From assembly GCF_900696045.1 (NCBI RefSeq), contig NZ_LR216287.1, forward strand, positions 2,709,854-2,773,853: a stretch of DNA of 64,000 nucleotides, read 5' to 3'. Below the pieces are notes generated by a model. The model saw nothing but the letters and a program-made list of their open reading frames with translations, did no database searches and was not told the origin of the DNA. Both the position numbers and the translations under genes were made by a program. This stretch comes from Candidatus Nitrosocosmicus franklandus. GTDB lineage: Archaea; Thermoproteota; Nitrososphaeria; Nitrososphaerales; Nitrososphaeraceae. Shown here piece after piece: positions 1 through 64,000 of this stretch. Position 1 is the first letter of the stretch; the number at the start of each line of letters is the position of its first letter.

Positions 1-567
1 CCAAAGATAGAACAGATCTAGAATTATTGCATTTAAGGATACCGGTTTAAATTTCTATTCGTTTTTTAGATACCGCCTTTTCAACTAGTTAACAAAATTT
101 CTTATATAACCCCGTCAGGGTTTGAGAGCAAGGTCGCCAATCGCATTAGTGAAGTCTGCACAATTGTCCTAATTATAGACTATTTTGCAAATGAAAATGA
201 AACATAGAGAACGAATTATAACAATTTGTCAAATTTAGCAGTTGTATGTGATAAAGCCTGGAATAGGATTAAAAGCACGTTACGCATAATTGTAACGATA
301 AACTCATCAATTTTAGTAGTTCTATAGTGAAGTTAGAGAATCACATAAGCATTTTTCTCATAACAAGAATTACGACAAAAGCCCTCACCATTTTCATGGT
401 AGATTGACGACCATTAGTTACTTCTAATACTTAAAGGGCTGATCAAATAATATTCTATTTTATGAGCCAATATCGTAATTGTTCTATTCAAATTTGTTTT
501 CTAATCCTTTCATTATTAACCAATAGAGCACTTTAAGATGACAAGTTGTACCTTATAATAATAAACC
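1..567. other. Intergenic stretch, no gene seen
   Basis: AT-rich sequence without a credible reading frame on either strand and without a tRNA-like fold that I can recognise. It lies downstream of the minus-strand SDR gene, so part of it may be that gene's 3' untranslated region. Confidence 0.5.
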
Positions 568-1473
568 TTATCCCAACAAATCCCTCCTTAGCATTGTATG
601 AAAAGCATCATCTCCTAATTCCCTTTTCAATTTAGAATATTTCTGAGAATCACTTCCAATTGTGACTCTTATAATCGGACTAGAGTTTGCCTTGTTAGAT
701 GTTTTCTTTATTGCCTGTAAAATTTCGCTTGCCACAAGCTGTGGATGAGGTGCATTACTCATGGCTGAATAATAATATTTTAGAAATTTTCCGATCGTAT
801 CATGATAATTGGAAATCGATGAGGGCTCGTTTTCTTTATTCTGAACAAATTGTCCCTTTTTATTTATACCATATAAATCAGGAACAACTAGATCTTCAAC
901 GAAACTGGTGTTTATTACACCAGGTTCGACAATTATTATTCTTACCCCGAATGGTTCCAATTCATATGACAGAGATTCACTCAACCCTTCAACTGCAAAT
1001 TTCGTACTTGCGTACACCGATTCTGCGGGCACGCCTATTAACCCAGCCAATGATGTGACATTGACAATTAATCCCTCTCTTCTGTCCCTCATTATGGGAA
1101 GGGCACTTTTTGCAACCCTTATTACGCCAAATACATTTGTTTCAAACTGGTTTCTTATAGAATCCATATCAAAATCTTCTAAAGCACCGAACAAACCGTA
1201 CCCCGCATTATTGACCAGTACATCAATTCGACCTGTTTCGCTTATTATCTTGTCCATTGTTTCTTTTACAGATGTATCACAATTGACATCCATCTCCATA
1301 GTTTTTATTAGAATATTTTCTCGTACTGAGATTGCTTCGATTTTTTTAGATTTTCGTATATCCCTAATTGTCGCATACGTATGGTACCCGTTTCGTGCAA
1401 GTGCCAGTGATGTTTCAAATCCTATACCCGATGAGCTACCTGTTACAACCGCCACTTTATCATTAATAGCCAT
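568..1473 (-). CDS. SDR family NAD(P)-dependent oxidoreductase
   Basis: Classical short-chain dehydrogenase/reductase of 301 residues. The Rossmann cofactor motif TGSSSGIG is at residues 11-18, NNAG at 88-91, and the catalytic Ser141, Tyr154 and Lys158 (YASTK) are all present. After the catalytic region comes the usual PG motif and a longer C-terminal part, as in retinol-dehydrogenase-like or ketoreductase-like classical SDRs. The ATG at 1473 opens the frame just before the beta strand of the Rossmann fold, so the start is secure. The substrate cannot be read from the sequence. It stands alone, with non-coding DNA on both sides, so the context does not suggest a pathway. Confidence 0.9.
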   Translation of the reverse strand: MAINDKVAVVTGSSSGIGFETSLALARNGYHTYATIRDIRKSKKIEAISVRENILIKTMEMDVNCDTSVKETMDKIISETGRIDVLVNNAGYGLFGALEDFDMDSIRNQFETNVFGVIRVAKSALPIMRDRREGLIVNVTSLAGLIGVPAESVYASTKFAVEGLSESLSYELEPFGVRIIIVEPGVINTSFVEDLVVPDLYGINKKGQFVQNKENEPSSISNYHDTIGKFLKYYYSAMSNAPHPQLVASEILQAIKKTSNKANSSPIIRVTIGSDSQKYSKLKRELGDDAFHTMLRRDLLG

Positions 1474-3171
1474 TGATTAACTCATGAAATAGCAAACCGA
1501 AATTAGATATATCTTTATTCTCGCTTTTTTTCAACCAACCGTATCGTTCTGTGAATTGAGTCACAAGGCGTCATAATAGGGAATGAAATTTGATGTAATA
1601 TCATATTAGACTAAATATAGTACTTAGTAAAGAATTATACTTGTCCCAGAAAATCAGTTTTGATCGGTATCTTTCAAAGTATGTTCTTTTGTCAGAATTA
1701 AAATACGCAAATAAACTCAAATTCTAACAGTATGAGGGTCGATAATAAAATGATATTTTAGTCGGAATGTAATGGAACCTTGATCCATCTAAATACCAAC
1801 TCAACAATATCTTTAACTGTAGACGACCATTACAAAGGTAAGAAGCATCTAGTGTCAGACCGATAGTATAATGGTCGAAGATTGAAAACAATCCCCTATT
1901 TCGATGTGGCATACCCTTAATCAAAAAAGTATATTGCGAAATTAACAATAACAAAGTAACTTGATATTATTTTTCTTCCCTAATGGCAAAAGTTATACTT
2001 TTGAATTACCTCTTAGATATGCATACAATCTGCTCACTATAATAAAGGACTCGTTTAATTAAAAGGAAGTACTATTCTAATTGTGATTTGTGATTCAATT
2101 TCCGATTTAAAAACAAAGAAAAAGTTTAATACAACTTGGAGTTATCATAAGGTACACAACCTATCCGTCTAAATACATACGCCGTGGCGTGGGTTGGCGA
2201 AGGGTAATAGTAAGCATCCAACTAGTTCCATAGTGTGACCAATTTGCCGACTCACTCCTTCTCATTACAAAACTTGATCGTTCTTCAATACTTGTTCTAT
2301 GTAGACCCGTAATATGTGCTACCCTAAAAAGATTGAATCATCCTCTTAAATTAACAGGTTAATTCTGACGGCGATTTGCCTTCAAATCTTTTTCTCGACT
2401 ATCACCACTACTCAATACCCTGAACATTCTGAAAATACATCCATATTCTTGTCTTTAGTAAACAGACTTTTCTTTAACCTTATTTACTAATTAACGTACT
2501 TTAGAGTATCTTTGTTTACATTTTCTGATTTGGTTATGTGTAAAATATTTTAGACTCTTCGTATCCTATCTTGGATCATAGCAATGACATTTCAAATAAA
2601 AGACAAGACTTGATTGCCTTACATGATTTTCTATGCATTGGTTAATTCATTTTGCTTTGTGTCTACAACAAAGGAGATATCAAGTATCGCAAATTTACCT
2701 AATGCGGTTTGCGTATATCCTGTTTACATACAGGGTCTTTAAAATCCTTGAAATCTAACCGAGATACAAATTTTTTGTATCAAAATAACCGATCATTAAT
2801 CTTTTGGATAGGGTAAATTCTATCCTTGAATAAACCAGGATACTTGACATCCATCAGCAATCTTTTTCCTACTCCTTCTCTTTGTTAACATGGAAGAATG
2901 TATTGCAATAGATAAGCCTGCACTTTTGGTATTGCGTTTGATAAAGGTATCTCAAATTCAACTATTCCAGACATCATTACTCAACCCTTTCCTAGAGCGC
3001 TAGATTCATCAATGTAGGATGGAATTCATGCAATTGCACTTTAGATTACTAGCCTATCAATTATCCACTTGAAATAACATATCGGATAAGCCAGATAAAT
3101 ATGTCTGATTTTTGAGTTAAATATATCCTATGCTTAATCTATATGTGAGCAATGATACTCCACGTGACTTT
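1474..3171. other. 1.7-kb non-coding stretch
   Basis: No credible gene on either strand; the one frame over 60 codons (1724-1954, minus) has cysteine/tyrosine-rich composition typical of chance reading. I see a short inverted repeat at 2179-2190 (ACGCC, 2-nt spacer, GGCGT) and a TATA-like element near 3117-3128 that probably serves the VOC gene. Nothing identifies a structural RNA. Confidence 0.5.
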
Positions 3172-4104
3172 ATGACACACCAATCTCTGAGAGTAGATCA
3201 TATTCATCTGAAAGTGTCTAATTTACAAGAGGCAGTCGAGTTCTACAAATCCATCCTCGGGTTTGCCGTTATTGAAATCGATTCAGGCAGAAATATTGCT
3301 TTTTTAGGGGTTGCCGAACCGACTTCAGAAAACATGTCAGCACTACTGGTATTAGATCAAGTAAAGACAGATACTAGTACTACTACCGTCACTGCTAACA
3401 CAAAAAGGGGAGAAGCGGGGCTTTACCATTTTGCCATATTGTTACCTGAACGAAGGCACTTAGCGTCATTTCTTCGTCATATTCAGGATAACCTTGATTC
3501 AAAGTATTACGAAGGGATGGCTGATCATGCAGTTTCAGAAGCGATATATCTCCATGATCCAGACTACAACGGCATTGAAGTTTATAGAGACAGAGATCCA
3601 TCTGAATGGAAATGGAATAACGAACATAAGGTACACATGGTAATAGAACCATTGAATGTAGACAATCTTTTGGGCCAGCATGAAAACGAAATATGGAGTG
3701 GCCTTCCAGCATTTACTACTATCGGTCATGTCCATCTTCATGTTAGAAACCTGCAGAAAGCAGAGAAATTCTATCATCAGTTATTGGGACTTGACCATAC
3801 AGCAACTTATCCAGGAGCATACTTCTTTGCTGCAGATAATTATCATCACCATATTGCAACAAACACTTGGTTAGGGACAAACATTTTGAAAAGTAGTTCC
3901 GATGATCATAGTAAGCCAGGACTTGACCATTACGCATTACGATTTTTAGTTAATAGTGAAAATGATCGAAAAAAACTAATGAATCATATACTTGAGAATG
4001 GGATAGGTTTTAACGAAAATATATACGATTCGCAGAAGAAACATAATTCTCCATTTTATGTATATGATCCGGATGGAATTAAAATAGAATTATTATTTGT
4101 TTAG
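3172..4104 (+). CDS. Two-domain VOC protein, catechol 2,3-dioxygenase/glyoxalase-like
   Basis: Two tandem vicinal-oxygen-chelate domains. The first begins DHIHLKVSNL and the second GHVHLHVRNL. The second domain carries the expected metal triad of CatE-type extradiol dioxygenases: a His in GHVHLHV, a His in LDHYALRF and a Glu in the final IKIELL strand. The likely reaction is ring cleavage of a catechol or a related metal-dependent step, but the substrate is unknown. The frame extends to an ATG at 3130; I prefer the ATG at 3172 because a TATA-like sequence at about 3117-3128 would put the transcript start near 3148, and the first domain begins soon after residue 1 of the shorter form. It is not in an operon. 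Confidence 0.82.
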   Translation: MTHQSLRVDHIHLKVSNLQEAVEFYKSILGFAVIEIDSGRNIAFLGVAEPTSENMSALLVLDQVKTDTSTTTVTANTKRGEAGLYHFAILLPERRHLASFLRHIQDNLDSKYYEGMADHAVSEAIYLHDPDYNGIEVYRDRDPSEWKWNNEHKVHMVIEPLNVDNLLGQHENEIWSGLPAFTTIGHVHLHVRNLQKAEKFYHQLLGLDHTATYPGAYFFAADNYHHHIATNTWLGTNILKSSSDDHSKPGLDHYALRFLVNSENDRKKLMNHILENGIGFNENIYDSQKKHNSPFYVYDPDGIKIELLFV

Positions 4105-4790
4105 TTTACATATAAAATTGATGGAATTGAGTCTTTTAATATTACTCAATCGTCTCTTGATACCAAATGTTGTAAATAATTAGACTTCCCTTCCCCTTGC
4201 GCTCTGACACAATATTCAAGCTTATTAGTGAATATCCTTAAAATTTCCATGTTTGTCAGGTATTTTATTATATTCCATAATAGAGAATTGATTAGATAAT
4301 TTTTCATGATTCTCGTTATAGTAAAACTGCTGGACCAAAATAGTAGGTACTCATGACACATATTACATTTTTCTGATCAAATCCTCCTCTACCCGGCATC
4401 CGATCTATGATTAGACAGAAACCTTTTGATCATGAGTTATTAAGTCTAATTGAAGATATACCTGAAGAATCCTTGTTCCTTTAGTAATATGCTATAGAAA
4501 TTTGCATTAAAATGAATAATAGTGGGAAAATAGCACAAATTTTAGGACTTGTACCAAGTTCAAATTTTAGCATAACACGTAAAATTTTGACTTTGTTTCT
4601 ACATCGATAATTTTTGGCATTTTAGTAGTCAAGATATTATTTTTGTTTCGAGCCTATCGATTAAATCACAAGTATTACTATTAATGGTTTAGTTTTCAGA
4701 GGTATTTAAGATACTATCATTTCTTAAACTAAAGGATTAAGTAGTCCAATGTAAGTGTATTCACTGAATTAAATGCGTCATCCATTCACC
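4105..4790. other. Intergenic stretch, no gene seen
   Basis: AT-rich spacer between the VOC gene and the PII-like gene. A 71-codon minus-strand frame at 4146-4361 has no recognisable features. No RNA gene was recognised. Confidence 0.45.
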
Positions 4791-4800
4791 CTTATATAAA
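4791..4800 (+). promoter_or_regulatory. TATA box of the PII-like gene (leaderless-type promoter)
   Basis: CTTATATAAA is centred about 25 bases before the ATG at 4821. Archaeal transcription starts about 25 bases downstream of the TATA centre, so the mRNA should begin at or within a base or two of the start codon. No Shine-Dalgarno sequence is present, in agreement with a leaderless transcript. Confidence 0.6.
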
Positions 4801-4820
4801 ATCATGACCAAAATCAATCA

Positions 4821-5135
4821 ATGAAAGGATTAATTATTTATGTTAAGGAAAGCAGTTTTAATGCTGCAAAACAAATCTTAATTGATAAGCAGGTTGAAGG
4901 TATTACTTATTTTGACATTATGGGACAAGGTCATCTCGATAGAGAGGCCACTGAAAGAATAGTACAAGGATATAAAACAGGAGAAAAATACACCCCAGAA
5001 TTTGCTCGTCGAACTCGAATTGAAACCATTGTCGATGACGATAAGGCAAATTCCATAATAGAAGCTTTGAAGGCAGAAGGGGACATACATGGAAAAGTAT
5101 TTACTTTTGATGTAACAGAATCCCATGAATTGTAG
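4821..5135 (+). CDS. PII-like nitrogen/carbon signalling protein (GlnB/GlnK family)
   Basis: 104-residue protein with the PII fold order: an N-terminal strand MKGLIIYV, the helix, the VEGITYFDI strand, a G-x-G turn leading into a T-loop, the RIETIVDDD strand and a shortened B-loop ending HGKVFTFDV. PII trimers bind ATP/ADP and 2-oxoglutarate and regulate ammonium channels and enzymes. Compared with GlnK, the T-loop is altered (no uridylylated Tyr in the usual GRQKG-Y context), the B-loop TGKIGDGKIF is reduced, and the C-loop after the last strand is missing. No amtB gene lies beside it. It may be a divergent GlnK or a PII-like protein with another ligand. Confidence 0.75.
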   Translation: MKGLIIYVKESSFNAAKQILIDKQVEGITYFDIMGQGHLDREATERIVQGYKTGEKYTPEFARRTRIETIVDDDKANSIIEALKAEGDIHGKVFTFDVTESHEL

Positions 5136-5519
5136 CTCTGTTGTCTAAATAGAGAAATAGTATTTTGATTTGGACAGATTATCTTACTATTTCGACTCTC
5201 TTAGTCTAGCTTTAACACTAGTACGATCCTTGTTAAATTGAGGATACTCTAATAAAACAATAGTAATTATTAACCAGACATACGGATAGAAATGGTTAGA
5301 ACAGAATTTGATAGATCCCGTTGTCATTCGACGCTATTGACTGAAACCTTATTTGTAATAGGAACCTCTTATCGCAAGTTTGTTTATTTTTATGATAACA
5401 ATCATTTATAGAGGATTAGACTTGTTTATTAGAACAAATCAAATCAATATCGTTACCTTAAATATATCACTACAGGGGTTTCATGTCAGATTGAATACTG
5501 TTTTTAAAAATAAAATTAA
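5136..5519. other. Intergenic stretch, no gene seen
   Basis: AT-rich region between convergent genes. A short plus-strand frame at 5380-5565 runs into the 3' end of the cyclophilin-like gene and is probably chance. Confidence 0.4.
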
Positions 5520-5927
5520 TTATAAAACCCTACCTATATGCACCTTTGCTTTGGTTTCGACATGATTCAAAATCTCATTTTTTAGTGTCGGTTCCAAAAT
5601 TTTACCTACTATATTAACAGGCGAATATGCGAGTATTTTCCCATCCTTGCTAATAGGTGTGGGACCGAAGAATAGACACAAAGCTTTACCTTCAGGCCAA
5701 AACCCAACATCGAGTTCATTTACTTCGATTCTTGAGTTTTCTTCCTCATCAAAACTTACGTCTATTGGATCTGAATATAGTTCATCTCCCCATCTGTTCA
5801 TTTGGACTTTGATTGGCAAACGATCTAATATAGCTTGAAAAGTCTTTGGAGAAAGCGAGCTATCCAATTCGAGCATGATGCTCTTGTCTTTAGCTTCGTC
5901 AAACACAAGAGAAACGACACTCTTCAT
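5520..5927 (-). CDS. Cyclophilin-like fold protein (TM1367-like)
   Basis: 135-residue protein that resembles the cyclophilin_like/TM1367 domain family found in archaea and bacteria: alternating beta strands with signatures RWGDELYSDPIDV and VGFWPEGKALCLFFGPTP, the latter being the characteristic conserved segment. This family has the cyclophilin beta-barrel but generally lacks the prolyl isomerase active site; its function is not established. The ATG at 5927 is the only sensible start. It is monocistronic. Assignment rests on pattern recognition of the GYWPxGxALCLFFGPTP-type segment. Confidence 0.72.
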   Translation of the reverse strand: MKSVVSLVFDEAKDKSIMLELDSSLSPKTFQAILDRLPIKVQMNRWGDELYSDPIDVSFDEEENSRIEVNELDVGFWPEGKALCLFFGPTPISKDGKILAYSPVNIVGKILEPTLKNEILNHVETKAKVHIGRVL

Positions 5928-6301
5928 TTACTAAATGAAATCTACCTAAACTTGTATTCAAACTTATTTCTATCCTTTACTTAAAAGATAATTATTGATA
6001 TTTGAAAATCTTGCTTTTTAAACTTCCTAACAAATTTTCATAGAATTGATTATTCCATTAGTTTTGGATATACATTTGACATTTAAAGTATGTAGAGATA
6101 AATAAAATAGAAAAAATTCGAACAAGGTAAATTTAATAATTTTTTCGTAACAAGATATAAACGATTTGACAAATTAATTGGCAATAAAACATTATTAAGC
6201 CTATTGATAGGATTAATTTCTTGTGTTGATAGTAGAAACTTACCAGTTCAACATTTTGAGCAAACTATAATAATATTTACTGTTAGGTGAGAAAACCGCC
6301 T
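5928..6301. other. Intergenic stretch, no gene seen
   Basis: Very AT-rich spacer between two minus-strand genes; it should contain the promoter of the cyclophilin-like gene. No other feature recognised. Confidence 0.4.
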
Positions 6302-7006
6302 TCATTTGTACTTTAGAGTCTCATATCCTACAATTCGTTTTCGTTCCAACCTTTCGGATCCAAATAAGTAACGTTGGTATTTTATGCTTTTTAGTACGTA
6401 TTCAGTTGAACGTAAACTATCGTCATTATATAAGGTGATCCCTTCGATCTCTGCTGTGTACTTGGCAGTTGTAAAATTTCGGCTGGCGTCGTTAATGTCT
6501 ACTAAATTACTATGTATAGAAGAATATCTAAGACAACCTGGTTTGTAAAGTAGCCGCTCGTTGTGTCTTTCTATAACATTATGAGGTTTTTCAAATTGTC
6601 GATCGTACATCTTGACAGCGTATACCTCAGGAGATGATGATTTACCAAGACATTCATTTTTAAAAAATATGGCTTCTAGATTACTACGGAATAACGGGTA
6701 ATCAATTTTCACATATTCATCAGAATCCAAAACCAATAGAAAATCTAGTCCGTACGAATTAGCTAACTCTAAATATTTATTTCGCTTTTCGATTTCAGTC
6801 AGATTGGGAAAACAATAGTATCTAGCATTGGAATAAGATTCGACTACTTCTTTGGAACCGTCTCTACTTACGTCATAACATTCTTCAAACTCTTTAAATC
6901 GGCCATCAATTGCAATTATCAAATCAACGTGTGACGCAATTGAATTCAAACATCGTTGGAGCCCTTTCGCATCATCGAAAAAGATTATTCCTACCCCCAC
7001 TCTCAT
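6302..7006 (-). CDS. Glycosyltransferase family 2-like protein
   Basis: Begins with VGVGIIFFDDAKGLQRCL, the first strand and helix of a GT-A nucleotide-sugar binding fold, followed by DLIIAIDGR and, near residue 125, FLLVLDSDEYV, which resembles the DxD metal/nucleotide-sugar site followed by an acidic residue. The C-terminal part (ERHNERLLYKP) is typical of GT2-like enzymes that act on membrane or secreted glycans. I chose the ATG at 7006; the frame extends upstream to a GTG at 7069 but those 21 residues precede the fold and look like chance. Donor and acceptor are unknown, and the neighbours give no glycan cluster. Confidence 0.68.
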   Translation of the reverse strand: MRVGVGIIFFDDAKGLQRCLNSIASHVDLIIAIDGRFKEFEECYDVSRDGSKEVVESYSNARYYCFPNLTEIEKRNKYLELANSYGLDFLLVLDSDEYVKIDYPLFRSNLEAIFFKNECLGKSSSPEVYAVKMYDRQFEKPHNVIERHNERLLYKPGCLRYSSIHSNLVDINDASRNFTTAKYTAEIEGITLYNDDSLRSTEYVLKSIKYQRYLFGSERLERKRIVGYETLKYK

Positions 7007-7153
7007 AATAGATATATTGATTAATACATCTAATATTAATAACGAATTGTAAAAGAAAGCGAACTTCACCAGTTTGTAATTATGAATGAATCTGCCTTAC
7101 TTGGTACTGCACCTTCTTGTTATGCACTATTTAATCCATGCAAGAAAACGTTA

Positions 7154-7666
7154 TTATCTTGATTTAAATAGACGAACCGTTCGTACACTCAAGTTTATTA
7201 CGATTAAAAAAATTACCCAAGCAGACAAGGATGCAATCATGGAAGCTAAGTAGGGTTCGAATATTTGGTTATTCAGCAACTCGAAATGAATTACAACTTT
7301 TGAAACAGAAAATACAATCTCAGAAATGGCAAATGCTGCAATCAATTTCTTTATGTCAGATTTTATTACATTGATATTCTTTTTACCTGTTCTGCGATCA
7401 ATATACCTATGTTTGTTATCAAAATAAAATAAAAAACCAAAAATAGGTAAATAAATAAGATACTCAAAGGCTAACGTAACGACAGAGTTTGAGAAACTAT
7501 TGGTGTCAAAATATGAATAAAACTGAGTAAAAAGCGCTCCACCAATGAAGGCGAAAACTCCAGAAATTATCAAGGTCTTATTGAAAAGTATATAGTCTTT
7601 GTATTTTTCGAAATATTTTTTGATAGGCAACAGATTCTTTCCTAAAATCATATAAAAGATGCACAT
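7154..7666 (-). CDS. Integral membrane protein of unknown function
   Basis: 170 residues with about four predicted membrane segments: residues 32-52 (TLIISGVFAFIGGALF), 68-86 (VVTLAFEYLIYLPIFGFLFYF), about 113-133 (AAFAISEIVFSVSKVVI) and 145-163 (ASLSAWVIFLIVINLSV). Lys/Arg-rich loops lie between segments 2 and 3 (DNKHRYIDRRTGKKN) and at the C-terminus. Small GtrA-like flippases share this size and topology, and a glycosyltransferase lies downstream on the same strand, so a role in polyprenyl-linked sugar transfer is a possible but weak inference. I do not recognise the family with certainty. Confidence 0.6.
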   Translation of the reverse strand: MCIFYMILGKNLLPIKKYFEKYKDYILFNKTLIISGVFAFIGGALFTQFYSYFDTNSFSNSVVTLAFEYLIYLPIFGFLFYFDNKHRYIDRRTGKKNINVIKSDIKKLIAAFAISEIVFSVSKVVIHFELLNNQIFEPYLASMIASLSAWVIFLIVINLSVRTVRLFKSR

Positions 7667-7988
7667 TCAACTTAATAAATTTAAGTATCTGGGTTTGATT
7701 TTGTAACCCTTCGTTAATAATAATAAATTATCGCACTAAATAGAATTGAAAATTCTGACAAACTAATACCGAAGTGTCAATTTGCACAGGATCCAAACAA
7801 ATATTGTCACAATTCCTCATCACGTATCTAACAATGAATATGTACTCAAGAATAGTAACCGTCAAATACTGTGATAACAAGGTAACAAGTTAAAACAATA
7901 ATTCATTCTTGATCCATAATAAGTATAAAAGAGGTTATTTACAAATCGAAAAGATTTGTTTTGTTTTGCGGTACTTTAATTCTTAGTT
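7667..7988. other. Intergenic stretch, no gene seen
   Basis: AT-rich spacer between the membrane protein and the tail of the broken rhodanese gene; nothing recognised. Confidence 0.4.
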
Positions 7989-8862
7989 CTACTTTTCGAT
8001 CGGGTTACCTATGATATTCCCCCATTCGGTCCAGGATCCATCATAGTTTTTTACATCAGGATATCCAAGTCAAAACAAACCAAGAAGGTGACGACCGTTC
8101 TCCGATTCTACAGTATGTAATTACCTCATCTTTACGCAGTATATTCTTTGACTCATAAAGCCGCAAAAGCTCCTCAGCAGATTTGAAGGTGCCATCTTCA
8201 TTTAAAACTTGAGCCCAAGGGATATTGTGAGCTCCGGGGATGTGACCGGCTCTTTGTGCGTGTTCGGTAGGATATTCCGGAGGTGAAGCTATAACTCCAT
8301 TAAATTCTGGCGGACTTCCAACGTCAACCAACCTAATCTGAAATTTTCTCCTGCTGACTAGAGCATTTTGTATGTCAGATAAATATACCCGGATTTTTTC
8401 ATTTGGCTTAAATGACTCTGATATTTTAAATTCCCCCCTAGATACTTTTACAATTTCTTTCTCAAGAGGCCTATCTTCATCCAACAATTTCCTTCTGCCG
8501 CCATTAATCAATCTTACATTGGGATAATTGTAGTACTTGAAAACCCAAAAAGCAAATGCAGCAAACCAATTATTAAAATCGCCGTAAAGAATCAAGTCAG
8601 TGTCGTCATTATTAACTCCCAGTCTTCTCAACAAGTCGACGTATTTTTCAATTGACAGAATGTCCCGACGTAAAGGATCGTTAATATCTTTTCTCCAATC
8701 TAATAAGACTGAATCAGAAATATGACCTAGATAATAATAACCCGCAGAATCATAATCTACCTCAACAATCCGAATTTTCTTATCGTTTATATGTTCTTCA
8801 ACCCATCGGGTGTCGACCAATACCTCTGGATGAGAATATTCTATTTTTGTTGTTTGTGCCAT
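7989..8862 (-). pseudogene. Thiosulfate sulfurtransferase (tandem rhodanese), 3' end frameshifted
   Basis: SseA-like two-domain rhodanese. The start is the ATG at 8862 (MAQTTK). The N-terminal inactive domain contains DTRWVEEH and the C-terminal domain has the active-site loop CRIGERSS with the persulfide cysteine. The open frame stops at 8056, right after WFVL, and lacks the usual last strand and helix. These residues exist in another frame just downstream: GYPDVKNYDGSWTEWGN and on to a stop at 7989-7991, an exact family signature. About eight bases appear to be missing near 8066-8072. Either the gene is newly inactivated or the protein ends about 24 residues early with a changed tail, or the base call is wrong. 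Rhodaneses transfer sulfane sulfur from thiosulfate or 3-mercaptopyruvate to thiophiles. Confidence 0.8.
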
Positions 8863-9067
8863 TGTATATAGATAATTTACTTTGCAAGATTTGACTAATT
8901 TGGTTCGTGTAAGATAGTACAAATACGTGTGAATTTAACATATGTGTGTATCTTCTTTAAAAAGTGCTATTAGCGTAAATTAATTTACATTAGCTTATTA
9001 TTCATGAATCAAAGGGAATTTGCGTCATTCGATCCCGATAAATCACATTTTGTGTATAAATTATTCA

Positions 9068-9379
9068 ATGTCGAAAACAAAAAACCTCTTAAATCAAGAG
9101 TTAGATGACCAGATACAAACCACAAAGAATACCTCTATTCTTGAACTTGAAGTCATGAATGGAGAACAAAATACTAAATTTAAAATAAATAAGGAAAATT
9201 GGAAAATCAATAACTTTGTGGTGTGTAACAGATGTTTTAGTTTTAATCCGTATGAAAATTTCAACTTTTCGTCACCGTACGCGAGTAAGATCTGCTCTGA
9301 ATGTGGTAATAATAGGGTACGATATGTAAGTACTGCAAGCAGTAAACTATTCGATTACGTTTGTAGGAATATTTATTAA
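9068..9379 (+). CDS. Small zinc-ribbon protein, unknown function
   Basis: 103 residues from the ATG at 9068 (the frame extends upstream but with an unlikely start). The C-terminal half has two Cys pairs, CNRC and CSEC, 27 residues apart, which would form a zinc ribbon; the N-terminal half is charged and probably extended. It follows the divergent rhodanese gene, separated by about 200 bases. Small single-ribbon proteins of this kind are frequent in thaumarchaea and usually uncharacterised; DNA or RNA binding is possible but not shown. Confidence 0.55.
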   Translation: MSKTKNLLNQELDDQIQTTKNTSILELEVMNGEQNTKFKINKENWKINNFVVCNRCFSFNPYENFNFSSPYASKICSECGNNRVRYVSTASSKLFDYVCRNIY

Positions 9380-10258
9380 AATATTATTACAATGTCCATG
9401 TTATTCGTAGGTTTGGGTGAAACCAAACAAGATAAGAAAAATTGAGGATACCATTGAATAAGAATTGTATTCGCCCTTTAACATATGTTTTCATTATTTG
9501 TTCAGACATTCTTAATTCGACCATCAAATTTATTATGATTTAAATAATTATGTTCCAAATAACTCAATCGGATGAAAGAACAGAGGCTTAATTTCCGCCG
9601 CTTTACTCCGGTTTTCAGCATCGTAATATATCGACTTAAAAATAAAATATTTTTCAGTTTGATTATTTGAGGAAGATGGCAGTTAACCCTGGATCTAACA
9701 TATCTCATTTAACTGGTAGCTAATTCAAATCATAAATTACTTATATTTGGTAATTATAAAATTTCTTTTTGAAATAAGACGAATCTATAATCATTGTAGG
9801 ATTAATATTCAAAGAATAAAACTAAATTTAATTAAGCAGAATTATGAATTATATACCTATCATAAAGTTATGTTAATTTGATACGGTATTCTACTAGTTT
9901 TTTTAAAAATAGATATAAAGAGAAAACTAAATTACAGACTAGGTGGAATTTTGAAAAAATATTCCAAATGTTCCTAATCTGTAATTGCATGAACATTTAT
10001 ACATTCACAGTCGTAGAGCTGCGAGATCTATTTTTAGATTAGAAATAATAATATTCTTTTTATGCATGAAAAACTTTCTGTGTATGTGATATTTTCGCAT
10101 ATGAATTTTTGAAATTGCTTGATAAGGGAGAGAGAGAACAAATAATACATATTATTATTATAATTTATAGACCCTGTAATGTTATTCTAAATCGGTTCTT
10201 GACATTAAAAGTAATTTGATATTATGAATAAAAAATTTTATAGTATAGTTTCGAAAAA
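9380..10258. other. 880-bp non-coding stretch with an imperfect hairpin
   Basis: No credible gene on either strand. An inverted repeat has outer arms at 9931-9943 and 9973-9985 (12 of 13 positions complementary) and inner arms GGAAT 9945-9949 and ATTCC 9961-9965. It could be a transcript hairpin or the remnant of a miniature element. Confidence 0.45.
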
Positions 10259-10492
10259 TTACTGATTTGTCTGTAATGTAGAATTTCCTTCGGTCCAGTT
10301 TCCGGTATGATTAGAGCTTGTTGAATTCAGATAAGAAGTATTATTTTCGTTAAGACCAAGATGTATGTCATTACTAATCGATTCGTTTTGCGAAAATGCC
10401 ATATTCGTATTACTGATAACTACTACTCCGACGAGAAGAGTCACTGCGATTCCAACAAAAAGACTATTTTGAAATATTTTGTTATTCATCAA
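10259..10492 (-). CDS. Small exported Asn/Ser-rich protein
   Basis: 77 residues: a positively charged start (MMNNK), a hydrophobic core (SLFVGIAVTLLVGVVVI) and a likely cleavage region around SNTNMAFSQN, followed by a short mature part of about 43 residues rich in Asn, Ser and Thr with at least five N-x-S/T sequons. This fits a secreted or surface-tethered small glycoprotein. No family recognised. Its operator or partner is not evident from the neighbourhood. Confidence 0.6.
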   Translation of the reverse strand: MMNNKIFQNSLFVGIAVTLLVGVVVISNTNMAFSQNESISNDIHLGLNENNTSYLNSTSSNHTGNWTEGNSTLQTNQ

Positions 10493-10723
10493 TTCTTATC
10501 GAATCTGCTAGTTATTTTATTCCTTTTATCTATGCAAATTAAAAAGAGTAGGTGTAAAACCTACATATTTATTTCTAGTTCGCTTACTTGTCATGCAGTA
10601 ATTAAGGACGGAGAAATTTAATAAAATGATGATCACAAGATGGATAGATAGATAAAAATCGAGTTTGAAATCCCTTATATGGGATAATATCTACTTTCAC
10701 ATTTTAAACAGATTGACTCTTGC

Positions 10724-11330
10724 TTACACCTGTTTTAACTTTTGCAGTTCACTTAAATAGTTGCCATATCTCTTTGAGAATCCTTTCTCATCGATGTCAA
10801 AATGAATATCAATATTATTTGGTTCCGAAATGATGGCAAACTGGGTTAAGAGTTTTCTAAACTCTGGGTCATATTTTAAATTATTATATTCGTTTAGTAT
10901 TAATGACAATAGTAGCACCAACCTTCTTCTTAGTCCTAATATAAGAAACGCATGGATTAGATATATTCTAGCATCAAAAGAATCACTATTTAATGCAGAC
11001 AGGTAAAATTCAAACAAAAGATTCTTTAAAGGTAATCCAGAGCCATCTTTTAGCAGCAATCTGTACCTCCTGGGACTCTACAAATTCTTCAATTCTTGCA
11101 TCTTTTAGGAGCTTGTTGAACAACTTAACTATTTCCCGGAGACTAATAGTTTCTTTTCCCATTTCTAAAACACCAAGCCTTACAGCAATTCGATCTCTAT
11201 CCTCTAAATAAAATTGTGTCTACATCAGTGTTCGCTTGAAGTTTACTAATACCGTCCGCAGTTGTTTCAATTGGAATAAATTCAATCAACTTCTCTAGTT
11301 CCTTAAAGATTCCATATGATAAATGGAACT
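10724..11330 (-). pseudogene. Decayed gene, function not recognised
   Basis: Three frames join into one protein-like string. From upstream: about 11328-11208 encodes a segment ending NTDVDTILF, a one-base shift leads into EDRDRIAVRLGVLEMGKETISLREIVKLFNKLLKDA (about 11208-11050), and a second shift leads into DGSGLPLKNLLFEFYLSAL and on to the stop at 10724. A start codon is not evident. The last segment alone (111 codons) is an intact frame beginning with TTG. Composition is helical and charged, as in a cytosolic regulator or adaptor protein. I do not recognise the family. Two frameshifts and the missing start make an inactive gene likely. Confidence 0.5.
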
Positions 11331-12952
11331 ACATCTAGGTCTATTACAAGTTAATATTTAATACCATTATGATATATGTAGAAATAATATAATATGCGCA
11401 AATTATTTCTACTGTAAAATATACCTGAGAAAAGTATCATGGGCTTATACTTTTGAAAATGTTAGAATTTCTAACGAATTCTAGATGTTAGATATTTAAT
11501 TCTCTCCCCTATGAGTTAAATATTAATAATCGGAAAAAAACAGAAATGAAATTTTTTTATCTTTTTATAATCATATTTGACATGTCGTCTCGAATCGTAC
11601 CTTTTTCTCATTTTCTTTCTCGATTATATTTGGATAAAAAATATCCAGTTTATTCGGTCAGCCTATAATAATGTCATGATCTAACTCAATGTTAACATTG
11701 ATATTTTTTAATGATTTGGAAGGTACAAACACAATTTCCAAGATATAAATAGAAAAAAGGAGAGAGAATCAGGTGGTGTATTGTGTTAATGTTATCATTC
11801 CATTTAATAATTCACCCCTAAAAAAAATTGGATGTAGTCAAATTGGATAAAGGGCTTGATAACCTTTAATGTTACTCCCCATACTAATGAAACTCAATAT
11901 TAGTAAATGAAATAATAGGAATGAAATTTTCATTTCATATAAAGCCACAGCTTACTGTTGTTAATCAGTCCAAAGTATCGATTCATTTACTTTGGGCCGT
12001 ACTAGTAACCTTATTTGTTTCAAATATTTGTCTAAAAATAATAGATCTTTTACTTACCCAGAAATCACTTTCCAATGTAGCTAACAATATCCATAAATGT
12101 GGGCAAAATCCTCTTCGGATCTTGTATATTTTCTGACTCTTGAAGATGGATTAGCACCCACAATAACATCAATTTGACTTTCGTGTTTTAGATTACGATT
12201 GGAAATTGATTTACTACCCTGGGTAGTTGAATAGAATCCGGTAACTTTGTTGAATTTCATAAAGAGATCTTGTATTTAGCAATATTTCTTTCATATGTAA
12301 TGTGTAATTATCGCCATTTGTGAGCAGGTTTTGCACTTAAATATATCCAAGAGAAGAAATCATGTTTTTTCTCAGGGAAAAATGGGCTGAGCAGGTTGTT
12401 TTTTTAGTTACCTATTAAGTTTCTTACCGCAGATGACTTGTAAAATAATATGATGAATATAAGTAACCAGGTGTGATGTGTTTGCAATCTATATCAAGAA
12501 GATTAGTAACGAAATGGATGCTCCAAAGAAAAGTGTGATGTCCAAATTAGTGCACTGGATTATAGAAAGGAATAATTGATGACTACCTTATAAAATAATC
12601 AAATTTTGTTCACATTACTTTGATTTGACATGTCTTCTATTCTTTTGCACAGAATTAAAATATAAATTTGAGTACAATAATGCGCTTACTTAAATCAAAT
12701 ATTGTATGTTGAAGTAACATTCTTATAGTGGGTGCCAATATTGACACTATTTAAGAAACAATTCCCACCTACTTGTTGTACTGGTTTGAAAAGTTTTAAT
12801 GTAAAGTAGGTTTGAACGTATCCATATTCCTACCTACTTTTACCAAAGAGGATAATTAAATGCGAATAATTCTCATATGATATGTAGTCTTTGCACATAG
12901 AACTTTGCTTTTATTGTATTCTTTGTCATGATAAGAATATATGATCTTTCTA
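11331..12952. other. 1.6-kb non-coding stretch with a strong inverted repeat
   Basis: Very AT-rich and without a credible gene; a 71-codon frame at 11921-12136 has no recognisable features. Near the end an inverted repeat has arms at 12801-12811 and 12832-12843 (GTAAAGTAGGT and ACCTACTTTTAC, one extra T). The same CCTACTT core appears once more at about 12768-12774. The region may hold undetected regulatory RNA, but nothing proves it. Confidence 0.45.
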
Positions 12953-13174
12953 ATGAATGAACTGACGGATTTTAGAAACGAAAAAGAAAAAGAATATGAT
13001 TTTACAAACCACTTAACTTTCAAATATACATTGGAATGTAACATATGCCTTTGGAAGAGTTCATTCTACGAAGTATCAGGAAGCATTTATTTGGACAGTC
13101 AAAAAGTGTCCTGTCCTCTTTGTCACAACAGACAAATTATATGGCAAAAAACCCAGGTTAAGAATACCCCTTAA
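12953..13174 (+). CDS. Small zinc-ribbon protein, unknown function
   Basis: 73 residues from the second ATG of the frame (MNELTDF). A charged N-terminus precedes two Cys pairs, CNIC (about residues 29-32) and CPLC (about 55-58) followed by HNRQ, which can build one zinc site. It resembles the other ribbon micro-proteins in this window in size and layout rather than in sequence. The frame at 12941 has an earlier ATG four residues upstream. Function unknown. Confidence 0.5.
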   Translation: MNELTDFRNEKEKEYDFTNHLTFKYTLECNICLWKSSFYEVSGSIYLDSQKVSCPLCHNRQIIWQKTQVKNTP

Positions 13175-13590
13175 AGAAAGATCCAACGGTTGAATAATTT
13201 TGTGGACAGTTGAATCACTATTGCTTACCCTTGTTGATTCAAAATATTCAGTTGGAGGTCCTAAATCCCTGATATACTCAAAGTCAGTAAAGGGCGTCTC
13301 CTCCTTGTATAATGGAACATCAAATGCCATCACATTCTGTCAAGCAGAAGCCAAAGTATTTTCGGATTTTAAAAAGCGTTTATTTAGAAGGATATTTTTT
13401 ACCGAGTTACCTGACTTTTAATATGGGTTCATGCCATGAGAAATTTATGTGTATTGGAATACTATAGAAATTAGATGAATCATTATTATAAATTTGTTTT
13501 ATGAGCATATGCTCAACAATTTCATAGAGAGAGCTTGGTTACCCAAATTGTAAATATATAGTAAGATGTGGCAATTAATTCTATTTAATA

Positions 13591-13734
13591 TATGCAAATT
13601 TTCAAAAGCCAATCTAACAAAAAAGTTAATAGTTATGGATGCATAAAATTCTAGATATCTGCAATTTATGCATATTTTTACTAATCCTGCATAAAGAAAT
13701 TAAAATATATATTTTTGTAGACAAAAACTATGCA
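13591..13734 (+). promoter_or_regulatory. Cluster of TGCA/TGCATA motifs and TATA box upstream of the ABC importer
   Basis: The tetramer TGCA occurs at 13593, 13640, 13660, 13669, 13688 and 13731, five of the six within TGCATA or TATGCA. This density is far above what a 35 percent GC sequence should give. A TATA-like run (TAAAATATATATTTTT) lies at about 13700-13716, some 28 bases before the TTG at 13735. The same core occurs at 15749 and 15800 before the ComA-HTH gene. I read this as an operator array; the binding protein is unknown. Confidence 0.45.
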
Positions 13735-14616
13735 TTGTCTAAATTATCAACCACGTTTCAGACTAATGATAAACCGATTCTAAAGTTAGAGAACATATAC
13801 AAAGAATACCATGAGAAGAAGAATCAAATCCATTCTTATAAACACGTTGTAATTAACAAACTTAATCTCCATATTCGAGAAGGAGAGTTTGTTACTATCG
13901 TTGGTCCTTCAGGTTGTGGAAAAAGTACATTACTCAATTTGGTTGCAGGATTGGATCCGATATTTGACGGCAAGATACATGTTGATGAAATACCTATAAA
14001 CAGATCACCTGATACTGACCGTGTTGTAGTATTTCAAGAAGGGGCCTTGTTCCCATGGTTGACCGTTTATGAAAACATCGAATTTGGATTAAAGATTGCA
14101 AGAGTACCAAGGAATAAAAGAAAAGAAAAGGTGCTCAAACTTATAGAAATGGTTCAGTTATTAAACTTCACCAATGCTTACATTCATCAATTATCTGGAG
14201 GTATGAAACAGAGGGTGGCAATAGCCAGAGCATTAGCACTAGACCCAAAAATATTGTTGATGGATGAACCATTCGCAGCCTTAGATGTCCAAACTAGAAA
14301 AATACTCTATAACCACCTTTTAAGGATTCACGAAGAGACCAAAAAAACGATCCTCTTTGTTACACACAATATCCATGAAGCTGTCACTCTTGGAGATAGA
14401 GTAATAATAATGTCTCCAAAATTAGCCAATATAAAAAAGCAAATTATTGTGAATATCCCCAGACCCAGAAGCATTGATCATCCTCTTGTAGAATCAATAA
14501 CTAGAGAAGTAATTTCCGAATCAAATGATTTATTTGCAATTGATAATAAGATTGCCGGAGGCGACCCCGATAATGAAATTATAGCCAACGGGGATATGAC
14601 TTCGCTAGTTAGATAG
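13735..14616 (+). CDS. ABC transporter ATP-binding protein, nitrate/sulfonate/taurine importer type
   Basis: Nucleotide-binding subunit of an SsuB/TauB/NrtD-type importer. Walker A GPSGCGKST, Q-loop VVVFQEGALFPW, signature LSGGMKQR, Walker B ILLMDEPFAALD and the switch His in VTHNIHEA are all intact. The frame opens at an ATG at 13639, but its first 32 residues are hydrophobic and unlike the family; a TTG at 13735 (MSKLSTTF) sits about 28 bases from a TATA-like element, so I prefer it (293 residues). The permease begins 8 bases after the stop, which marks an operon. It probably energises both permease copies of this locus. The substrate cannot be fixed: sulfonates, taurine, nitrate/cyanate or thiamine precursors are all carried by this subfamily. 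Confidence 0.88.
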   Translation: MSKLSTTFQTNDKPILKLENIYKEYHEKKNQIHSYKHVVINKLNLHIREGEFVTIVGPSGCGKSTLLNLVAGLDPIFDGKIHVDEIPINRSPDTDRVVVFQEGALFPWLTVYENIEFGLKIARVPRNKRKEKVLKLIEMVQLLNFTNAYIHQLSGGMKQRVAIARALALDPKILLMDEPFAALDVQTRKILYNHLLRIHEETKKTILFVTHNIHEAVTLGDRVIIMSPKLANIKKQIIVNIPRPRSIDHPLVESITREVISESNDLFAIDNKIAGGDPDNEIIANGDMTSLVR

Positions 14617-14624
14617 TATCAAAA

Positions 14625-15443
14625 ATGCAAAGACTACAAAGTCGGTTAAATAAACCAGAGAAAAGAATCGATCTCAAAGGTTTTTCTAACACAATCTTAT
14701 TTATTGCAGTGTTTATTGGTATATGGCAAATTGCCTATCTAAGTGGAATCTGGCCTAAGGTATCGTTACCTTCACCTATAATGGTGGTAGAAGCATTCTA
14801 TGATCTTATTTTAGACAACACGTTGCTAGTAAGTATAGGAATAACGCTTTACAGACTCTTGATTGGATTTGCGGTTTCAATTGTAATAGGTATTGGTGTA
14901 GGACTTGCGATGGTAAAGTTCACTGGATTTGGTAAAACAATGAGCTCATTTGCTATAGGATTGCAGTCATTTCCCAGTGTAGCTTGGGTACCCTTTGCTA
15001 TATTGCTTATCGGTTTGAATGATATTGGCATCCTGTTTGTAGTTATTATGAGTTCTGTATTTTCGGTTATGATATCAGCGTATAGCGGTATAAGAAATAT
15101 ACCTCCTATTTATTTAAAGGCTGCAAGAAATATGGGAGCAAAGGGTTTCGCCCTGTTTAGACATTTAATGATTCCAGCGGCAACACCTGCTCTGATAGTA
15201 GGAATCAAACAAGCATGGTCGTTTGCGTGGCACGCACTTGTAGGAGCAGAAATCCTAATGGCCGCATCCATAGGGATAGGACATATACTACTAGTAGGAA
15301 GAGAGTTTCAACTAATGGATCAGATAATAGCATCCATGATCACAATTTTCGCATTAGGAATGATATTTGATAAGGTAATCTTTGCAAAGTTAGATGACAA
15401 AGTTAGAGAAAAGTGGGGTCTAAGGCATGAACAAATAAGTTGA
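14625..15443 (+). CDS. ABC transporter permease, SsuC/TauC-like (copy 1)
   Basis: 272-residue inner-membrane subunit with six membrane segments and the BPD_transp_1 coupling motif AARNMGAKGFALFRHLMIPAATPA, in which the EAA-type G is present (written here as positions about 165-188). The start is ATG 14625 directly after the ATPase gene. From Ser at FSNTILF to RHEQ the DNA (14683-15434) is identical to copy 2; the first 20 residues and the last two differ. Pairs with the upstream ATPase. Confidence 0.9.
   Translation: MQRLQSRLNKPEKRIDLKGFSNTILFIAVFIGIWQIAYLSGIWPKVSLPSPIMVVEAFYDLILDNTLLVSIGITLYRLLIGFAVSIVIGIGVGLAMVKFTGFGKTMSSFAIGLQSFPSVAWVPFAILLIGLNDIGILFVVIMSSVFSVMISAYSGIRNIPPIYLKAARNMGAKGFALFRHLMIPAATPALIVGIKQAWSFAWHALVGAEILMAASIGIGHILLVGREFQLMDQIIASMITIFALGMIFDKVIFAKLDDKVREKWGLRHEQIS
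14683..15434 (+). repeat. 752-bp perfect direct repeat, copy 1 (permease core)
   Basis: Identical in my reading to 18248-18999, at a constant offset of 3565 bases, and bounded on both sides by unrelated sequence. It covers all but the ends of the permease reading frame, including silent positions. Confidence 0.9.
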
Positions 15444-15845
15444 TAATAGTCCATTAAACAATATATTGTAGAAAAGATAAAGGAGTTCTTTATGTAAGCA
15501 ATTTGTTACCTAATTAACTAACCATAACAATTTTTAGATAATACAACAGACTTTATTAATATTAACAATCAGATTCATTGACTCAACAATTCGTTCCACC
15601 ATGGCATTTCTAATGCTAATATATAATAACGTATTCACGAGCAAATAAAGAAAACAAAATCTTCTAAGCTTCCCTTTTTGTATCGATAAAAAATTATCAG
15701 AACCCTGGTAAATTTGCCATATCACAATCGATCTTAATGCGAGAAATTTGCATATTATATGAAAATTATAACCTAAAATTTATGGCTGGGAGACAAAAAT
15801 GCATATATCAATTTCATTATATGTAAAACCTGCGTATATCATTTT
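15444..15845 (+). promoter_or_regulatory. Intergenic region with TGCATA motifs before the ComA-HTH gene
   Basis: No gene seen (a minus-strand frame at 15534-15725 is not credible). TGCATA occurs at 15749-15754 and 15800-15805, and a related TGCGTATA lies at about 15831. The same core is clustered before the ABC ATPase gene, suggesting shared regulation. Confidence 0.4.
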
Positions 15846-16832
15846 ATGTTAGAAAGTCTAAGTGGGGATCGCATAGATCAAAATAAACCACGTCATGATG
15901 GTATTACCTACATAATAGACAAATTCCAAGGTTTGGACAAGGAGAATTTTGAAACAATTTCATCATATATCGATATGGTAAAGATCTACAGTGCTTTTCC
16001 TCTTCTTTTAAAGGAAGAGAGCCTAATTAAGAGAATCGATTTTTATCATAGCTTAAATGTATTGGTATCAACAGGCAGTACCCTAACCGAATATGCCATT
16101 CGCGAAAATGTATTTGAAAAATTTGTCGAAAGTTCCAAGAGATTGGGATTTGATTTAATAGAGATAAGTGAAAACAGCATTCATTTAACGCTCGAAGAAA
16201 AGAAAAAAATAATAAAAATTCTCAATGCTCATGATATTAGAGCACAGTGGAAGATTGGAAAAAAAGATCCCAGAAGACAACTTTCTGTTGAAGAGACCGT
16301 AAGGAAAATGAGCGAAATTTTAGAAATTAGCCAAGAAAAAATAATTCTCGAAGCAAATTTAGGTTATAATGTAGGGATATACGATGAAAAAGGAGATATC
16401 AAATGGAATCTCCTTTCGGCCATAACATCAAAGGTATCGCCAAATAGTATCATTTTTGAAGCTCCGTTAGAAATACAACAAGCTGTACTAATAGCTGAAT
16501 TTGGTCAAAGAGTAAACCTTGGAGAAATACGACTGGAGAATGTTTTGTCTGTTGAATCCCAGAGGAGAGGATTTCTTTCGAAAGCCAGCTTCAGCATTAC
16601 ACCTGTTAGAAAAGGCCCAGAGGGAAGCCCTGCCACTAAATTTATTCATTACATTATCCGCAACAAACATCCCATCGATCAAAGTGAGCTGATGTATGTG
16701 ACAAATTTACCTAGAAGAACAGTGCAAGCCTCAATAGAGGAGTTGAAACAACAAGGGCTCATAATTGAAAAAAATAGCCTAGATGACACTAGAAAGAAAG
16801 TCTACAACTTGGTGAAAAATGAATGGATATAA
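15846..16832 (+). CDS. ComA-like (phosphosulfolactate synthase fold) protein with C-terminal winged helix
   Basis: 328 residues. Residues 1 to about 260 follow the ComA/HSA32 TIM-barrel family: DGITYIIDK, SYIDMVKI, STGSTLTEYA, LGFDLIEIS, IGKKD, IIFEAPLEIQQ and VNLGEIRLENVLSVESQRRGF align in order with (2R)-phospho-3-sulfolactate synthase. Several catalytic-region residues differ from what I recall of ComA: the FGWGTS segment is IYSAFP, GGT is GST, EVGKK is KIGKK and the EGRESG segment is EANLGY. About residues 265-328 form a MarR/ArsR-like winged helix (SELMYVTNLPRRTVQASIEE, then LKQQGLIIEK). The normal enzyme is about 250 residues with no DNA-binding part. It lies inside a sulfonate-type ABC locus, between the two permease copies. 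I infer a ligand-sensing regulator derived from a sulfonate enzyme. Confidence 0.75.
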   Translation: MLESLSGDRIDQNKPRHDGITYIIDKFQGLDKENFETISSYIDMVKIYSAFPLLLKEESLIKRIDFYHSLNVLVSTGSTLTEYAIRENVFEKFVESSKRLGFDLIEISENSIHLTLEEKKKIIKILNAHDIRAQWKIGKKDPRRQLSVEETVRKMSEILEISQEKIILEANLGYNVGIYDEKGDIKWNLLSAITSKVSPNSIIFEAPLEIQQAVLIAEFGQRVNLGEIRLENVLSVESQRRGFLSKASFSITPVRKGPEGSPATKFIHYIIRNKHPIDQSELMYVTNLPRRTVQASIEELKQQGLIIEKNSLDDTRKKVYNLVKNEWI

Positions 16833-17278
16833 AGATGAGAGGCTTTTTCGTTCAAAATACGCGGTTCGAAAGAAAATTACCAATAAAGATAGCCAGGATC
16901 GGATGAAGAAACTTTGATGTCTTATAAAATTATAGAATTCCGCACAATTTTTTACATCCAGTGATACTGGAGTTGCACCAAAAACATAAATGTATTATCA
17001 TGTTTGGACTGGTAAGGATTTTGATCATGTAGAAATTATTTTAGTTCTGAAATATGGATGACAATTACCAAATCTTCTTAACGAGATCAATCGATCTCAT
17101 GTCAAGTCTATTCCCCCACCCACCAGTAACAAAAGTAACAAAATGCTAAATCTGTTAGCCAGACCTCAGACAATTATCTTTCCTAGAAAATTATTCTGCT
17201 AAAAAATCCGTGACAACATTTTCCTGAAAATCTAAGATATCCAATAAATATTGAATGGTAGTAGTGAAATTTACAAGT
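16833..17278. other. Intergenic stretch, no gene seen
   Basis: Spacer after the ComA-HTH gene. A TATA-like ATAAATATT lies about 35 bases before the next gene. A minus-strand frame at 17191-17388 is the shadow of the exported protein. Confidence 0.4.
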
Positions 17279-17536
17279 ATGAATACAACTAAAACATTAC
17301 TAGTATCAACAGCAGTGGTTTTTGCACTTGCATTGATTTTGGCTCCTTTAGCCATTTCAGAGGATGCACTAGCAAAAAAGAGTAACAAGGCAAAACAAAT
17401 AATCAGTCAATCACAAAAATCAAAACAAAACAGCCAAGTAATTTCTGGAGATAGTTCAGTATTTTCTGGAAACAACATCAACTTCCAGTTCCAAACTAAC
17501 TCCGGTAATAACGCACTAGCTCAATCAAACAACTAA
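17279..17536 (+). CDS. Small exported Gln/Asn/Ser-rich protein
   Basis: 85 residues from ATG 17279 (MNTTKTLL; the frame begins at 17255 but that start lacks support). A signal peptide runs through VSTAVVFALALILAPLAIS to an A-L-A-like cleavage site before KKSNKAK. The mature part, about 55 residues, is basic at first and then almost purely Gln, Asn, Ser and Gly (SGNNINFQFQTNSGNN). This composition resembles exported structural or aggregating peptides of thaumarchaea. It sits between the two permease copies but has its own spacing on both sides. No family recognised. Confidence 0.65.
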   Translation: MNTTKTLLVSTAVVFALALILAPLAISEDALAKKSNKAKQIISQSQKSKQNSQVISGDSSVFSGNNINFQFQTNSGNNALAQSNN

Positions 17537-18087
17537 TCTAACCAACCTATTTTTTTGACGCAAGTAAACAATTTCAAACAAAGAATCAATTTTTGCCACC
17601 AATCAATGATCTTTTATTAAAAGGATTATCTGGCGGTTGTTCCTTTTCGATATAAGAAAGGATATGGCCAAATTATCATTCGTTTCACCTTATTCAAGAG
17701 AAGGTTTTAAATAAATTTTGTTTAATTATATTACGAATTTATTATCTTGAAAGATTTCTATAATCACATGGCCGGTCTTTCAATACGAGATTAAATTGAG
17801 AAGCATTGTTAGATTCAACGTACTTATCTGTTAGATTACAATTCAGCAAATACCCAATATCCAACTAAACTTGATTCGATATCCAGATTACTATTTTTTT
17901 CGATATTTCATCGCACATCTATGAAAAAAGGGTCAAGTACAAACTGTTCAATAAAACAATATTTGTATAAATACGTCACTTCTGGATTGGGTCTTAAATA
18001 ACCCGATAGACTCTACACATAATAAAATTATTGCTTAAGAGCGAACAAAATTGATATACGGGTGATCTAATAGTATTAAAGATTTCC
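17537..18087. other. Intergenic stretch, no gene seen
   Basis: 550 bases before permease copy 2. No operator like that before copy 1 was seen (no TGCATA). No RNA gene recognised. Confidence 0.4.
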
Positions 18088-19017
18088 TTGAAAACATACT
18101 CGGCGGACAACAATGACCGTGATTTTGATGGCAATGTTGATCGCGAGAAAGGAGTTGGCGCGATAGAAGAATCAGAACTAATTTCATCCAAAACAGGTAA
18201 ACATACTAGAAAGCGTTCTTTCAAGGGCGCCTTCAAGATAGAAGAGCTTTCTAACACAATCTTATTTATTGCAGTGTTTATTGGTATATGGCAAATTGCC
18301 TATCTAAGTGGAATCTGGCCTAAGGTATCGTTACCTTCACCTATAATGGTGGTAGAAGCATTCTATGATCTTATTTTAGACAACACGTTGCTAGTAAGTA
18401 TAGGAATAACGCTTTACAGACTCTTGATTGGATTTGCGGTTTCAATTGTAATAGGTATTGGTGTAGGACTTGCGATGGTAAAGTTCACTGGATTTGGTAA
18501 AACAATGAGCTCATTTGCTATAGGATTGCAGTCATTTCCCAGTGTAGCTTGGGTACCCTTTGCTATATTGCTTATCGGTTTGAATGATATTGGCATCCTG
18601 TTTGTAGTTATTATGAGTTCTGTATTTTCGGTTATGATATCAGCGTATAGCGGTATAAGAAATATACCTCCTATTTATTTAAAGGCTGCAAGAAATATGG
18701 GAGCAAAGGGTTTCGCCCTGTTTAGACATTTAATGATTCCAGCGGCAACACCTGCTCTGATAGTAGGAATCAAACAAGCATGGTCGTTTGCGTGGCACGC
18801 ACTTGTAGGAGCAGAAATCCTAATGGCCGCATCCATAGGGATAGGACATATACTACTAGTAGGAAGAGAGTTTCAACTAATGGATCAGATAATAGCATCC
18901 ATGATCACAATTTTCGCATTAGGAATGATATTTGATAAGGTAATCTTTGCAAAGTTAGATGACAAAGTTAGAGAAAAGTGGGGTCTAAGGCATGAACAAG
19001 ATATCGAAACCAAATAA
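18088..19017 (+). CDS. ABC transporter permease, SsuC/TauC-like (copy 2)
   Basis: 309 residues starting at TTG 18088. The first 53 residues are a hydrophilic, acidic/basic extension absent from copy 1 (DREKGVGAIEESE and TRKRSFKG); from LSNTILF to RHEQ the protein and DNA are identical to copy 1, after which it ends DIETK. Six membrane segments and the coupling motif are as in copy 1. It precedes the two solute-binding proteins, so it may be the membrane subunit used with them and the single ATPase. The extension could mediate a separate interaction. Confidence 0.88.
   Translation: MKTYSADNNDRDFDGNVDREKGVGAIEESELISSKTGKHTRKRSFKGAFKIEELSNTILFIAVFIGIWQIAYLSGIWPKVSLPSPIMVVEAFYDLILDNTLLVSIGITLYRLLIGFAVSIVIGIGVGLAMVKFTGFGKTMSSFAIGLQSFPSVAWVPFAILLIGLNDIGILFVVIMSSVFSVMISAYSGIRNIPPIYLKAARNMGAKGFALFRHLMIPAATPALIVGIKQAWSFAWHALVGAEILMAASIGIGHILLVGREFQLMDQIIASMITIFALGMIFDKVIFAKLDDKVREKWGLRHEQDIETK
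18248..18999 (+). repeat. 752-bp perfect direct repeat, copy 2 (permease core)
   Basis: Partner of 14683-15434 at offset 3565. The boundaries fall inside both reading frames, leaving different N- and C-termini, which fits homogenisation by gene conversion better than a whole-gene duplication. Confidence 0.9.
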
Positions 19018-19178
19018 AAAGCTAACAAATCCGTGGTTTTAGAGGGTTATTCTTAATCATCAATGTATTATTAATCCAATAGATTAATCATCGGCCCATG
19101 CAAAAATTTCGCGTAACGAGCGTTTTTTGCCTATTTCATATTACTAATAGGTGGCTGACAGAGAAAATTACGTGTTCC

Positions 19179-20336
19179 ATGAATTCCAAAGCAAAATTAG
19201 GGATATCTGCTGCCATATTAATAGGAGTAATAGTATCATCCAACACGGGCTTTGATTGGTCCGTATTGTCTGGTCAAATTTCAAATACAATTCAATCTAA
19301 TGATGGAGGTAGTGATTTGCAATCTGATACGTTGAATATAGGATACTTTCCCAACGTTAACTTAGCCCAAGCGATAATAGGAATTGGAACAGGAAATATT
19401 AGCAAATCAATTACGGAGTCTATCGAAGACAGAAATTTTACGATTAATGCACGAGCTTTTAATTCAGGTCCTTCAATGGTTGACGCTTTGTATTCTGGTC
19501 GGATAGATGTTGCGTATATTGGTCCGAATAATATAATCGATGGATTCATACTTTCTGGAGCTGACGGTTTGCGAATTATATCTGGTGTTTCAAGCGGAGG
19601 TACTTCCTTTGTCGTAAGAAATGAATCGGGAATAGAATCAGTTAATGATCTAGGGGGGAAAAAGTTTGCAACACCACAATTAGGTAATACACAGGATGTG
19701 GCTTTGAGAAAATACTTGGTAGATAGTGGTTATAATACCATTGATAATGGAGGAAACGTAACCATTGTTGCATTAAAACCAGGTGATATCATATCTCAGT
19801 TTCAAAATAAAGAAATTGATGGTGCATGGGTCCCAGAACCTATAACTACTATCTTAGAACAACAATCAAATGCAAAAATTCTGGTTGACGAGAGGGATTT
19901 GTGGCCCGACGGTAAGTTTGTTACTGGCAACATAATTGTCAGAACAGATTACTTGAGAGATAATCCCGACGTAATCAAAAGGTTACTTGAAGCTCATGTG
20001 GATGAGACATTGTGGATAAACGAAAAACTACTCAAAACTGACGACAATAGTCCGGATGAGAACAAGGTATCTACACTCGTAATGGCGTTTAATAATGGAT
20101 TGAAAAATTTGACCGGAAAAACGTTTCCTGATAATCAGCTGTCAGAAGCACTATCCAGGATAGAATTTACAAACGATCCGTTATCTGACTCGTTATTGAA
20201 GATTACTGACTTGACCTACCAGTTTGGCTTCATTAAAAAAGGATCAGGCTGGAATGACGAATTTCAAGAATTGTACGATCTTACATTATTAAATGAAGTG
20301 CTAAGCGAGAAAGGATTACAAGCCATAAACAAATGA
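19179..20336 (+). CDS. ABC transporter solute-binding protein, SsuA/THI5-like (copy A)
   Basis: About 385 residues from ATG 19179 (MNSKAKLG). The frame starts at 19098, but the later ATG begins a proper export signal (ISAAILIGVIVSS). The mature part starts TLNIGYFPNVNLAQAIIGIG, the family's first strand and ligand-binding loop, and continues with GRIDVAYIGPNN and DGAWVPEPIT, residues that line the substrate cleft in SsuA/NrtA proteins. Two stretches of its DNA are identical to copy B. It captures the substrate outside the membrane and delivers it to the permease. Confidence 0.88.
   Translation: MNSKAKLGISAAILIGVIVSSNTGFDWSVLSGQISNTIQSNDGGSDLQSDTLNIGYFPNVNLAQAIIGIGTGNISKSITESIEDRNFTINARAFNSGPSMVDALYSGRIDVAYIGPNNIIDGFILSGADGLRIISGVSSGGTSFVVRNESGIESVNDLGGKKFATPQLGNTQDVALRKYLVDSGYNTIDNGGNVTIVALKPGDIISQFQNKEIDGAWVPEPITTILEQQSNAKILVDERDLWPDGKFVTGNIIVRTDYLRDNPDVIKRLLEAHVDETLWINEKLLKTDDNSPDENKVSTLVMAFNNGLKNLTGKTFPDNQLSEALSRIEFTNDPLSDSLLKITDLTYQFGFIKKGSGWNDEFQELYDLTLLNEVLSEKGLQAINK
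19629..19762 (+). repeat. 134-bp identical tract, copy A
   Basis: Identical to 21099-21232 (offset 1470), including the six-G run, with mismatches starting directly outside (19625, 19628 and after 19762). Confidence 0.88.
19896..20020 (+). repeat. 125-bp identical tract, copy A
   Basis: Identical to 21366-21490 at the same offset of 1470. The 133 bases between the two tracts have the same length in both genes but clearly different sequence. Confidence 0.88.
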
Positions 20337-20651
20337 TTATAGTATTCTTCTCTGCCAACCAATTTCTCCTCCATTTGTTTCACTAGCCACATTAAGTGGC
20401 AACTTCTAACAATAATCTGATTTAATAACTCAATCGTTCGTTGTTCAAAAATAGCCTAGAACAATATTAACAAAGTATTTTTTGTTTTCTGAAATTATTG
20501 AACTTTATTATTTGTCGTTTTTTTCTGATGTAGATATATACACCACATCGTCATTTTCGGTCGATGTTTTTTATGTGCTTAAATTACATAATTTCTTGAA
20601 AAATAGCGCATTAAAAATGAATAATAAATAACATGGAAGTAATATTAGTCA
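20337..20651. other. Intergenic with small hairpin after binding protein A
   Basis: A 5-bp stem GCCAC/GTGGC with loop ATTAA lies at 20386-20400; it may end the upstream transcript. The rest is an AT-rich leader for binding protein B. No gene seen. Confidence 0.35.
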
Positions 20652-21845
20652 ATGAATAAACTTATCAAAAAACCTTTATTCAATGGACCGAGGGATCATA
20701 ACCAAAAGAAGAGATCTCTTTCTATTGCAATGGTAATGGTTATTACTGCGGCTGTACTAATTGCTGCACCAATATCTGTAGCTAATGCACAATCTGCAGG
20801 AAGTTCACAAAAGACATTAAGGATCGGATATTTTCCAAATATCACACATTCACAAGCGGTTATTGGACTAAATAACGGCGATTTTCAAGAAATTCTAGGA
20901 GACAATGTCACTGTTGAAACATTTAGATTTAATGCAGGTCCTTCAGCAATAGAATCTTTACTTGCAGGTAGAATCGATGTTACCTACATTGGTCCTAATC
21001 CAGCTATCAACGGATACCTTCTTTCAAATGGCGAGGATGTAAGAGTAATAGCCGGATCTTCTAGTGGCGGTGCATCCTTTGTCGTAAGAAATGACTCTGG
21101 AATAGAATCAGTTAATGATCTAGGGGGGAAAAAGTTTGCAACACCACAATTAGGTAATACACAGGATGTGGCTTTGAGAAAATACTTGGTAGATAGTGGT
21201 TATAATACCATTGATAATGGAGGAAACGTAACTGTCCTTCCGATAGCCAATGCAGACATCTTAACCGTTTTTCTAAAAGGGGAAATCGATGGTGCATGGG
21301 TTCCTGAGCCATGGGCAACTAGATTAATCCAAGAAGCTGGAGGGAAAGTATTATTAGACGAAAGAGATTTGTGGCCCGACGGTAAGTTTGTTACTGGCAA
21401 CATAATTGTCAGAACAGATTACTTGAGAGATAATCCCGACGTAATCAAAAGGTTACTTGAAGCTCATGTGGATGAGACATTGTGGATAAATAACAACACA
21501 GAGGAGGCTGCTCGAGAATTTAACACTCAGCTTCAAAAATTAACGGGCCAACAGATTGATCCCCAAGTACTTGCCAATGCCTACTCAAAATTGGATATAA
21601 CTTACGATCCATTAAAGTTAACACTATACAAGAGTGCCAATGATGCGTATGACCTTGGATTTATTGAAAAAGGAAAGGAAAGACCCAATCTTTCAGGAAT
21701 ATACGATACGACAATACTAAATGAAGTACTAGCTGAGAAGGGACTTGCTCTAATAGATGGACAAACAGCATCAACTACACCAGAAACTTCATCGTCAAGC
21801 AACGGGACATCATCTGGAGATGCAATAGCAGATATAGTCGCATAA
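20652..21845 (+). CDS. ABC transporter solute-binding protein, SsuA/THI5-like (copy B)
   Basis: 397 residues with a clean signal peptide: Lys/Arg-rich start, core SIAMVMVITAAVLIAAPISV, A-N-A-Q cleavage site. The mature part begins TLRIGYFPNITHSQAVIGL and has GRIDVTYIGPNP and DGAWVPEPWA in the ligand cleft. The last 25 residues are a Ser/Thr/Gly-rich tail that could be a surface linker. The gene is separated from copy A by 315 bases and may have its own promoter. The differing cleft residues (PNN versus PNP, PIT versus PWA) suggest that A and B differ in ligand or affinity. Confidence 0.9.
   Translation: MNKLIKKPLFNGPRDHNQKKRSLSIAMVMVITAAVLIAAPISVANAQSAGSSQKTLRIGYFPNITHSQAVIGLNNGDFQEILGDNVTVETFRFNAGPSAIESLLAGRIDVTYIGPNPAINGYLLSNGEDVRVIAGSSSGGASFVVRNDSGIESVNDLGGKKFATPQLGNTQDVALRKYLVDSGYNTIDNGGNVTVLPIANADILTVFLKGEIDGAWVPEPWATRLIQEAGGKVLLDERDLWPDGKFVTGNIIVRTDYLRDNPDVIKRLLEAHVDETLWINNNTEEAAREFNTQLQKLTGQQIDPQVLANAYSKLDITYDPLKLTLYKSANDAYDLGFIEKGKERPNLSGIYDTTILNEVLAEKGLALIDGQTASTTPETSSSSNGTSSGDAIADIVA
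21099..21232 (+). repeat. 134-bp identical tract, copy B
   Basis: Partner of 19629-19762. Codes for the hinge-proximal segment from SGIESVNDLGG to NGGNV. Confidence 0.88.
21366..21490 (+). repeat. 125-bp identical tract, copy B
   Basis: Partner of 19896-20020. Codes for the segment from DLWPDGKFVTG to DETLWIN. Confidence 0.88.
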
Positions 21846-21948
21846 TCTACCCTTATTTTTTTAATCTGATTTACAACTTTTGTTTAAAACTATTATATAC
21901 AAATTAGACAGGTGAAAAATACAGAATCGCCAAGGTTTAGGAATCATG

Positions 21949-21972
21949 GTTTAAGAGGGGGTTTAAGAGGGG
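21949..21972. repeat. Tandem 12-bp direct repeat
   Basis: Two adjacent copies of GTTTAAGAGGGG between the end of binding protein B and the minus-strand membrane protein. Could be a regulatory or slippage-derived repeat; no function is evident. Confidence 0.6.
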
Positions 21973-22020
21973 CCATATCTAAATTGAACGAGAAAGTTTC
22001 TTCTTTATAAAGCAAAAATA

Positions 22021-22386
22021 TCACAAATTCGTTGAATTAGAAGATTGATCACCAGAGGCTTTAATATCATCGGATGTAGATGAAGAATTTCGCAATACTT
22101 CAATGTCCAAGATTTCAGTCTCTAAGGTTTCGGTCTCCAAATTTGGAGCCTTGGAAGAGTCCTCTTGATCTTGTGATTCCGATTTATCATCTTCACGGTT
22201 AATTTCTTCAAGTGTTCCATCGAAATCTCTACTCAGCGAACTGAATATCCCTTCGCTATTTTGATCAGTAACTTCATAAGCTATTATAAGGGGACAAATT
22301 GAGAGCAAATTTAATGTTGAAATGAAAATGAGGGAACCAAATAGAACCGTAAATACACCATATATTGGAAATCCATTTCTTGCCAA
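22021..22386 (-). CDS. Single-pass membrane protein with acidic extracellular tail
   Basis: 121 residues. One membrane segment at about residues 8-36 (YGVFTVLFGSLIFISTLNLLSICPLIIAY), then a strongly acidic Ser/Asp/Glu-rich tail with near repeats LETETLETEILDIEVL. The tail looks disordered and may be exposed at the surface. No family recognised. Transcribed away from the beta-propeller gene, with which it shares an upstream region of about 140 bases. Confidence 0.55.
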   Translation of the reverse strand: MARNGFPIYGVFTVLFGSLIFISTLNLLSICPLIIAYEVTDQNSEGIFSSLSRDFDGTLEEINREDDKSESQDQEDSSKAPNLETETLETEILDIEVLRNSSSTSDDIKASGDQSSNSTNL

Positions 22387-22524
22387 TTATAGTTGACAAT
22401 TTATACTAATAGAATTCAAGATATATTTGTTAAGAAGAATTCATTAGTAAGAATCGTATCTATTTATTCACTGTAACAACTTTTGATTCAAAAAAATTAT
22501 AATTGATTAAATTGCAGTCATCCT

Positions 22525-24219
22525 GTGAAGATATTTTTTGGTTTATTGTGCTTCATAGTATTATTAACAATTCTAACCTCATTTCCAGTTCAAGATTTAT
22601 CCGTATTTCTTAATTATCAACAGCTTTATAGACCATTTTTAGATGACACCATCAGTAGTAGTAGGAGTAGTAGCAGCAATATTAACCCCACATGGTTTAC
22701 AATTGGCTCCGCTTTTGGTCAAGAATCTGGAAGAAACTTTGTTGCTGGGTTCTATACGGGTAGTTATCCTATTGGTGTTGCAATTAATCCCCTGACAGAC
22801 AAGGTTTATGTTGCAAACCAGTACTCAAATACTGTTTCAGTATATGATGCAAAAACTGACAAGTTAATCAAGACAATTCCTGCAGGTACCTTTCCGTATG
22901 GTGTCGATGCAAATCCATACAATAATAGGATCTATGTAACCAATAGGGGTTCAGATGATTTAACCGTAATAGACGGTGCTACTGATTCGGTTATTGATAA
23001 TATTGCAGTTGGCAAATCACCTGTTCAAGTAACAGTAGACCAGGCAAGCAGTTGGGTATATGTTACCAACATCGATTCTAATTCTGTTTCGGTGATTGAC
23101 GGAATTACAAACGTAGTAAAAAGCACGATTAATGGTATAGACACCCCATATGGGATAGGCGTTAATCCACTATCCAACAAGATTTACGTTTCAAATATTG
23201 CAAATTCGAACTTAACTGTCATTGATAAAGACAACTATGACTTTATCAAAAATATCGAGGTGCAAAAAGCTCCCGTTGGGATAGACATAAACGAAGAAAG
23301 GAACCTCATATACGTTGCTAATTACGGATCTGACTCAGTTTCAGTAATAAACGGTAGTGACGACAAGGTTATTTCCACATTACCTGTTGGAAAATCTCCT
23401 GTAGGATTGAAGGAAAATCCAATACTAGACAAACTATACGTTAGTAACATAGATTCTAATACTGTGAGTGTAATCAATGAATCAAATTTTGAGAAAGCCA
23501 AAGAGATTAAAGTAAACCCTTCTTCAATAATTGAAAGAGAAGTATATCCATATGCAATTCCCACAAACATCAAGTTTCCATTGATAGCTAGCTTTGTTGC
23601 AACAAACCCATTGACTAATTTTACATATGTTACCAACACTGCATCTAATACCATTTCTCTGATTAATGGGAAGAATGATGAAAGCATAGTTAGAATAGGC
23701 TTTAAAACACAGCCAGAGAATTCAGGATTCATAGAATGCAACGGGGTAAAAAACCTAAATCAGAATTCAACCATCATATCAACAAATAGTGAAGCAACAT
23801 GCAACGCGATTCCAGAGAGAGGCTATTTGTTTGATTCATGGTCTGGACTAGTATACAGTACGTCTAACCCTCTAAAATTCAATGCTTCTGAATATGGAAA
23901 CATAATTGCTAATTTTAGGCCAACATTATCGACGGAACAGTACATTTTTTTGATAGGAGGTATTACAGGAATGTCATCTGTACTATTGACCTGGTTTTTT
24001 AAGGGAGGACAACGCAGAAAATTCAACAAGTTTATCCAGATAACAAACAAGGCAATAGAGGATGCCGACGTAGGCGACAAAAAAGAAAGTATAATCAAGT
24101 TAGAAAATCTCAGGAGAGACATCTTTAATACGTACAGACGAGGTTCTCTAACAGATTTTCAGTTTGATTTTCTTGATAAACGTTTGATAAATTACATAAA
24201 TAAGATAAGTAATCTGTAG
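22525..24219 (+). CDS. Surface YVTN beta-propeller protein with C-terminal membrane anchor
   Basis: 564 residues starting at GTG 22525. A signal peptide (IFFGLLCFIVLLTILTSFPV) is followed by about seven YVTN/YncE-type repeats, seen as KVYVANQYSNTVSVYD, RIYVTNRGSDDLTVID, WVYVTNIDSNSVSVID and so on (about residues 80-390). Next comes a domain with NSGFIECNG and ERGYLFDSWSG, resembling the divergent InlB B-repeat domain that often follows such propellers (about 395-475). A membrane helix (EQYIFLIGGITGMSSVLLTWFF) follows and then a basic, helical cytoplasmic tail of about 75 residues. The layout is an outside sensor or adhesin tethered to a cytoplasmic part. The role is unknown; YVTN proteins often act in surface binding or metal-linked redox contexts. 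Confidence 0.85.
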   Translation: MKIFFGLLCFIVLLTILTSFPVQDLSVFLNYQQLYRPFLDDTISSSRSSSSNINPTWFTIGSAFGQESGRNFVAGFYTGSYPIGVAINPLTDKVYVANQYSNTVSVYDAKTDKLIKTIPAGTFPYGVDANPYNNRIYVTNRGSDDLTVIDGATDSVIDNIAVGKSPVQVTVDQASSWVYVTNIDSNSVSVIDGITNVVKSTINGIDTPYGIGVNPLSNKIYVSNIANSNLTVIDKDNYDFIKNIEVQKAPVGIDINEERNLIYVANYGSDSVSVINGSDDKVISTLPVGKSPVGLKENPILDKLYVSNIDSNTVSVINESNFEKAKEIKVNPSSIIEREVYPYAIPTNIKFPLIASFVATNPLTNFTYVTNTASNTISLINGKNDESIVRIGFKTQPENSGFIECNGVKNLNQNSTIISTNSEATCNAIPERGYLFDSWSGLVYSTSNPLKFNASEYGNIIANFRPTLSTEQYIFLIGGITGMSSVLLTWFFKGGQRRKFNKFIQITNKAIEDADVGDKKESIIKLENLRRDIFNTYRRGSLTDFQFDFLDKRLINYINKISNL

Positions 24220-24250
24220 ACAGTTACGTGTTCAGTGTGACTATCTACAG
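24214..24250 (+). terminator. Hairpin overlapping the stop of the YVTN gene
   Basis: CTGTAGA (24214-24220) pairs with TCTACAG (24244-24250), with further AGT/ACT pairing after one mismatch. The stem contains the TAG stop. It may end or protect the transcript; T-run termination is not obvious. Confidence 0.35.
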
Positions 24251-24450
24251 AATGACCCATTGAAGAATGCTCCAAATTGTGGTTGCTTGCTTTATCATCC
24301 CTCGATTTTGATAAAATACACCGACTGGCTAGCTCCTTTGAACCTTTTTCTTTTAAAGGCACAGAACTTACTAGACCTCAAGCATTATCATAGTGACTCC
24401 TTTAAGATGATAAAAAAGCATGGTACTCTGATATTAAAATCAAGTCATGA

Positions 24451-25139
24451 GGTTTGAGGGCTCTGTTCAGTTAACGATAAGCCTATAGCTTGAAAGCATT
24501 CCATTTCTTTTATGCTTACTAGAAACAGAACGCCTTCAAAGTATGTATATTATGGGTTGCATTTGTACTTTTCAGGCCTATCCTTAAGGAAAGCCTCGGA
24601 AAGATTATCTCAGATATACAAGAGAAATCACGTTTCCATCTGGAATTGGATTCAAAAGTACAAGCCTCAAAAGCTAAGTCAACTAGAAGAAGAGTTCTAG
24701 AGTATATAATAGATGAGACCATGTTGAATGTGGGATCAGAGTTTGTCTGGCTCTGGGTTGCAACTGAACCAGACAGAAAACAGGCAAATTCTCGCACTGT
24801 CTATCTCTAAAGAAAGAAACATGTTTGTAGCTGAAAGATTCATTTCAGGTTTAGTCAAGATTCATGGAATTCATCCAGTTTCGACTGATGATAGAGGTAC
24901 TTGGTATCCAATGGCCTGTAGATTCTTAAATCTCGATCATCACATTCATTCCTCTCTTGAGAAAAGTCTGATTGAAAGAAAGATGCAATACATAAAGGAT
25001 AGAACCGAAAGTTTCGATGACTACTTTCCTTGTAGAATAAAGAACTGCAAGTTAAAGCATGTACGGAATTGGCTGCGGCTCTTTGTAGACTATCATAACA
25101 ATGAAATAAAACATATTAAGTGAACAGAGCCGGTTTGAG
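24451..25139. mobile_element. IS6-like insertion sequence with 8-bp target duplication, decayed
   Basis: The element spans 24459-25131 (673 bp) with terminal inverted repeats GGCTCTGTTCA on the left and TGAACAGAGCC on the right, and is flanked by the direct repeat GGTTTGAG (24451-24458 and 25132-25139). An 8-bp duplication is characteristic of IS6/IS26-type elements and the encoded DDE transposase fits the DDE_Tnp_IS240 pattern. The insertion point is 17-24 bases before the uL1 start codon. Classification to family is by memory of motifs and duplication length. Confidence 0.8.
24512..25123 (+). pseudogene. IS6-like DDE transposase, two frameshifts
   Basis: Three frames give one transposase. 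The first (24512-24700) has the N-terminal helix-turn-helix (SGLSLRKASERLSQIYKRNH and HVSIWNWIQKY). After a shift near 24697, IIDETMLNVGSEFVWLW carries the first catalytic Asp. After a second shift near 24775, QILALSISKERNMFVAERF and STDDRGTWYP carry the second Asp, and the Glu lies in LIERKMQYIKDR. The family ending FVDYHNNE is present. All catalytic residues survive, so decay is recent, but the protein cannot be made without frameshifting. Confidence 0.8.
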
Positions 25140-25155
25140 GTAAAAACGATTTTAA

Positions 25156-25839
25156 ATGGCCTATGTGCGATTAAATGATATACTCATGTTTAACAATGAT
25201 CAATTAAAGGAGCTTGTAAAAAAGGCAAGAGAGGCCACTCCAAAAAGAAATTTTGCTCAATCAGCTGAATTAACTCTGGTACTTAAAGATATTGATGTAA
25301 AGAAAGGCTTTAACGTCAACGAGATAGTTGTTTTACCCAACCCAACGAAAGAAGGATCTTCACTTTGTATGCTTGCAACCGGAGACATGGGTTTACGTGC
25401 AAAGAAAGCAGGAGTTGATCAGGTAATGGAACCTGATACTCTCGATAGAATTGGGACAAATAAAAGAGAAGCTAGAAAAGTCGTTCGTTCTTATGACTTT
25501 TTTCTAGCAGATGCCACTTTAATGGCATCAGTTGGTCGTTCGTTAGGTCAATTTTTAGGTCCAAAAGGTAAAATGCCTACTCCCGTTCCCTATGGAGCAC
25601 CTATTGAAAATATTGCTTCAAGGCTTCGATCTTCTACAAGAATACGATCCAAAAATCAACTAAACATGTCAACCAAAATAGGCGACGAATCGATGACTGA
25701 TGAGCAACTAGCTGCAAATGCAAGCGCCGTCATTGCTTCAGTTGAAAAAAAACTCCCTCAAGGAGAGAAGAACTTTAGAAATGCCATCATTAAATTCACC
25801 ATGGGTAAAGCAATAAAAGCAAGTGCCCTTGGCAAATAA
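25156..25839 (+). CDS. rpl1: Large ribosomal subunit protein uL1
   Basis: 227-residue archaeal uL1, which forms the L1 stalk next to the E site and may also autoregulate its mRNA. Conserved LGPKGKMPTPVPYG (about residues 135-148) and the two-domain architecture are clear. The ATG at 25156 follows a GAGGT sequence 14 bases upstream; an ATG at 25186 (MFNNDQLKE) is an alternative close to the usual archaeal start. The gene is followed 18 bases later by uL10. uL11, which commonly precedes uL1, is absent here, and an insertion sequence sits directly upstream. Confidence 0.95.
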   Translation: MAYVRLNDILMFNNDQLKELVKKAREATPKRNFAQSAELTLVLKDIDVKKGFNVNEIVVLPNPTKEGSSLCMLATGDMGLRAKKAGVDQVMEPDTLDRIGTNKREARKVVRSYDFFLADATLMASVGRSLGQFLGPKGKMPTPVPYGAPIENIASRLRSSTRIRSKNQLNMSTKIGDESMTDEQLAANASAVIASVEKKLPQGEKNFRNAIIKFTMGKAIKASALGK

Positions 25840-25857
25840 TCTGTAGGGATAATTTAA

Positions 25858-26760
25858 ATGAGTCAAACAGCGGTAGTAAACAAATTAGCAAGGACTTCTT
25901 ACCCTGAAAGAAAAGTCCATCTTTACAATACTTTGCAGGAATTGGCAAAATCATATAATGTTATAGCTCTTTCCAGGATGACCAAGGTAAGATCTGCTCA
26001 ACTAATGGCAATAAGGAAGAAGTTCAAAAATGATATAAAAATTTTAATAGTAAAGAATAAAGTTGCTCAAAGAGCATTTGAGAAAATTTTTAAGGATGTT
26101 AAAGGTTTGGAGTTACTAAGTAAGGAACTCGAAGGTCAATGTGCACTCATGTTTACAAACTTGAGCCCTTTTAAATTAAATCTGACATTTGACAAGAACA
26201 AAATTTTCATGGCAGCCAAAGGTGGCGATATTGCCCCTAACGAATTGGTTATTCCTGCAGGAAATACCGGAATAAATCCTGGGCCTGTTTTGTCAGAATT
26301 TAAACAGGCTAATGTTCCTACTAAGATAGATCAGGGGACCATTTGGGTTTCAAAGGATACTGTAGTTGCAAAACCAGGAGATGTTATCTCACAAGAATTG
26401 GCTGCATTGTTGAGCAAACTGGACGTCAAACCAATTGAGGCAGGCATATCTATTAATTATGCAATTGCAGAAGGGTTAGAATTCAAAGATAAAGACCTCA
26501 AGATAGTGGTCCAAGATTATATAGATGAATTGGCAAAGTCATTCCAAGAAGCTCTGGCACTTTCAGTAGAAGCAGTTTATTTCACAAAGGAATCGACACC
26601 CTTGCTGTTGGTAAAGGCAAAACAACATGGATTATCTCTAGCAATAGAGGCAGGATATCTATCTCCAGAAAGTGTAGAGATGGTCATAGCCAAGGCCAAT
26701 GCCGTGGCTGCGAGCTTGTCTCAGCAACTAAACTCCAAGGGATATTCGACCCAAAACTAA
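25858..26760 (+). CDS. rpl10: Large ribosomal subunit protein uL10 (P0)
   Basis: 300-residue P-stalk base. The N-terminal domain binds 23S rRNA and uL11 (RKVHLYNTLQELAKSYNVIALS, VRSAQLMAIRKKF), the inserted archaeal/eukaryotic domain includes GNTGINPGPVLSEF, and the C-terminal helical spine (ALSVEAVYFTKES, GLSLAIEAGYLSPES) carries the sites for L12 dimers. The highly acidic tail with the factor-binding end common in archaeal P0 is not present here; the protein stops soon after the spine. Co-transcribed with uL1. Confidence 0.95.
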   Translation: MSQTAVVNKLARTSYPERKVHLYNTLQELAKSYNVIALSRMTKVRSAQLMAIRKKFKNDIKILIVKNKVAQRAFEKIFKDVKGLELLSKELEGQCALMFTNLSPFKLNLTFDKNKIFMAAKGGDIAPNELVIPAGNTGINPGPVLSEFKQANVPTKIDQGTIWVSKDTVVAKPGDVISQELAALLSKLDVKPIEAGISINYAIAEGLEFKDKDLKIVVQDYIDELAKSFQEALALSVEAVYFTKESTPLLLVKAKQHGLSLAIEAGYLSPESVEMVIAKANAVAASLSQQLNSKGYSTQN

Positions 26761-26964
26761 TTTATTTAGTTTCTAAAACCAATTTATTTAATTAACAGAA
26801 AAACTATTTGTTGCATTTGTTACTCTATATTAGATCAAAGTACAGAATTCATATACTTAGTTTTCTAACCTTCCTACAATATTAATTAAATTAAAATTAA
26901 AAAGTTTGAAAGGATTTTAGAGTTTGTTTTGCAAATAATAAATTTATGAGAAAAAATAAGGTAT

Positions 26965-27282
26965 CTAGCCAAAAAGGGATGAAAGCCCTTCGAGCGCTTC
27001 TTCCTCTTTTTTCTCTTCTTTCTTCTCTTCTTCTTTCGGAGCTGCACCTGAAGCAGCAGCAGCAGCACCTGATGGAGCGGCGCCTGTTGCAGGGGCTGCA
27101 GCGGCTATTGGAGCTGCTTTTAAGGCATCTTCAATATTAACTTCACTTAAAGCTGCAACTAAGGATTTAACTCTAACATCATCAGGTTCAACACCTGCAG
27201 ATTTTATTACACTTTTTACTTTATCTTCATTGATATCTTGCTTTAGTTTATGTAATAATAAAGCAGCATATACATATTCCAT
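26965..27282 (-). CDS. rpl12: Ribosomal protein L12 (P1), archaeal type
   Basis: 105 residues. N-terminal dimerisation and P0-binding helices ([36 protein letters not shown]), an Ala/Pro/Gly-rich hinge and a Lys/Glu-rich tail ending [10 protein letters not shown], the conserved translation-factor binding end. In most archaea this gene follows uL10 on the same strand; here it lies on the opposite strand, convergent with uL1-uL10, with about 200 bases between the stops. It starts 36 bases after the stop of the gene upstream of it (on the minus strand), which suggests co-transcription. Confidence 0.95.
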
Positions 27283-27318
27283 GATAAGAAAAATTTGATA
27301 TGTCCATAATATAAAACT

Positions 27319-27867
27319 TTATAAAATTTGAGAACTTCTTGCTACAGCATAAACATGTTCCTTTAGTTCTTGTGAGGTAAGAGAATTCATCCTATTTATC
27401 AAGATACTTCTGGCCTCCGATCTCTCATCTTCAGAAGCTGAATTAAAGTAATTGCTGAATAATTCATGCAAGCTCTCTTTTATCCAGCCATCTAAGACAA
27501 AATAGCGGTTTTCGTTTATGGGAATAATCTTATCAATACGTGGATCGACAACGTCGTCAAAATCTCCAGTATCTAACCTATCGATAATAAGGAAAATACA
27601 ATTGTTAGGGTCTGGATTATTTAATGCATCAATTGGCTTTCCTCTAGCCCTGCCAGCACGAACCCGTTCAATCAAACCAACTGGTCTCATGAATGTCCCC
27701 CTTACTCTATAAAGCTTATTGGCATCTGAAATAATTCTCCCGATTACCACGAAATTGGACGTATCATCTCTTTTGACTGCAAAGACAAAACTACCAGACT
27801 TTAGCTTAGACATTCCGAACATAGGTAAATTTACTGGTCTTAATAATATAATATTTACTAATACCAT
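27319..27867 (-). CDS. Conserved-looking protein of unknown function upstream of L12
   Basis: Up to 182 residues; a start at the later ATG (MFGMSKLKSG, about residue 16) is possible. It opens with beta-rich sequence (GSFVFAVKRDDTSNFVVIGRI, LYRVRGTFMRPVGLIERVRAG) and ends in charged helices (EDERSEARSILINRMNSL). The N-terminal half suggests a small OB/SH3-like beta barrel. I do not recognise the family. Its 36-base distance to rpl12 on the same strand suggests a shared transcript and a possible translation-related job. Confidence 0.7.
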   Translation of the reverse strand: MVLVNIILLRPVNLPMFGMSKLKSGSFVFAVKRDDTSNFVVIGRIISDANKLYRVRGTFMRPVGLIERVRAGRARGKPIDALNNPDPNNCIFLIIDRLDTGDFDDVVDPRIDKIIPINENRYFVLDGWIKESLHELFSNYFNSASEDERSEARSILINRMNSLTSQELKEHVYAVARSSQIL

Positions 27868-27968
27868 AAACAGGAGAATCCGTAGAATTTGTAATTAATT
27901 TATCATTTTAAGTAAATTATTCAATTACATTTATTAATGTAACCAATAATTATAAGGTTGAGTTAATC

Positions 27969-28445
27969 TTGCAAAGATTTGACGACTTAGATATGAAAAT
28001 TTTGTCCGAATTGACAAAAGACGCAAGTATTTCGATTCCTCAGTTAAGCAAGAAATTGAACATAAACTCATCCGTTTTGTACAGTCGAATCAAGAGACTA
28101 ATTAAAAGAGAACTCATTCGAAAATTTACTGTCATAATCAATGAATCACAGCTAGGAATCCACATAAAGGCGACTGTAGGAATCAATAGGGATCCAAAAC
28201 TAAAGGAACCAGTTCACAATGAATTGATGCGCATTCCTGAGGTTAGATCCTTAATTGAAGTCACTGGACGTTTCGACATAATCCTTTCTGTTTATGCAAG
28301 GACCCTGGAAGAACTTCATAAAGTAGTTATAGAAAGAATAGGAAGGATTAATGGTATACAAGCAACAGAAACATTTGTAGAAATGCAACGAACAGACAAG
28401 GAACCGGTTTACTCTATCCAAAGTACTTCACAGGGGTACGTCTAG
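27969..28445 (+). CDS. Lrp/AsnC family transcriptional regulator
   Basis: 158 residues from TTG 27969. N-terminal winged helix (DDLDMKILSELTKDASISIPQLSKKL, NSSVLYSRIKRLIKRELI) and a C-terminal RAM ligand-binding domain (IKATVGINRD, PEVRSLIEVTGRFDIILSVYA, ERIGRINGIQATETFV) in the usual order. Archaeal Lrp proteins bind amino acids or other effectors and act as repressors or activators. It is divergent from the gene upstream of L12, with about 100 bases between them, and may regulate it. Confidence 0.9.
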   Translation: MQRFDDLDMKILSELTKDASISIPQLSKKLNINSSVLYSRIKRLIKRELIRKFTVIINESQLGIHIKATVGINRDPKLKEPVHNELMRIPEVRSLIEVTGRFDIILSVYARTLEELHKVVIERIGRINGIQATETFVEMQRTDKEPVYSIQSTSQGYV

Positions 28446-28517
28446 ATATTTGCCTCTGTGTCTATATTATTAGAAATATTAAAATTATATTGATGAGATT
28501 TATCCTCTAGAAATCAT

Positions 28518-28703
28518 TTGTTATCAACAATAGGCACTCTAGTTCAAAGAAGAATTATGGAGATCTTTCAAACGCTTAAATTAGCAAAGAAAACCAGCAA
28601 AGATGACTATTATACCCATATGAGATTAGTCTTATTAGCTATTGGAGCAGTAGGAGCATTGGGCTTCGTTATACAAATGCTAGGCGAATTATTTTTAGAT
28701 TAA
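28518..28703 (+). CDS. secE: Preprotein translocase subunit SecE (Sec61 gamma)
   Basis: 61 residues from TTG 28518. The amphipathic helix FQTLKLAKKTSKDDYYTHMRLV and a single membrane segment (LLAIGAVGALGFVIQML) match archaeal SecE, which clamps the SecY channel. An ATG at 28557 would leave only three residues before the conserved helix, so the TTG start is preferred. Confidence 0.85.
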   Translation: MLSTIGTLVQRRIMEIFQTLKLAKKTSKDDYYTHMRLVLLAIGAVGALGFVIQMLGELFLD

Positions 28704-28803
28704 ACAACCCCAAACTACAGAGTGCATGTATTGTTAGTGCTTTTTTGTTATTTGTCCAATCACTTTTTCTGCGTTTTTGATACTTGTAGAAGTTGGGATA
28801 ACC

Positions 28804-29034
28804 ATGTCTGAGTCTCCAGTGCACATAGATGAAGAGAACAAGATAAAAATTAAACCCGAGTTGATGGTTACAGAAAATTTGTATCCTATACTTTATGAGA
28901 ATCTGCTTTTCTTGTTTTTTAAAGATGAAAACGAATTGATAAACTGTTATGAAGTGACTGATAAAGAATTGATTGAAAAAGCACAAAAGAATCCTGAAAA
29001 AATCTTAGAAATATTGGAAGAATGGAATAAATGA
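28804..29034 (+). CDS. Small acidic cytosolic protein, unknown function
   Basis: 76 residues from ATG 28804 (MSESPVHIDE). Charged and helical, ending EKAQKNPEKILEILEEWNK. No family recognised. It lies between secE and alba on the same strand with short spacing, which suggests that it is a real gene of this cluster. Confidence 0.6.
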   Translation: MSESPVHIDEENKIKIKPELMVTENLYPILYENLLFLFFKDENELINCYEVTDKELIEKAQKNPEKILEILEEWNK

Positions 29035-29070
29035 TATAACATTATATTATTGAATTATACATTATACATT

Positions 29071-29379
29071 ATGTCACATGGCAAATACGAAACAGGAAAT
29101 AGGAAGAGCAATGAAATATTCATTGGCAAAAAACCACTAATGACTTATGTAACTGCAACTCTAGTTCAACTAGCCAATGAACCAACAGTTGTGATAAAGG
29201 CGCGGGGAAAGAGTATTACACGAGCAGTAGATGTGGCTCAGATCATTGTAAAGAGAATGAACACACTCGGGTACAGGGTTGAAAATGTAAAATTAGGTTC
29301 AGACACATTGACCGGCACTGAAGATGACAAAACAAGAAATGTTTCCACAATAGAAGTATCTATTTCAAGATCAAAGTAG
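29071..29379 (+). CDS. albA: DNA/RNA-binding protein Alba
   Basis: About 102 residues from ATG 29071 (MSHGKYE). NEIFIGKKPLMTYVTATL holds the Lys pair region that contacts nucleic acid, followed by VVIKARGKSITRAVDVAQII and the C-terminal beta hairpin. Alba is an abundant archaeal chromatin and RNA-binding protein; it dimerises and coats DNA. Confidence 0.93.
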   Translation: MSHGKYETGNRKSNEIFIGKKPLMTYVTATLVQLANEPTVVIKARGKSITRAVDVAQIIVKRMNTLGYRVENVKLGSDTLTGTEDDKTRNVSTIEVSISRSK

Positions 29380-29480
29380 GAATCAGAGACATTTTTTAAG
29401 ATAAGGTCCGTCTCCTCCATGGATGGACCCCTGTATATGCAACGAGAAATTTGATATTATGGTAATCGCATAAATAAAAT

Positions 29481-30080
29481 GTGTCTGAAATTAGTAGAAA
29501 TGACATCATAATATCGGTTTCTATAGTTGCTATGCTTTTAATTTCGGTTGGTTTTATTACTCTTCTTAATAATAATAATCCTCCTGTTTTTGGATTTTTT
29601 CATGAAGGTGAGTCACAAACATTTCTTACATATACTGACAACAAGAATCATTATGAAATAAAATATCCAAACACTTGGGAGAGATCAGTCAAATTGAATA
29701 ATGAAGTCTTGTTTATTGCACCAAAAGATGCAAGCTCTGTAAGTAGTCCTGCAGGGTTTGTTGTAAAAACAATACCAACTCCAGGTAAGAATATTTCTAC
29801 TGATGCCGCTACGAAGCAATTGACTTCTGAAATTCAGGCCGCGCATCAGGATTTCAATTTGGAATCTACGACTACAACAAATATTGATGGAAAAAAAGCA
29901 ACTAAAATCATCTTTACTGCTACTGACAGCAAGTTACAAAATAGAAAGGCTATGCAAATTGTGATATCTAATTATGAAAATCTGTATATTCTAACCTATA
30001 AAGCATCAACCGATAAATATGGATCCTATGAAAATACAGCCAACCAAATGGTTGATTCTTTTAAATTCTTGCCAAGATAA
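29481..30080 (+). CDS. Membrane-anchored PsbP-like domain protein
   Basis: 199 residues from GTG 29481. An N-terminal membrane segment (DIIISVSIVAMLLISVGFITLL) is followed by an extracytoplasmic domain with YTDNKNHYEIKYPNTWE, KATKIIFTATD and a final ENTANQMVDSFKF, the pattern of PsbP/Mog1-like lipoprotein domains abundant in thaumarchaea. The function outside photosynthesis is unknown. A perfect hairpin follows the stop. Confidence 0.75.
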   Translation: MSEISRNDIIISVSIVAMLLISVGFITLLNNNNPPVFGFFHEGESQTFLTYTDNKNHYEIKYPNTWERSVKLNNEVLFIAPKDASSVSSPAGFVVKTIPTPGKNISTDAATKQLTSEIQAAHQDFNLESTTTTNIDGKKATKIIFTATDSKLQNRKAMQIVISNYENLYILTYKASTDKYGSYENTANQMVDSFKFLPR

Positions 30081-30092
30081 TCTAGTAAAAAT

Positions 30093-30128
30093 TGCTTAAC
30101 AAACTAATGAAAATTAGTTTGTTAAGCA
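30093..30128 (+). terminator. Perfect 16-bp hairpin with GAAA loop
   Basis: Arms 30093-30108 and 30113-30128 are fully complementary (TGCTTAACAAACTAAT and its reverse complement) around a 4-base GAAA loop, a GNRA-type tetraloop. It begins 13 bases after the PsbP-like gene stop and is probably a transcript end or stability element. Confidence 0.6.
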
Positions 30129-30336
30129 TGTTCCCCTTCGGTTTGGTCGATGTACTACTCACTGAACCTATTTCCTATTTAAACCTATCACCATATAGAA
30201 ATAGAAAATCAGGTAAAAATTACATAAATTGTGAAATAAAGTACACAAAATGCATTGTATCAATGTAAACATACGAAATAGTATCTTCAAATGAAAACCT
30301 TTTTTATAAAATGATCATATTGATGTATACAGGGGG

Positions 30337-30723
30337 ATGAAGGTAAAAAAGCTTGAAGCATTGCTTATTTGTATAGTCGTAGTTGTAACCATAGTTGTTC
30401 TATATAACGTCTTTATTTCCATTCCTTTCAAAAATTATTCATTAGAAGTAGATGCTTTACGAGATCCAGAATCTCTCTTTGTTAATGCAAGAGTTGTGTT
30501 AAAAAATACAGGTAAAATGCCACTAAACGATATTCTTATTATGTATGATAATAATCGTGACCTAACAGAAAACCTAAAGTTGATAAATCCGGGTCAAACA
30601 GTCATACTTTCACCCCCCCAAAGTGCAAGTCTAAATACGGTTAAGGTAGTTACTGCTGAGGGAATAAGTATTGACAAGCAATTTAGATCCCCAGTAAAGA
30701 TGCCAGGAATGATAGGTTCGTAA
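30337..30723 (+). CDS. Membrane-anchored small extracytoplasmic protein
   Basis: 128 residues. One membrane segment (ALLICIVVVVTIVVLYNVFI) and a beta-sandwich-like outer part with VNARVVLKNTGKMPLNDILIMYD and NPGQTVILSPP, resembling FxLYD/CARDB-type domains. The function is not known. It is preceded by a TATA-like ATTTTTTATAAAA run about 35 bases upstream. Confidence 0.65.
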   Translation: MKVKKLEALLICIVVVVTIVVLYNVFISIPFKNYSLEVDALRDPESLFVNARVVLKNTGKMPLNDILIMYDNNRDLTENLKLINPGQTVILSPPQSASLNTVKVVTAEGISIDKQFRSPVKMPGMIGS

Positions 30724-30799
30724 TGCAATGATAGATACTGGCAGATAAATAAACAAACAAACACCAAAGTGAAAAAAGAAGAACAATAATTCAACCAAG

Positions 30800-31681
30800 C
30801 TAAACTGAGCTGAAATCAAAAACTGATTCGATCCTAATTAATTTGTTATCCAATGATGGTCCAGAGTTTCTCACCAATATAGACCCATCATCGTTAACAA
30901 GGACAATCTTACCTGTGTATTCTTTATCTTTTAGCTTAAAATTGTAATTTAAAGTCTTTGACGATTCTTTTATCTTTCTCTTGTACCATTGCCTTAGCTC
31001 ATCTCGAAATAATTTAGAACTCAACTTAGGAACAAGTTTACTAAAGTTGTATAACATAGATGAAACAAGTTCAAAGTTACTAACTTCCTGATTATGATTA
31101 CTTGACTTTAAGGTTGCTATGTCGTAGTTAATAGTTATTGCTGATGGTGATTTATCTATGATTTGACTTTTAGTAATTTCAAGATCATTATTTGAATTAA
31201 TACCCATGCCAATAATTACCCGAGTCAACGTACCTCTTTGAATTTCAGTGTCCACAAGAATCCCAGCTACTTTTTTACCATCTACGAGTATATCGTTTGG
31301 CCATTTAATTTGAGGGTATATACCAAGATAAGAGCGGATTGATTCCGAAATAACATATATGGTGAGAATTAGCATGGTGAATATTTCAGCTGTTTCTAAT
31401 CCACTCTCAAAGGCCAATGACATCCAAATTCCGCCCTTCGGTGAAGCCCAATTAGCACCTCTTCTCCCTCGGCCTCCAGTTTGAATATCAGTCATAACAA
31501 CAAATGGTATGGTCGTATCAGGTTGTTTGCTCAGCACTTGAGCATAATCTTGTGTAGATGACAGAGAATCAAAAAAGTAAAAATTTTTAAAAATAAGTTG
31601 ATCTGGAAACTTGTTAACGACATTAGATATGAATTCTACTTTTTTTTCATTGGAGCATTGTATTTTAATCACGAAGATCAT
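30800..31681 (-). CDS. birA: Biotin--[carboxylase] ligase BirA
   Basis: 293 residues. LSSTQDYA, TGGRGRRGANWASPKGGIWMS (the biotinyl-AMP binding signature), IKWPNDILVDGKKVAGILVD and GMGINSNN mark the biotin/lipoate A/B ligase fold, followed by a C-terminal SH3-like domain (GKIVLVNDDGSILVRN). The enzyme biotinylates the carrier protein of acyl-CoA carboxylase, which in this type of archaeon feeds the hydroxypropionate/hydroxybutyrate cycle. No N-terminal repressor helix-turn-helix. The start overlaps the stop of the prenyltransferase gene by 4 bases. Confidence 0.93.
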   Translation of the reverse strand: MIFVIKIQCSNEKKVEFISNVVNKFPDQLIFKNFYFFDSLSSTQDYAQVLSKQPDTTIPFVVMTDIQTGGRGRRGANWASPKGGIWMSLAFESGLETAEIFTMLILTIYVISESIRSYLGIYPQIKWPNDILVDGKKVAGILVDTEIQRGTLTRVIIGMGINSNNDLEITKSQIIDKSPSAITINYDIATLKSSNHNQEVSNFELVSSMLYNFSKLVPKLSSKLFRDELRQWYKRKIKESSKTLNYNFKLKDKEYTGKIVLVNDDGSILVRNSGPSLDNKLIRIESVFDFSSV

Positions 31682-32646
31682 CTCACCACGTCGATATTGT
31701 TCAAGATTACTATAATAATTCCAAGTATTAATGCCACTCCAAATAAGCGTGAAAACAAGACAGCATTGCGCATTATCAAAACATAATTCAAACTTTCATC
31801 ATCACCTTTCATGCTGACTAGATATCTTTTGAAGTCTACCAATATTTTCAATGCCAATGGCAATACTAAGATAACAGGAAGAATTGAAAGAATATTGCCA
31901 TCTAGTTCATTAAAAAAAAGTAATGCAGACAAATAAGTCAACATGATCAAACCCATAACAAAATAAAACTTGGCCTGGCTGTCATACACATCCAAAATTA
32001 TGGCCAAGGTCCTTCTACCTCCTTCTCTGTCTGCCTTTATATCGGGTATTGAATTAATAAACAAGACCATTGACGAAAGTAGGCCTGCAACAACTCCCAA
32101 ACCAATTGATTCCACCGATACTAAAGATGTTTGGATATAAAAGGTTCCTATAACTATTAACGTTCCTTTAATACCTACAAATAGCTCGCCCAAACCCAGA
32201 TCTACTAGTTTTGTAGAATAGAGTACAATTGAGATTGCGGCAAAACAAAGAATAATACCAATAATGTATCCTTTTAAGATGACAAATAATCCCCCTATTG
32301 TCAAACCTATCAATAGAAATACGATACCTGCTAAGTAAACACTTCTGGGAGTTAACAACCCTTCCGGTAATACTCCTGTCCCACCACTAAATTTCGTTTT
32401 CTTTGTCCTTAAATCAATTCCTCGTTTGAAATCAAAATAGTCATTTAATAGATCAACACTACTATGAAGGCAAAATACTCCTAAATAGATTAAAACAGAA
32501 TTTAAAATACTGAACTGGGATGGATTTGCCCAAATAGCCAAGGCTAGGCCGCAAGAAACCCCAATAGCAGATGCAGCTAAAAATCTATAACGTATTGCTC
32601 TAAGCCAAACATTTAATTGAAAATTCAATGCACAACACTCTCGCAA
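31678..32646 (-). CDS. UbiA/MenA family prenyltransferase
   Basis: 322-residue membrane protein with about nine helices. The first prenyl-diphosphate motif DLLNDYFDFKRGID (N-D-x-x-D type) and the second Asp-rich motif SIPDIKADREGGRRT are present. UbiA proteins make quinones, archaeal ether lipids or haem derivatives; the TKFSGGTGVLPEG segment after motif 1 is typical of the 1,4-dihydroxynaphthoate (MenA) subgroup, so menaquinone-type quinone synthesis is a reasonable inference. The start is TTG 32646 or TTG 32628 (MNFQLNVW). Four bases overlap birA. Confidence 0.85.
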   Translation of the reverse strand: MRECCALNFQLNVWLRAIRYRFLAASAIGVSCGLALAIWANPSQFSILNSVLIYLGVFCLHSSVDLLNDYFDFKRGIDLRTKKTKFSGGTGVLPEGLLTPRSVYLAGIVFLLIGLTIGGLFVILKGYIIGIILCFAAISIVLYSTKLVDLGLGELFVGIKGTLIVIGTFYIQTSLVSVESIGLGVVAGLLSSMVLFINSIPDIKADREGGRRTLAIILDVYDSQAKFYFVMGLIMLTYLSALLFFNELDGNILSILPVILVLPLALKILVDFKRYLVSMKGDDESLNYVLIMRNAVLFSRLFGVALILGIIIVILNNIDVVR

Positions 32647-32652
32647 TCATAC

Positions 32653-32676
32653 TCACTTTCACTTTCACTTTCACTT
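32653..32676. repeat. Tandem hexamer repeat before the UbiA gene
   Basis: Four perfect copies of TCACTT (AAGTGA on the coding strand of the prenyltransferase), 7-30 bases upstream of its start. Confidence 0.8.
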
Positions 32677-32718
32677 GCATCCTGACATTTGTATATACAG
32701 TATCACAGTAGTCGTCAT

Positions 32719-33885
32719 CTATCTAAATTGATTTTTTCTTACAGATTCAAATCTATTCAAAACATCTTCGAACTCGGAATGAGTTAGTGTAGGGTACCTT
32801 GAGATTAAAATATTTTGATTTGTATGGTCACTACTTTTCTGACCTACAAGGGGTGCTACAATGCCTGGAGTGGAACGCACAAATTGCAACAATCTAAGTG
32901 ACTCGTATGGTAAGTTAGAGAGAAATCTATCGTTTATTTTTAAGATTAGGAGCTTGCCTTGAAACAAGGGGATACTTGTAAATACGTGAATACCTAAACG
33001 ATTTGCTGCTTCCAAGATTGAGACATCTTCGGAAGATTCCTCAACTTTTTGATTTCTATATGTAAAAGCCTCTGTCATAAGGGAATTATAAGGTAATTGT
33101 ATGAACTTGAATCCATTGTCTGTTCCCCCAACTTCGTTTGCAATCTTTACTACGTCTCTTAAAGAAAGGTAATTTGGGTTTCTTGGTTGAGCAGTAAAAC
33201 AATTCCAAGTTGCCATACCATAATACCGAATTTTACCTCTCTTCCGGTACTCTTCATAAACCTTGAAAACCTTTGAAAGCATCTCATTGTATGTTTCTTT
33301 TTCTACCTGATCGTACCAGCTCTCAAAAGAATTATGGATGTACACCAAATCAATTGATTCAAGACCCATATTGCATAAGGACCTATCAATACAATTTGCT
33401 ATGTAATCAGGATTCATAATATTATAAGAGGGGCTTATATCACCATAATCGACAATATTTCTATCTATATACATCACTTTTAGATACGACTCGATGTCTA
33501 CATGATTATAGTCACCATCATTAGTAAAATATCCGTTTTTTGTGCAAATAAACAGCTCATTTCTTTGAACAATTCCTTCCTTCATGAGTCTATCAACTGC
33601 ACGACCGATACTCTTTTCAGAAAGCATCGAGCGATAGTTTAATGCCGTATCGATAACGTTTATGCAACCTTCCTTCACGCTCTTGTAGAGTGAAGATTCC
33701 AGATTCTCGTTATCCGTTGAGGAAAGGTTCCCCAAATATGTTCCCATTCCAAGAGATGAAAGATATAAATCCTCTACAAGTTTAAAATGAGACTCATGTA
33801 CACCTTTTCGAATAGCCCTGTCTTTAAAAGTCGTCGTACCCAAGGAAGTAGAGTGACCAGGATAGAATTTCTTATCAAACGACAC
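32719..33885 (-). CDS. Aldo/keto reductase
   Basis: 388 residues, longer than the usual 320. The TIM-barrel signatures are GCINVIDTALNYRSMLSEKSIGRAV (catalytic Asp and Tyr), DLVYIHNSFE (the His pocket) and RYYGMATWNCF. NADPH-dependent carbonyl reduction is the family activity; the substrate is unknown. The extra length lies mainly in the segment from FFTNDGDYNHVDIES to ISPSYNIMNP. It is transcribed towards the prenyltransferase gene and may be in its operon. Confidence 0.85.
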   Translation of the reverse strand: MSFDKKFYPGHSTSLGTTTFKDRAIRKGVHESHFKLVEDLYLSSLGMGTYLGNLSSTDNENLESSLYKSVKEGCINVIDTALNYRSMLSEKSIGRAVDRLMKEGIVQRNELFICTKNGYFTNDGDYNHVDIESYLKVMYIDRNIVDYGDISPSYNIMNPDYIANCIDRSLCNMGLESIDLVYIHNSFESWYDQVEKETYNEMLSKVFKVYEEYRKRGKIRYYGMATWNCFTAQPRNPNYLSLRDVVKIANEVGGTDNGFKFIQLPYNSLMTEAFTYRNQKVEESSEDVSILEAANRLGIHVFTSIPLFQGKLLILKINDRFLSNLPYESLRLLQFVRSTPGIVAPLVGQKSSDHTNQNILISRYPTLTHSEFEDVLNRFESVRKNQFR

Positions 33886-33954
33886 TAGATAAATAAATTA
33901 GAATATGGATTTATAACTAACTATCTAGTAGGGTAAAATTTGAGCCAACCGAAT

Positions 33955-34125
33955 CTATTGTTTTTCTAACTCAATAATAAAATCTGTTGGGTTCAATTCT
34001 ATTCCACAGTTAGAACACCTGTTCATGGTATTTCTCAAAACATCTCTTATAGGTTTGACATTTATCATGTGTTTTATTTTGCTATTGCATTTATAACAAT
34101 AAATTTCAATGATAGGACAAGACAT
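33955..34125 (-). CDS. 56-residue zinc-ribbon micro-protein
   Basis: Starts at ATG 34125 (MSCPIIEIY) and stops at 33955-33957. Two Cys pairs, CYKC (residues 10-13) and CSNC (37-40), each followed by hydrophobic and charged residues, form a classical four-Cys ribbon; Cys3 may add to it. It ends DFIIELEKQ. No family recognised; DNA, RNA or protein binding is possible. Confidence 0.6.
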   Translation of the reverse strand: MSCPIIEIYCYKCNSKIKHMINVKPIRDVLRNTMNRCSNCGIELNPTDFIIELEKQ

Positions 34126-34242
34126 CACTGATTCTATTTTTATTGGCTATAAATTAAATGATGGTAAAAGATCATTGACATAAAACTAAATTCTCTTATA
34201 GAGCAATCACCTTTAGGAAATATTAAATATCCATTTAATTTC

Positions 34243-34392
34243 TTGTCAATTGTGCCAGTAGATCCTGTGTGCGGAATTGAACTAGCCGAAGACTTGGCCA
34301 CTGTTTTGGAGTTTAATGGTAAGAAATTTTACTTTTGTTGCGAGGGATGTAAGAGAATTTTCCAAAAAAAGCCAAAGAAATATTCAAAGTAA
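34243..34392 (+). CDS. YHS-domain micro-protein
   Basis: 46-49 residues starting at TTG 34243 or GTG 34252 in the same frame. VPVDPVCGIELAEDLATVLEF and GKKFYFCCEGCKRIF are the YHS/TRASH-type metal-binding signature seen in copper/mercury proteins and P-type ATPases. As a free domain it might bind heavy metals or act as a chaperone. It ends 34 bases before the alcohol dehydrogenase gene. Confidence 0.65.
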   Translation: MSIVPVDPVCGIELAEDLATVLEFNGKKFYFCCEGCKRIFQKKPKKYSK

Positions 34393-34426
34393 TAGAACTT
34401 TAATAACGCTCATTTCAAGATAAGTT

Positions 34427-35467
34427 ATGAAAGCTGCAGTTCTCGAGAAAAGTAAGGTTGTAGTAAAAGATATTAATTTGCCAAAAATTGGCAAAAAGGA
34501 AATATTGATAAGGATGAAAGCCTGTGGGATTTGTGGTTCAGATTTAGAAAAGGTTTTTGGAAGGTATGGTATGAAATCGTCGAGAATCGGACATGAACCT
34601 GTGGGGCAGGTTATGAAAGTGGGCCGGGAAATATCCAATTTTAAAAAAGGAGACAGGGTGTTTGTTCATCATCACGTACCATGTTATTCATGTAGATTTT
34701 GCTATAGTGGAGATTATACAATGTGTGACATTTATCAAAAGAGTAACATTGAACCTTGTGGATTATCAGAATTCATTCTTGTTCCTGAATTGAACGTAGT
34801 AAAAGGAGGTGTCGTAAAGATCCCCGATGGAATTACTTACGAACATGCTGCTCTCATAGAACCAGTTGCCTGCTGCTTGCGCTCTCTTGATAAGATCGAT
34901 ATAAAAAAATCAGATTCTATATCTATTTTTGGAGCTGGACCTACGGGCCTGATGCATCTGATTTTATTAAAGTGTTCAGGTGTTTCAAAGATTATTGTTG
35001 TGGATGTAAACGACTTTAGACTGGACTTTGCCAAAAGAATAGATCCAAACATAACTACTATTGATGTCGGTGCAATGGATGATGAACACTTTCAGAAGAA
35101 AATGGAATCAATTGTTGGGAAGGATGGTGTTGACAAATCAATCATTTGTACAAGTAGCAAGTCGGCTTTCATTAATTCACTTGAAATAACTCGACGTGGG
35201 GGAACTATTTCGTTATTTGGAGTTCCTCCTAAGGACAAAGGATATGATATAGATTTAAACAAAATATATTCTAAAGAATTAAAAATAATCCCCAGTTATG
35301 CAACGTCAGAAAAAGAAATTCATCAGGTCATAAGGTTGATGGAAAACGATATTATTAACTTGGAACCCTTAATTACTCACAAGTTCAGTTTGGCCGAATC
35401 TGAAAAGGCCTTTTTGTGTGCTCACAAAGGAAATGATTCTATGAAAATCATCATTACAACTGAATAA
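34427..35467 (+). CDS. Zinc-dependent medium-chain dehydrogenase
   Basis: 346 residues. Catalytic zinc ligands in CGICGSDLE and GHEPVGQV, structural zinc in PCYSCRFCYSGDYTMC (four Cys), NAD-binding FGAGPTGLMH. The family includes threonine, sorbitol and alcohol dehydrogenases. It starts after the YHS gene and is followed 62 bases later by the LsrF-like gene on the same strand, suggesting that both act on one carbohydrate or hydroxy-acid pathway. The substrate is unknown. Confidence 0.88.
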   Translation: MKAAVLEKSKVVVKDINLPKIGKKEILIRMKACGICGSDLEKVFGRYGMKSSRIGHEPVGQVMKVGREISNFKKGDRVFVHHHVPCYSCRFCYSGDYTMCDIYQKSNIEPCGLSEFILVPELNVVKGGVVKIPDGITYEHAALIEPVACCLRSLDKIDIKKSDSISIFGAGPTGLMHLILLKCSGVSKIIVVDVNDFRLDFAKRIDPNITTIDVGAMDDEHFQKKMESIVGKDGVDKSIICTSSKSAFINSLEITRRGGTISLFGVPPKDKGYDIDLNKIYSKELKIIPSYATSEKEIHQVIRLMENDIINLEPLITHKFSLAESEKAFLCAHKGNDSMKIIITTE

Positions 35468-35529
35468 AATTTACCAAAATTTTTATAGCTTTTAAATAAT
35501 TAACTAGAGCAGATAGGTAGATATTTGAA

Positions 35530-36351
35530 ATGGACTGGGGAATGAAAAACAGATTTTCACAAATAATAAAGCCCGAAGATGGACGGTGTGTCATGCTTGC
35601 AGTTGACCATGGATATTTTTTGGGACCCACAGAAAGACTCGAAAATCCGAGGGAAACTATTAGACCACTTTTGAATCTTGCAGACTCGTTAATGTTGACC
35701 AGAGGAGTACTTCGATCATCAGTTACTCCTGAAAGTAACACACCTATTGTGTTAAGGGTATCAGGTGGCTCCAGTATAATAGGAGAAGATCTTTCTAAGG
35801 AAACAATTACTACTTCCATCGATGAAGCAATAAGACTTAATGCTTCTTGTCTAGCATTGTCGATCTTTGTCGGTAGCAAATATGAATATCAGACTCTAAA
35901 GAATCTTGCAAAACTCGTAAACGAAGGTGAGAAATATGGAATACCCGTTTTGGCAGTTACTGCAGTCGGAAAGGAAATGGCAAGAGACGCTAGGTATTTG
36001 GGACTAGCATGCAGGATTGCAGCCGAGTTGGGAGCTCATATCATAAAAACGTACCATTGTGTAGATTTCAGAAAAGTAGTTGACGGGTGCCCTGTCCCTG
36101 TAATTATAGCTGGAGGAAAGAAATTGGCAGAAAGAGATGCATTACAGCTAACCTATAATGCCATCACCGACGGTGCTTCTGGGGTAGACATGGGCAGAAA
36201 CATATGGCAGTCAGACAATCCAGTAGCGATGATAAAGGCGGTAAGGAAGATAGTGCATGAAAATTTTACAGCCCAGCAAGCGTATGATCATTATTTGGAC
36301 CTTATTGGTTTAAAAAACACAATTAGAAAAGGTACTTCAGCGAGGACTTGA
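35530..36351 (+). CDS. LsrF-like class I aldolase/thiolase
   Basis: 273 residues, closely similar to bacterial LsrF (3-hydroxy-5-phosphonooxypentane-2,4-dione thiolase): DWGMKNRFSQI, MLAVDHGYFLGPTERL, AAELGAHIIKTYHCVDF with the Schiff-base Lys, and VIIAGGKKL and GVDMGRNIWQSDNPVAM. The DeoC/LacD superfamily also includes archaeal fructose-bisphosphate aldolase and ADH synthase; the LsrF-like sequence is distinct. No Lsr uptake or kinase genes accompany it, so autoinducer-2 breakdown is unlikely; a related carbon-carbon cleavage or sugar step is more plausible. Confidence 0.85.
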   Translation: MDWGMKNRFSQIIKPEDGRCVMLAVDHGYFLGPTERLENPRETIRPLLNLADSLMLTRGVLRSSVTPESNTPIVLRVSGGSSIIGEDLSKETITTSIDEAIRLNASCLALSIFVGSKYEYQTLKNLAKLVNEGEKYGIPVLAVTAVGKEMARDARYLGLACRIAAELGAHIIKTYHCVDFRKVVDGCPVPVIIAGGKKLAERDALQLTYNAITDGASGVDMGRNIWQSDNPVAMIKAVRKIVHENFTAQQAYDHYLDLIGLKNTIRKGTSART

Positions 36352-36477
36352 TCTATCATTCATCCATGCATTCATTTTTTTAAATACAATATCAGCAGCC
36401 AGCAAACTTTTAACTTTATGATGATGAGATTTCATTGAGATAAGGTTTTCACCACAAGACAAGGTTTTTTTAAAAAA

Positions 36478-36560
36478 AATTTATAAATTAATCCGCGCTA
36501 TATTTATTGATGAACTCAAGTGAAACAATAAAACGCACGTTGACGTGTAACAGAATTAGT
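36478..36560 (+). promoter_or_regulatory. Promoter region of the ilv-leu operon
   Basis: A TATA-like AATTTATAAATTA lies at about 36478-36490. An inverted repeat CACGT, TG, ACGTG follows at 36536-36547 and may be an operator. The distance to the ilvB ATG implies a leader of about 110 bases, unlike leaderless genes in this window. Confidence 0.4.
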
Positions 36561-36620
36561 TATATTAAACGAAGATTCCTACTATAATATTGAGTTCTAC
36601 AAATTGGAGTTGTTTTAATT

Positions 36621-38312
36621 ATGGTTGAGATGTCTGGTGCTTCAGCCTTAATGGCTGCATTAGAAAAAGAGAAAGTCGAATACATATTTGGACTTCCAGG
36701 TGGAGCTAATCTCCCAATTTATGATGCTCTCGTTGATTCCAAAATAAGACATATACTGGTTCGGCATGAGCAGTCGGCAGCTCATATGGCTGATGGATAT
36801 GCAAGAATAAAAAGGAAAGCAGGAGTATGCTTTGCTACTTCTGGCCCAGGTGCGACGAATTTGGTGACAGGAATAGCGACTGCTTATGCTGATTCTTCTC
36901 CAATTATTGCTGTAACGGGGCAAGTTGCTTTGCCAATGATAGGTAAAGATGCCTTTCAAGAAACTGATATAATTGGAGTAACAAACCCAATTACAAAGTA
37001 CGCTTTCCAACCTCGTAAAGCCACTGAGATACCAGAAATGGTAAAAAAATCATTTTATATTGCAGAAAGTGGAAGGCCTGGGCCTGTGCTTTTGGATATT
37101 CCTAAAGATGTGCAACAAGAGGTAGCCAATATGGAATTTCCTGATTATATCAAGGTAAGAGGCTATAATCCTGTAGTTGATGCAGATTTATCAGAGATCA
37201 ATAAAGCTTGTGAACTGTTACTTAAAGCAGAAAAACCAATAATAATGGCTGGAGGAGGAGTAATACTTTCAGGTGCATTCTCTGAATTGCAGGCGTTGGC
37301 TGAATTACTATCTATTCCGGTGGTAACAACATTTAAGGGAAAAGGAGCCTTTCCCGAGAATCATCAGTTGGCTTTGGGACCCATAGGAATGCACGGACAC
37401 GCAGAAGCAAACAAAATGGTATTAGAAGCTGACTGCATAGTGGCCATTGGAGCGAGATTCTCTGACAGGACTGTGGGGAGGTTTGACGAATTTGGAAAGG
37501 ATATTAATGTTATCCATTTTGATGTTGACCCAGCAGAGATAGGAAAAAATAAATCAGTAAATGCTGCTGTTATAGGAGATGTCAAATCCTCTCTGAGATC
37601 ACTTATTAAGCTTATTCCCAAGAATTTTAAGAGAAATGAAGAAATATCAAAGTTGTGGTTGGCAAGAAAAAGAGAATTGGTAACCTATTATGAGGATAGT
37701 ATCAAAGATTATTCTCGAGAAATTACTGCCAAAAAATCATTAAAGAAATTGCGCGAAATACTTCCTCCTGAAGGTATCGTTACTACCGAAGTCGGTCAAT
37801 GCCAAATGTGGGCATCGCTTCATTTTGATGTGATAACACCTGGAACCTTTTTTAGTTCAACGGGCCTAGGAACAATGGGATTTGGTTTTCCAGCTTCCAT
37901 AGGTGCAAAGGCAGCAAAAAGTAGTGTTCCAGTTGTAGATATAGCAGGCGATGGATCATTTAGCATGACAGAAAACTCTCTTGCCGTTTCGGTTTTAGAA
38001 AACTTGCCTGTTATCGTATTCTTACTCAACAATCAAATGCTTGGAATGGTTGCTCAATGGCAAAGAACTTTCTATAACAGACGATATAGCGGAGTCCATC
38101 AAAAGAATTGCCCGGATTATTGTAAACTTGCTGAATCGTACGGAGCACAGGCATTCAGAGTTGGGTCAATGGATGAACTTGAAAAGGCATTAAAAAATTC
38201 GATAAAATCAGATGTTGCTACTGTTATTGATATACCAATCGATCCGGATGAAGATGTTTATCCATTTGTCGCACCAGGAACCGGCCTTAAGGACATGATT
38301 ATTGGAGCGTGA
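36621..38312 (+). CDS. ilvB: Acetolactate synthase large (catalytic) subunit
   Basis: 563 residues. Thiamine diphosphate enzyme for the first common step of valine, leucine and isoleucine synthesis. The N-terminal pyrimidine-binding domain (GLPGGANLPIYDALVDS, RHEQSAAHMADGYAR with catalytic Glu), the central FAD-type domain (IMAGGGVILSG) and the C-terminal cofactor site GDGSFSMTENSLAVSV are in order. First gene of an operon with ilvN, leuA and leuB. Confidence 0.95.
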   Translation: MVEMSGASALMAALEKEKVEYIFGLPGGANLPIYDALVDSKIRHILVRHEQSAAHMADGYARIKRKAGVCFATSGPGATNLVTGIATAYADSSPIIAVTGQVALPMIGKDAFQETDIIGVTNPITKYAFQPRKATEIPEMVKKSFYIAESGRPGPVLLDIPKDVQQEVANMEFPDYIKVRGYNPVVDADLSEINKACELLLKAEKPIIMAGGGVILSGAFSELQALAELLSIPVVTTFKGKGAFPENHQLALGPIGMHGHAEANKMVLEADCIVAIGARFSDRTVGRFDEFGKDINVIHFDVDPAEIGKNKSVNAAVIGDVKSSLRSLIKLIPKNFKRNEEISKLWLARKRELVTYYEDSIKDYSREITAKKSLKKLREILPPEGIVTTEVGQCQMWASLHFDVITPGTFFSSTGLGTMGFGFPASIGAKAAKSSVPVVDIAGDGSFSMTENSLAVSVLENLPVIVFLLNNQMLGMVAQWQRTFYNRRYSGVHQKNCPDYCKLAESYGAQAFRVGSMDELEKALKNSIKSDVATVIDIPIDPDEDVYPFVAPGTGLKDMIIGA

Positions 38313-38318
38313 AAGAAA

Positions 38319-38852
38319 ATGATAGACAAAAAATCAATTTTTGATGAAGACCCAAATAAGATGTATATTCTTTCAGTAATTGTAGAAAATAAACCTGGTG
38401 TTTTATTTAGAGTCACCAATCTTTTCAGATCAAGGAATTTCAATATAGAAAGCATAACGGTAGGATTAACCGAAAAACCAGACCTTTCTCGAATGACAAT
38501 TACTACTGTATCAGATGTAAAGACTTTAGAACAACTTGTAAAACAGTTGCGAAAGTTGATTGATGTTATTCAGATAAATGTATTAAATAAAGAGAATGCT
38601 GTGTACCGGGAATTAGCCTTAATCAAGTTGAATGCCAAGGATCCAACTACAAGAATCGAGATAGCAAATTTCGCCTCAATATACAGAGGAAATATAACGG
38701 ACATAAGTAATGAAACTATTACAGTAGAAATAATCGGTACTCCTGACAAGATAGATGCGTTTAAGAATTTGGTTTCAAGTTATGGTATCATTCAGTTAGC
38801 CCGTACGGGTGTATCCGCTTTACCGCGAGGAGCAGTAGACGATGACCTTTAG
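38319..38852 (+). CDS. ilvN: Acetolactate synthase small (regulatory) subunit
   Basis: 177 residues. N-terminal ACT domain (YILSVIVENKPGVLFRVTNLFRSRNFNIESITV) and the C-terminal small-subunit domain. It confers valine feedback inhibition on IlvB. It starts 6 bases after ilvB and overlaps leuA by 11 bases. Confidence 0.94.
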   Translation: MIDKKSIFDEDPNKMYILSVIVENKPGVLFRVTNLFRSRNFNIESITVGLTEKPDLSRMTITTVSDVKTLEQLVKQLRKLIDVIQINVLNKENAVYRELALIKLNAKDPTTRIEIANFASIYRGNITDISNETITVEIIGTPDKIDAFKNLVSSYGIIQLARTGVSALPRGAVDDDL

Positions 38853-40353
38853 TAACACGATCAGGATTTTTGATACTACATTAAGGGACGGAGAGCAGAC
38901 GCCTGGTGTTACTGTTTCACCAGATCAAAAGCTTGAAATAGCTATGAAATTAGATGAATTGGGGGTAGATACTATAGAGGCAGGTTTCCCCGTTGTATCA
39001 CCTGGTGAGATGCAGGCAATTAAAAAAATAGTGAAACAAGGCCTCCGAGCCGAAGTATGTGGACTGGCCCGTACTACAAAAAACGACATAGACACAGCGT
39101 TAATTAGTGATTTGAAGTATATTCATACATTCATAGCGACCTCCGATATTCACATGCAATACAAGCTTAAGATGAGCAGAGAACAGGTTTTGGAAAAAGC
39201 CCTCTTTGCAGTGGAGTACGCAAAAAAGCATGGGATGATAGTAGAATTTTCGGCAGAGGATGCTACAAGAAGCGACAGAGCTTTCTTAAACAAAATTTTT
39301 AAGGCAGTTGCAGAAGCCGGGGCTGATAGAATAGATATCCCAGATACTGTCGGTTACAGTACTCCACAATACATGTCAAAATTAGTAACGGATGTGATAA
39401 ACTCTACAGGTCTACCAGTGAGCGTTCACTGTCACAACGATTTCGGATTAGCCGTTGCAAACTCTATCGCAGGATTTCAGGCTGGCGCCAAGTGTGCACA
39501 TGTAACTATCAACGGACTAGGAGAGAGAGCAGGCAATGCATCCCTAGAGGAACTTGTAATGGCATGTCAATGTCTTTACAAATTAAAACACAACATAAAA
39601 ACAGAACTCTTGTATGAAGTATCTAAATTCGTATCTAGTGCAATGGGAATCATTGTACAACCAAATAAGGCAATTATCGGCGAGAATGCATTTGGTCATG
39701 AATCTGGAATTCATACTCACGGTATCATCAATAATCCCTTAACATATGAACCAATTAGTCCAGAACTTGTTGGAAGAAAACGTTGGATGCAAGCTGGAAA
39801 ACATGCCGGTGCGCATGGTATAAAAGCAATACTGGATGAATTTGGAATTAGTACTAACGAGGCTCAATTAAAAGAGATTGTAGAAAAACAAAAGGTAATT
39901 GCAGACGCTGGTAAATCGATAACAACTTCCGACCTTTTGTCACTGGCTTCGGAGGTGATTAAAAATAAGCGGTTTGACGAGAGTTTTAAGTTAAATGACT
40001 TCCATATTGTTACTGGATTGAACATCATTCCTACCGCAGTAGTAAAGCTGAATATTCATGATAAAGATTTTATAGCTTCTGAAACCGGCGTTGGTCCCGT
40101 TGATGCAGCATTGAAGGCGATTCAAACCATAGCTCATGGAATAGCAAATATCAAGATAAGAGAATACAAGCTTGATTCTATCACTGGTGGCTCTGATGCG
40201 CTTGCTGAGGTTTCCGTTAAAGTAGAGGACAAGGAAGGCAATATAATTTCAGCCAGAAAATCTGGCGAAGACATTGTAGTAACATCAGTTCAAGCAATGA
40301 TTGATGCTATCAACAAGACAATGCTTAAAAAATTGATAGAAAAAAATAACTAG
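38842..40353 (+). CDS. leuA: 2-isopropylmalate synthase
   Basis: 503 residues. Opens FDTTLRDGEQTPGVTVSPDQKLEIA, metal and substrate residues of the HMGL-like barrel, contains VHCHNDFGLAVANSI, and ends with the LeuA dimer allosteric domain (ETGVGPVDAALKAIQTIA). It condenses acetyl-CoA with 2-oxoisovalerate in leucine synthesis. Closely related citramalate and homocitrate synthases cannot be excluded by motif alone, but the operon with ilvBN and leuB supports leuA. Confidence 0.9.
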   Translation: MTFSNTIRIFDTTLRDGEQTPGVTVSPDQKLEIAMKLDELGVDTIEAGFPVVSPGEMQAIKKIVKQGLRAEVCGLARTTKNDIDTALISDLKYIHTFIATSDIHMQYKLKMSREQVLEKALFAVEYAKKHGMIVEFSAEDATRSDRAFLNKIFKAVAEAGADRIDIPDTVGYSTPQYMSKLVTDVINSTGLPVSVHCHNDFGLAVANSIAGFQAGAKCAHVTINGLGERAGNASLEELVMACQCLYKLKHNIKTELLYEVSKFVSSAMGIIVQPNKAIIGENAFGHESGIHTHGIINNPLTYEPISPELVGRKRWMQAGKHAGAHGIKAILDEFGISTNEAQLKEIVEKQKVIADAGKSITTSDLLSLASEVIKNKRFDESFKLNDFHIVTGLNIIPTAVVKLNIHDKDFIASETGVGPVDAALKAIQTIAHGIANIKIREYKLDSITGGSDALAEVSVKVEDKEGNIISARKSGEDIVVTSVQAMIDAINKTMLKKLIEKNN

Positions 40354-40397
40354 GCAAAGTAATTAATAGGAATTTAGATCTTTGAGGTAAATCTTTG

Positions 40398-41438
40398 ATG
40401 GCCACTTACAATATTTCACTATTAGTAGGAGACGGCATAGGTCCCGAACTGTCTACTTGTGCTGAAGAAATCCTACAATATATTCATGACAACTCGAATA
40501 GATTGAAATTCAATATTACAAAAGTAGAAGCAGGAGACAATGCCAAACAAAAATATGGAAAGGCGTTACCAAATGAAGCGTTTGACAAGATAAAAAATTC
40601 TCAAGCATGTCTAAAATCCCCAGTCGGAGAATCGGCTGCTGACGTTGTATTAGTATTAAGAAGATATTTTGATCTTTATGCAAATGTAAGGCCTTCTAAA
40701 AATTACGCCAATATTCCATCCATTTCAAGCAATGTGGACATGGTCACCGTTAGAGAGAACACTGAGGATTTGTACCTTGGTTGGGAATTCTTTTCTGATG
40801 ATGATACAGTAATATCACTCCGCAAAATTAGCAAGGTTGCTTCAAGAAGAATTGCAGAATACGCTTTTAAAATAGCAAATTCCAGAAAAGGCAAGAAGGT
40901 AACGATAGTTCACAAATCAAATGTTTTAAGATTAAGTGACAGATTGTTCATTGACATGTCCAAAGAAATTGCCAAAAAATATCCAAATATAGAATTTGAG
41001 GAGATGTATGTAGATGCATGCTCAATGGAGCTCATAAGAGATCCAAATAGATTTGACACGATTCTAACCTCAAATCTATTTGGTGATATAATATCAGATG
41101 AAGCTGCACAGGTAACAGGAAGTATTGGCCTTGCTCCAGCCGCAAATGTCGGCAAAGACTTTGCAATGTTTGAACCAGTACATGGTGCTGCATTTGATAT
41201 AGCAGGTAAGAACGTTGCCAATCCAACTTCATTCATTTTGGCAATAAAAATGATGTTTGACTGGCTTGGCGAAAAATGTGATGATAACGACCTGAAATTG
41301 CAATCAATCAAGTTTGAGAATTCGATCGACGAAATGTTTACTAAAAATATAAAGACGAAAGATATTGGCGGCACACTTTCAACTGCCGAGTTTAATCAAA
41401 GTTTCTTGAAGATCCTAAAAGACAAAGGAATTGACTAG
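40398..41438 (+). CDS. leuB: 3-isopropylmalate dehydrogenase family enzyme
   Basis: About 346 residues; TTG 40395 and ATG 40398 both fit. Signatures: LLVGDGIGPEL, VTVRENTEDLYLG, NLFGDIISDEAAQVTGSIGLAPAANVG and FEPVHGAAFDIAGKNVANP, all of the isocitrate/isopropylmalate dehydrogenase family. TVRENTEDLY resembles the NAD-isocitrate dehydrogenase version, so it might serve more than one substrate, but position after leuA supports isopropylmalate. leuCD, ilvC and ilvD are not in this window. Confidence 0.88.
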   Translation: MATYNISLLVGDGIGPELSTCAEEILQYIHDNSNRLKFNITKVEAGDNAKQKYGKALPNEAFDKIKNSQACLKSPVGESAADVVLVLRRYFDLYANVRPSKNYANIPSISSNVDMVTVRENTEDLYLGWEFFSDDDTVISLRKISKVASRRIAEYAFKIANSRKGKKVTIVHKSNVLRLSDRLFIDMSKEIAKKYPNIEFEEMYVDACSMELIRDPNRFDTILTSNLFGDIISDEAAQVTGSIGLAPAANVGKDFAMFEPVHGAAFDIAGKNVANPTSFILAIKMMFDWLGEKCDDNDLKLQSIKFENSIDEMFTKNIKTKDIGGTLSTAEFNQSFLKILKDKGID

Positions 41439-42076
41439 GCATCATCACTTGTAATTTTATTTTCATTATCGATCAGCTCCAAGAGATTTTTTAAAATCCT
41501 TGCTGTAGCACCCCATATCAAGTGACCCCCTACTAAGAATCTGTACATTTGATAGTTCGAGCTTGAATGTTCATTATCTAATTCTACTGATTGTATCAAT
41601 TTTTCCAAAGGTATCTCAATGATTTCTTCAACCTCTTCATTTGGTATAAATTTATCTTGTTTGCTTGTCATAATCACAACAAATGGAAAAATCAATATCT
41701 TTGTTGTATAGGTATTAGTTGGGGTGAGGCATCCCAATACATTCTCTTTACTGACCAGTAGACCTATTTCTTCATAAGTCTCTCTTATGGCTGTATCCAA
41801 TAAAGAATTATCGCAAGCAGCAATTCTGCCTCCAGGAAAAGATATTTCTCCTGCATGATTTCTTAATTTAGAACTCCTCTTAGTGAAAATAACAACCGGA
41901 ATGTTCATCTGATCATAATAAACTATTACCAAAACACTTGAAGTCTCATCTTTACTTGTTCCAAATTTCTCAGGCAAATTGAATGCACATCTATCCCTAG
42001 GCATGGGTATTTTTCTATGTACTAGTTCACAAAATTTTTTTTCTGACAGCAAGCACCTGATCATAAATTGAATCAA
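41435..42076 (-). CDS. NUDIX hydrolase, CoA diphosphatase type
   Basis: 213 residues. The NUDIX box GEISFPGGRIAACDNSLLDTAIRETYEEIGL is complete with a longer insert characteristic of CoA pyrophosphatases (family signature LRxHxGEVSFPGG is close to LRNHAGEISFPGG here). It probably cleaves CoA or dephospho-CoA. Convergent with leuB with 4-base overlap of the stops. Confidence 0.87.
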   Translation of the reverse strand: MIQFMIRCLLSEKKFCELVHRKIPMPRDRCAFNLPEKFGTSKDETSSVLVIVYYDQMNIPVVIFTKRSSKLRNHAGEISFPGGRIAACDNSLLDTAIRETYEEIGLLVSKENVLGCLTPTNTYTTKILIFPFVVIMTSKQDKFIPNEEVEEIIEIPLEKLIQSVELDNEHSSSNYQMYRFLVGGHLIWGATARILKNLLELIDNENKITSDDA

Positions 42077-42129
42077 AGATTTTATAAAACTTTTTTTACG
42101 TAAGGTAACTCAGTATCTTAAACGACTAT

Positions 42130-42954
42130 ATGAACATAATCTATGAATTAAATCCCCCAAAAATCCTTCATGGTGAAAGTATAAATCTAGTTACACTAAG
42201 AAATGAAGTAGAGAAATTTCTGTCCAGAGCGTCCATCGTATTGGGGATTACAAGTCATGTGCATCTGACAGATTCTGTCTTAGGCATGCCAAGATTGTCT
42301 AGTATTACTGCGGCACAATTGATATCAAAAGAAATCGAAAAGCATACAATTAATTTGACTTGTAGTATGAGAACAAGAGACAGAAATATGAATTCAATAA
42401 TCCAGTCGGTCGCCGATTCTATAATACTAAAAATCAAAGGGTTATTATTCATACAAGGAGACAAACCGAATTATGGTTCATGGGATATTAGTTCATGCTC
42501 GCCAAAACCTACAGAAGTAATCAGAACCCTGAATTCTTTAGGATTTGGAAATTTGATTAATTTAGATTTATCAATACCTAATAACATATCAAACATTAGT
42601 AACTTTCAAAAAAAGGTAAGATCAAAACCAAGCAGATTGTTCACTCAATCGGTCGGCTCGATTGAAGAAATCAGAAAGTTAAAGGCATTGCTTGAAACCG
42701 AATGCAATCAAGTCGAAGATAATAATACTGGAAAAGGTATCAGGAACGGCATCAACCTCATACCATGTATCATGGTACCTTCACCAAAAAATCAAAAGGC
42801 TGCAAATATGATAGGATTAGACTGGAGTTTATATGAGCACAATTTTTTTGAATTCATCGAACAGATAAGAGACCTGGGGATTACCGAAATATTATTGACA
42901 TCTCCAAACAGTTTTGACGAAGGGGTAGAAGTCCTTAAAAAAATTTTAAATTAA
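42130..42954 (+). CDS. Methylenetetrahydrofolate reductase-like protein
   Basis: 274 residues, TIM-barrel MetF family: ELNPPK, VHLTDSVLGMPRLSS, HTINLTCSMRTRDRN, LLFIQGDKPNYG and a final QIRDLGITEILLTSP are in the family's order. MetF makes 5-methyl-tetrahydrofolate (or the archaeal equivalent) with FAD; this protein is shorter than E. coli MetF and lacks some of the flavin segments. Methionine or one-carbon metabolism is likely. It is divergent from the NUDIX gene. Confidence 0.72.
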   Translation: MNIIYELNPPKILHGESINLVTLRNEVEKFLSRASIVLGITSHVHLTDSVLGMPRLSSITAAQLISKEIEKHTINLTCSMRTRDRNMNSIIQSVADSIILKIKGLLFIQGDKPNYGSWDISSCSPKPTEVIRTLNSLGFGNLINLDLSIPNNISNISNFQKKVRSKPSRLFTQSVGSIEEIRKLKALLETECNQVEDNNTGKGIRNGINLIPCIMVPSPKNQKAANMIGLDWSLYEHNFFEFIEQIRDLGITEILLTSPNSFDEGVEVLKKILN

Positions 42955-42969
42955 ACTTCTTTCTCTACG

Positions 42970-43785
42970 CTACAGGCTCTTCTTGTAAGGAGTTATTTCA
43001 CTTTTTAATTCATCTAAAACCAGGCGGTTGTATTCAAAGAGATTTGAATCTTCTGTCAAACGTGGTCTTCTATAATCTATTGTTATTTCTTTTTTAACCT
43101 TAGCAGGTCGCTTGGTAAAAACGACGACTTTATCACCAAGGCAAATAGATTCTGAAATATTATGAGTTACAAAAACAATTGTCTTCCTAGTTTTAGCCCA
43201 AATTAATTGAAGTTCAACAAGCAATAGATCCCTAGTTTGAGAATCAAGAGCAGCAAAAGGCTCGTCCATCAATAAGACATCTGGATCCATTACCAAAGCT
43301 CTCGCAATTGCCACTCTCTGTTTCATACCCCCTGATAACTGATAAGTATATGACTTTGAAAATTTACTGAGATCCATCATCTCTAAATAGTGCATAGCTA
43401 TCTGGTTTCTCTTTTCTTTTTCTACTCCCACCATTTTTAAACCGAATTCTACGTTGTCTATAACACTTAGCCATGGAAACAAAGCATTTTCCTGAAATAC
43501 CATTATACGGTCTGGACCCGTGCCAGAAACAGGTCTTCCATTTAATATTAATTCCCCTTCGGTCGGCTTATCCAAGCCTGCGATAATATTTAGCAGAGTT
43601 GATTTACCGCATCCGGAAGGTCCCACAAAGCATACAAACTGCCCCTCTTCAATTGAAAGGTTAACATTATCTACAGCCAAAACTCTCTTTTTTTCTCCTG
43701 CAGAGGAATTTACTGCAAAAGCTTTTGTAATATTTTTCAATTCCAGCTTGCTCAATGAAATTAAATTATATTGACATTTCATCAA
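42970..43785 (-). CDS. ABC transporter ATP-binding protein, sulfonate/nitrate/taurine type (orphan)
   Basis: 271 residues with Walker A GPSGCGKST, FQENALFPWL, LSGGMKQR, LLMDEPFAALD and VTHNISES. It belongs to the same subfamily as the ATPase in the 13.7-kb locus but is clearly diverged. No permease or binding protein gene lies near it on either side, so it may couple to the duplicated permeases or to a system elsewhere. Confidence 0.88.
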   Translation of the reverse strand: MMKCQYNLISLSKLELKNITKAFAVNSSAGEKKRVLAVDNVNLSIEEGQFVCFVGPSGCGKSTLLNIIAGLDKPTEGELILNGRPVSGTGPDRIMVFQENALFPWLSVIDNVEFGLKMVGVEKEKRNQIAMHYLEMMDLSKFSKSYTYQLSGGMKQRVAIARALVMDPDVLLMDEPFAALDSQTRDLLLVELQLIWAKTRKTIVFVTHNISESICLGDKVVVFTKRPAKVKKEITIDYRRPRLTEDSNLFEYNRLVLDELKSEITPYKKSL

Positions 43786-44318
43786 TATAATTTAAAGGAA
43801 AAAAGCCCAACGAAGATCTAATAGAGTAGCGTTACATTGACTGCCAAAGGACCGCCTTCTTTCAACCTCATCGGTAGTGATGTATCTTAATTTTCATTGT
43901 GGTATTGTCATGCATCAATAAATGCTTGTAGCATCGTATTTGATAATATGATGAAATGACAGCAAGCATTTTTTTGAGGATTCATCAAAGCAAGTCCAGT
44001 ATCCTCAACATTTCTTGTCTTTGTTAGTAAAACCGAAGAAAAAGATTGGCTGTTCACAAGTTGAAGTGGAGTTCATAGAGTAAATTTGACTCACACTGAA
44101 TGTTGTTATTTATTAATTTGTCATGGATAGATTTGTAACTTTCTCGCAAACATAAGTGGATTACAATGTTGATCCCAATTAATAATACCTGTTGTATTTC
44201 AATTAAAATCTAATTGAGCTCCTCTGCCGATATTTCGTCATTATTATTATTAAATTGTTAACCTCAGAAGAGAATAAGCATAAATACCTATTTAGATCTT
44301 TGAACAGATTGAAAAGAT
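43786..44318. other. Intergenic stretch, no gene seen
   Basis: 530 bases between divergent genes; no RNA gene recognised. Confidence 0.4.
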
Positions 44319-44630
44319 TTGGCAAAAATTGGAGTTATTGTAACAGTTATAAGCATAATTTTAGGGGTATCCGGCATCTCTGGCGTGGTTGCCTTGTATG
44401 ATAGCATTTCTCAAAGAGAAGTATACTGGAATAAGGTCTTTGATGAAAGATTATTACAACTAGATATCATACTTAATAATTTTTTTGAAGTTTGTAGATC
44501 GAATCCCGAAATTAAGGATGATTGTAACTTGAAATTTACAGAAATCTGGAACAGTATGTGTAACAGAGAATTGGACTGGGATAAGATCGACTCTTGTAAA
44601 CTGATTCAAGGATTCCTTATCAGATCTTAA
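44319..44630 (+). CDS. Small membrane-anchored protein, unknown function
   Basis: 103 residues from TTG 44319. One N-terminal membrane segment (VIVTVISIILGVSGISGVVALY) followed by a helical, Cys-containing domain (four Cys: VCRSNPEIKDDC, MCNRELDWDKIDSC). The Cys pairs could form disulfides outside the cell. No family recognised. Confidence 0.5.
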   Translation: MAKIGVIVTVISIILGVSGISGVVALYDSISQREVYWNKVFDERLLQLDIILNNFFEVCRSNPEIKDDCNLKFTEIWNSMCNRELDWDKIDSCKLIQGFLIRS

Positions 44631-45052
44631 AATAATATGTGGTATCTCCATAATTAAATAATGTAGCGCTAGATTGTATTATTTTTGGATTTGAGATTTC
44701 GAATGGTAGTAACTTGGTAGAAATCCTCTGGCGTTGTTGAAAGTATTAGGGATAGCAATTTTCGATTACAGACCTCAGGCATATATTATTTTCGCATTGA
44801 TTTTTTTGTAGTATTTGTCCTGATCTTTATCCTTTTAAATTAACCATTTTGTTAAAGTTATCAAAGAAAAATTCGCCGAGACACTTCATGAGGTTTTTTC
44901 TCCTGTTTGAATCAAAATTGATTAATTACATATTTTCCTGTATGTATGCATGAATAAACAATCCCATCTTTAGGCCTTAAAATTTCCAACTAGGGATCTT
45001 TTGGGTACTAACCTTTTTTAACAATCCATGGGAAGTTTAAATCACAACCGGT
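44631..45052. other. Intergenic stretch, no gene seen
   Basis: AT-rich spacer before the PIN-ATPase gene; no RNA gene recognised. Confidence 0.4.
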
Positions 45053-46891
45053 TTGAATAAGAAAATCGTCTTAGATACTAGTATTATAATTGATGGTATT
45101 ATTAGTAATAAAATTGAGAATAACGAGATAGATGAGGGATCTGAAATTATTATCCCACGATTAGCAATAGATGAGTTGCAGTCTCAGGCCTGTAAACAAC
45201 GTGAACATGGATTTGTAGGACTAGCAGAGTTGCGAAGAATTAGGGAAAAGTGTAAAATTCACAACATTGATGTAAGGATTGCCGGAGGAATGCCAACTCC
45301 TGGTGACATAAAACTTGCCAAGAACGGCCGTATTGATTCGCTAATCTGTGCAATAGCCGAAGAAGAAGAGGCAATTCTTTACACATCAGACTACATACAG
45401 TATCTAACGGCCATTGCTTCTGGAGTCCAAAGTATATTTTATAGATCTGTCACTTCATCTGAATTTGACATAGAGAATTATTTTGATGAGAATACAATGA
45501 GCGTACACTTAATCGAGGGAGTAGAGCCTCTTGCAAAAAAGGGAACTCCAGGAAATTTCATCCTCGAGAAAATCTCTAATGAAAAACTAAACAAGGTAGT
45601 ACTGAATGAAATAATTAACTTTTTGTTTTCAACAAGAGAAAACAAGAAAGTTTCCAATATTGAGATTTCCTTTGATGGATGCTATGTGTTAATGTACAAG
45701 AACCTTCGAATTGTAATTACCTTTCCCCCAGTATCTAACAAGATAGAAATCACTGCTGTTAGGCCAATAAAGAAACTCACCCTAAAAGATTACGAATTAG
45801 ACACCAAATTGATCGAAAGACTATCTAGTGATGCAGAAGGTATTTTGATAGCTGGCAGGCCAGGATCCGGAAAAAGTACTTTTGCTAGTAGCATAGCAGA
45901 CCATTATGTATCAAATAATAGATTAGTTAAAACACTAGAGTCCCCAAGAGATTTACAAGTTCCCGACAACATAGTTCAATACGGATCATTCAAAAATGGA
46001 TATGAAAGGGTCGCTGATTTATTACTACTTGTAAGACCCGATTTTACAATCTTCGACGAGGTCAGAAGAATAAGAGATTTTGAACTGTTTGCTGACCTGA
46101 GGCTTACCGGCATAGGAATGATAGGAGTGATTCATGCAAATGAGGCCCTGGATGCCATACAGAGATTTATCGGAAAAATAGAATTGGGGCTAATTCCCCA
46201 TGTCATAGACACGGTAATTTTTATTAACGGTGGCAAAATCGAAAAAATATATGAATTGAAACTTACTGTCAAAGTGCCTACCGGAATGATAGAACAAGAC
46301 CTGTCAAGGCCGGTGGTGGAGATAAGAGATTTCTACTCGAAAGAAGTAGAATATGAGATCTATTCTTATGGTGAAGAAAATATAATTATTCCTCTTAAGA
46401 ATATCGATAAAAAAACTGCAGGTGAAAAAAACAATAGAATAAACAAGCTCGCAGAATCCAAAATAAGAGAAGTTATAGGCAGATTTGATAATCAGGCTGA
46501 AATAAAAATAATTTCAAATGACAAGATACGAATTTTGGTTAGCAAAGATAAGATTCCAAAGATTATTGGTCGCGGCGGCTCCACAATTTCGGAAATTGAG
46601 AAGATTCTTGGAGTCAAGATTGATGTGGAAGCTAAGGTTCCTTCCATAGGGGATGAGATACCTTTTAGCATATCCGAATCAGGTTCACGAATCTATCTGT
46701 TAGTAGATGAAGAGCACATAGGCAAGAAAGTTAACCTGTTTCTAAATGAGGAATTGTTAGCTAGTAATCAAATTGGAAAAAGATCGAAATTAAAGATAGA
46801 CAAAAAATCAGAAGTTGGTAGGAAAGTGTTCAATCTTATAATGAGTAACAATCAAGATGCCTTAAAGATTTATGAAAGCAAAGGAGATTAG
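45053..46891 (+). CDS. PIN-domain/VirB11-type ATPase/KH-domain protein
   Basis: 612 residues from TTG 45053. Residues 1-135 form a PIN nuclease domain (LDTSIIIDGII with the first catalytic Asp, TSDYIQYLTA with a later acidic pair). A PilT/VirB11-like ATPase follows: Walker A GRPGSGKSTFAS at about 268-279 and DFTIFDEVRR as Walker B. A KH domain with IPKIIGRGGSTISEIEKI lies at about 498-515, and the C-terminus is basic. The family is broadly conserved in archaea and thought to act on RNA, possibly in ribosome or RNA quality control. It is a fusion of three modules; its substrate is not established. Confidence 0.88.
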   Translation: MNKKIVLDTSIIIDGIISNKIENNEIDEGSEIIIPRLAIDELQSQACKQREHGFVGLAELRRIREKCKIHNIDVRIAGGMPTPGDIKLAKNGRIDSLICAIAEEEEAILYTSDYIQYLTAIASGVQSIFYRSVTSSEFDIENYFDENTMSVHLIEGVEPLAKKGTPGNFILEKISNEKLNKVVLNEIINFLFSTRENKKVSNIEISFDGCYVLMYKNLRIVITFPPVSNKIEITAVRPIKKLTLKDYELDTKLIERLSSDAEGILIAGRPGSGKSTFASSIADHYVSNNRLVKTLESPRDLQVPDNIVQYGSFKNGYERVADLLLLVRPDFTIFDEVRRIRDFELFADLRLTGIGMIGVIHANEALDAIQRFIGKIELGLIPHVIDTVIFINGGKIEKIYELKLTVKVPTGMIEQDLSRPVVEIRDFYSKEVEYEIYSYGEENIIIPLKNIDKKTAGEKNNRINKLAESKIREVIGRFDNQAEIKIISNDKIRILVSKDKIPKIIGRGGSTISEIEKILGVKIDVEAKVPSIGDEIPFSISESGSRIYLLVDEEHIGKKVNLFLNEELLASNQIGKRSKLKIDKKSEVGRKVFNLIMSNNQDALKIYESKGD

Positions 46892-46912
46892 AAATAAAAA
46901 CAAAAAAGTGTA

Positions 46913-48499
46913 TTAAAAGGATATTTTCGGAACATAGGCTCCGAAAACCTCCTTAAAGGCTGAACTAATTTCTCCAAGTGTCACTCTGTCTTTAACAGCA
47001 GAAATTATATATGGCATCAAATTGGTTTCCGGATTCTCCGCAGCTGAGGTTAACTTTGAAATCTGATGCTGAACCTTGATACCATCTCTATTTTTCTTAA
47101 ACTCCTTTAGCCGATTTATTTGTTTTGTTTCTAGCTGTGGATCAACAATTGCTAGTTTTGGTTCCAAATCTTTTTGATCTCTAAATTTATTGACCCCTAC
47201 CAATATTCTTTCATTGTTATCAACTTGCTTTTTTAATGTATATGCATTCTTCCTAATCTCTTCTTGGAAAAAGTTTCTTTCAATTGCGGCCAAAGCACCA
47301 CCCATCTTGTTAATGCGGTCGAGATACTCATTGACTCCTTCAATAATTTGTTCAGTCAAATATTCGACATAGTAAGAACCCGCTAATGGATCTACGGTCT
47401 TGGTTACACCAGTTTCGTATGCGATTATCTGTTGTGTCCTCAGTGCAATTTTTACAGATTCTTCAGTAGGAAGAGCTAATGCCTCATCTCGTGAATTTGT
47501 ATGTAATGATTGACATCCACCTAAAACTGCCGCTAAAGCCTCTGTGGTTACCCTTACTATATTATTGTCTACTTGTTGAGCTGTCAGTGATTCTCCACTT
47601 GTTTGAACATGGAACCTTAGGTGAGTCGATTTGGGATCTTTGGCACCATACTTCTCTTTGATAATCTTTGAATAAATAACCCTTGCAGCTCTAAATTTTG
47701 CAATCTCTTCAAAAAATTCCATAGTACAACAGAAAAAGAACGACAGTCTTGGTGCAAAACTATCTATGTCTAGTCCTCTGTTTAGGCACGTATCAATGTA
47801 TTCTATAGCATCGGCAAAAGTAAAAGCTAATTCCTGAATTGCATTTGATCCTGCTTCTCTTATATGATATCCCGAAATACTAATCGGATAAAACTGAGGA
47901 ACGTTAGTGGAACAATATTGAATCATATCACCTATTAAGCGAAGGGACGGTCTTGGCGGATAGATATAGGTATTTCTAGAGTGATATTCTTTTAGAATAT
48001 CATTTTGTGTAGTACCTCGAAGTTGAGATGGAGATACCCCCTGTGATTCTGCAACACTGATATAAAGTGAAAGCAACGTAGCTGCAGTTGAATTAATAGT
48101 CATAGATGTACTTACTTTGTCAAGTGGAATATCCTTAAAGCAAGTCATCATATCCTCTATTGAACTTATAGCTACTCCAGTCCGTCCTACCTCACCTTCT
48201 GATTGTGCATTGTCGGAATCCCTACCTGTTTGTGTCGGCAAATCAAAAGCTAATGACAATCCTGTTTGGCCGTGTTCAAGCAAAAATTTAAACCTCTTAT
48301 TAGTCTCTTCGGCACTTCCGAAGCCACTGTATTGTCTCATAGTCCAATGTCGTTCTCGGTACATGGTAGGATAAATTCCCCTCAAAAACGGATACTTTCC
48401 AGGCTCAGACTCAAATTCTTTCTTAATATCTTCTGATGTGTAGAATGTTTTAACTGGAATATTCGAATCTGTTTTGAACTGTTTCTGTTCTTTGCTCAT
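46913..48499 (-). CDS. mcmA1: Methylmalonyl-CoA mutase, large catalytic subunit (N-terminal part)
   Basis: 528 residues of the TIM-barrel half: YPFLRGIYPTMYRERHWTMRQYSGFGSAEETN, LSLAFDLPTQTGRDSD, ISGYHIREAGSNA. The B12-binding domain is missing, as in archaea that encode it as a separate protein. Interconverts methylmalonyl-CoA and succinyl-CoA, a step of the hydroxypropionate/hydroxybutyrate cycle. meaB lies upstream in the same operon, 6 bases away. Confidence 0.94.
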   Translation of the reverse strand: MSKEQKQFKTDSNIPVKTFYTSEDIKKEFESEPGKYPFLRGIYPTMYRERHWTMRQYSGFGSAEETNKRFKFLLEHGQTGLSLAFDLPTQTGRDSDNAQSEGEVGRTGVAISSIEDMMTCFKDIPLDKVSTSMTINSTAATLLSLYISVAESQGVSPSQLRGTTQNDILKEYHSRNTYIYPPRPSLRLIGDMIQYCSTNVPQFYPISISGYHIREAGSNAIQELAFTFADAIEYIDTCLNRGLDIDSFAPRLSFFFCCTMEFFEEIAKFRAARVIYSKIIKEKYGAKDPKSTHLRFHVQTSGESLTAQQVDNNIVRVTTEALAAVLGGCQSLHTNSRDEALALPTEESVKIALRTQQIIAYETGVTKTVDPLAGSYYVEYLTEQIIEGVNEYLDRINKMGGALAAIERNFFQEEIRKNAYTLKKQVDNNERILVGVNKFRDQKDLEPKLAIVDPQLETKQINRLKEFKKNRDGIKVQHQISKLTSAAENPETNLMPYIISAVKDRVTLGEISSAFKEVFGAYVPKISF

Positions 48500-48505
48500 A
48501 AGATC

Positions 48506-49444
48506 TCATTTGCTATGAAATACTAATAAAGATAATTCTTCTGCTGCCGTGTAAGGGTCCTTTAATTTTTCGGACATAGAATTCACCAACTTCGAAATCT
48601 GATTATTATTTGAATCAAGTATCTGTAATGATTTGTTTTTTATCTCTTCTATTACAATCGATTTAAGTTCCGTTTCCAAGTCTGAACGCTCTTTTTGTTT
48701 CTTCTTTGCTAGCCAGGTGTCAGTTCTTATCAATTCAACAAGCTTCTTTGAAAAATCCTCCAGTCCTTCGCCAGTATTCGCAGAAACTTTGAAAATTAAT
48801 GGTTTATGAGTAGCTTGTCCAACCAAATCTAAAAGGGTTAGATACAATGTATGTGAACCTATTAAATCTGCTTTATTTACTAGATAGATGTCCCCTATCT
48901 CTGTAAGTCCAGCCTTGATTGCCTGAACATTGTCTCCAGTATTGGGGTTAAAAATTACAATTGTAAGATTTACAACTTTAGATATTTCCACCTCCAACTG
49001 ACCAGCGCCAACGCTTTCTACCAAGATCAAATCATAACCTGCAGCATCAAGAACTCTAATCACGTTACGCAAGGATTTTGAAATTCCTCCCTGGGCTCCC
49101 CTTGAACCCAGACTTCTCATAAACACGTCGTCGTCATCCATCGTCGATGGCATCCTAACTCTATCGCCTAGTATGGCTCCACCAGTAATAGGACTTGTTG
49201 GATCGACAGCCAAAATAGCTATCCTCAACCCAAAATTTTTAAAAAATGGTATCAGTTTACCAATTAATGTGCTCTTGCCTGCTCCTGCAGGTCCAGTGAA
49301 CCCAATCGTCACGGCTTTTCCGGTTTTGGGATAAATTTTCTTTAATATTTCACGAGCTACCGGATCTTCATTATCGATTTTAGAAATTGTTTGTGCAATA
49401 ACACGTTTGTTATTGCTCAAAATTCCCTCTACGAGAATATCCAC
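48506..49444 (-). CDS. meaB: Methylmalonyl-CoA mutase-associated GTPase MeaB
   Basis: 312 residues of the ArgK/MeaB G3E GTPase family: P-loop GFTGPAGAGKSTLIG, LAVDPTSPITGGAILGDRVRM, and ILVESVGAGQLEVEI (the switch/metal site), NKADL. It protects the mutase and controls loading of adenosylcobalamin. First gene of the pair with the mutase. Confidence 0.93.
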   Translation of the reverse strand: MDILVEGILSNNKRVIAQTISKIDNEDPVAREILKKIYPKTGKAVTIGFTGPAGAGKSTLIGKLIPFFKNFGLRIAILAVDPTSPITGGAILGDRVRMPSTMDDDDVFMRSLGSRGAQGGISKSLRNVIRVLDAAGYDLILVESVGAGQLEVEISKVVNLTIVIFNPNTGDNVQAIKAGLTEIGDIYLVNKADLIGSHTLYLTLLDLVGQATHKPLIFKVSANTGEGLEDFSKKLVELIRTDTWLAKKKQKERSDLETELKSIVIEEIKNKSLQILDSNNNQISKLVNSMSEKLKDPYTAAEELSLLVFHSK

Positions 49445-49533
49445 ACGAGTATGAGAAAGTTAATGCCAATAAATTATTTTGCAATAATTACTTACAGACT
49501 CTTTGTATTCATCAAAAAAAACGACATGTTGGA

Positions 49534-50304
49534 CTAATTCAGGAATAAATCATCCTTTTCCTTTCTAATTAAAACATCAATGCTTGGTTTAGTTTCATCC
49601 TCCGATTGAATAAATTTGTACTTGTAACCTCTTACAATTGCGACTGGCACTTTGAGAGCCTTTTCCATTACCAATTCTGCCGCTGAGGCAATTTCGTCTG
49701 CTATTGCTATTTCTGTAACTCGGAGTTCTCTTCCATACTGATCAGTATTTCCTATGTAGCTCCTTAGAGGACTAATGCCAGAAATTCCAATTGCTACATT
49801 TGTTTGACCATTTCTGAAGGGTCTTCCAAATGTATCGCTAATGATTACAGACACATTTTTTTTAGTCAATTCAAACATCCTCTTTCTTATTTTTCTTGCA
49901 GAACTATCAGGGTCCTGTGGTAGTAACAATACATAGCGAGGATCCTTGGATACATTGCTTTGATCAATTCCAGCATTTGCACATACAAACCCATGCTTAG
50001 TTTGAGTGATAGCATGTTTCTTAGACAAGCGAATAATTTTTTTTGATTCATTAAGGATTAGTTGAATTAGGCGAGGATCTTTATCATGAACTCTAGCAAG
50101 TTCAAGGGCCTTTTTTGACGGAAAAATACTTGCAATATCAATCATCCTTCCCTCAGATTTTGAAATTATCTTTTGGGCTATTACCAGAATATCATACTCT
50201 TCGATTTCTAATTTAGATAATTTGATACTGCGGACAATAATTTCTGATAGATCCTGTCCTGATATAATATCCGCGTCGACTCCGATGGGTATTATCGATA
50301 ACAA
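49534..50304 (-). CDS. cofE: Coenzyme F420-0:L-glutamate ligase
   Basis: 256 residues from a TTG start. VIAQKIISKSEGRMI, KHGFVCANAGIDQSN, ISDTFGRPFRNGQTNVAIGISGI and LRSYIGNTDQYGRELRVTEIAIADE are the CofE signatures. It adds glutamates to F420-0 with GTP, completing coenzyme F420. An F420-type oxidoreductase lies at the end of the window. Confidence 0.92.
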   Translation of the reverse strand: MLSIIPIGVDADIISGQDLSEIIVRSIKLSKLEIEEYDILVIAQKIISKSEGRMIDIASIFPSKKALELARVHDKDPRLIQLILNESKKIIRLSKKHAITQTKHGFVCANAGIDQSNVSKDPRYVLLLPQDPDSSARKIRKRMFELTKKNVSVIISDTFGRPFRNGQTNVAIGISGISPLRSYIGNTDQYGRELRVTEIAIADEIASAAELVMEKALKVPVAIVRGYKYKFIQSEDETKPSIDVLIRKEKDDLFLN

Positions 50305-50332
50305 AAGAAATTTCCCTGATCTTTGAGCGCCT

Positions 50333-50980
50333 CTATGTCGGATTCACTTTTATTCCAAATTTTTCCTTTATTATTGGAATTAGTAAAGACAAATCTTTCT
50401 TGTCAATTACAACGTCTGCTTTATCCCGTATAATATCTACAGGGCAAAAACCTATAGTAAACGAAGAAAGGTTAAAGAGCTTCAAATCATTAGCACCGTC
50501 AACAACAACGATAACTTCATCCTTTGAAAAACCATTTTCTTCAACATACTTTTTGACAGATGCTGATTTATCTGATGTCACACGGATATCAACGTCATAT
50601 AGTTTCCCATTCCTGAATATAAGGTCGTTTGAAAATATCTTGTCGATCTGTAGCTCGGTATGCAATCTGTCTGTTATAATATCAAACCCCCCTGACACGG
50701 CCACCAGTTTCCAACCTAATCCCTTCAAGAATGCACATAATTCTCTAGCTCCTGGCATAATTTCCAGATTTTGAGCTATTTGATGAGCCTGGGCATATTC
50801 GATCCCTTTTAACGCATGAACCCTTTCTTTTAGTCCATCTTCCCAATTAATCTCTCCTCGAATGCCTTTATTTGTAATGTCCCATATCTCCTGTTCTTTC
50901 TCAGGTCCAAGGAGCCTTGCGAGCACTGGTAGATATTCTGCGTTCAATAATACGCCTTCTACGTCAAAAATAACAAGCAT
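50333..50980 (-). CDS. HAD-family phosphatase, phosphoserine phosphatase-like
   Basis: 215 residues. Motif I is IFDVEGVLL, with Glu instead of the second Asp of the usual DxD, as in ThrH-like members; motif II VAVSGG, motif III Lys and motif IV VVVDGANDLKLF are present. A phosphoserine phosphatase or related phosphomonoesterase is likely. It is adjacent to cofE on the same strand. Confidence 0.82.
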   Translation of the reverse strand: MLVIFDVEGVLLNAEYLPVLARLLGPEKEQEIWDITNKGIRGEINWEDGLKERVHALKGIEYAQAHQIAQNLEIMPGARELCAFLKGLGWKLVAVSGGFDIITDRLHTELQIDKIFSNDLIFRNGKLYDVDIRVTSDKSASVKKYVEENGFSKDEVIVVVDGANDLKLFNLSSFTIGFCPVDIIRDKADVVIDKKDLSLLIPIIKEKFGIKVNPT

Positions 50981-51226
50981 TACTTAAATCAATCTCCTTA
51001 TTCATACATAATATTAACATATTGCAGAAATATCTATCTAACTCAACATTAATTCTGATAAATAATCAATTGTGTTTTACACTAAAAGTCTAAAATAGTA
51101 TTCAAAGATATGATACATATTTATTATAATATCAGATATGCTAATTTTGGATAATTATTGAATAGACCATTGTTACGTTTTCTCATGGAAAAACATTTAA
51201 TTAAGTAGGAATGCCTTTATAAGGTT

Positions 51227-51484
51227 ATGTCGTCCAATTCTGATGCTACATCAAAGTCCAATATGAAAACAATTGATGTAAGGGGGCTATATTGTCCGGA
51301 GCCGGTTTTTAGAACAAAAATTGAAATGGAAAAAATGATGAAAGGCGATTTGTTAAAAGTTGTATCTGATGACCCTGATTCTGAAGAAGATATATCAAGA
51401 TGGGTCAATAGAAATGGTCATGAATTATTGTCCTTAAACAAGACAGATAAAGATTTGGAGTTTACAATTAAAAAGGCAAAATGA
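51227..51484 (+). CDS. tusA: TusA/SirA-like sulfurtransferase
   Basis: 85 residues. The CPEPV motif (LYCPEPVFRTKIEME) with the active Cys and the SDDPDSEEDISRWV segment identify TusA-family sulfur carriers. It transfers sulfane sulfur, for example to tRNA thiolation, molybdopterin or sulfur assimilation. It ends one base before the cysK ATG, so the two are surely co-translated. Confidence 0.9.
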   Translation: MSSNSDATSKSNMKTIDVRGLYCPEPVFRTKIEMEKMMKGDLLKVVSDDPDSEEDISRWVNRNGHELLSLNKTDKDLEFTIKKAK

Positions 51485-51485
51485 T

Positions 51486-52502
51486 ATGAGTACTTCAACT
51501 ATCACCCCGTATTCAAGTAATATAATAGAAAGGATTGGTAACACCCCATTAATAGAACTAAAGAAATTTTCAACTAATAAGACCAAAATTTACGCAAAGC
51601 TCGAATGGTATAATCCATTCGGATCTGTTAAGGACAGAGCTGCGTATTGGATGATTAAGAATGCTGAACGTCAGAATATTCTAAAGAAGGACAAAAGCAT
51701 AATAATAGAACCAACTTCTGGAAACACCGGAATTGCATTAACTGGTATTGCATCGCACTTAGGATACAAAGTTGAAATCGTCATACCCGAAAAAGTGAGT
51801 AGAGAAACAAAAGATATATTGAAAAAATTAGGAGCAACGCTCCATGAAACATCAGATGACTTGTGCCCTAGAGTTGGTGCAGGAACGGATCAAAGTATAG
51901 CTTTAGCCTATGCTATATCAAAGCCCAGACCAGATGTATACTACATGCCAAATCAGTACGAGAATGATTCGAATTTCTATGCCCACTACGAAAGTACCGG
52001 TCCTGAAATATGGAAGCAGACTGAAGGTAGGGTAACACACTTTTTTACAGGTTGTGGAACTGGAGGAACAATCACTGGTACGGGTAAATTTTTAAAAGAA
52101 AAAAACAGCGATGTAAAAGTAATAGCTGTTCAAGCCCAAAGGAATCACCTATTGCAAGGTTTGAGGAACTTTGAAGAATCAGCAAAACCTGAGCTATTTT
52201 TGAGAAGAGAAGATGTGGTTGATGAATGGTACACTGCTACAAATGAAAAATCCTTCACAATGGCTAAAGAGATAGCACTAAAAGAAAACATTTTAGTAGG
52301 TCCATCTTCAGGGTCGGTGCTTGCAGGAATGATGGATCTAGTAGAAAAAAACTCAGATCGGGAAAATGTCTTTGTGGGAATCTTTGCTGATGATGGCCGT
52401 AAATTTAAGAGTCTTTATAAAGAACAAGGGATCTTTACAGATGAAGAGTTTGATAAATATTTGAAAAGTAGTAGGTTCATGACCCAATTAGCATACAACT
52501 AA
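51486..52502 (+). CDS. cysK: Cysteine synthase family enzyme
   Basis: 338 residues. PLP Lys in YNPFGSVKDRAAYWM, substrate loop EPTSGNTGIAL, glycine-rich FTGCGTGGTITGTG and SSGSVLAG near the end. O-acetylserine or O-phosphoserine sulfhydrylase activity is likely; the archaeal donor is not visible from sequence. Fused in transcription with tusA, which may supply sulfur. Confidence 0.9.
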   Translation: MSTSTITPYSSNIIERIGNTPLIELKKFSTNKTKIYAKLEWYNPFGSVKDRAAYWMIKNAERQNILKKDKSIIIEPTSGNTGIALTGIASHLGYKVEIVIPEKVSRETKDILKKLGATLHETSDDLCPRVGAGTDQSIALAYAISKPRPDVYYMPNQYENDSNFYAHYESTGPEIWKQTEGRVTHFFTGCGTGGTITGTGKFLKEKNSDVKVIAVQAQRNHLLQGLRNFEESAKPELFLRREDVVDEWYTATNEKSFTMAKEIALKENILVGPSSGSVLAGMMDLVEKNSDRENVFVGIFADDGRKFKSLYKEQGIFTDEEFDKYLKSSRFMTQLAYN

Positions 52503-52544
52503 TACTTTTGCTTTTAATTGAAAATGCTGTCACTGCCGATACTG

Positions 52545-53552
52545 CTACTTTCCCTTGGTTTCTGATAACCACTTTTCTATATCCAGCGCTGCCATGCATC
52601 CGAATCCGGCGGCAGTAATAGCTTGTCTATATCTGTGGTCATGTACATCGCCGGCTGCAAAAACTCCCTCGATGTTTGTCTTTGTATTGTTGTTTATTAT
52701 AACATAACCTCGTTCATCCAAATTTATCTGACCTTTGAATAGCGCTGTATTGGGTTCATGCCCAATTGCAACAAAGAGACCACCTGCATTAAGGACTGTC
52801 TCTTCCCCCGTTTTGATATTTTTGATAGTAACTGAAGCAACCTTGTTTTGGCCTTCAATATTAACAACGGCAGAATTCCATATGAATTCAATTTTTGGAT
52901 TTTCAAATGCACGTTCTTGTAGGATCTTGCTCGCTCTCAATTTGTCCCGTCTATGAATGACCTTAACTGATTTTCCAAATTTTGTCAGAAAGGTTGCTTC
53001 TTCTAATGCGGTATCCCCTCCACCTACTACTAAAAGCTCTTGATCTCTAAAAAATGGACCATCACAAGTAGCACAGTATGAAACGCCTCTACCAGAAAAC
53101 ACACTCTCACCTTTTATGCCCAATTTTCTTGGAGACGCACCAGTAGAGATTAAAACGCTTTTGGCCAAATATTCAGAGGACCCAGTTTTTATCCGAAAAG
53201 GTCTTCTCTTAAAATCTACGCTTGTTACTTCATCTACTTCAATTTTGGTACCAAATCTTTCTGATTGCTGTTGCATATTCATCATCAATTCTGGGCCTGT
53301 TATACCATTTGGAAATCCAGGAAAATTTTCGACATCAGTAGTGGTCATCAATTGTCCACCTGGCAAGCTTCCCGAAATGATTATCGTTTTCAACTTTGCT
53401 CTAGAAGTATAAATTGACGCTGTATATCCAGCTGGACCTGATCCAATTATGGCTACATCAAAGTGGTTATCGATTACGTTCTTAGACGCAGTATCATCAG
53501 ATTTGGCTGCAACGTCCTCAGCTAGATTCATCATTATGAAACAATTTATCAT
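52545..53552 (-). CDS. trxB: Thioredoxin-disulfide reductase
   Basis: 335 residues. FAD site GSGPAGYTASIY, active-site CATCDGPFF disulfide, NADPH motif GGGDTALEEATFL, and a C-terminal GVFAAGDVHDHRYRQ. An N-terminal extension of about 25 residues precedes the FAD strand; starts at an internal ATG are possible. Convergent with cysK. Confidence 0.93.
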   Translation of the reverse strand: MINCFIMMNLAEDVAAKSDDTASKNVIDNHFDVAIIGSGPAGYTASIYTSRAKLKTIIISGSLPGGQLMTTTDVENFPGFPNGITGPELMMNMQQQSERFGTKIEVDEVTSVDFKRRPFRIKTGSSEYLAKSVLISTGASPRKLGIKGESVFSGRGVSYCATCDGPFFRDQELLVVGGGDTALEEATFLTKFGKSVKVIHRRDKLRASKILQERAFENPKIEFIWNSAVVNIEGQNKVASVTIKNIKTGEETVLNAGGLFVAIGHEPNTALFKGQINLDERGYVIINNNTKTNIEGVFAAGDVHDHRYRQAITAAGFGCMAALDIEKWLSETKGK

Positions 53553-53676
53553 ATTTTCATTTATTAATGTATTATCTTTAGTTTCGCAATTCCAAATTTA
53601 ATTAATGAATAATTGTTATATTCAGAATACAAATTTTATTATAATCTCTACTTATATTAATAAAAAGACAAATCTA

Positions 53677-54693
53677 ATGAGGATAATCGTTTGCGGTTTG
53701 GGTGTTGTAGGACAAAGCTTCCTAAAATTACTTTTGGCAAGTTCTACTTCTTTATACAAAGATTATGGAATTAAACCTAGAATAATTGCCTGTGTTGACA
53801 GTAAAGGTATTGCATATTCACCAACCGGTCTTGATTTAGAAAAAGTCCTAACAACCAAACAAAATTTTGGTAGTTTAAAAGGTTTTGATGGACCTAAGCT
53901 AGACTATGTAAATTATATAGAGGACCTAGATGCAGAAGTATTTTTGGAGCTTACACCTACTAACCTTCAAACAGCAGAGCCAGGCCTATCGAATATTATT
54001 TCTGCACTACGATCAAAAAAAAATGTTATAACAGTCAACAAGGGTCCCCTTGCCTTATCGTTTTCTTCACTAATAGAACTTGCAGACTACAATAATGTGA
54101 TGCTACGTTTCAGCGGAACAGTTGGTGGTGGTACCCCAGTTTTGGAATTTGCAAAACATTGTCTTAAGGGAGACAAGATTACGTCATTCACTGGAATTTT
54201 GAATGGAACGACAAATTATATACTTACTAGGATGGCAGACGGGTTGCCATTTCACGAAGCCCTAGATGATGCTAAACAGAAAGGATATGCAGAAGCAAAC
54301 CCTTCGCTTGATATCGACGGTGATGATGCGGCAGCCAAGTTGGTAATTATGGCAAATTGGATAATGGGCTACAAAGTAACGCTACGAGATGTAGACAAAG
54401 TCGGAATCTCTAACGTAAAACAAGAAGATATCAACAAGGCAGCCATTGAAAAAAAATCCATAAAATTGATTGCCAAGTGTGACAAAAATGAATTATTTGT
54501 AAAACCGATTCCTATTTCAAAAGACGATCCGATTTATGTAAACGGAACATTAAATGCGGTTACTTTCAGATCTGAACACTCAGGCGAACAAACCATAATT
54601 GGAAAGGGAGCTGGTGGTATGGAAACTGCAAGTTCTATTTTAAGGGATCTGATAGAGATAAGACAAAACATGACAACTTATGAATTGGTCTAG
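53677..54693 (+). CDS. hom: Homoserine dehydrogenase
   Basis: 338 residues from ATG 53677. GLGVVGQSFLKLLL is the NAD(P) site; GGGTPVLEF, GILNGTTNYILTRM, GYAEANPSLDIDGDDAAAKL and the catalytic Lys in KQKGYAE follow in family order. No ACT domain. It makes homoserine for threonine and methionine synthesis. The frame extends upstream to 53605 without support. Confidence 0.93.
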   Translation: MRIIVCGLGVVGQSFLKLLLASSTSLYKDYGIKPRIIACVDSKGIAYSPTGLDLEKVLTTKQNFGSLKGFDGPKLDYVNYIEDLDAEVFLELTPTNLQTAEPGLSNIISALRSKKNVITVNKGPLALSFSSLIELADYNNVMLRFSGTVGGGTPVLEFAKHCLKGDKITSFTGILNGTTNYILTRMADGLPFHEALDDAKQKGYAEANPSLDIDGDDAAAKLVIMANWIMGYKVTLRDVDKVGISNVKQEDINKAAIEKKSIKLIAKCDKNELFVKPIPISKDDPIYVNGTLNAVTFRSEHSGEQTIIGKGAGGMETASSILRDLIEIRQNMTTYELV

Positions 54694-54763
54694 CAATTCA
54701 GTATTAATCCCATTGAACCGGATAAAAAAGAATTTAAGAACAGTGGGACAATACAATTCCTAT

Positions 54764-55414
54764 ATGTATAGCGGTGAGCTGGAATTCCAGGCAAAGAGAA
54801 AAACGATAGCCATATTACAAGAACAAACAAACAAGATTCTAAATTTATCAAGAGAAATGGCATTGATGACTAATGCGATATTTGAAGGAAATAAGACAAA
54901 AATGGCAGAGTCTTTTGAACGTATGACATTAATCGAAAATGAAATTGTTATACTAAGGAAACAAATTACTAGAGAGGTCATAGCTATTGGAAGCCTTATG
55001 ACATATAGAGAGGATTTGTTGAGAACCGCATATTTTATCGATGAAATATCTGGATACATAGGAGGCATTTCGTTTAGATTATCAAATATTGACCCACAGG
55101 TTATTCGAGAAAGGTTTGAGGTTGATTTAAAAAGCATGGTTGACATCATTATTGACGTTATTTTCAAGATAAACGAAATGTCGAGGACTCTCACCATAAA
55201 ACCAGAGCACACAATAGAACTAGCAGGAGAGGTTCAAAAGATAGAATCAGAGGTGGACAAAAAATATAGAGAAATGACTATCAAAGCATTAGATTGTGTG
55301 TATAGTCCAAAGGATTTAATACTTTTTAAAGATACTATTGAAGGGATTGAAGGCATGGTTGACAAATGCCAACAAGCATCTAATTCCTTCACAATATTAG
55401 CATTAAGTATTTGA
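54764..55414 (+). CDS. PhoU/DUF47-like helical protein
   Basis: 217 residues from ATG 54764 (MYSGELEF). Entirely alpha-helical with heptad-like spacing and acidic helices (LIENEIVILRKQITREVI, ELAGEVQKIESEVDKKYREM) as in DUF47 proteins that cap phosphate transporters; the family's metal-binding pattern is only partial. Overlaps the endA start by the TGATG arrangement, so it is transcribed with endA. The function is uncertain. Confidence 0.62.
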   Translation: MYSGELEFQAKRKTIAILQEQTNKILNLSREMALMTNAIFEGNKTKMAESFERMTLIENEIVILRKQITREVIAIGSLMTYREDLLRTAYFIDEISGYIGGISFRLSNIDPQVIRERFEVDLKSMVDIIIDVIFKINEMSRTLTIKPEHTIELAGEVQKIESEVDKKYREMTIKALDCVYSPKDLILFKDTIEGIEGMVDKCQQASNSFTILALSI

Positions 55415-55965
55415 TGATGCAATTTACTGGCCAGCTAATTGAAAATAGAATCTTCATCCATGATTTAGATGAATCAAGAAGATTGTTTGCTGATGGGTAT
55501 TATGGAAAACCGCTTGGAATTTCAAAACCCAAAAATGCCGATTTCAACTCTCCACTTGTATTAGACCTCATTGAAGGCTATTATCTGATATTAAAGAACA
55601 AACTCTACGTTTTTAAATATAATGGGACCCCTGTATCTTCAGATGAAATCCTAAAAGAGTGCAAAAAGCAGTATGTAAATTTCAAAGTAAAATATAAAGT
55701 ATTTGAAAATCTCAGAGATAAAAGTTATGTTGTAACACCTGGTATCAAATTTGGGTGTGATTTTGCAGTCTACATTCATGGTCCTGGGATAGACCATGCC
55801 CCCTATCTGGTAAAAGTTCTACTAGATAATGAAAAGATCACAAGTATTGATATTGTACTTGCTGGTCGACTAGCAACTACAGTTAAAAAGCAATTTGTCT
55901 TGGCCATTGTCAATGAGAAAGAAGATACACTAAAATTTGTAGGATTTGATTGGTGGAGGGCGTGA
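55414..55965 (+). CDS. endA: tRNA-splicing endonuclease
   Basis: 183 residues from ATG 55414. C-terminal catalytic domain: PGIKFGCDFAVYIHGPGIDHAPYLVKVL carries the Tyr and His, and VKKQFVLA carries the Lys. Archaeal endonuclease cuts bulge-helix-bulge motifs in pre-tRNA. The unit is short, as expected for the homotetramer or heteromer-forming type. Confidence 0.9.
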   Translation: MMQFTGQLIENRIFIHDLDESRRLFADGYYGKPLGISKPKNADFNSPLVLDLIEGYYLILKNKLYVFKYNGTPVSSDEILKECKKQYVNFKVKYKVFENLRDKSYVVTPGIKFGCDFAVYIHGPGIDHAPYLVKVLLDNEKITSIDIVLAGRLATTVKKQFVLAIVNEKEDTLKFVGFDWWRA

Positions 55966-56002
55966 ATAGAAGTAGGAAAAAAATCTCCAATTATTCTAGG
56001 TA

Positions 56003-56686
56003 TCATTTTACCGACTTTTTTGGTAAATCAAATTTGACATAATTTTCTCCAGAAATAGTTAATCTTGTTGTGTACTTTTCAGATCCTGGTTCTAGCCATC
56101 CTTTATAACGGATAGAATTCTTAACAATGTCAATAACACTGGGCTTTTTCTCGTTTATCTCTTCATAGCAAGATAGAATTTCACCAAATTTGACCTCTGG
56201 TTGTTTATTGTATTTTGTTAGATAATAAACAAATAGAGTAGATTTTTCATAATGGTTAGAAGGATTCTTCTCCCTATAAAACTCTCTCAGTCCAGGTTTG
56301 TCAGCATTTGCCTTCAAGTCAACGGGGAGTGGTGGGATATTGACGGATACTTTGGGGATTGAATGTTTTGTAGTTTTACCAGAAATTGGAACTTCTGTGT
56401 GTATATCGAGTGTGGAGGTGGTTGGCATATTCTTAGTCCTAAGGATATGTATTTTATCACCCTCCGAAGGAAAGGTTTCCAATGACATGTTTGTACTTGG
56501 TGTAAATTGGTTGCTCGTATCTAATTTTGGAAGATTTTCCTTGTTATTAATGATAACTTCTTTAATAGCTATCTTAAATATTTCTTCAAATTTTTCTAAA
56601 TGCTTGTCTACAAACTCTTCATTTCCCTCTAATTCAAATAGACCTTCCTTCAAATTAATCCGGAATTTTGTGTCAGAGGTCAACAA
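56003..56686 (-). CDS. Protein of unknown function with C-terminal winged-helix-like part
   Basis: 227 residues. The N-terminus (FRINLKEGLFELEGNEEFVDKHLEKFEEIFK) resembles the short beta-hairpin plus helix found at the start of several archaeal proteins; the middle is disordered and Pro/Thr-rich; the C-terminus (STLFVYYLTKYNKQPEVKFGEILSCYEEI and VKNSIRYKGWLE) is helical and may form a winged helix. Not assigned to a family. Confidence 0.65.
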   Translation of the reverse strand: MLTSDTKFRINLKEGLFELEGNEEFVDKHLEKFEEIFKIAIKEVIINNKENLPKLDTSNQFTPSTNMSLETFPSEGDKIHILRTKNMPTTSTLDIHTEVPISGKTTKHSIPKVSVNIPPLPVDLKANADKPGLREFYREKNPSNHYEKSTLFVYYLTKYNKQPEVKFGEILSCYEEINEKKPSVIDIVKNSIRYKGWLEPGSEKYTTRLTISGENYVKFDLPKKSVK

Positions 56687-56732
56687 AATTTTTCAAATTG
56701 ATAATTATATAACTATTTGCATTAACTCATAG

Positions 56733-58271
56733 TTAAAGATAATCAAAGTCCTCTACCTCTTGCCAGTAATGTAGTCTTTGATGAAGCCAAGGGAAAAAGT
56801 TACTTTCTTTTCTCTCAAATTCCTTTTTCAATATCCTTATAATCTTCTTGGATACTTGACCTGGTTGGCCATAGATCTTTTTCTTTTTCCTAAAATCAAA
56901 GCCAAGGTCCTCTCTTTTTTCGTAGACAGCAGAAACAATTCTTGGTAGCCAATATCTGTTTATCGGAGGTACCAAAACATTTCCCTTAGCATCAAAGATC
57001 GTTTCTGGCCTATCGGTGTTAAAACGCACAGTGAAGGAACAAACATTGCGAAAATACAAGAGCTCTTCTTGCATCGACCCTGAATCAGTAATTTCAGCCC
57101 AACATTTCCCGCTATCCAAGAACTCTACCACGTTGCCATACTCTTTCCACAAATTAGTAATCAAAAATTTATCTGGATAGGTCTTTTCAAGTTCCAATAG
57201 TTTTGTGTACAAATTATATCTATTTAGAGCTGATATCGTACCGTTTAGTAAAACCAATACGATCTTAAACCTGGTCTTTTGAATCAGATCGACAAGACCT
57301 CCCATAATTGCATTGAACCTATGATTGGTCAAATTCTCCCTCCTATGTATATCCATGCGTATCCAGTCTCCAGATTCCAATTGTGGATACGACTCAAATA
57401 TACTCTTTCTAATCTTGGTTTTTCTTTTCAAATCAATGGCATCTACTACGGAATTTCCTACTACATTAATATCTTCATCAGGATACCCTTCTCTAATGAG
57501 ATGTTCTTTATTTAGTTTGGTGGGAGCAAAAAAGAATTTAGTCCCTGATGAACATATCCAGGTATCTATTTGTTCGGGAAATGGTTCTTCTCGAGTTAAG
57601 AACCATTTGACTGATAATTGATCAGTAACGAACTTTTCAATAGTATCATAACTAGGTACTCTATTAGCCTTAATATCTACAATACTTACTGGACTCATAG
57701 AACGGAGTCCAGATTCGTTTTGTCCTACCTTCTGCCCCAATCCAAATACCCATGACAAAGTAGCTACTCCTGCGACCAGCGTATCCCCATGAACAATCGG
57801 CAAAATTCCTTTTCCATGCATTCTATTCTTAAGATACCGTCCAAAGTATCCAAATTTGAGCATTAAGTCGCTGGATTTCTGAATAAGATCTCCTCTAATT
57901 TGTAAGTCACAAATAATGGATTCATAGAGGTCAAATTCCTTAATACCGTATCCCAGTAGGTTATCATAGTGTTGTCCTGTAGAAATAATAAATGAAGGTA
58001 GGCCCTGTCTTTTTGCTTCTATCAAAAGAGGGGCTTGTTTATAGAAATCAGGCTTGGTACCGATTACGATTGCAAGAGCTTTATCATATAAATAGCTATT
58101 TGAAAAAATAGATTCTAAATTTTTCCTGTTAACTAGTATTGGTAGACTCTTCTTGCCTACATTAATTTCTTGTAGATTCGACAAGTCGATCTTTACATCA
58201 TATTGGTTCTTTCCAATATGTTCAGTTTTTCTTGACTTTCGGATATCCAATTCATCTCTCAAGAATTTCAA
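56733..58271 (-). CDS. UDP-N-acetylglucosamine 2-epimerase-like protein
   Basis: 512 residues, longer than the usual 370 because of an N-terminal extension of about 60 and extra C-terminal residues. GTKPDFYKQAPLLIEAKRQGLPSFIISTGQHYD and the later RMDIHRRENLTNHRF and TDSGSMQEELLYFRN are the two-domain GT-B fold and active-site segments. The product would feed surface glycans or N-glycan precursors. The start overlaps the stop of the membrane-protein gene by 4 bases. Confidence 0.82.
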   Translation of the reverse strand: MKFLRDELDIRKSRKTEHIGKNQYDVKIDLSNLQEINVGKKSLPILVNRKNLESIFSNSYLYDKALAIVIGTKPDFYKQAPLLIEAKRQGLPSFIISTGQHYDNLLGYGIKEFDLYESIICDLQIRGDLIQKSSDLMLKFGYFGRYLKNRMHGKGILPIVHGDTLVAGVATLSWVFGLGQKVGQNESGLRSMSPVSIVDIKANRVPSYDTIEKFVTDQLSVKWFLTREEPFPEQIDTWICSSGTKFFFAPTKLNKEHLIREGYPDEDINVVGNSVVDAIDLKRKTKIRKSIFESYPQLESGDWIRMDIHRRENLTNHRFNAIMGGLVDLIQKTRFKIVLVLLNGTISALNRYNLYTKLLELEKTYPDKFLITNLWKEYGNVVEFLDSGKCWAEITDSGSMQEELLYFRNVCSFTVRFNTDRPETIFDAKGNVLVPPINRYWLPRIVSAVYEKREDLGFDFRKKKKIYGQPGQVSKKIIRILKKEFERKESNFFPWLHQRLHYWQEVEDFDYL

Positions 58272-58705
58272 ATATCATTTTTTCTTAATGATCTATAATT
58301 GACATGTCTGAAATTCACATACCCAATAGCAAGAAGTAATACACCAAATGCGCTAAAAATCCAAGGAGAATTGGCAATCCACCATGGTAACTCAACAGTT
58401 TCTATCATAGGTATTAATGTTGAAACGTAAAACATGCCGAAAATCAAGATAATTCCTGATACCAATACCAAGATAGAAGATAATCGCGAACCTTCAGATA
58501 ATTTGCTTGAAAAAAAAGACAGAGCTACGGCTGGCGCTATTGATAAGAAAATAACCTGAAAATATGCACTTGAAGGCTCGACTGTTGTTGTAGGCCCAGT
58601 TCCATCTGGGCCTATCAAAAAATTGAAAAATCCAACGGAGGTGAATATGAATAATAGAACAAGACCAAATACTGCGATAGATAACCATTCGCCAGAGCTA
58701 AACAT
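58268..58705 (-). CDS. Four-helix membrane protein, unknown function
   Basis: 145 residues with four predicted helices (WLSIAVFGLVLLFIFTSV, FQVIFLSIAPAVALSFF, SILVLVSGIILIFGMFYV, SPWIFSAFGVLLLAIGYV). ATGA overlap with the epimerase gene implies translational coupling and a shared function in envelope glycans, though this is an inference. No family recognised. Confidence 0.65.
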   Translation of the reverse strand: MFSSGEWLSIAVFGLVLLFIFTSVGFFNFLIGPDGTGPTTTVEPSSAYFQVIFLSIAPAVALSFFSSKLSEGSRLSSILVLVSGIILIFGMFYVSTLIPMIETVELPWWIANSPWIFSAFGVLLLAIGYVNFRHVNYRSLRKNDI

Positions 58706-58752
58706 TCTCTATAATTCTAGTCATAATTACAATATTTTAATATTGTTAAAGA

Positions 58753-59820
58753 CTAGATGACCCCAATTAATCGAGCCAATTCTTTTCTTGAAGCTTCTCC
58801 TAATAATTTGGCCGATTCCTCTGGTGTGGGAGTATTTACAAAAATCCCAAATCCTCTTTCTAATCCAGACCACGAAGTTACAAGAGGGTAGATTTCCAAG
58901 TGCCAGTGGAGCTGCCGACTGTTCTTCTTTTCAGGAGAAATATGAAAAGCAATGTTGAAATCCGTAGTACCTAATACTTTATCCATTCCCCGAAGTGAAG
59001 AGCTGACAACGAGTGCAAGGTCTTTAATCTCCTTTTGAGTTGCCTTCGAAAAAAAAGTTGAATGTTTTCTTGGACATATCCAAAATTCATAATTATAAGT
59101 AGGAGCCCAAGGAACCAAAGCAATGAAATTGTCGGTAGAGAAAAGTTGTCTTGGACCATTTATCTCAGTTCCAATCATGTCACATGCCGGACAACTCCCA
59201 CTCTCATTCATTGACTGATGAAAAGTCTTTGCTTCTTTTTCAATAATTGGAGGGATGGCTGAAAAGGTTGTAATATGAAAGTGTGGATGTTTTATCTTGT
59301 TGCCGTCATTTAATCCTCTGCTTGCATAAATTGCTACATATGTTACTCCTCTTTGGCTATATAGCCATCTAACCCTGTCTTGTAAAACCAGCAATAAATT
59401 CGTCCATTGGTCGACTGATAATTCCGAAAGTGCAATGTTGTGTTCAGGAGTAGGGACAACGATAAGGTCATAACCGCAAGCTGGCTCTCTATAAAATGGC
59501 TTATCGGAGTATTGGTGATTTGATACAGAAGTTACAATAGGATCTCTACATTCAAAGACACGAATGGCCCAATTTTGATTTTCTTCTTCTGTAGTATCAT
59601 ATAGCCTTTGCAGTATGCCTTCTTTTACAACAAAGGATAAAACCAAATTATTGCATTCCTCGACTGAACAGGGACAGTATGGACATTCACGAGAATCGGT
59701 CTTAGAAGTGGTTTGCTGTTCATTGTAAATCAATTCAGAAAATTTATTTATTTGATCAAAATTATTTGGTATTAAAACATACTTGTCAGGTACATAGTAA
59801 TCTTTTCTTAACTCAGACAA
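58753..59820 (-). CDS. Galactose-1-phosphate uridylyltransferase-like (HIT family) enzyme
   Basis: 355 residues with duplicated HIT folds. ECPYCPCSVEECN suggests a zinc site, KHPHFHITTF and the final QLHWHLEIYPL carry the catalytic His region, and CPACDM a second Cys pair. GalT or ADP/UDP-sugar transferase activity is likely. It lies near the epimerase gene on the same strand, which fits nucleotide-sugar metabolism. Confidence 0.82.
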   Translation of the reverse strand: MSELRKDYYVPDKYVLIPNNFDQINKFSELIYNEQQTTSKTDSRECPYCPCSVEECNNLVLSFVVKEGILQRLYDTTEEENQNWAIRVFECRDPIVTSVSNHQYSDKPFYREPACGYDLIVVPTPEHNIALSELSVDQWTNLLLVLQDRVRWLYSQRGVTYVAIYASRGLNDGNKIKHPHFHITTFSAIPPIIEKEAKTFHQSMNESGSCPACDMIGTEINGPRQLFSTDNFIALVPWAPTYNYEFWICPRKHSTFFSKATQKEIKDLALVVSSSLRGMDKVLGTTDFNIAFHISPEKKNSRQLHWHLEIYPLVTSWSGLERGFGIFVNTPTPEESAKLLGEASRKELARLIGVI

Positions 59821-60053
59821 TTCTTATACTTAAAAGGTTCAGTAGTTTGTTTTAATTAAATATTATGTATCCTTTTTTGCTGAAAGCGGATCTTTCGTAT
59901 ATAAATTGTTTAAGAAAAAATTTTAACTAGTCTAGAAATTTATGGTTTTGTAACATATTTTGAAAAATGCAAATAACTTGTTTGTTTGAATTCAACCGCT
60001 TAATTCTTCATTTTATTACCAAAAATTAAATTATGTGAGAGTGCATAAAGACT

Positions 60054-61331
60054 ATGCCGCAGTCGACCACCGCTGAGAAATGGGATTCAGTAAAGAAATA
60101 CAAACTTACTAAAATGCTAAATGACCTTTCCAAGATTACAGGTCACGGAACGGAATTAGTAAGTGTTTATATACCACCTAAAAGACCAATACACGACGTT
60201 TTATCTCAGTTAAGAAACGAGGCCGGGACTGCCACTAACATAAAATCAGATCTGACAAGAAACCACGTCCAAGACGCTCTAAACAAGACAATGGAGCAAC
60301 TCAAACTCTATAAGGAACCACCCGAAAACGGACTGGTAATTTTTTGTGGTGCAATCCCTACTGGAAAAGGCATAGGGACTGAGAAGATTGAGATTTTTAC
60401 AGTAATTCCCCCAAAACCTGTGCAGATTAATCTGTATAGATGTGATGATCATTTTTGGCTTGATCATATTAAAGAGATGCTGAAGGATGATAGAACAATC
60501 GGAATAATATCGATAGATACGCAAGAGGCTGGTTTAGGAATCCTCACCGGAGATAGATGGGAAACGGTAGAGACTCTCACATCTGGAGTGTCTGGCAAGC
60601 ACAGACAAGGAGGACAATCAGCAAGAAGGTTTGAGAGATTACGGGACAATGAGTTAAATGAATATTATCGTCGCGTTGCTGATTATGCTCAAAAGATCTT
60701 TATCGATGAGTATACCGTTAAAGGTTTGATAATAGGGGGTCCAGGTCCAACGAAAGATACATTCATACGTGAGGAATATTTGGATTATCGACTACAGAAC
60801 AACATACTCGCAACATTAGATACGTCATATTCTGGAGATGAGGGAGTGAGGGAAATAATTGACAAAGTAAATGAACAAGGGATAATGGCGGAATTCCGTT
60901 CGATGGAAGAAAAGAAAATTGTAAAAAAATTTATGAGCGAGATTTTTTCAGGCAAGGGGCTGGGTATATACGGTTTGCATGAAGTTGTTAATTACCTGAG
61001 AAATGGTGTCACTGAATCAATAATCGCAACTGATAATATAGATCTAGTTTACTTGGAAGTTATTTGCAACAAGTGTGGAAACATTTTTGAGAAATTTGTA
61101 GAAAGAGATCAACTTGTAGATAATAAACAATCAATATTGTCTTCACCTTGTGTCAAGTGTAGTAGTTTGGATTATCAAATAAAAGAAAAGGACTTTATAG
61201 ATTATCTAGATGAACTTGCATCATTGTCAGGGACAAAGTTAGATATCATATCTTCTAAAACAGAAGAAGGGGCGCAAATTGAAAGTCTCGGCAAAATAGG
61301 TGCCTTGTTGAGGTTCAAACCATTATCCTGA
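60054..61331 (+). CDS. prf1: Peptide chain release factor aRF1
   Basis: 425 residues. The stop-codon reading NIKS motif (GTATNIKSDLTR), the hydrolysis-triggering GGQSARRFERLRD, and a C-terminal domain with two Cys pairs (CNKCGN, CVKCSS). A TATA-like element at about 60022-60033 lies some 25 bases before ATG 60054, consistent with a leaderless mRNA. A core gene. Confidence 0.96.
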   Translation: MPQSTTAEKWDSVKKYKLTKMLNDLSKITGHGTELVSVYIPPKRPIHDVLSQLRNEAGTATNIKSDLTRNHVQDALNKTMEQLKLYKEPPENGLVIFCGAIPTGKGIGTEKIEIFTVIPPKPVQINLYRCDDHFWLDHIKEMLKDDRTIGIISIDTQEAGLGILTGDRWETVETLTSGVSGKHRQGGQSARRFERLRDNELNEYYRRVADYAQKIFIDEYTVKGLIIGGPGPTKDTFIREEYLDYRLQNNILATLDTSYSGDEGVREIIDKVNEQGIMAEFRSMEEKKIVKKFMSEIFSGKGLGIYGLHEVVNYLRNGVTESIIATDNIDLVYLEVICNKCGNIFEKFVERDQLVDNKQSILSSPCVKCSSLDYQIKEKDFIDYLDELASLSGTKLDIISSKTEEGAQIESLGKIGALLRFKPLS

Positions 61332-62627
61332 TGTTACCCGATTGTTGTCCCTGTTGAAAATTCTCAATGCTTCTTCAATTACTTTGTATCCATATATTTT
61401 GCCAATCGAACCACGTTTCGAGTTTGATTCCGTAAAACGAGTGGTTCCATCTCCTGCAAGTCCTTTACCAGATATGAGTAGCGGTATAGGATCATCTGTA
61501 TGTGCCTTTTTTATACAAGGGGTAGAATGATCTCCACAAATTATGAAACGGGTGTCATACTCGCCAGCTATTTCTTCTAATCCTTCACACAAAATTTTAA
61601 AGAAATGTTTATCAATCTCTTCGATATTCCGTTTTTTCCCTCTTGCATCACCATCATGCCCAAACTCATCTGGTCCCTTTATATGAACATAGATCAGATC
61701 ATGATTTTTGAGTATTTTTAATAGAGTTTTAGCCTTTAAATCATAATCATTAGTAGATCCTCCTTCATATGCTTTCATTCCCACAATCTTTGAAATTCCA
61801 ATTTCAACAGGCATGTCGACAAGCGAAGCAAAACTGAGCCCATATTTCTTATTAATATCGGCAACGAAAGGATATTTATTTCCCGCATCCCTCATTAGAA
61901 TACAATTGATTGGTAAAAGACCTCTTTGCTCTCTCTCCTTATTTATTTGACAACCATCCAAAATGTCTATCACTTTATCTGAAAAGTCATTGACTATTTC
62001 TGAAGACACTCTAGAATTTTCGTCACGAGCTTGAGATCTTGTAACATATAAATCAGAATTTGATGTGTCTAGAGCAATTCCTATGCCGTTGACCTTATCA
62101 TATGCAGGATCCGTGTTAGTAATGTTTTGACCCAATTTCAAACCTTTTCGTCTAAACCGCAATACTACCCTATGTCCTATTGTAGGTTCAATAGAATATT
62201 CGACATTATCCAACTTGACATTCTCTCTTATCAATTTACAAATCGCATTTGAATCTTCTTTTGATATATTCCTTCCAGCTCTCCTATCGATGATCTTCTT
62301 GCTTGTACCTTCAATGGTTGCAAAATTGCCTCTTAAGGCCAAGTCCCCATCGACAAAATCTATTCCACAGCCAATGCATTCAACTACTCCTCTACCAAAG
62401 TATTCTACATCTTTGAAATTATAACCCAGCATATTAAAGACCGCAATGTCTGATTGAGGAGCGATTCCATCTCCCACACTAATGACTTTCCCTGATACGC
62501 CCATTCTAGCAATCTTATCAAGATGAGGAGTATAAGCAGCCTCCAACGGAGTTAGATCATTTAGGTCTGGATGCGGTAAATCACCAACGCCATCCAACAA
62601 TACGTACACGGTTCTAGCCTTTGTCAA
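61323..62627 (-). CDS. apgM: 2,3-bisphosphoglycerate-independent phosphoglycerate mutase
   Basis: 434 residues, archaeal type. VLLDGVGDLPHPDLNDLTPLEAA, GDGIAPQSDIAVFNMLGY with the phospho-Ser, HIKGPDEFGHDG and FIICGDHSTPC give the metal ligands of the alkaline phosphatase superfamily. It interconverts 3- and 2-phosphoglycerate. Convergent with prf1, stops overlapping by 9 bases. Confidence 0.95.
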   Translation of the reverse strand: MTKARTVYVLLDGVGDLPHPDLNDLTPLEAAYTPHLDKIARMGVSGKVISVGDGIAPQSDIAVFNMLGYNFKDVEYFGRGVVECIGCGIDFVDGDLALRGNFATIEGTSKKIIDRRAGRNISKEDSNAICKLIRENVKLDNVEYSIEPTIGHRVVLRFRRKGLKLGQNITNTDPAYDKVNGIGIALDTSNSDLYVTRSQARDENSRVSSEIVNDFSDKVIDILDGCQINKEREQRGLLPINCILMRDAGNKYPFVADINKKYGLSFASLVDMPVEIGISKIVGMKAYEGGSTNDYDLKAKTLLKILKNHDLIYVHIKGPDEFGHDGDARGKKRNIEEIDKHFFKILCEGLEEIAGEYDTRFIICGDHSTPCIKKAHTDDPIPLLISGKGLAGDGTTRFTESNSKRGSIGKIYGYKVIEEALRIFNRDNNRVTSG

Positions 62628-62711
62628 TATTGAGGTTTTCAGTTCATCAAATTTAATTTTAATGGATCTGTAATAACACTAAATAAATAGTCTCGACTGC
62701 TAAGGTGAACT

Positions 62712-63764
62712 GTGAGTTATCAGATATCTGTCGATTCCAGGAATCAAATATATTTGACCAGCGGGGAAACAAAAATATATTTAGATCCAAGGAATCTCTC
62801 TTCTGAGAATTTTGTATTTATCTCACACGCACATAGCGATCATTTAGTTAGTAAAAGCAGTCTAAAGAAATTAAATCTAAAGAAAAAAATCATGTGTTCT
62901 CAAGAGACTATAGCTATAGCAAACATAAGAGGGCATGTTTTTGATACTTTTGAAGATTGTCACGGGAATTTTAAATTTATTGACACAGGACATATCCTTG
63001 GTTCGCGAGGTCTTTTGATAGAGGATAAAATACTTTACACAGGTGATTTATCTATCAGAGAAAGAGCATTCATATCAAAACCAATTATTCCAAAAGTTGA
63101 AACGCTCATCATAGAATCAACATTTGGTAAACGGGAATATATTTTCCCCCCTCTAAACCGCGTAATCCATGAGGTAAATTCTCTTATTTCAAGCATGTAT
63201 GATAGAGGAGTACCAGTCATCCTGATGGGTTATTCTCTAGGTAAAGCTCAAATATTAACATCCTTGTTTGGTTCATGGAAACCACTTATTGTTCATGACG
63301 AAATTTTAAAATTCAATCAGGTATATAGAAAATTTGGAATTAACTTAGAAGAAGAACTACCTCTTACTTTCGCCATGGAGAAAGGAATATTAAACAAAAA
63401 GCCTTGGATCCTTATCCATCCCTTAGTAAATTCGAATCATGTAATTATCAATATGTTAAAGAAAAAATATGGTGCAATAACGATTGGATTCAGTGGTTGG
63501 GGAGTGAAAAAGAATTACAAGTATATGATGAATCTTGATCATGTATTTCCATTTAGTGATCATTGCGATTTTAAGGAACTATTAGAAGTTGTTACTAAAT
63601 GTAAGCCGAACAAGATTTACACATTTCATGGTTTTGAAGTTGAATTTGCGAGGGAGTTAGTGAATATGGGTTATGATGCAGAACCTGCAATCCATAGGAA
63701 TCAATACCCCATACAAAAAGTCAAAAACAGCTCTAAAATAGAGCTAATGGACACCTACCTTTGA
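62712..63764 (+). CDS. Metallo-beta-lactamase fold protein, RNA-processing type
   Basis: 350 residues from GTG 62712. HAHSDHL is the zinc motif, with GHILGSRGLLI and CDFKELL for later ligands. TLIIESTFGKRE and GYSLGKAQIL resemble the beta-CASP-like exonuclease group found as single-domain proteins in archaea. A nuclease acting on RNA or DNA ends is a reasonable inference; no metal-dependent glyoxalase features are present. Confidence 0.82.
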   Translation: MSYQISVDSRNQIYLTSGETKIYLDPRNLSSENFVFISHAHSDHLVSKSSLKKLNLKKKIMCSQETIAIANIRGHVFDTFEDCHGNFKFIDTGHILGSRGLLIEDKILYTGDLSIRERAFISKPIIPKVETLIIESTFGKREYIFPPLNRVIHEVNSLISSMYDRGVPVILMGYSLGKAQILTSLFGSWKPLIVHDEILKFNQVYRKFGINLEEELPLTFAMEKGILNKKPWILIHPLVNSNHVIINMLKKKYGAITIGFSGWGVKKNYKYMMNLDHVFPFSDHCDFKELLEVVTKCKPNKIYTFHGFEVEFARELVNMGYDAEPAIHRNQYPIQKVKNSSKIELMDTYL

Positions 63765-63766
63765 TA

Positions 63767-64000
63767 TTATTTTTGTAAACTATCAAAGTATGGTATAACT
63801 TTATTACCGAATGTCTCTATATTCTTGTATAATCCATCACCCCAGAATCTAATTATGAAATGATTAGTTCCTGCTTTTATGAATCGCTCCAGCATTTCAA
63901 TTACATCGTCAGGGCTTCCTACTCCGATCGCAGTGCGTGCAACATCGTCTGGTATTTGCAATGATGCTTTTTTCATCTGTTCCATAAGTTCAGGCTTGTT
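63767..64000 (-). CDS. Luciferase-like (LLM class) F420-dependent oxidoreductase, C-terminus only
   Basis: The last 78 or so residues of a gene continuing beyond the window end. VGSPDDVIEMLERFIKAGTNHFIIRFWGDG is the C-terminal pattern of the LLM family (including methylene-tetrahydromethanopterin reductase-like enzymes). The frame is open to base 64000. Stop at 63767-63769, two bases after the MBL gene ends. Confidence 0.78.
   Translation of the reverse strand, partial: NKPELMEQMKKASLQIPDDVARTAIGVGSPDDVIEMLERFIKAGTNHFIIRFWGDGLYKNIETFGNKVIPYFDSLQK

Follow-up and report, generated by a model that had tools for sequence, protein, structure and literature searches.

A ComA-barrel/winged-helix protein as candidate one-component regulator of sulfonate-type uptake genes in soil ammonia-oxidizing archaea

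ComA is a (2R)-phospho-3-sulfolactate (PSL) synthase (PF02679, TIGR03849), with solved structures of the Methanocaldococcus jannaschii enzyme (MjComA, 1qwg) and of a PSL synthase (1u83). MjComA and YitD of Bacillus subtilis have in common the motifs GWGTS, GGT, ISxG, EVG, xRESG and NLANI, which in the ComA-barrel topology stand at the C-terminal ends of strands. Other enzyme folds have become the sensors of one-component regulators: NrtR is a Nudix domain plus a winged helix, MocR/PdxR an aminotransferase plus a winged helix, FapR a hotdog fold plus a winged helix and ROK a kinase plus a winged helix; CggR/SorC are a further case. We know of no described regulator with a ComA barrel as sensor, and no published description of a ComA/winged-helix regulator was found in the open-licence literature.

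The SsuABC and TauABC uptake systems are regulated by the LysR-type proteins Cbl and CysB. To our knowledge very few regulators have been characterised in soil ammonia-oxidizing archaea. The presence of sulfonate transporters in these organisms has been described without a known trigger, and N. viennensis was reported to have such transporters and to gain no growth benefit from the compounds tested, taurine included (PMC4129164).

The window, by which the whole stretch of 64,000 nucleotides analysed here is meant, comes from an archaeal genome of 2.84 Mb in a single contig. Its ORF 15846-16832 (+ strand) encodes a protein of 328 amino acids, the candidate one-component regulator, whose nearest named relatives are Candidatus Nitrosocosmicus records. 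Residues 12-244 (15879-16577, +) form a ComA TIM-barrel domain with rewritten strand-end motifs, and residues ~258-323 (16617-16814, +) a C-terminal winged helix with the recognition helix around LPRRTVQASIEELK. An earlier note, made from the letters of the sequence, had proposed this fusion, and both halves of it were recovered by profile searches. PF02679 matched the barrel with E=2.7e-65 (220.6 bits, passing the cut-off of 25.2), and M. jannaschii ComA found the protein by phmmer with 117 bits; the ComA equivalog model TIGR03849 (NCBIfam) gave 179.8 bits and missed its cut-off of 280 by 100 bits. The protein thus has the barrel and the motif order of ComA; it differs from ComA in the added winged helix, in about ten replaced motif positions and in a host that is without ComB.

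The C-terminal domain is recognised, by profile and by predicted fold, as a winged-helix DNA-binding domain. Its closest HTH profiles are MarR_2, which matched 16/16 diverse homologues at E<=0.01 (best E=2.4e-7), and TrmB, which matched 13/16. The window protein scores under the Pfam cut-offs (for MarR_2, E=2.5e-4 over residues 267-316 and 24.6 bits, the cut-off being 27), and unlike MarR and TrmB proteins it has neither the MarR dimerisation domain nor the TrmB sensor domain. Three HTH cut-offs (HTH_11, HTH_24 and HTH_IclR) were passed by the basal homologue L059, and a profile of the domain retrieved MarR/SlyA winged helices of known structure (4mnu, E=1.1e-5). AlphaFold, given the C-terminal domain alone, predicted a core of helix, helix and recognition helix (pLDDT ~70-85) with wing strands of low confidence; the Foldseek matches of this model were mostly winged helices, with a probability often >0.9 and no E-value <0.04. 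The winged helix expected by the earlier note was supported by profile, by the cut-offs passed in L059 and by the HTH core of the domain model. A full-length AF2 model was poor because it was built from only six close homologues, with a partial barrel and a C-terminus without usable fold; two of its three best matches were nevertheless MjComA (1qwg) and PSL synthase (1u83), and it had several ComA motifs at C-terminal strand ends. Compared with a 92%-identical homologue, the gene has a dN of 0.042 and a dS of 1.40, indicating strong purifying selection on both domains. The reading as a pseudogene was dropped, dN being far under dS.

In the window protein about ten of the positions shared by MjComA and YitD are replaced, and for most of these the replacement runs through the whole set of 37 Nitrososphaeraceae copies. 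In M. jannaschii numbering the replacements in Nitrososphaeraceae are G45 to Y, W46 to G or S, S49 to P, G75 to S, G107 to N, E133 to K, R170 to N and N227 to E; G47, within G45-W46-G47, is likewise replaced. The changes quoted in the earlier note (FGWGTS to IYSAFP, EVGKK to KIGKK and EGRESG to EANLGY) are exact. Its term "enzyme relic" calls for some qualification: the catalytic motifs are changed, but each of the new residues P52, S78, K136, N171 and E227 (window numbering) is present in 37/37 Nitrososphaeraceae copies. From this uniformity over 37 sequences it follows that selection still acts on a rewritten pocket; judged from the alignment, the change is one of repurposing and not of decay.

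The protein could still be catalytic, working on an imported sulfonate as a ComA-like lyase or synthase, with a winged helix that only tethers subunits or is accessory. This we consider quite improbable. Eleven core residues (D20, K43, E79, E103, G135, K137, E168, E205, Q212, E237 and R240 in M. jannaschii numbering) are indeed kept in 37/37 copies, and the gene lies beside uptake genes, as expected of a catabolic enzyme. However, G45-W46-G47, G75, G107, E133, R170 and N227 are lost, with charge swaps at E133K and N227E, the recognition helix LPRRTVQ is one of the most conserved stretches, and the promoters contain the conserved dyads described below. The host genome also speaks against a catalytic role: TauD was not found in it, an SsuD model matched none (0/7) of its luciferase-family proteins, and ComB (PF04029) had no match, control matches being obtained in 7 genomes. 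A host without ComB cannot make coenzyme M by the ComABC route, and a coenzyme M pathway was dropped for this reason.

Full-length copies of the fusion, counted from the homologue table, are present in 45/61 sampled Nitrososphaeraceae genomes. The window genome has a second copy, 62% identical, and within its 2.84 Mb no stand-alone ComA. The fusion is found also in two other families of the same order (f8 and f14; 40-44% identity), in family f9 and in two genomes of one genus of f43, which belongs to a different order. Among the genomes searched it occurs solely in archaea of this phylum; a scan of genome contigs with the window protein as single query gave near relatives only, and since one other family of the order supplied most of the phylum-wide sample, absence there says little for other groups. 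A maximum-likelihood tree built from the barrel places every winged-helix protein in a single clade (support 95/82), outside MjComA, YitD, the f61 proteins and the stand-alone proteins of the phylum. With the root at the midpoint, and with L052 and L048 on long branches, f43 branches first, then f14, then f8, then Nitrososphaeraceae together with f9. L048 contains, at 10166-11155, a strongly diverged second ComA/winged-helix copy (branch length 1.96) that has lost many core residues; the same ABC genes and a regular copy are close by.

The members from f43, f14 and f8 largely keep the ComA motifs (GWG or GW, GGT, EVGKK or AVGKK, EGRE and VNL(A/G)N) and have the winged helix, from which it follows that the fusion came first and the rewriting of the pocket later. 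These basal proteins are possibly, to judge from their motifs, catalytic regulators of sulfur uptake. A bifunctional trigger enzyme, at once working catalyst and regulator, as they might be, is very improbable for the window protein, which belongs to a branch without those residues. It may well be, though we lean slightly to the other side, that the family preserves living steps of a transition from enzyme to sensor, in which the winged helix was gained with the motifs complete and the pocket was then rewritten in Nitrososphaeraceae to give a dedicated sensor. If so, the main soil ammonia oxidizers would harbor a new class of organosulfur sensor; the graded set of homologues makes such a transition experimentally approachable.

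In the window the gene stands amid ABC genes, all on the + strand: an ATPase of the SsuB/TauB/SaoA type (13735-14616; the ORF opens at 13639 and the TTG start at 13735 is inferred from relatives), an SsuC-like permease 1 (14625-15443), a permease 2 (18088-19017) and two substrate-binding proteins of the SsuA family (19098-20336 and 20652-21845). The putative sensor and the DNA-binding domain are on one chain, and that chain is encoded next to candidate target genes. The linkage is conserved: when the count is confined to copies flanked by 3 kb or more on both sides, 24 of 30 have a gene for a binding protein, ATPase or permease of the SsuA/TauA type within 4 kb, and the six exceptions include four of Nitrosocosmicus paralogue B and one f43 locus. 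The other neighbours (ABC1 kinase, NUDIX, QueC, TopoVI) are unrelated housekeeping genes. The position between two permease genes, to which the earlier note had drawn attention, is real in the window and is a peculiarity of Nitrosocosmicus; elsewhere the regulator gene is often divergent from the binding-protein operon, as at many loci of the Nitrososphaera type and of f8 and f14, where it faces binding protein, ATPase and permease. A divergent arrangement is the classic layout of a regulator. The note's proposal of a regulator acting on the adjacent ABC locus gained support from this linkage, from the promoter dyads and from the motif replacements, and the fusion protein probably controls the neighbouring sulfonate/taurine-type uptake genes, as far as gene order and promoters can tell.

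The two permease genes are identical over 752 bp (14683-15434 and 18248-18999, 100%). The corresponding pair in L038 is 99.5% identical to each other and only 81% to that of the window, which indicates concerted evolution by gene conversion. The two binding-protein genes have a common block of 565 bp at 80%, and long stretches of identical protein sequence lie within these otherwise diverged genes, which suggests partial gene conversion between them as well.

The locus resembles SsuABC/TauABC in that binding protein 2 scores above the cut-off of the SsuA family (202.6 against 163.5) and in that ATPase and permease are related; it differs in a genome without TauD or a recognised SsuD and in a candidate regulator that is not of the LysR type. 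The name sulfonate sensor is suggested by the SsuA/TauA-like binding proteins, by the sulfite-using ancestor enzyme and by the sulfur transporter beside basal members. Specificity shifts readily among the binding proteins of the NMT1/SsuA/TauA/NrtA superfamily, and the fusion protein could regulate the ABC genes in response to another ligand, such as phosphoenolpyruvate or another phospho-acid, a nitrate-like anion or a vitamin precursor. This reading, which differs from the sulfur-ligand reading in the ligand only and overlaps with it, is rather doubtful and by no means remote. It would agree with binding protein 1, which stays under the SsuA cut-off (148.7 against 163.5), and with the altered charges of the pocket, but the nearest solved relatives of binding protein 2 are TauA and SsuA, binders of taurine and sulfonates, and basal members lie near a PF04143 sulfur transporter. 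Both f43 copies (L069:1689-5679 and L099) are two genes away from a transporter of the YeeE/YedE type (PF04143 in L069), and in both the motif-complete ComA/winged-helix gene adjoins a peroxiredoxin gene.

Upstream of most ABC-linked Nitrososphaeraceae copies lies a 21-bp dyad, TATRYRCA-N5-TGYRYATA, 28-35 bp before the start codon. A dyad scan gave 14-16 of 16 matching positions in 15/23 ABC-linked copies, in 14 of these 15 at -28 to -35 and in nine with a shuffle p<0.005, whereas a score of at least 14/16 was reached by 0/10 copies without ABC linkage, the paralogue of the window genome included. Unbiased counting of gapped words upstream of 33 non-redundant copies found ATAT-N-TGCA in 13 loci compared with 1.1 in shuffles, and this word is the same element as the scored dyad. 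An operator version with a spacer of three was scored and dropped; the spacer of five gives perfect 16/16 dyads.

In the window the candidate operator O1, TATATGTA-aaacc-TGCGTATA (15818-15838, +), ends 7 bp before the start codon. It is the sole exact match to the relaxed dyad pattern in the 2.84-Mb genome, the pattern having been relaxed to fit O1. Genome-wide matches with one mismatch (L094-L097) were dropped, because a reversed control pattern gave three matches and because L094 and L095 are within ORFs. An extra half-site TGCATATATCA (15800-15810, +) recurs in related Nitrosocosmicus loci. Further upstream a weak second dyad, AATGCGAG-aaatt-TGCATATT (15736-15756, +; 12/16), was read from the sequence, and better versions of it occupy similar positions in L055 and L080.

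Some of the ABC promoters have the dyad ~80-90 bp before the start codon. A candidate operator at 13656-13676 (+; 14/16, shuffle p=0.018) lies 79 bp before the inferred start of the ATPase, and the dyad before this gene recurs in L038 (-78, 15/16) and L049 (-90, 16/16); the ATPase promoters of L036 and L053 score 12-13 only. A weak dyad TATGTGCTTAAATTACATAAT (20572-20592, +; 12/16, not significant alone) is found 80 bp before binding protein 2, and dyads at -80 of this gene are present also in L034, L036, L038 and L056. Before permease 2 and binding protein 1 no dyad was detected in the window. The two f14 copies (L050 and L051) have just upstream of the ComA/winged-helix gene a different, conserved perfect palindrome (AATAACGnCGTTATA; AATAACGnCGTTAT), and the f14 recognition helix looks like that of the window; at the other basal loci no convincing dyad was seen.

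Starting from the computationally observed fusion, its conservation, the ABC linkage, the dyad and the motif replacements, we consider it likely that the protein is a one-component regulator with a rewritten ComA barrel as sensor and a winged helix acting on the 21-bp dyad, by which it would repress its own gene and control the ABC genes. Rather than catalyse a reaction, the barrel, rewritten at its active-site end, would probably bind a small anionic metabolite, one that probably contains sulfur. This ligand is envisaged as an intracellular metabolite tied to sulfonate import that alters the binding of the winged helix to TATRYRCA-N5-TGYRYATA, for which the protein would have to be a dimer or higher oligomer. 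Most likely the fusion protein represses its own gene: autorepression is suggested because O1 spans 28-8 bp before the start codon and overlaps the start region. The SsuA/TauA-type uptake genes would also be controlled, perhaps by activation; sites 80-90 bp before ABC genes fit activation or repression. The proposed regulator would share with NrtR, MocR, FapR, ROK and CggR the enzyme fold as ligand sensor, the winged helix on the same chain, the place beside the target operon and the dyad operator (here predicted), and would differ from them in its ComA barrel and in the C-terminal position of the winged helix.

Public annotation would name the protein phosphosulfolactate synthase, which implies coenzyme M biosynthesis in organisms without ComB. 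Databases would thus list as a coenzyme M enzyme a protein that in soil ammonia-oxidizing archaea most likely acts as a gene switch, and once such proteins are recognised as regulators, a false metabolic inference falls away. Organosulfur uptake in these archaea also gains a candidate transcription factor, together with a candidate operator and regulon.

A winged helix of the same kind, 34% identical to the window protein over 61 aa, is found at the C-terminus of a NAD-kinase-fold protein in L074:6794-7798 (-), at ~18.8-19.8 kb of genome C1. This is a second fusion of an enzyme with a winged helix, possibly a regulatory NAD kinase. Many genomes of the order have an ORF of ~330-380 aa to which the same winged helix gives a match.
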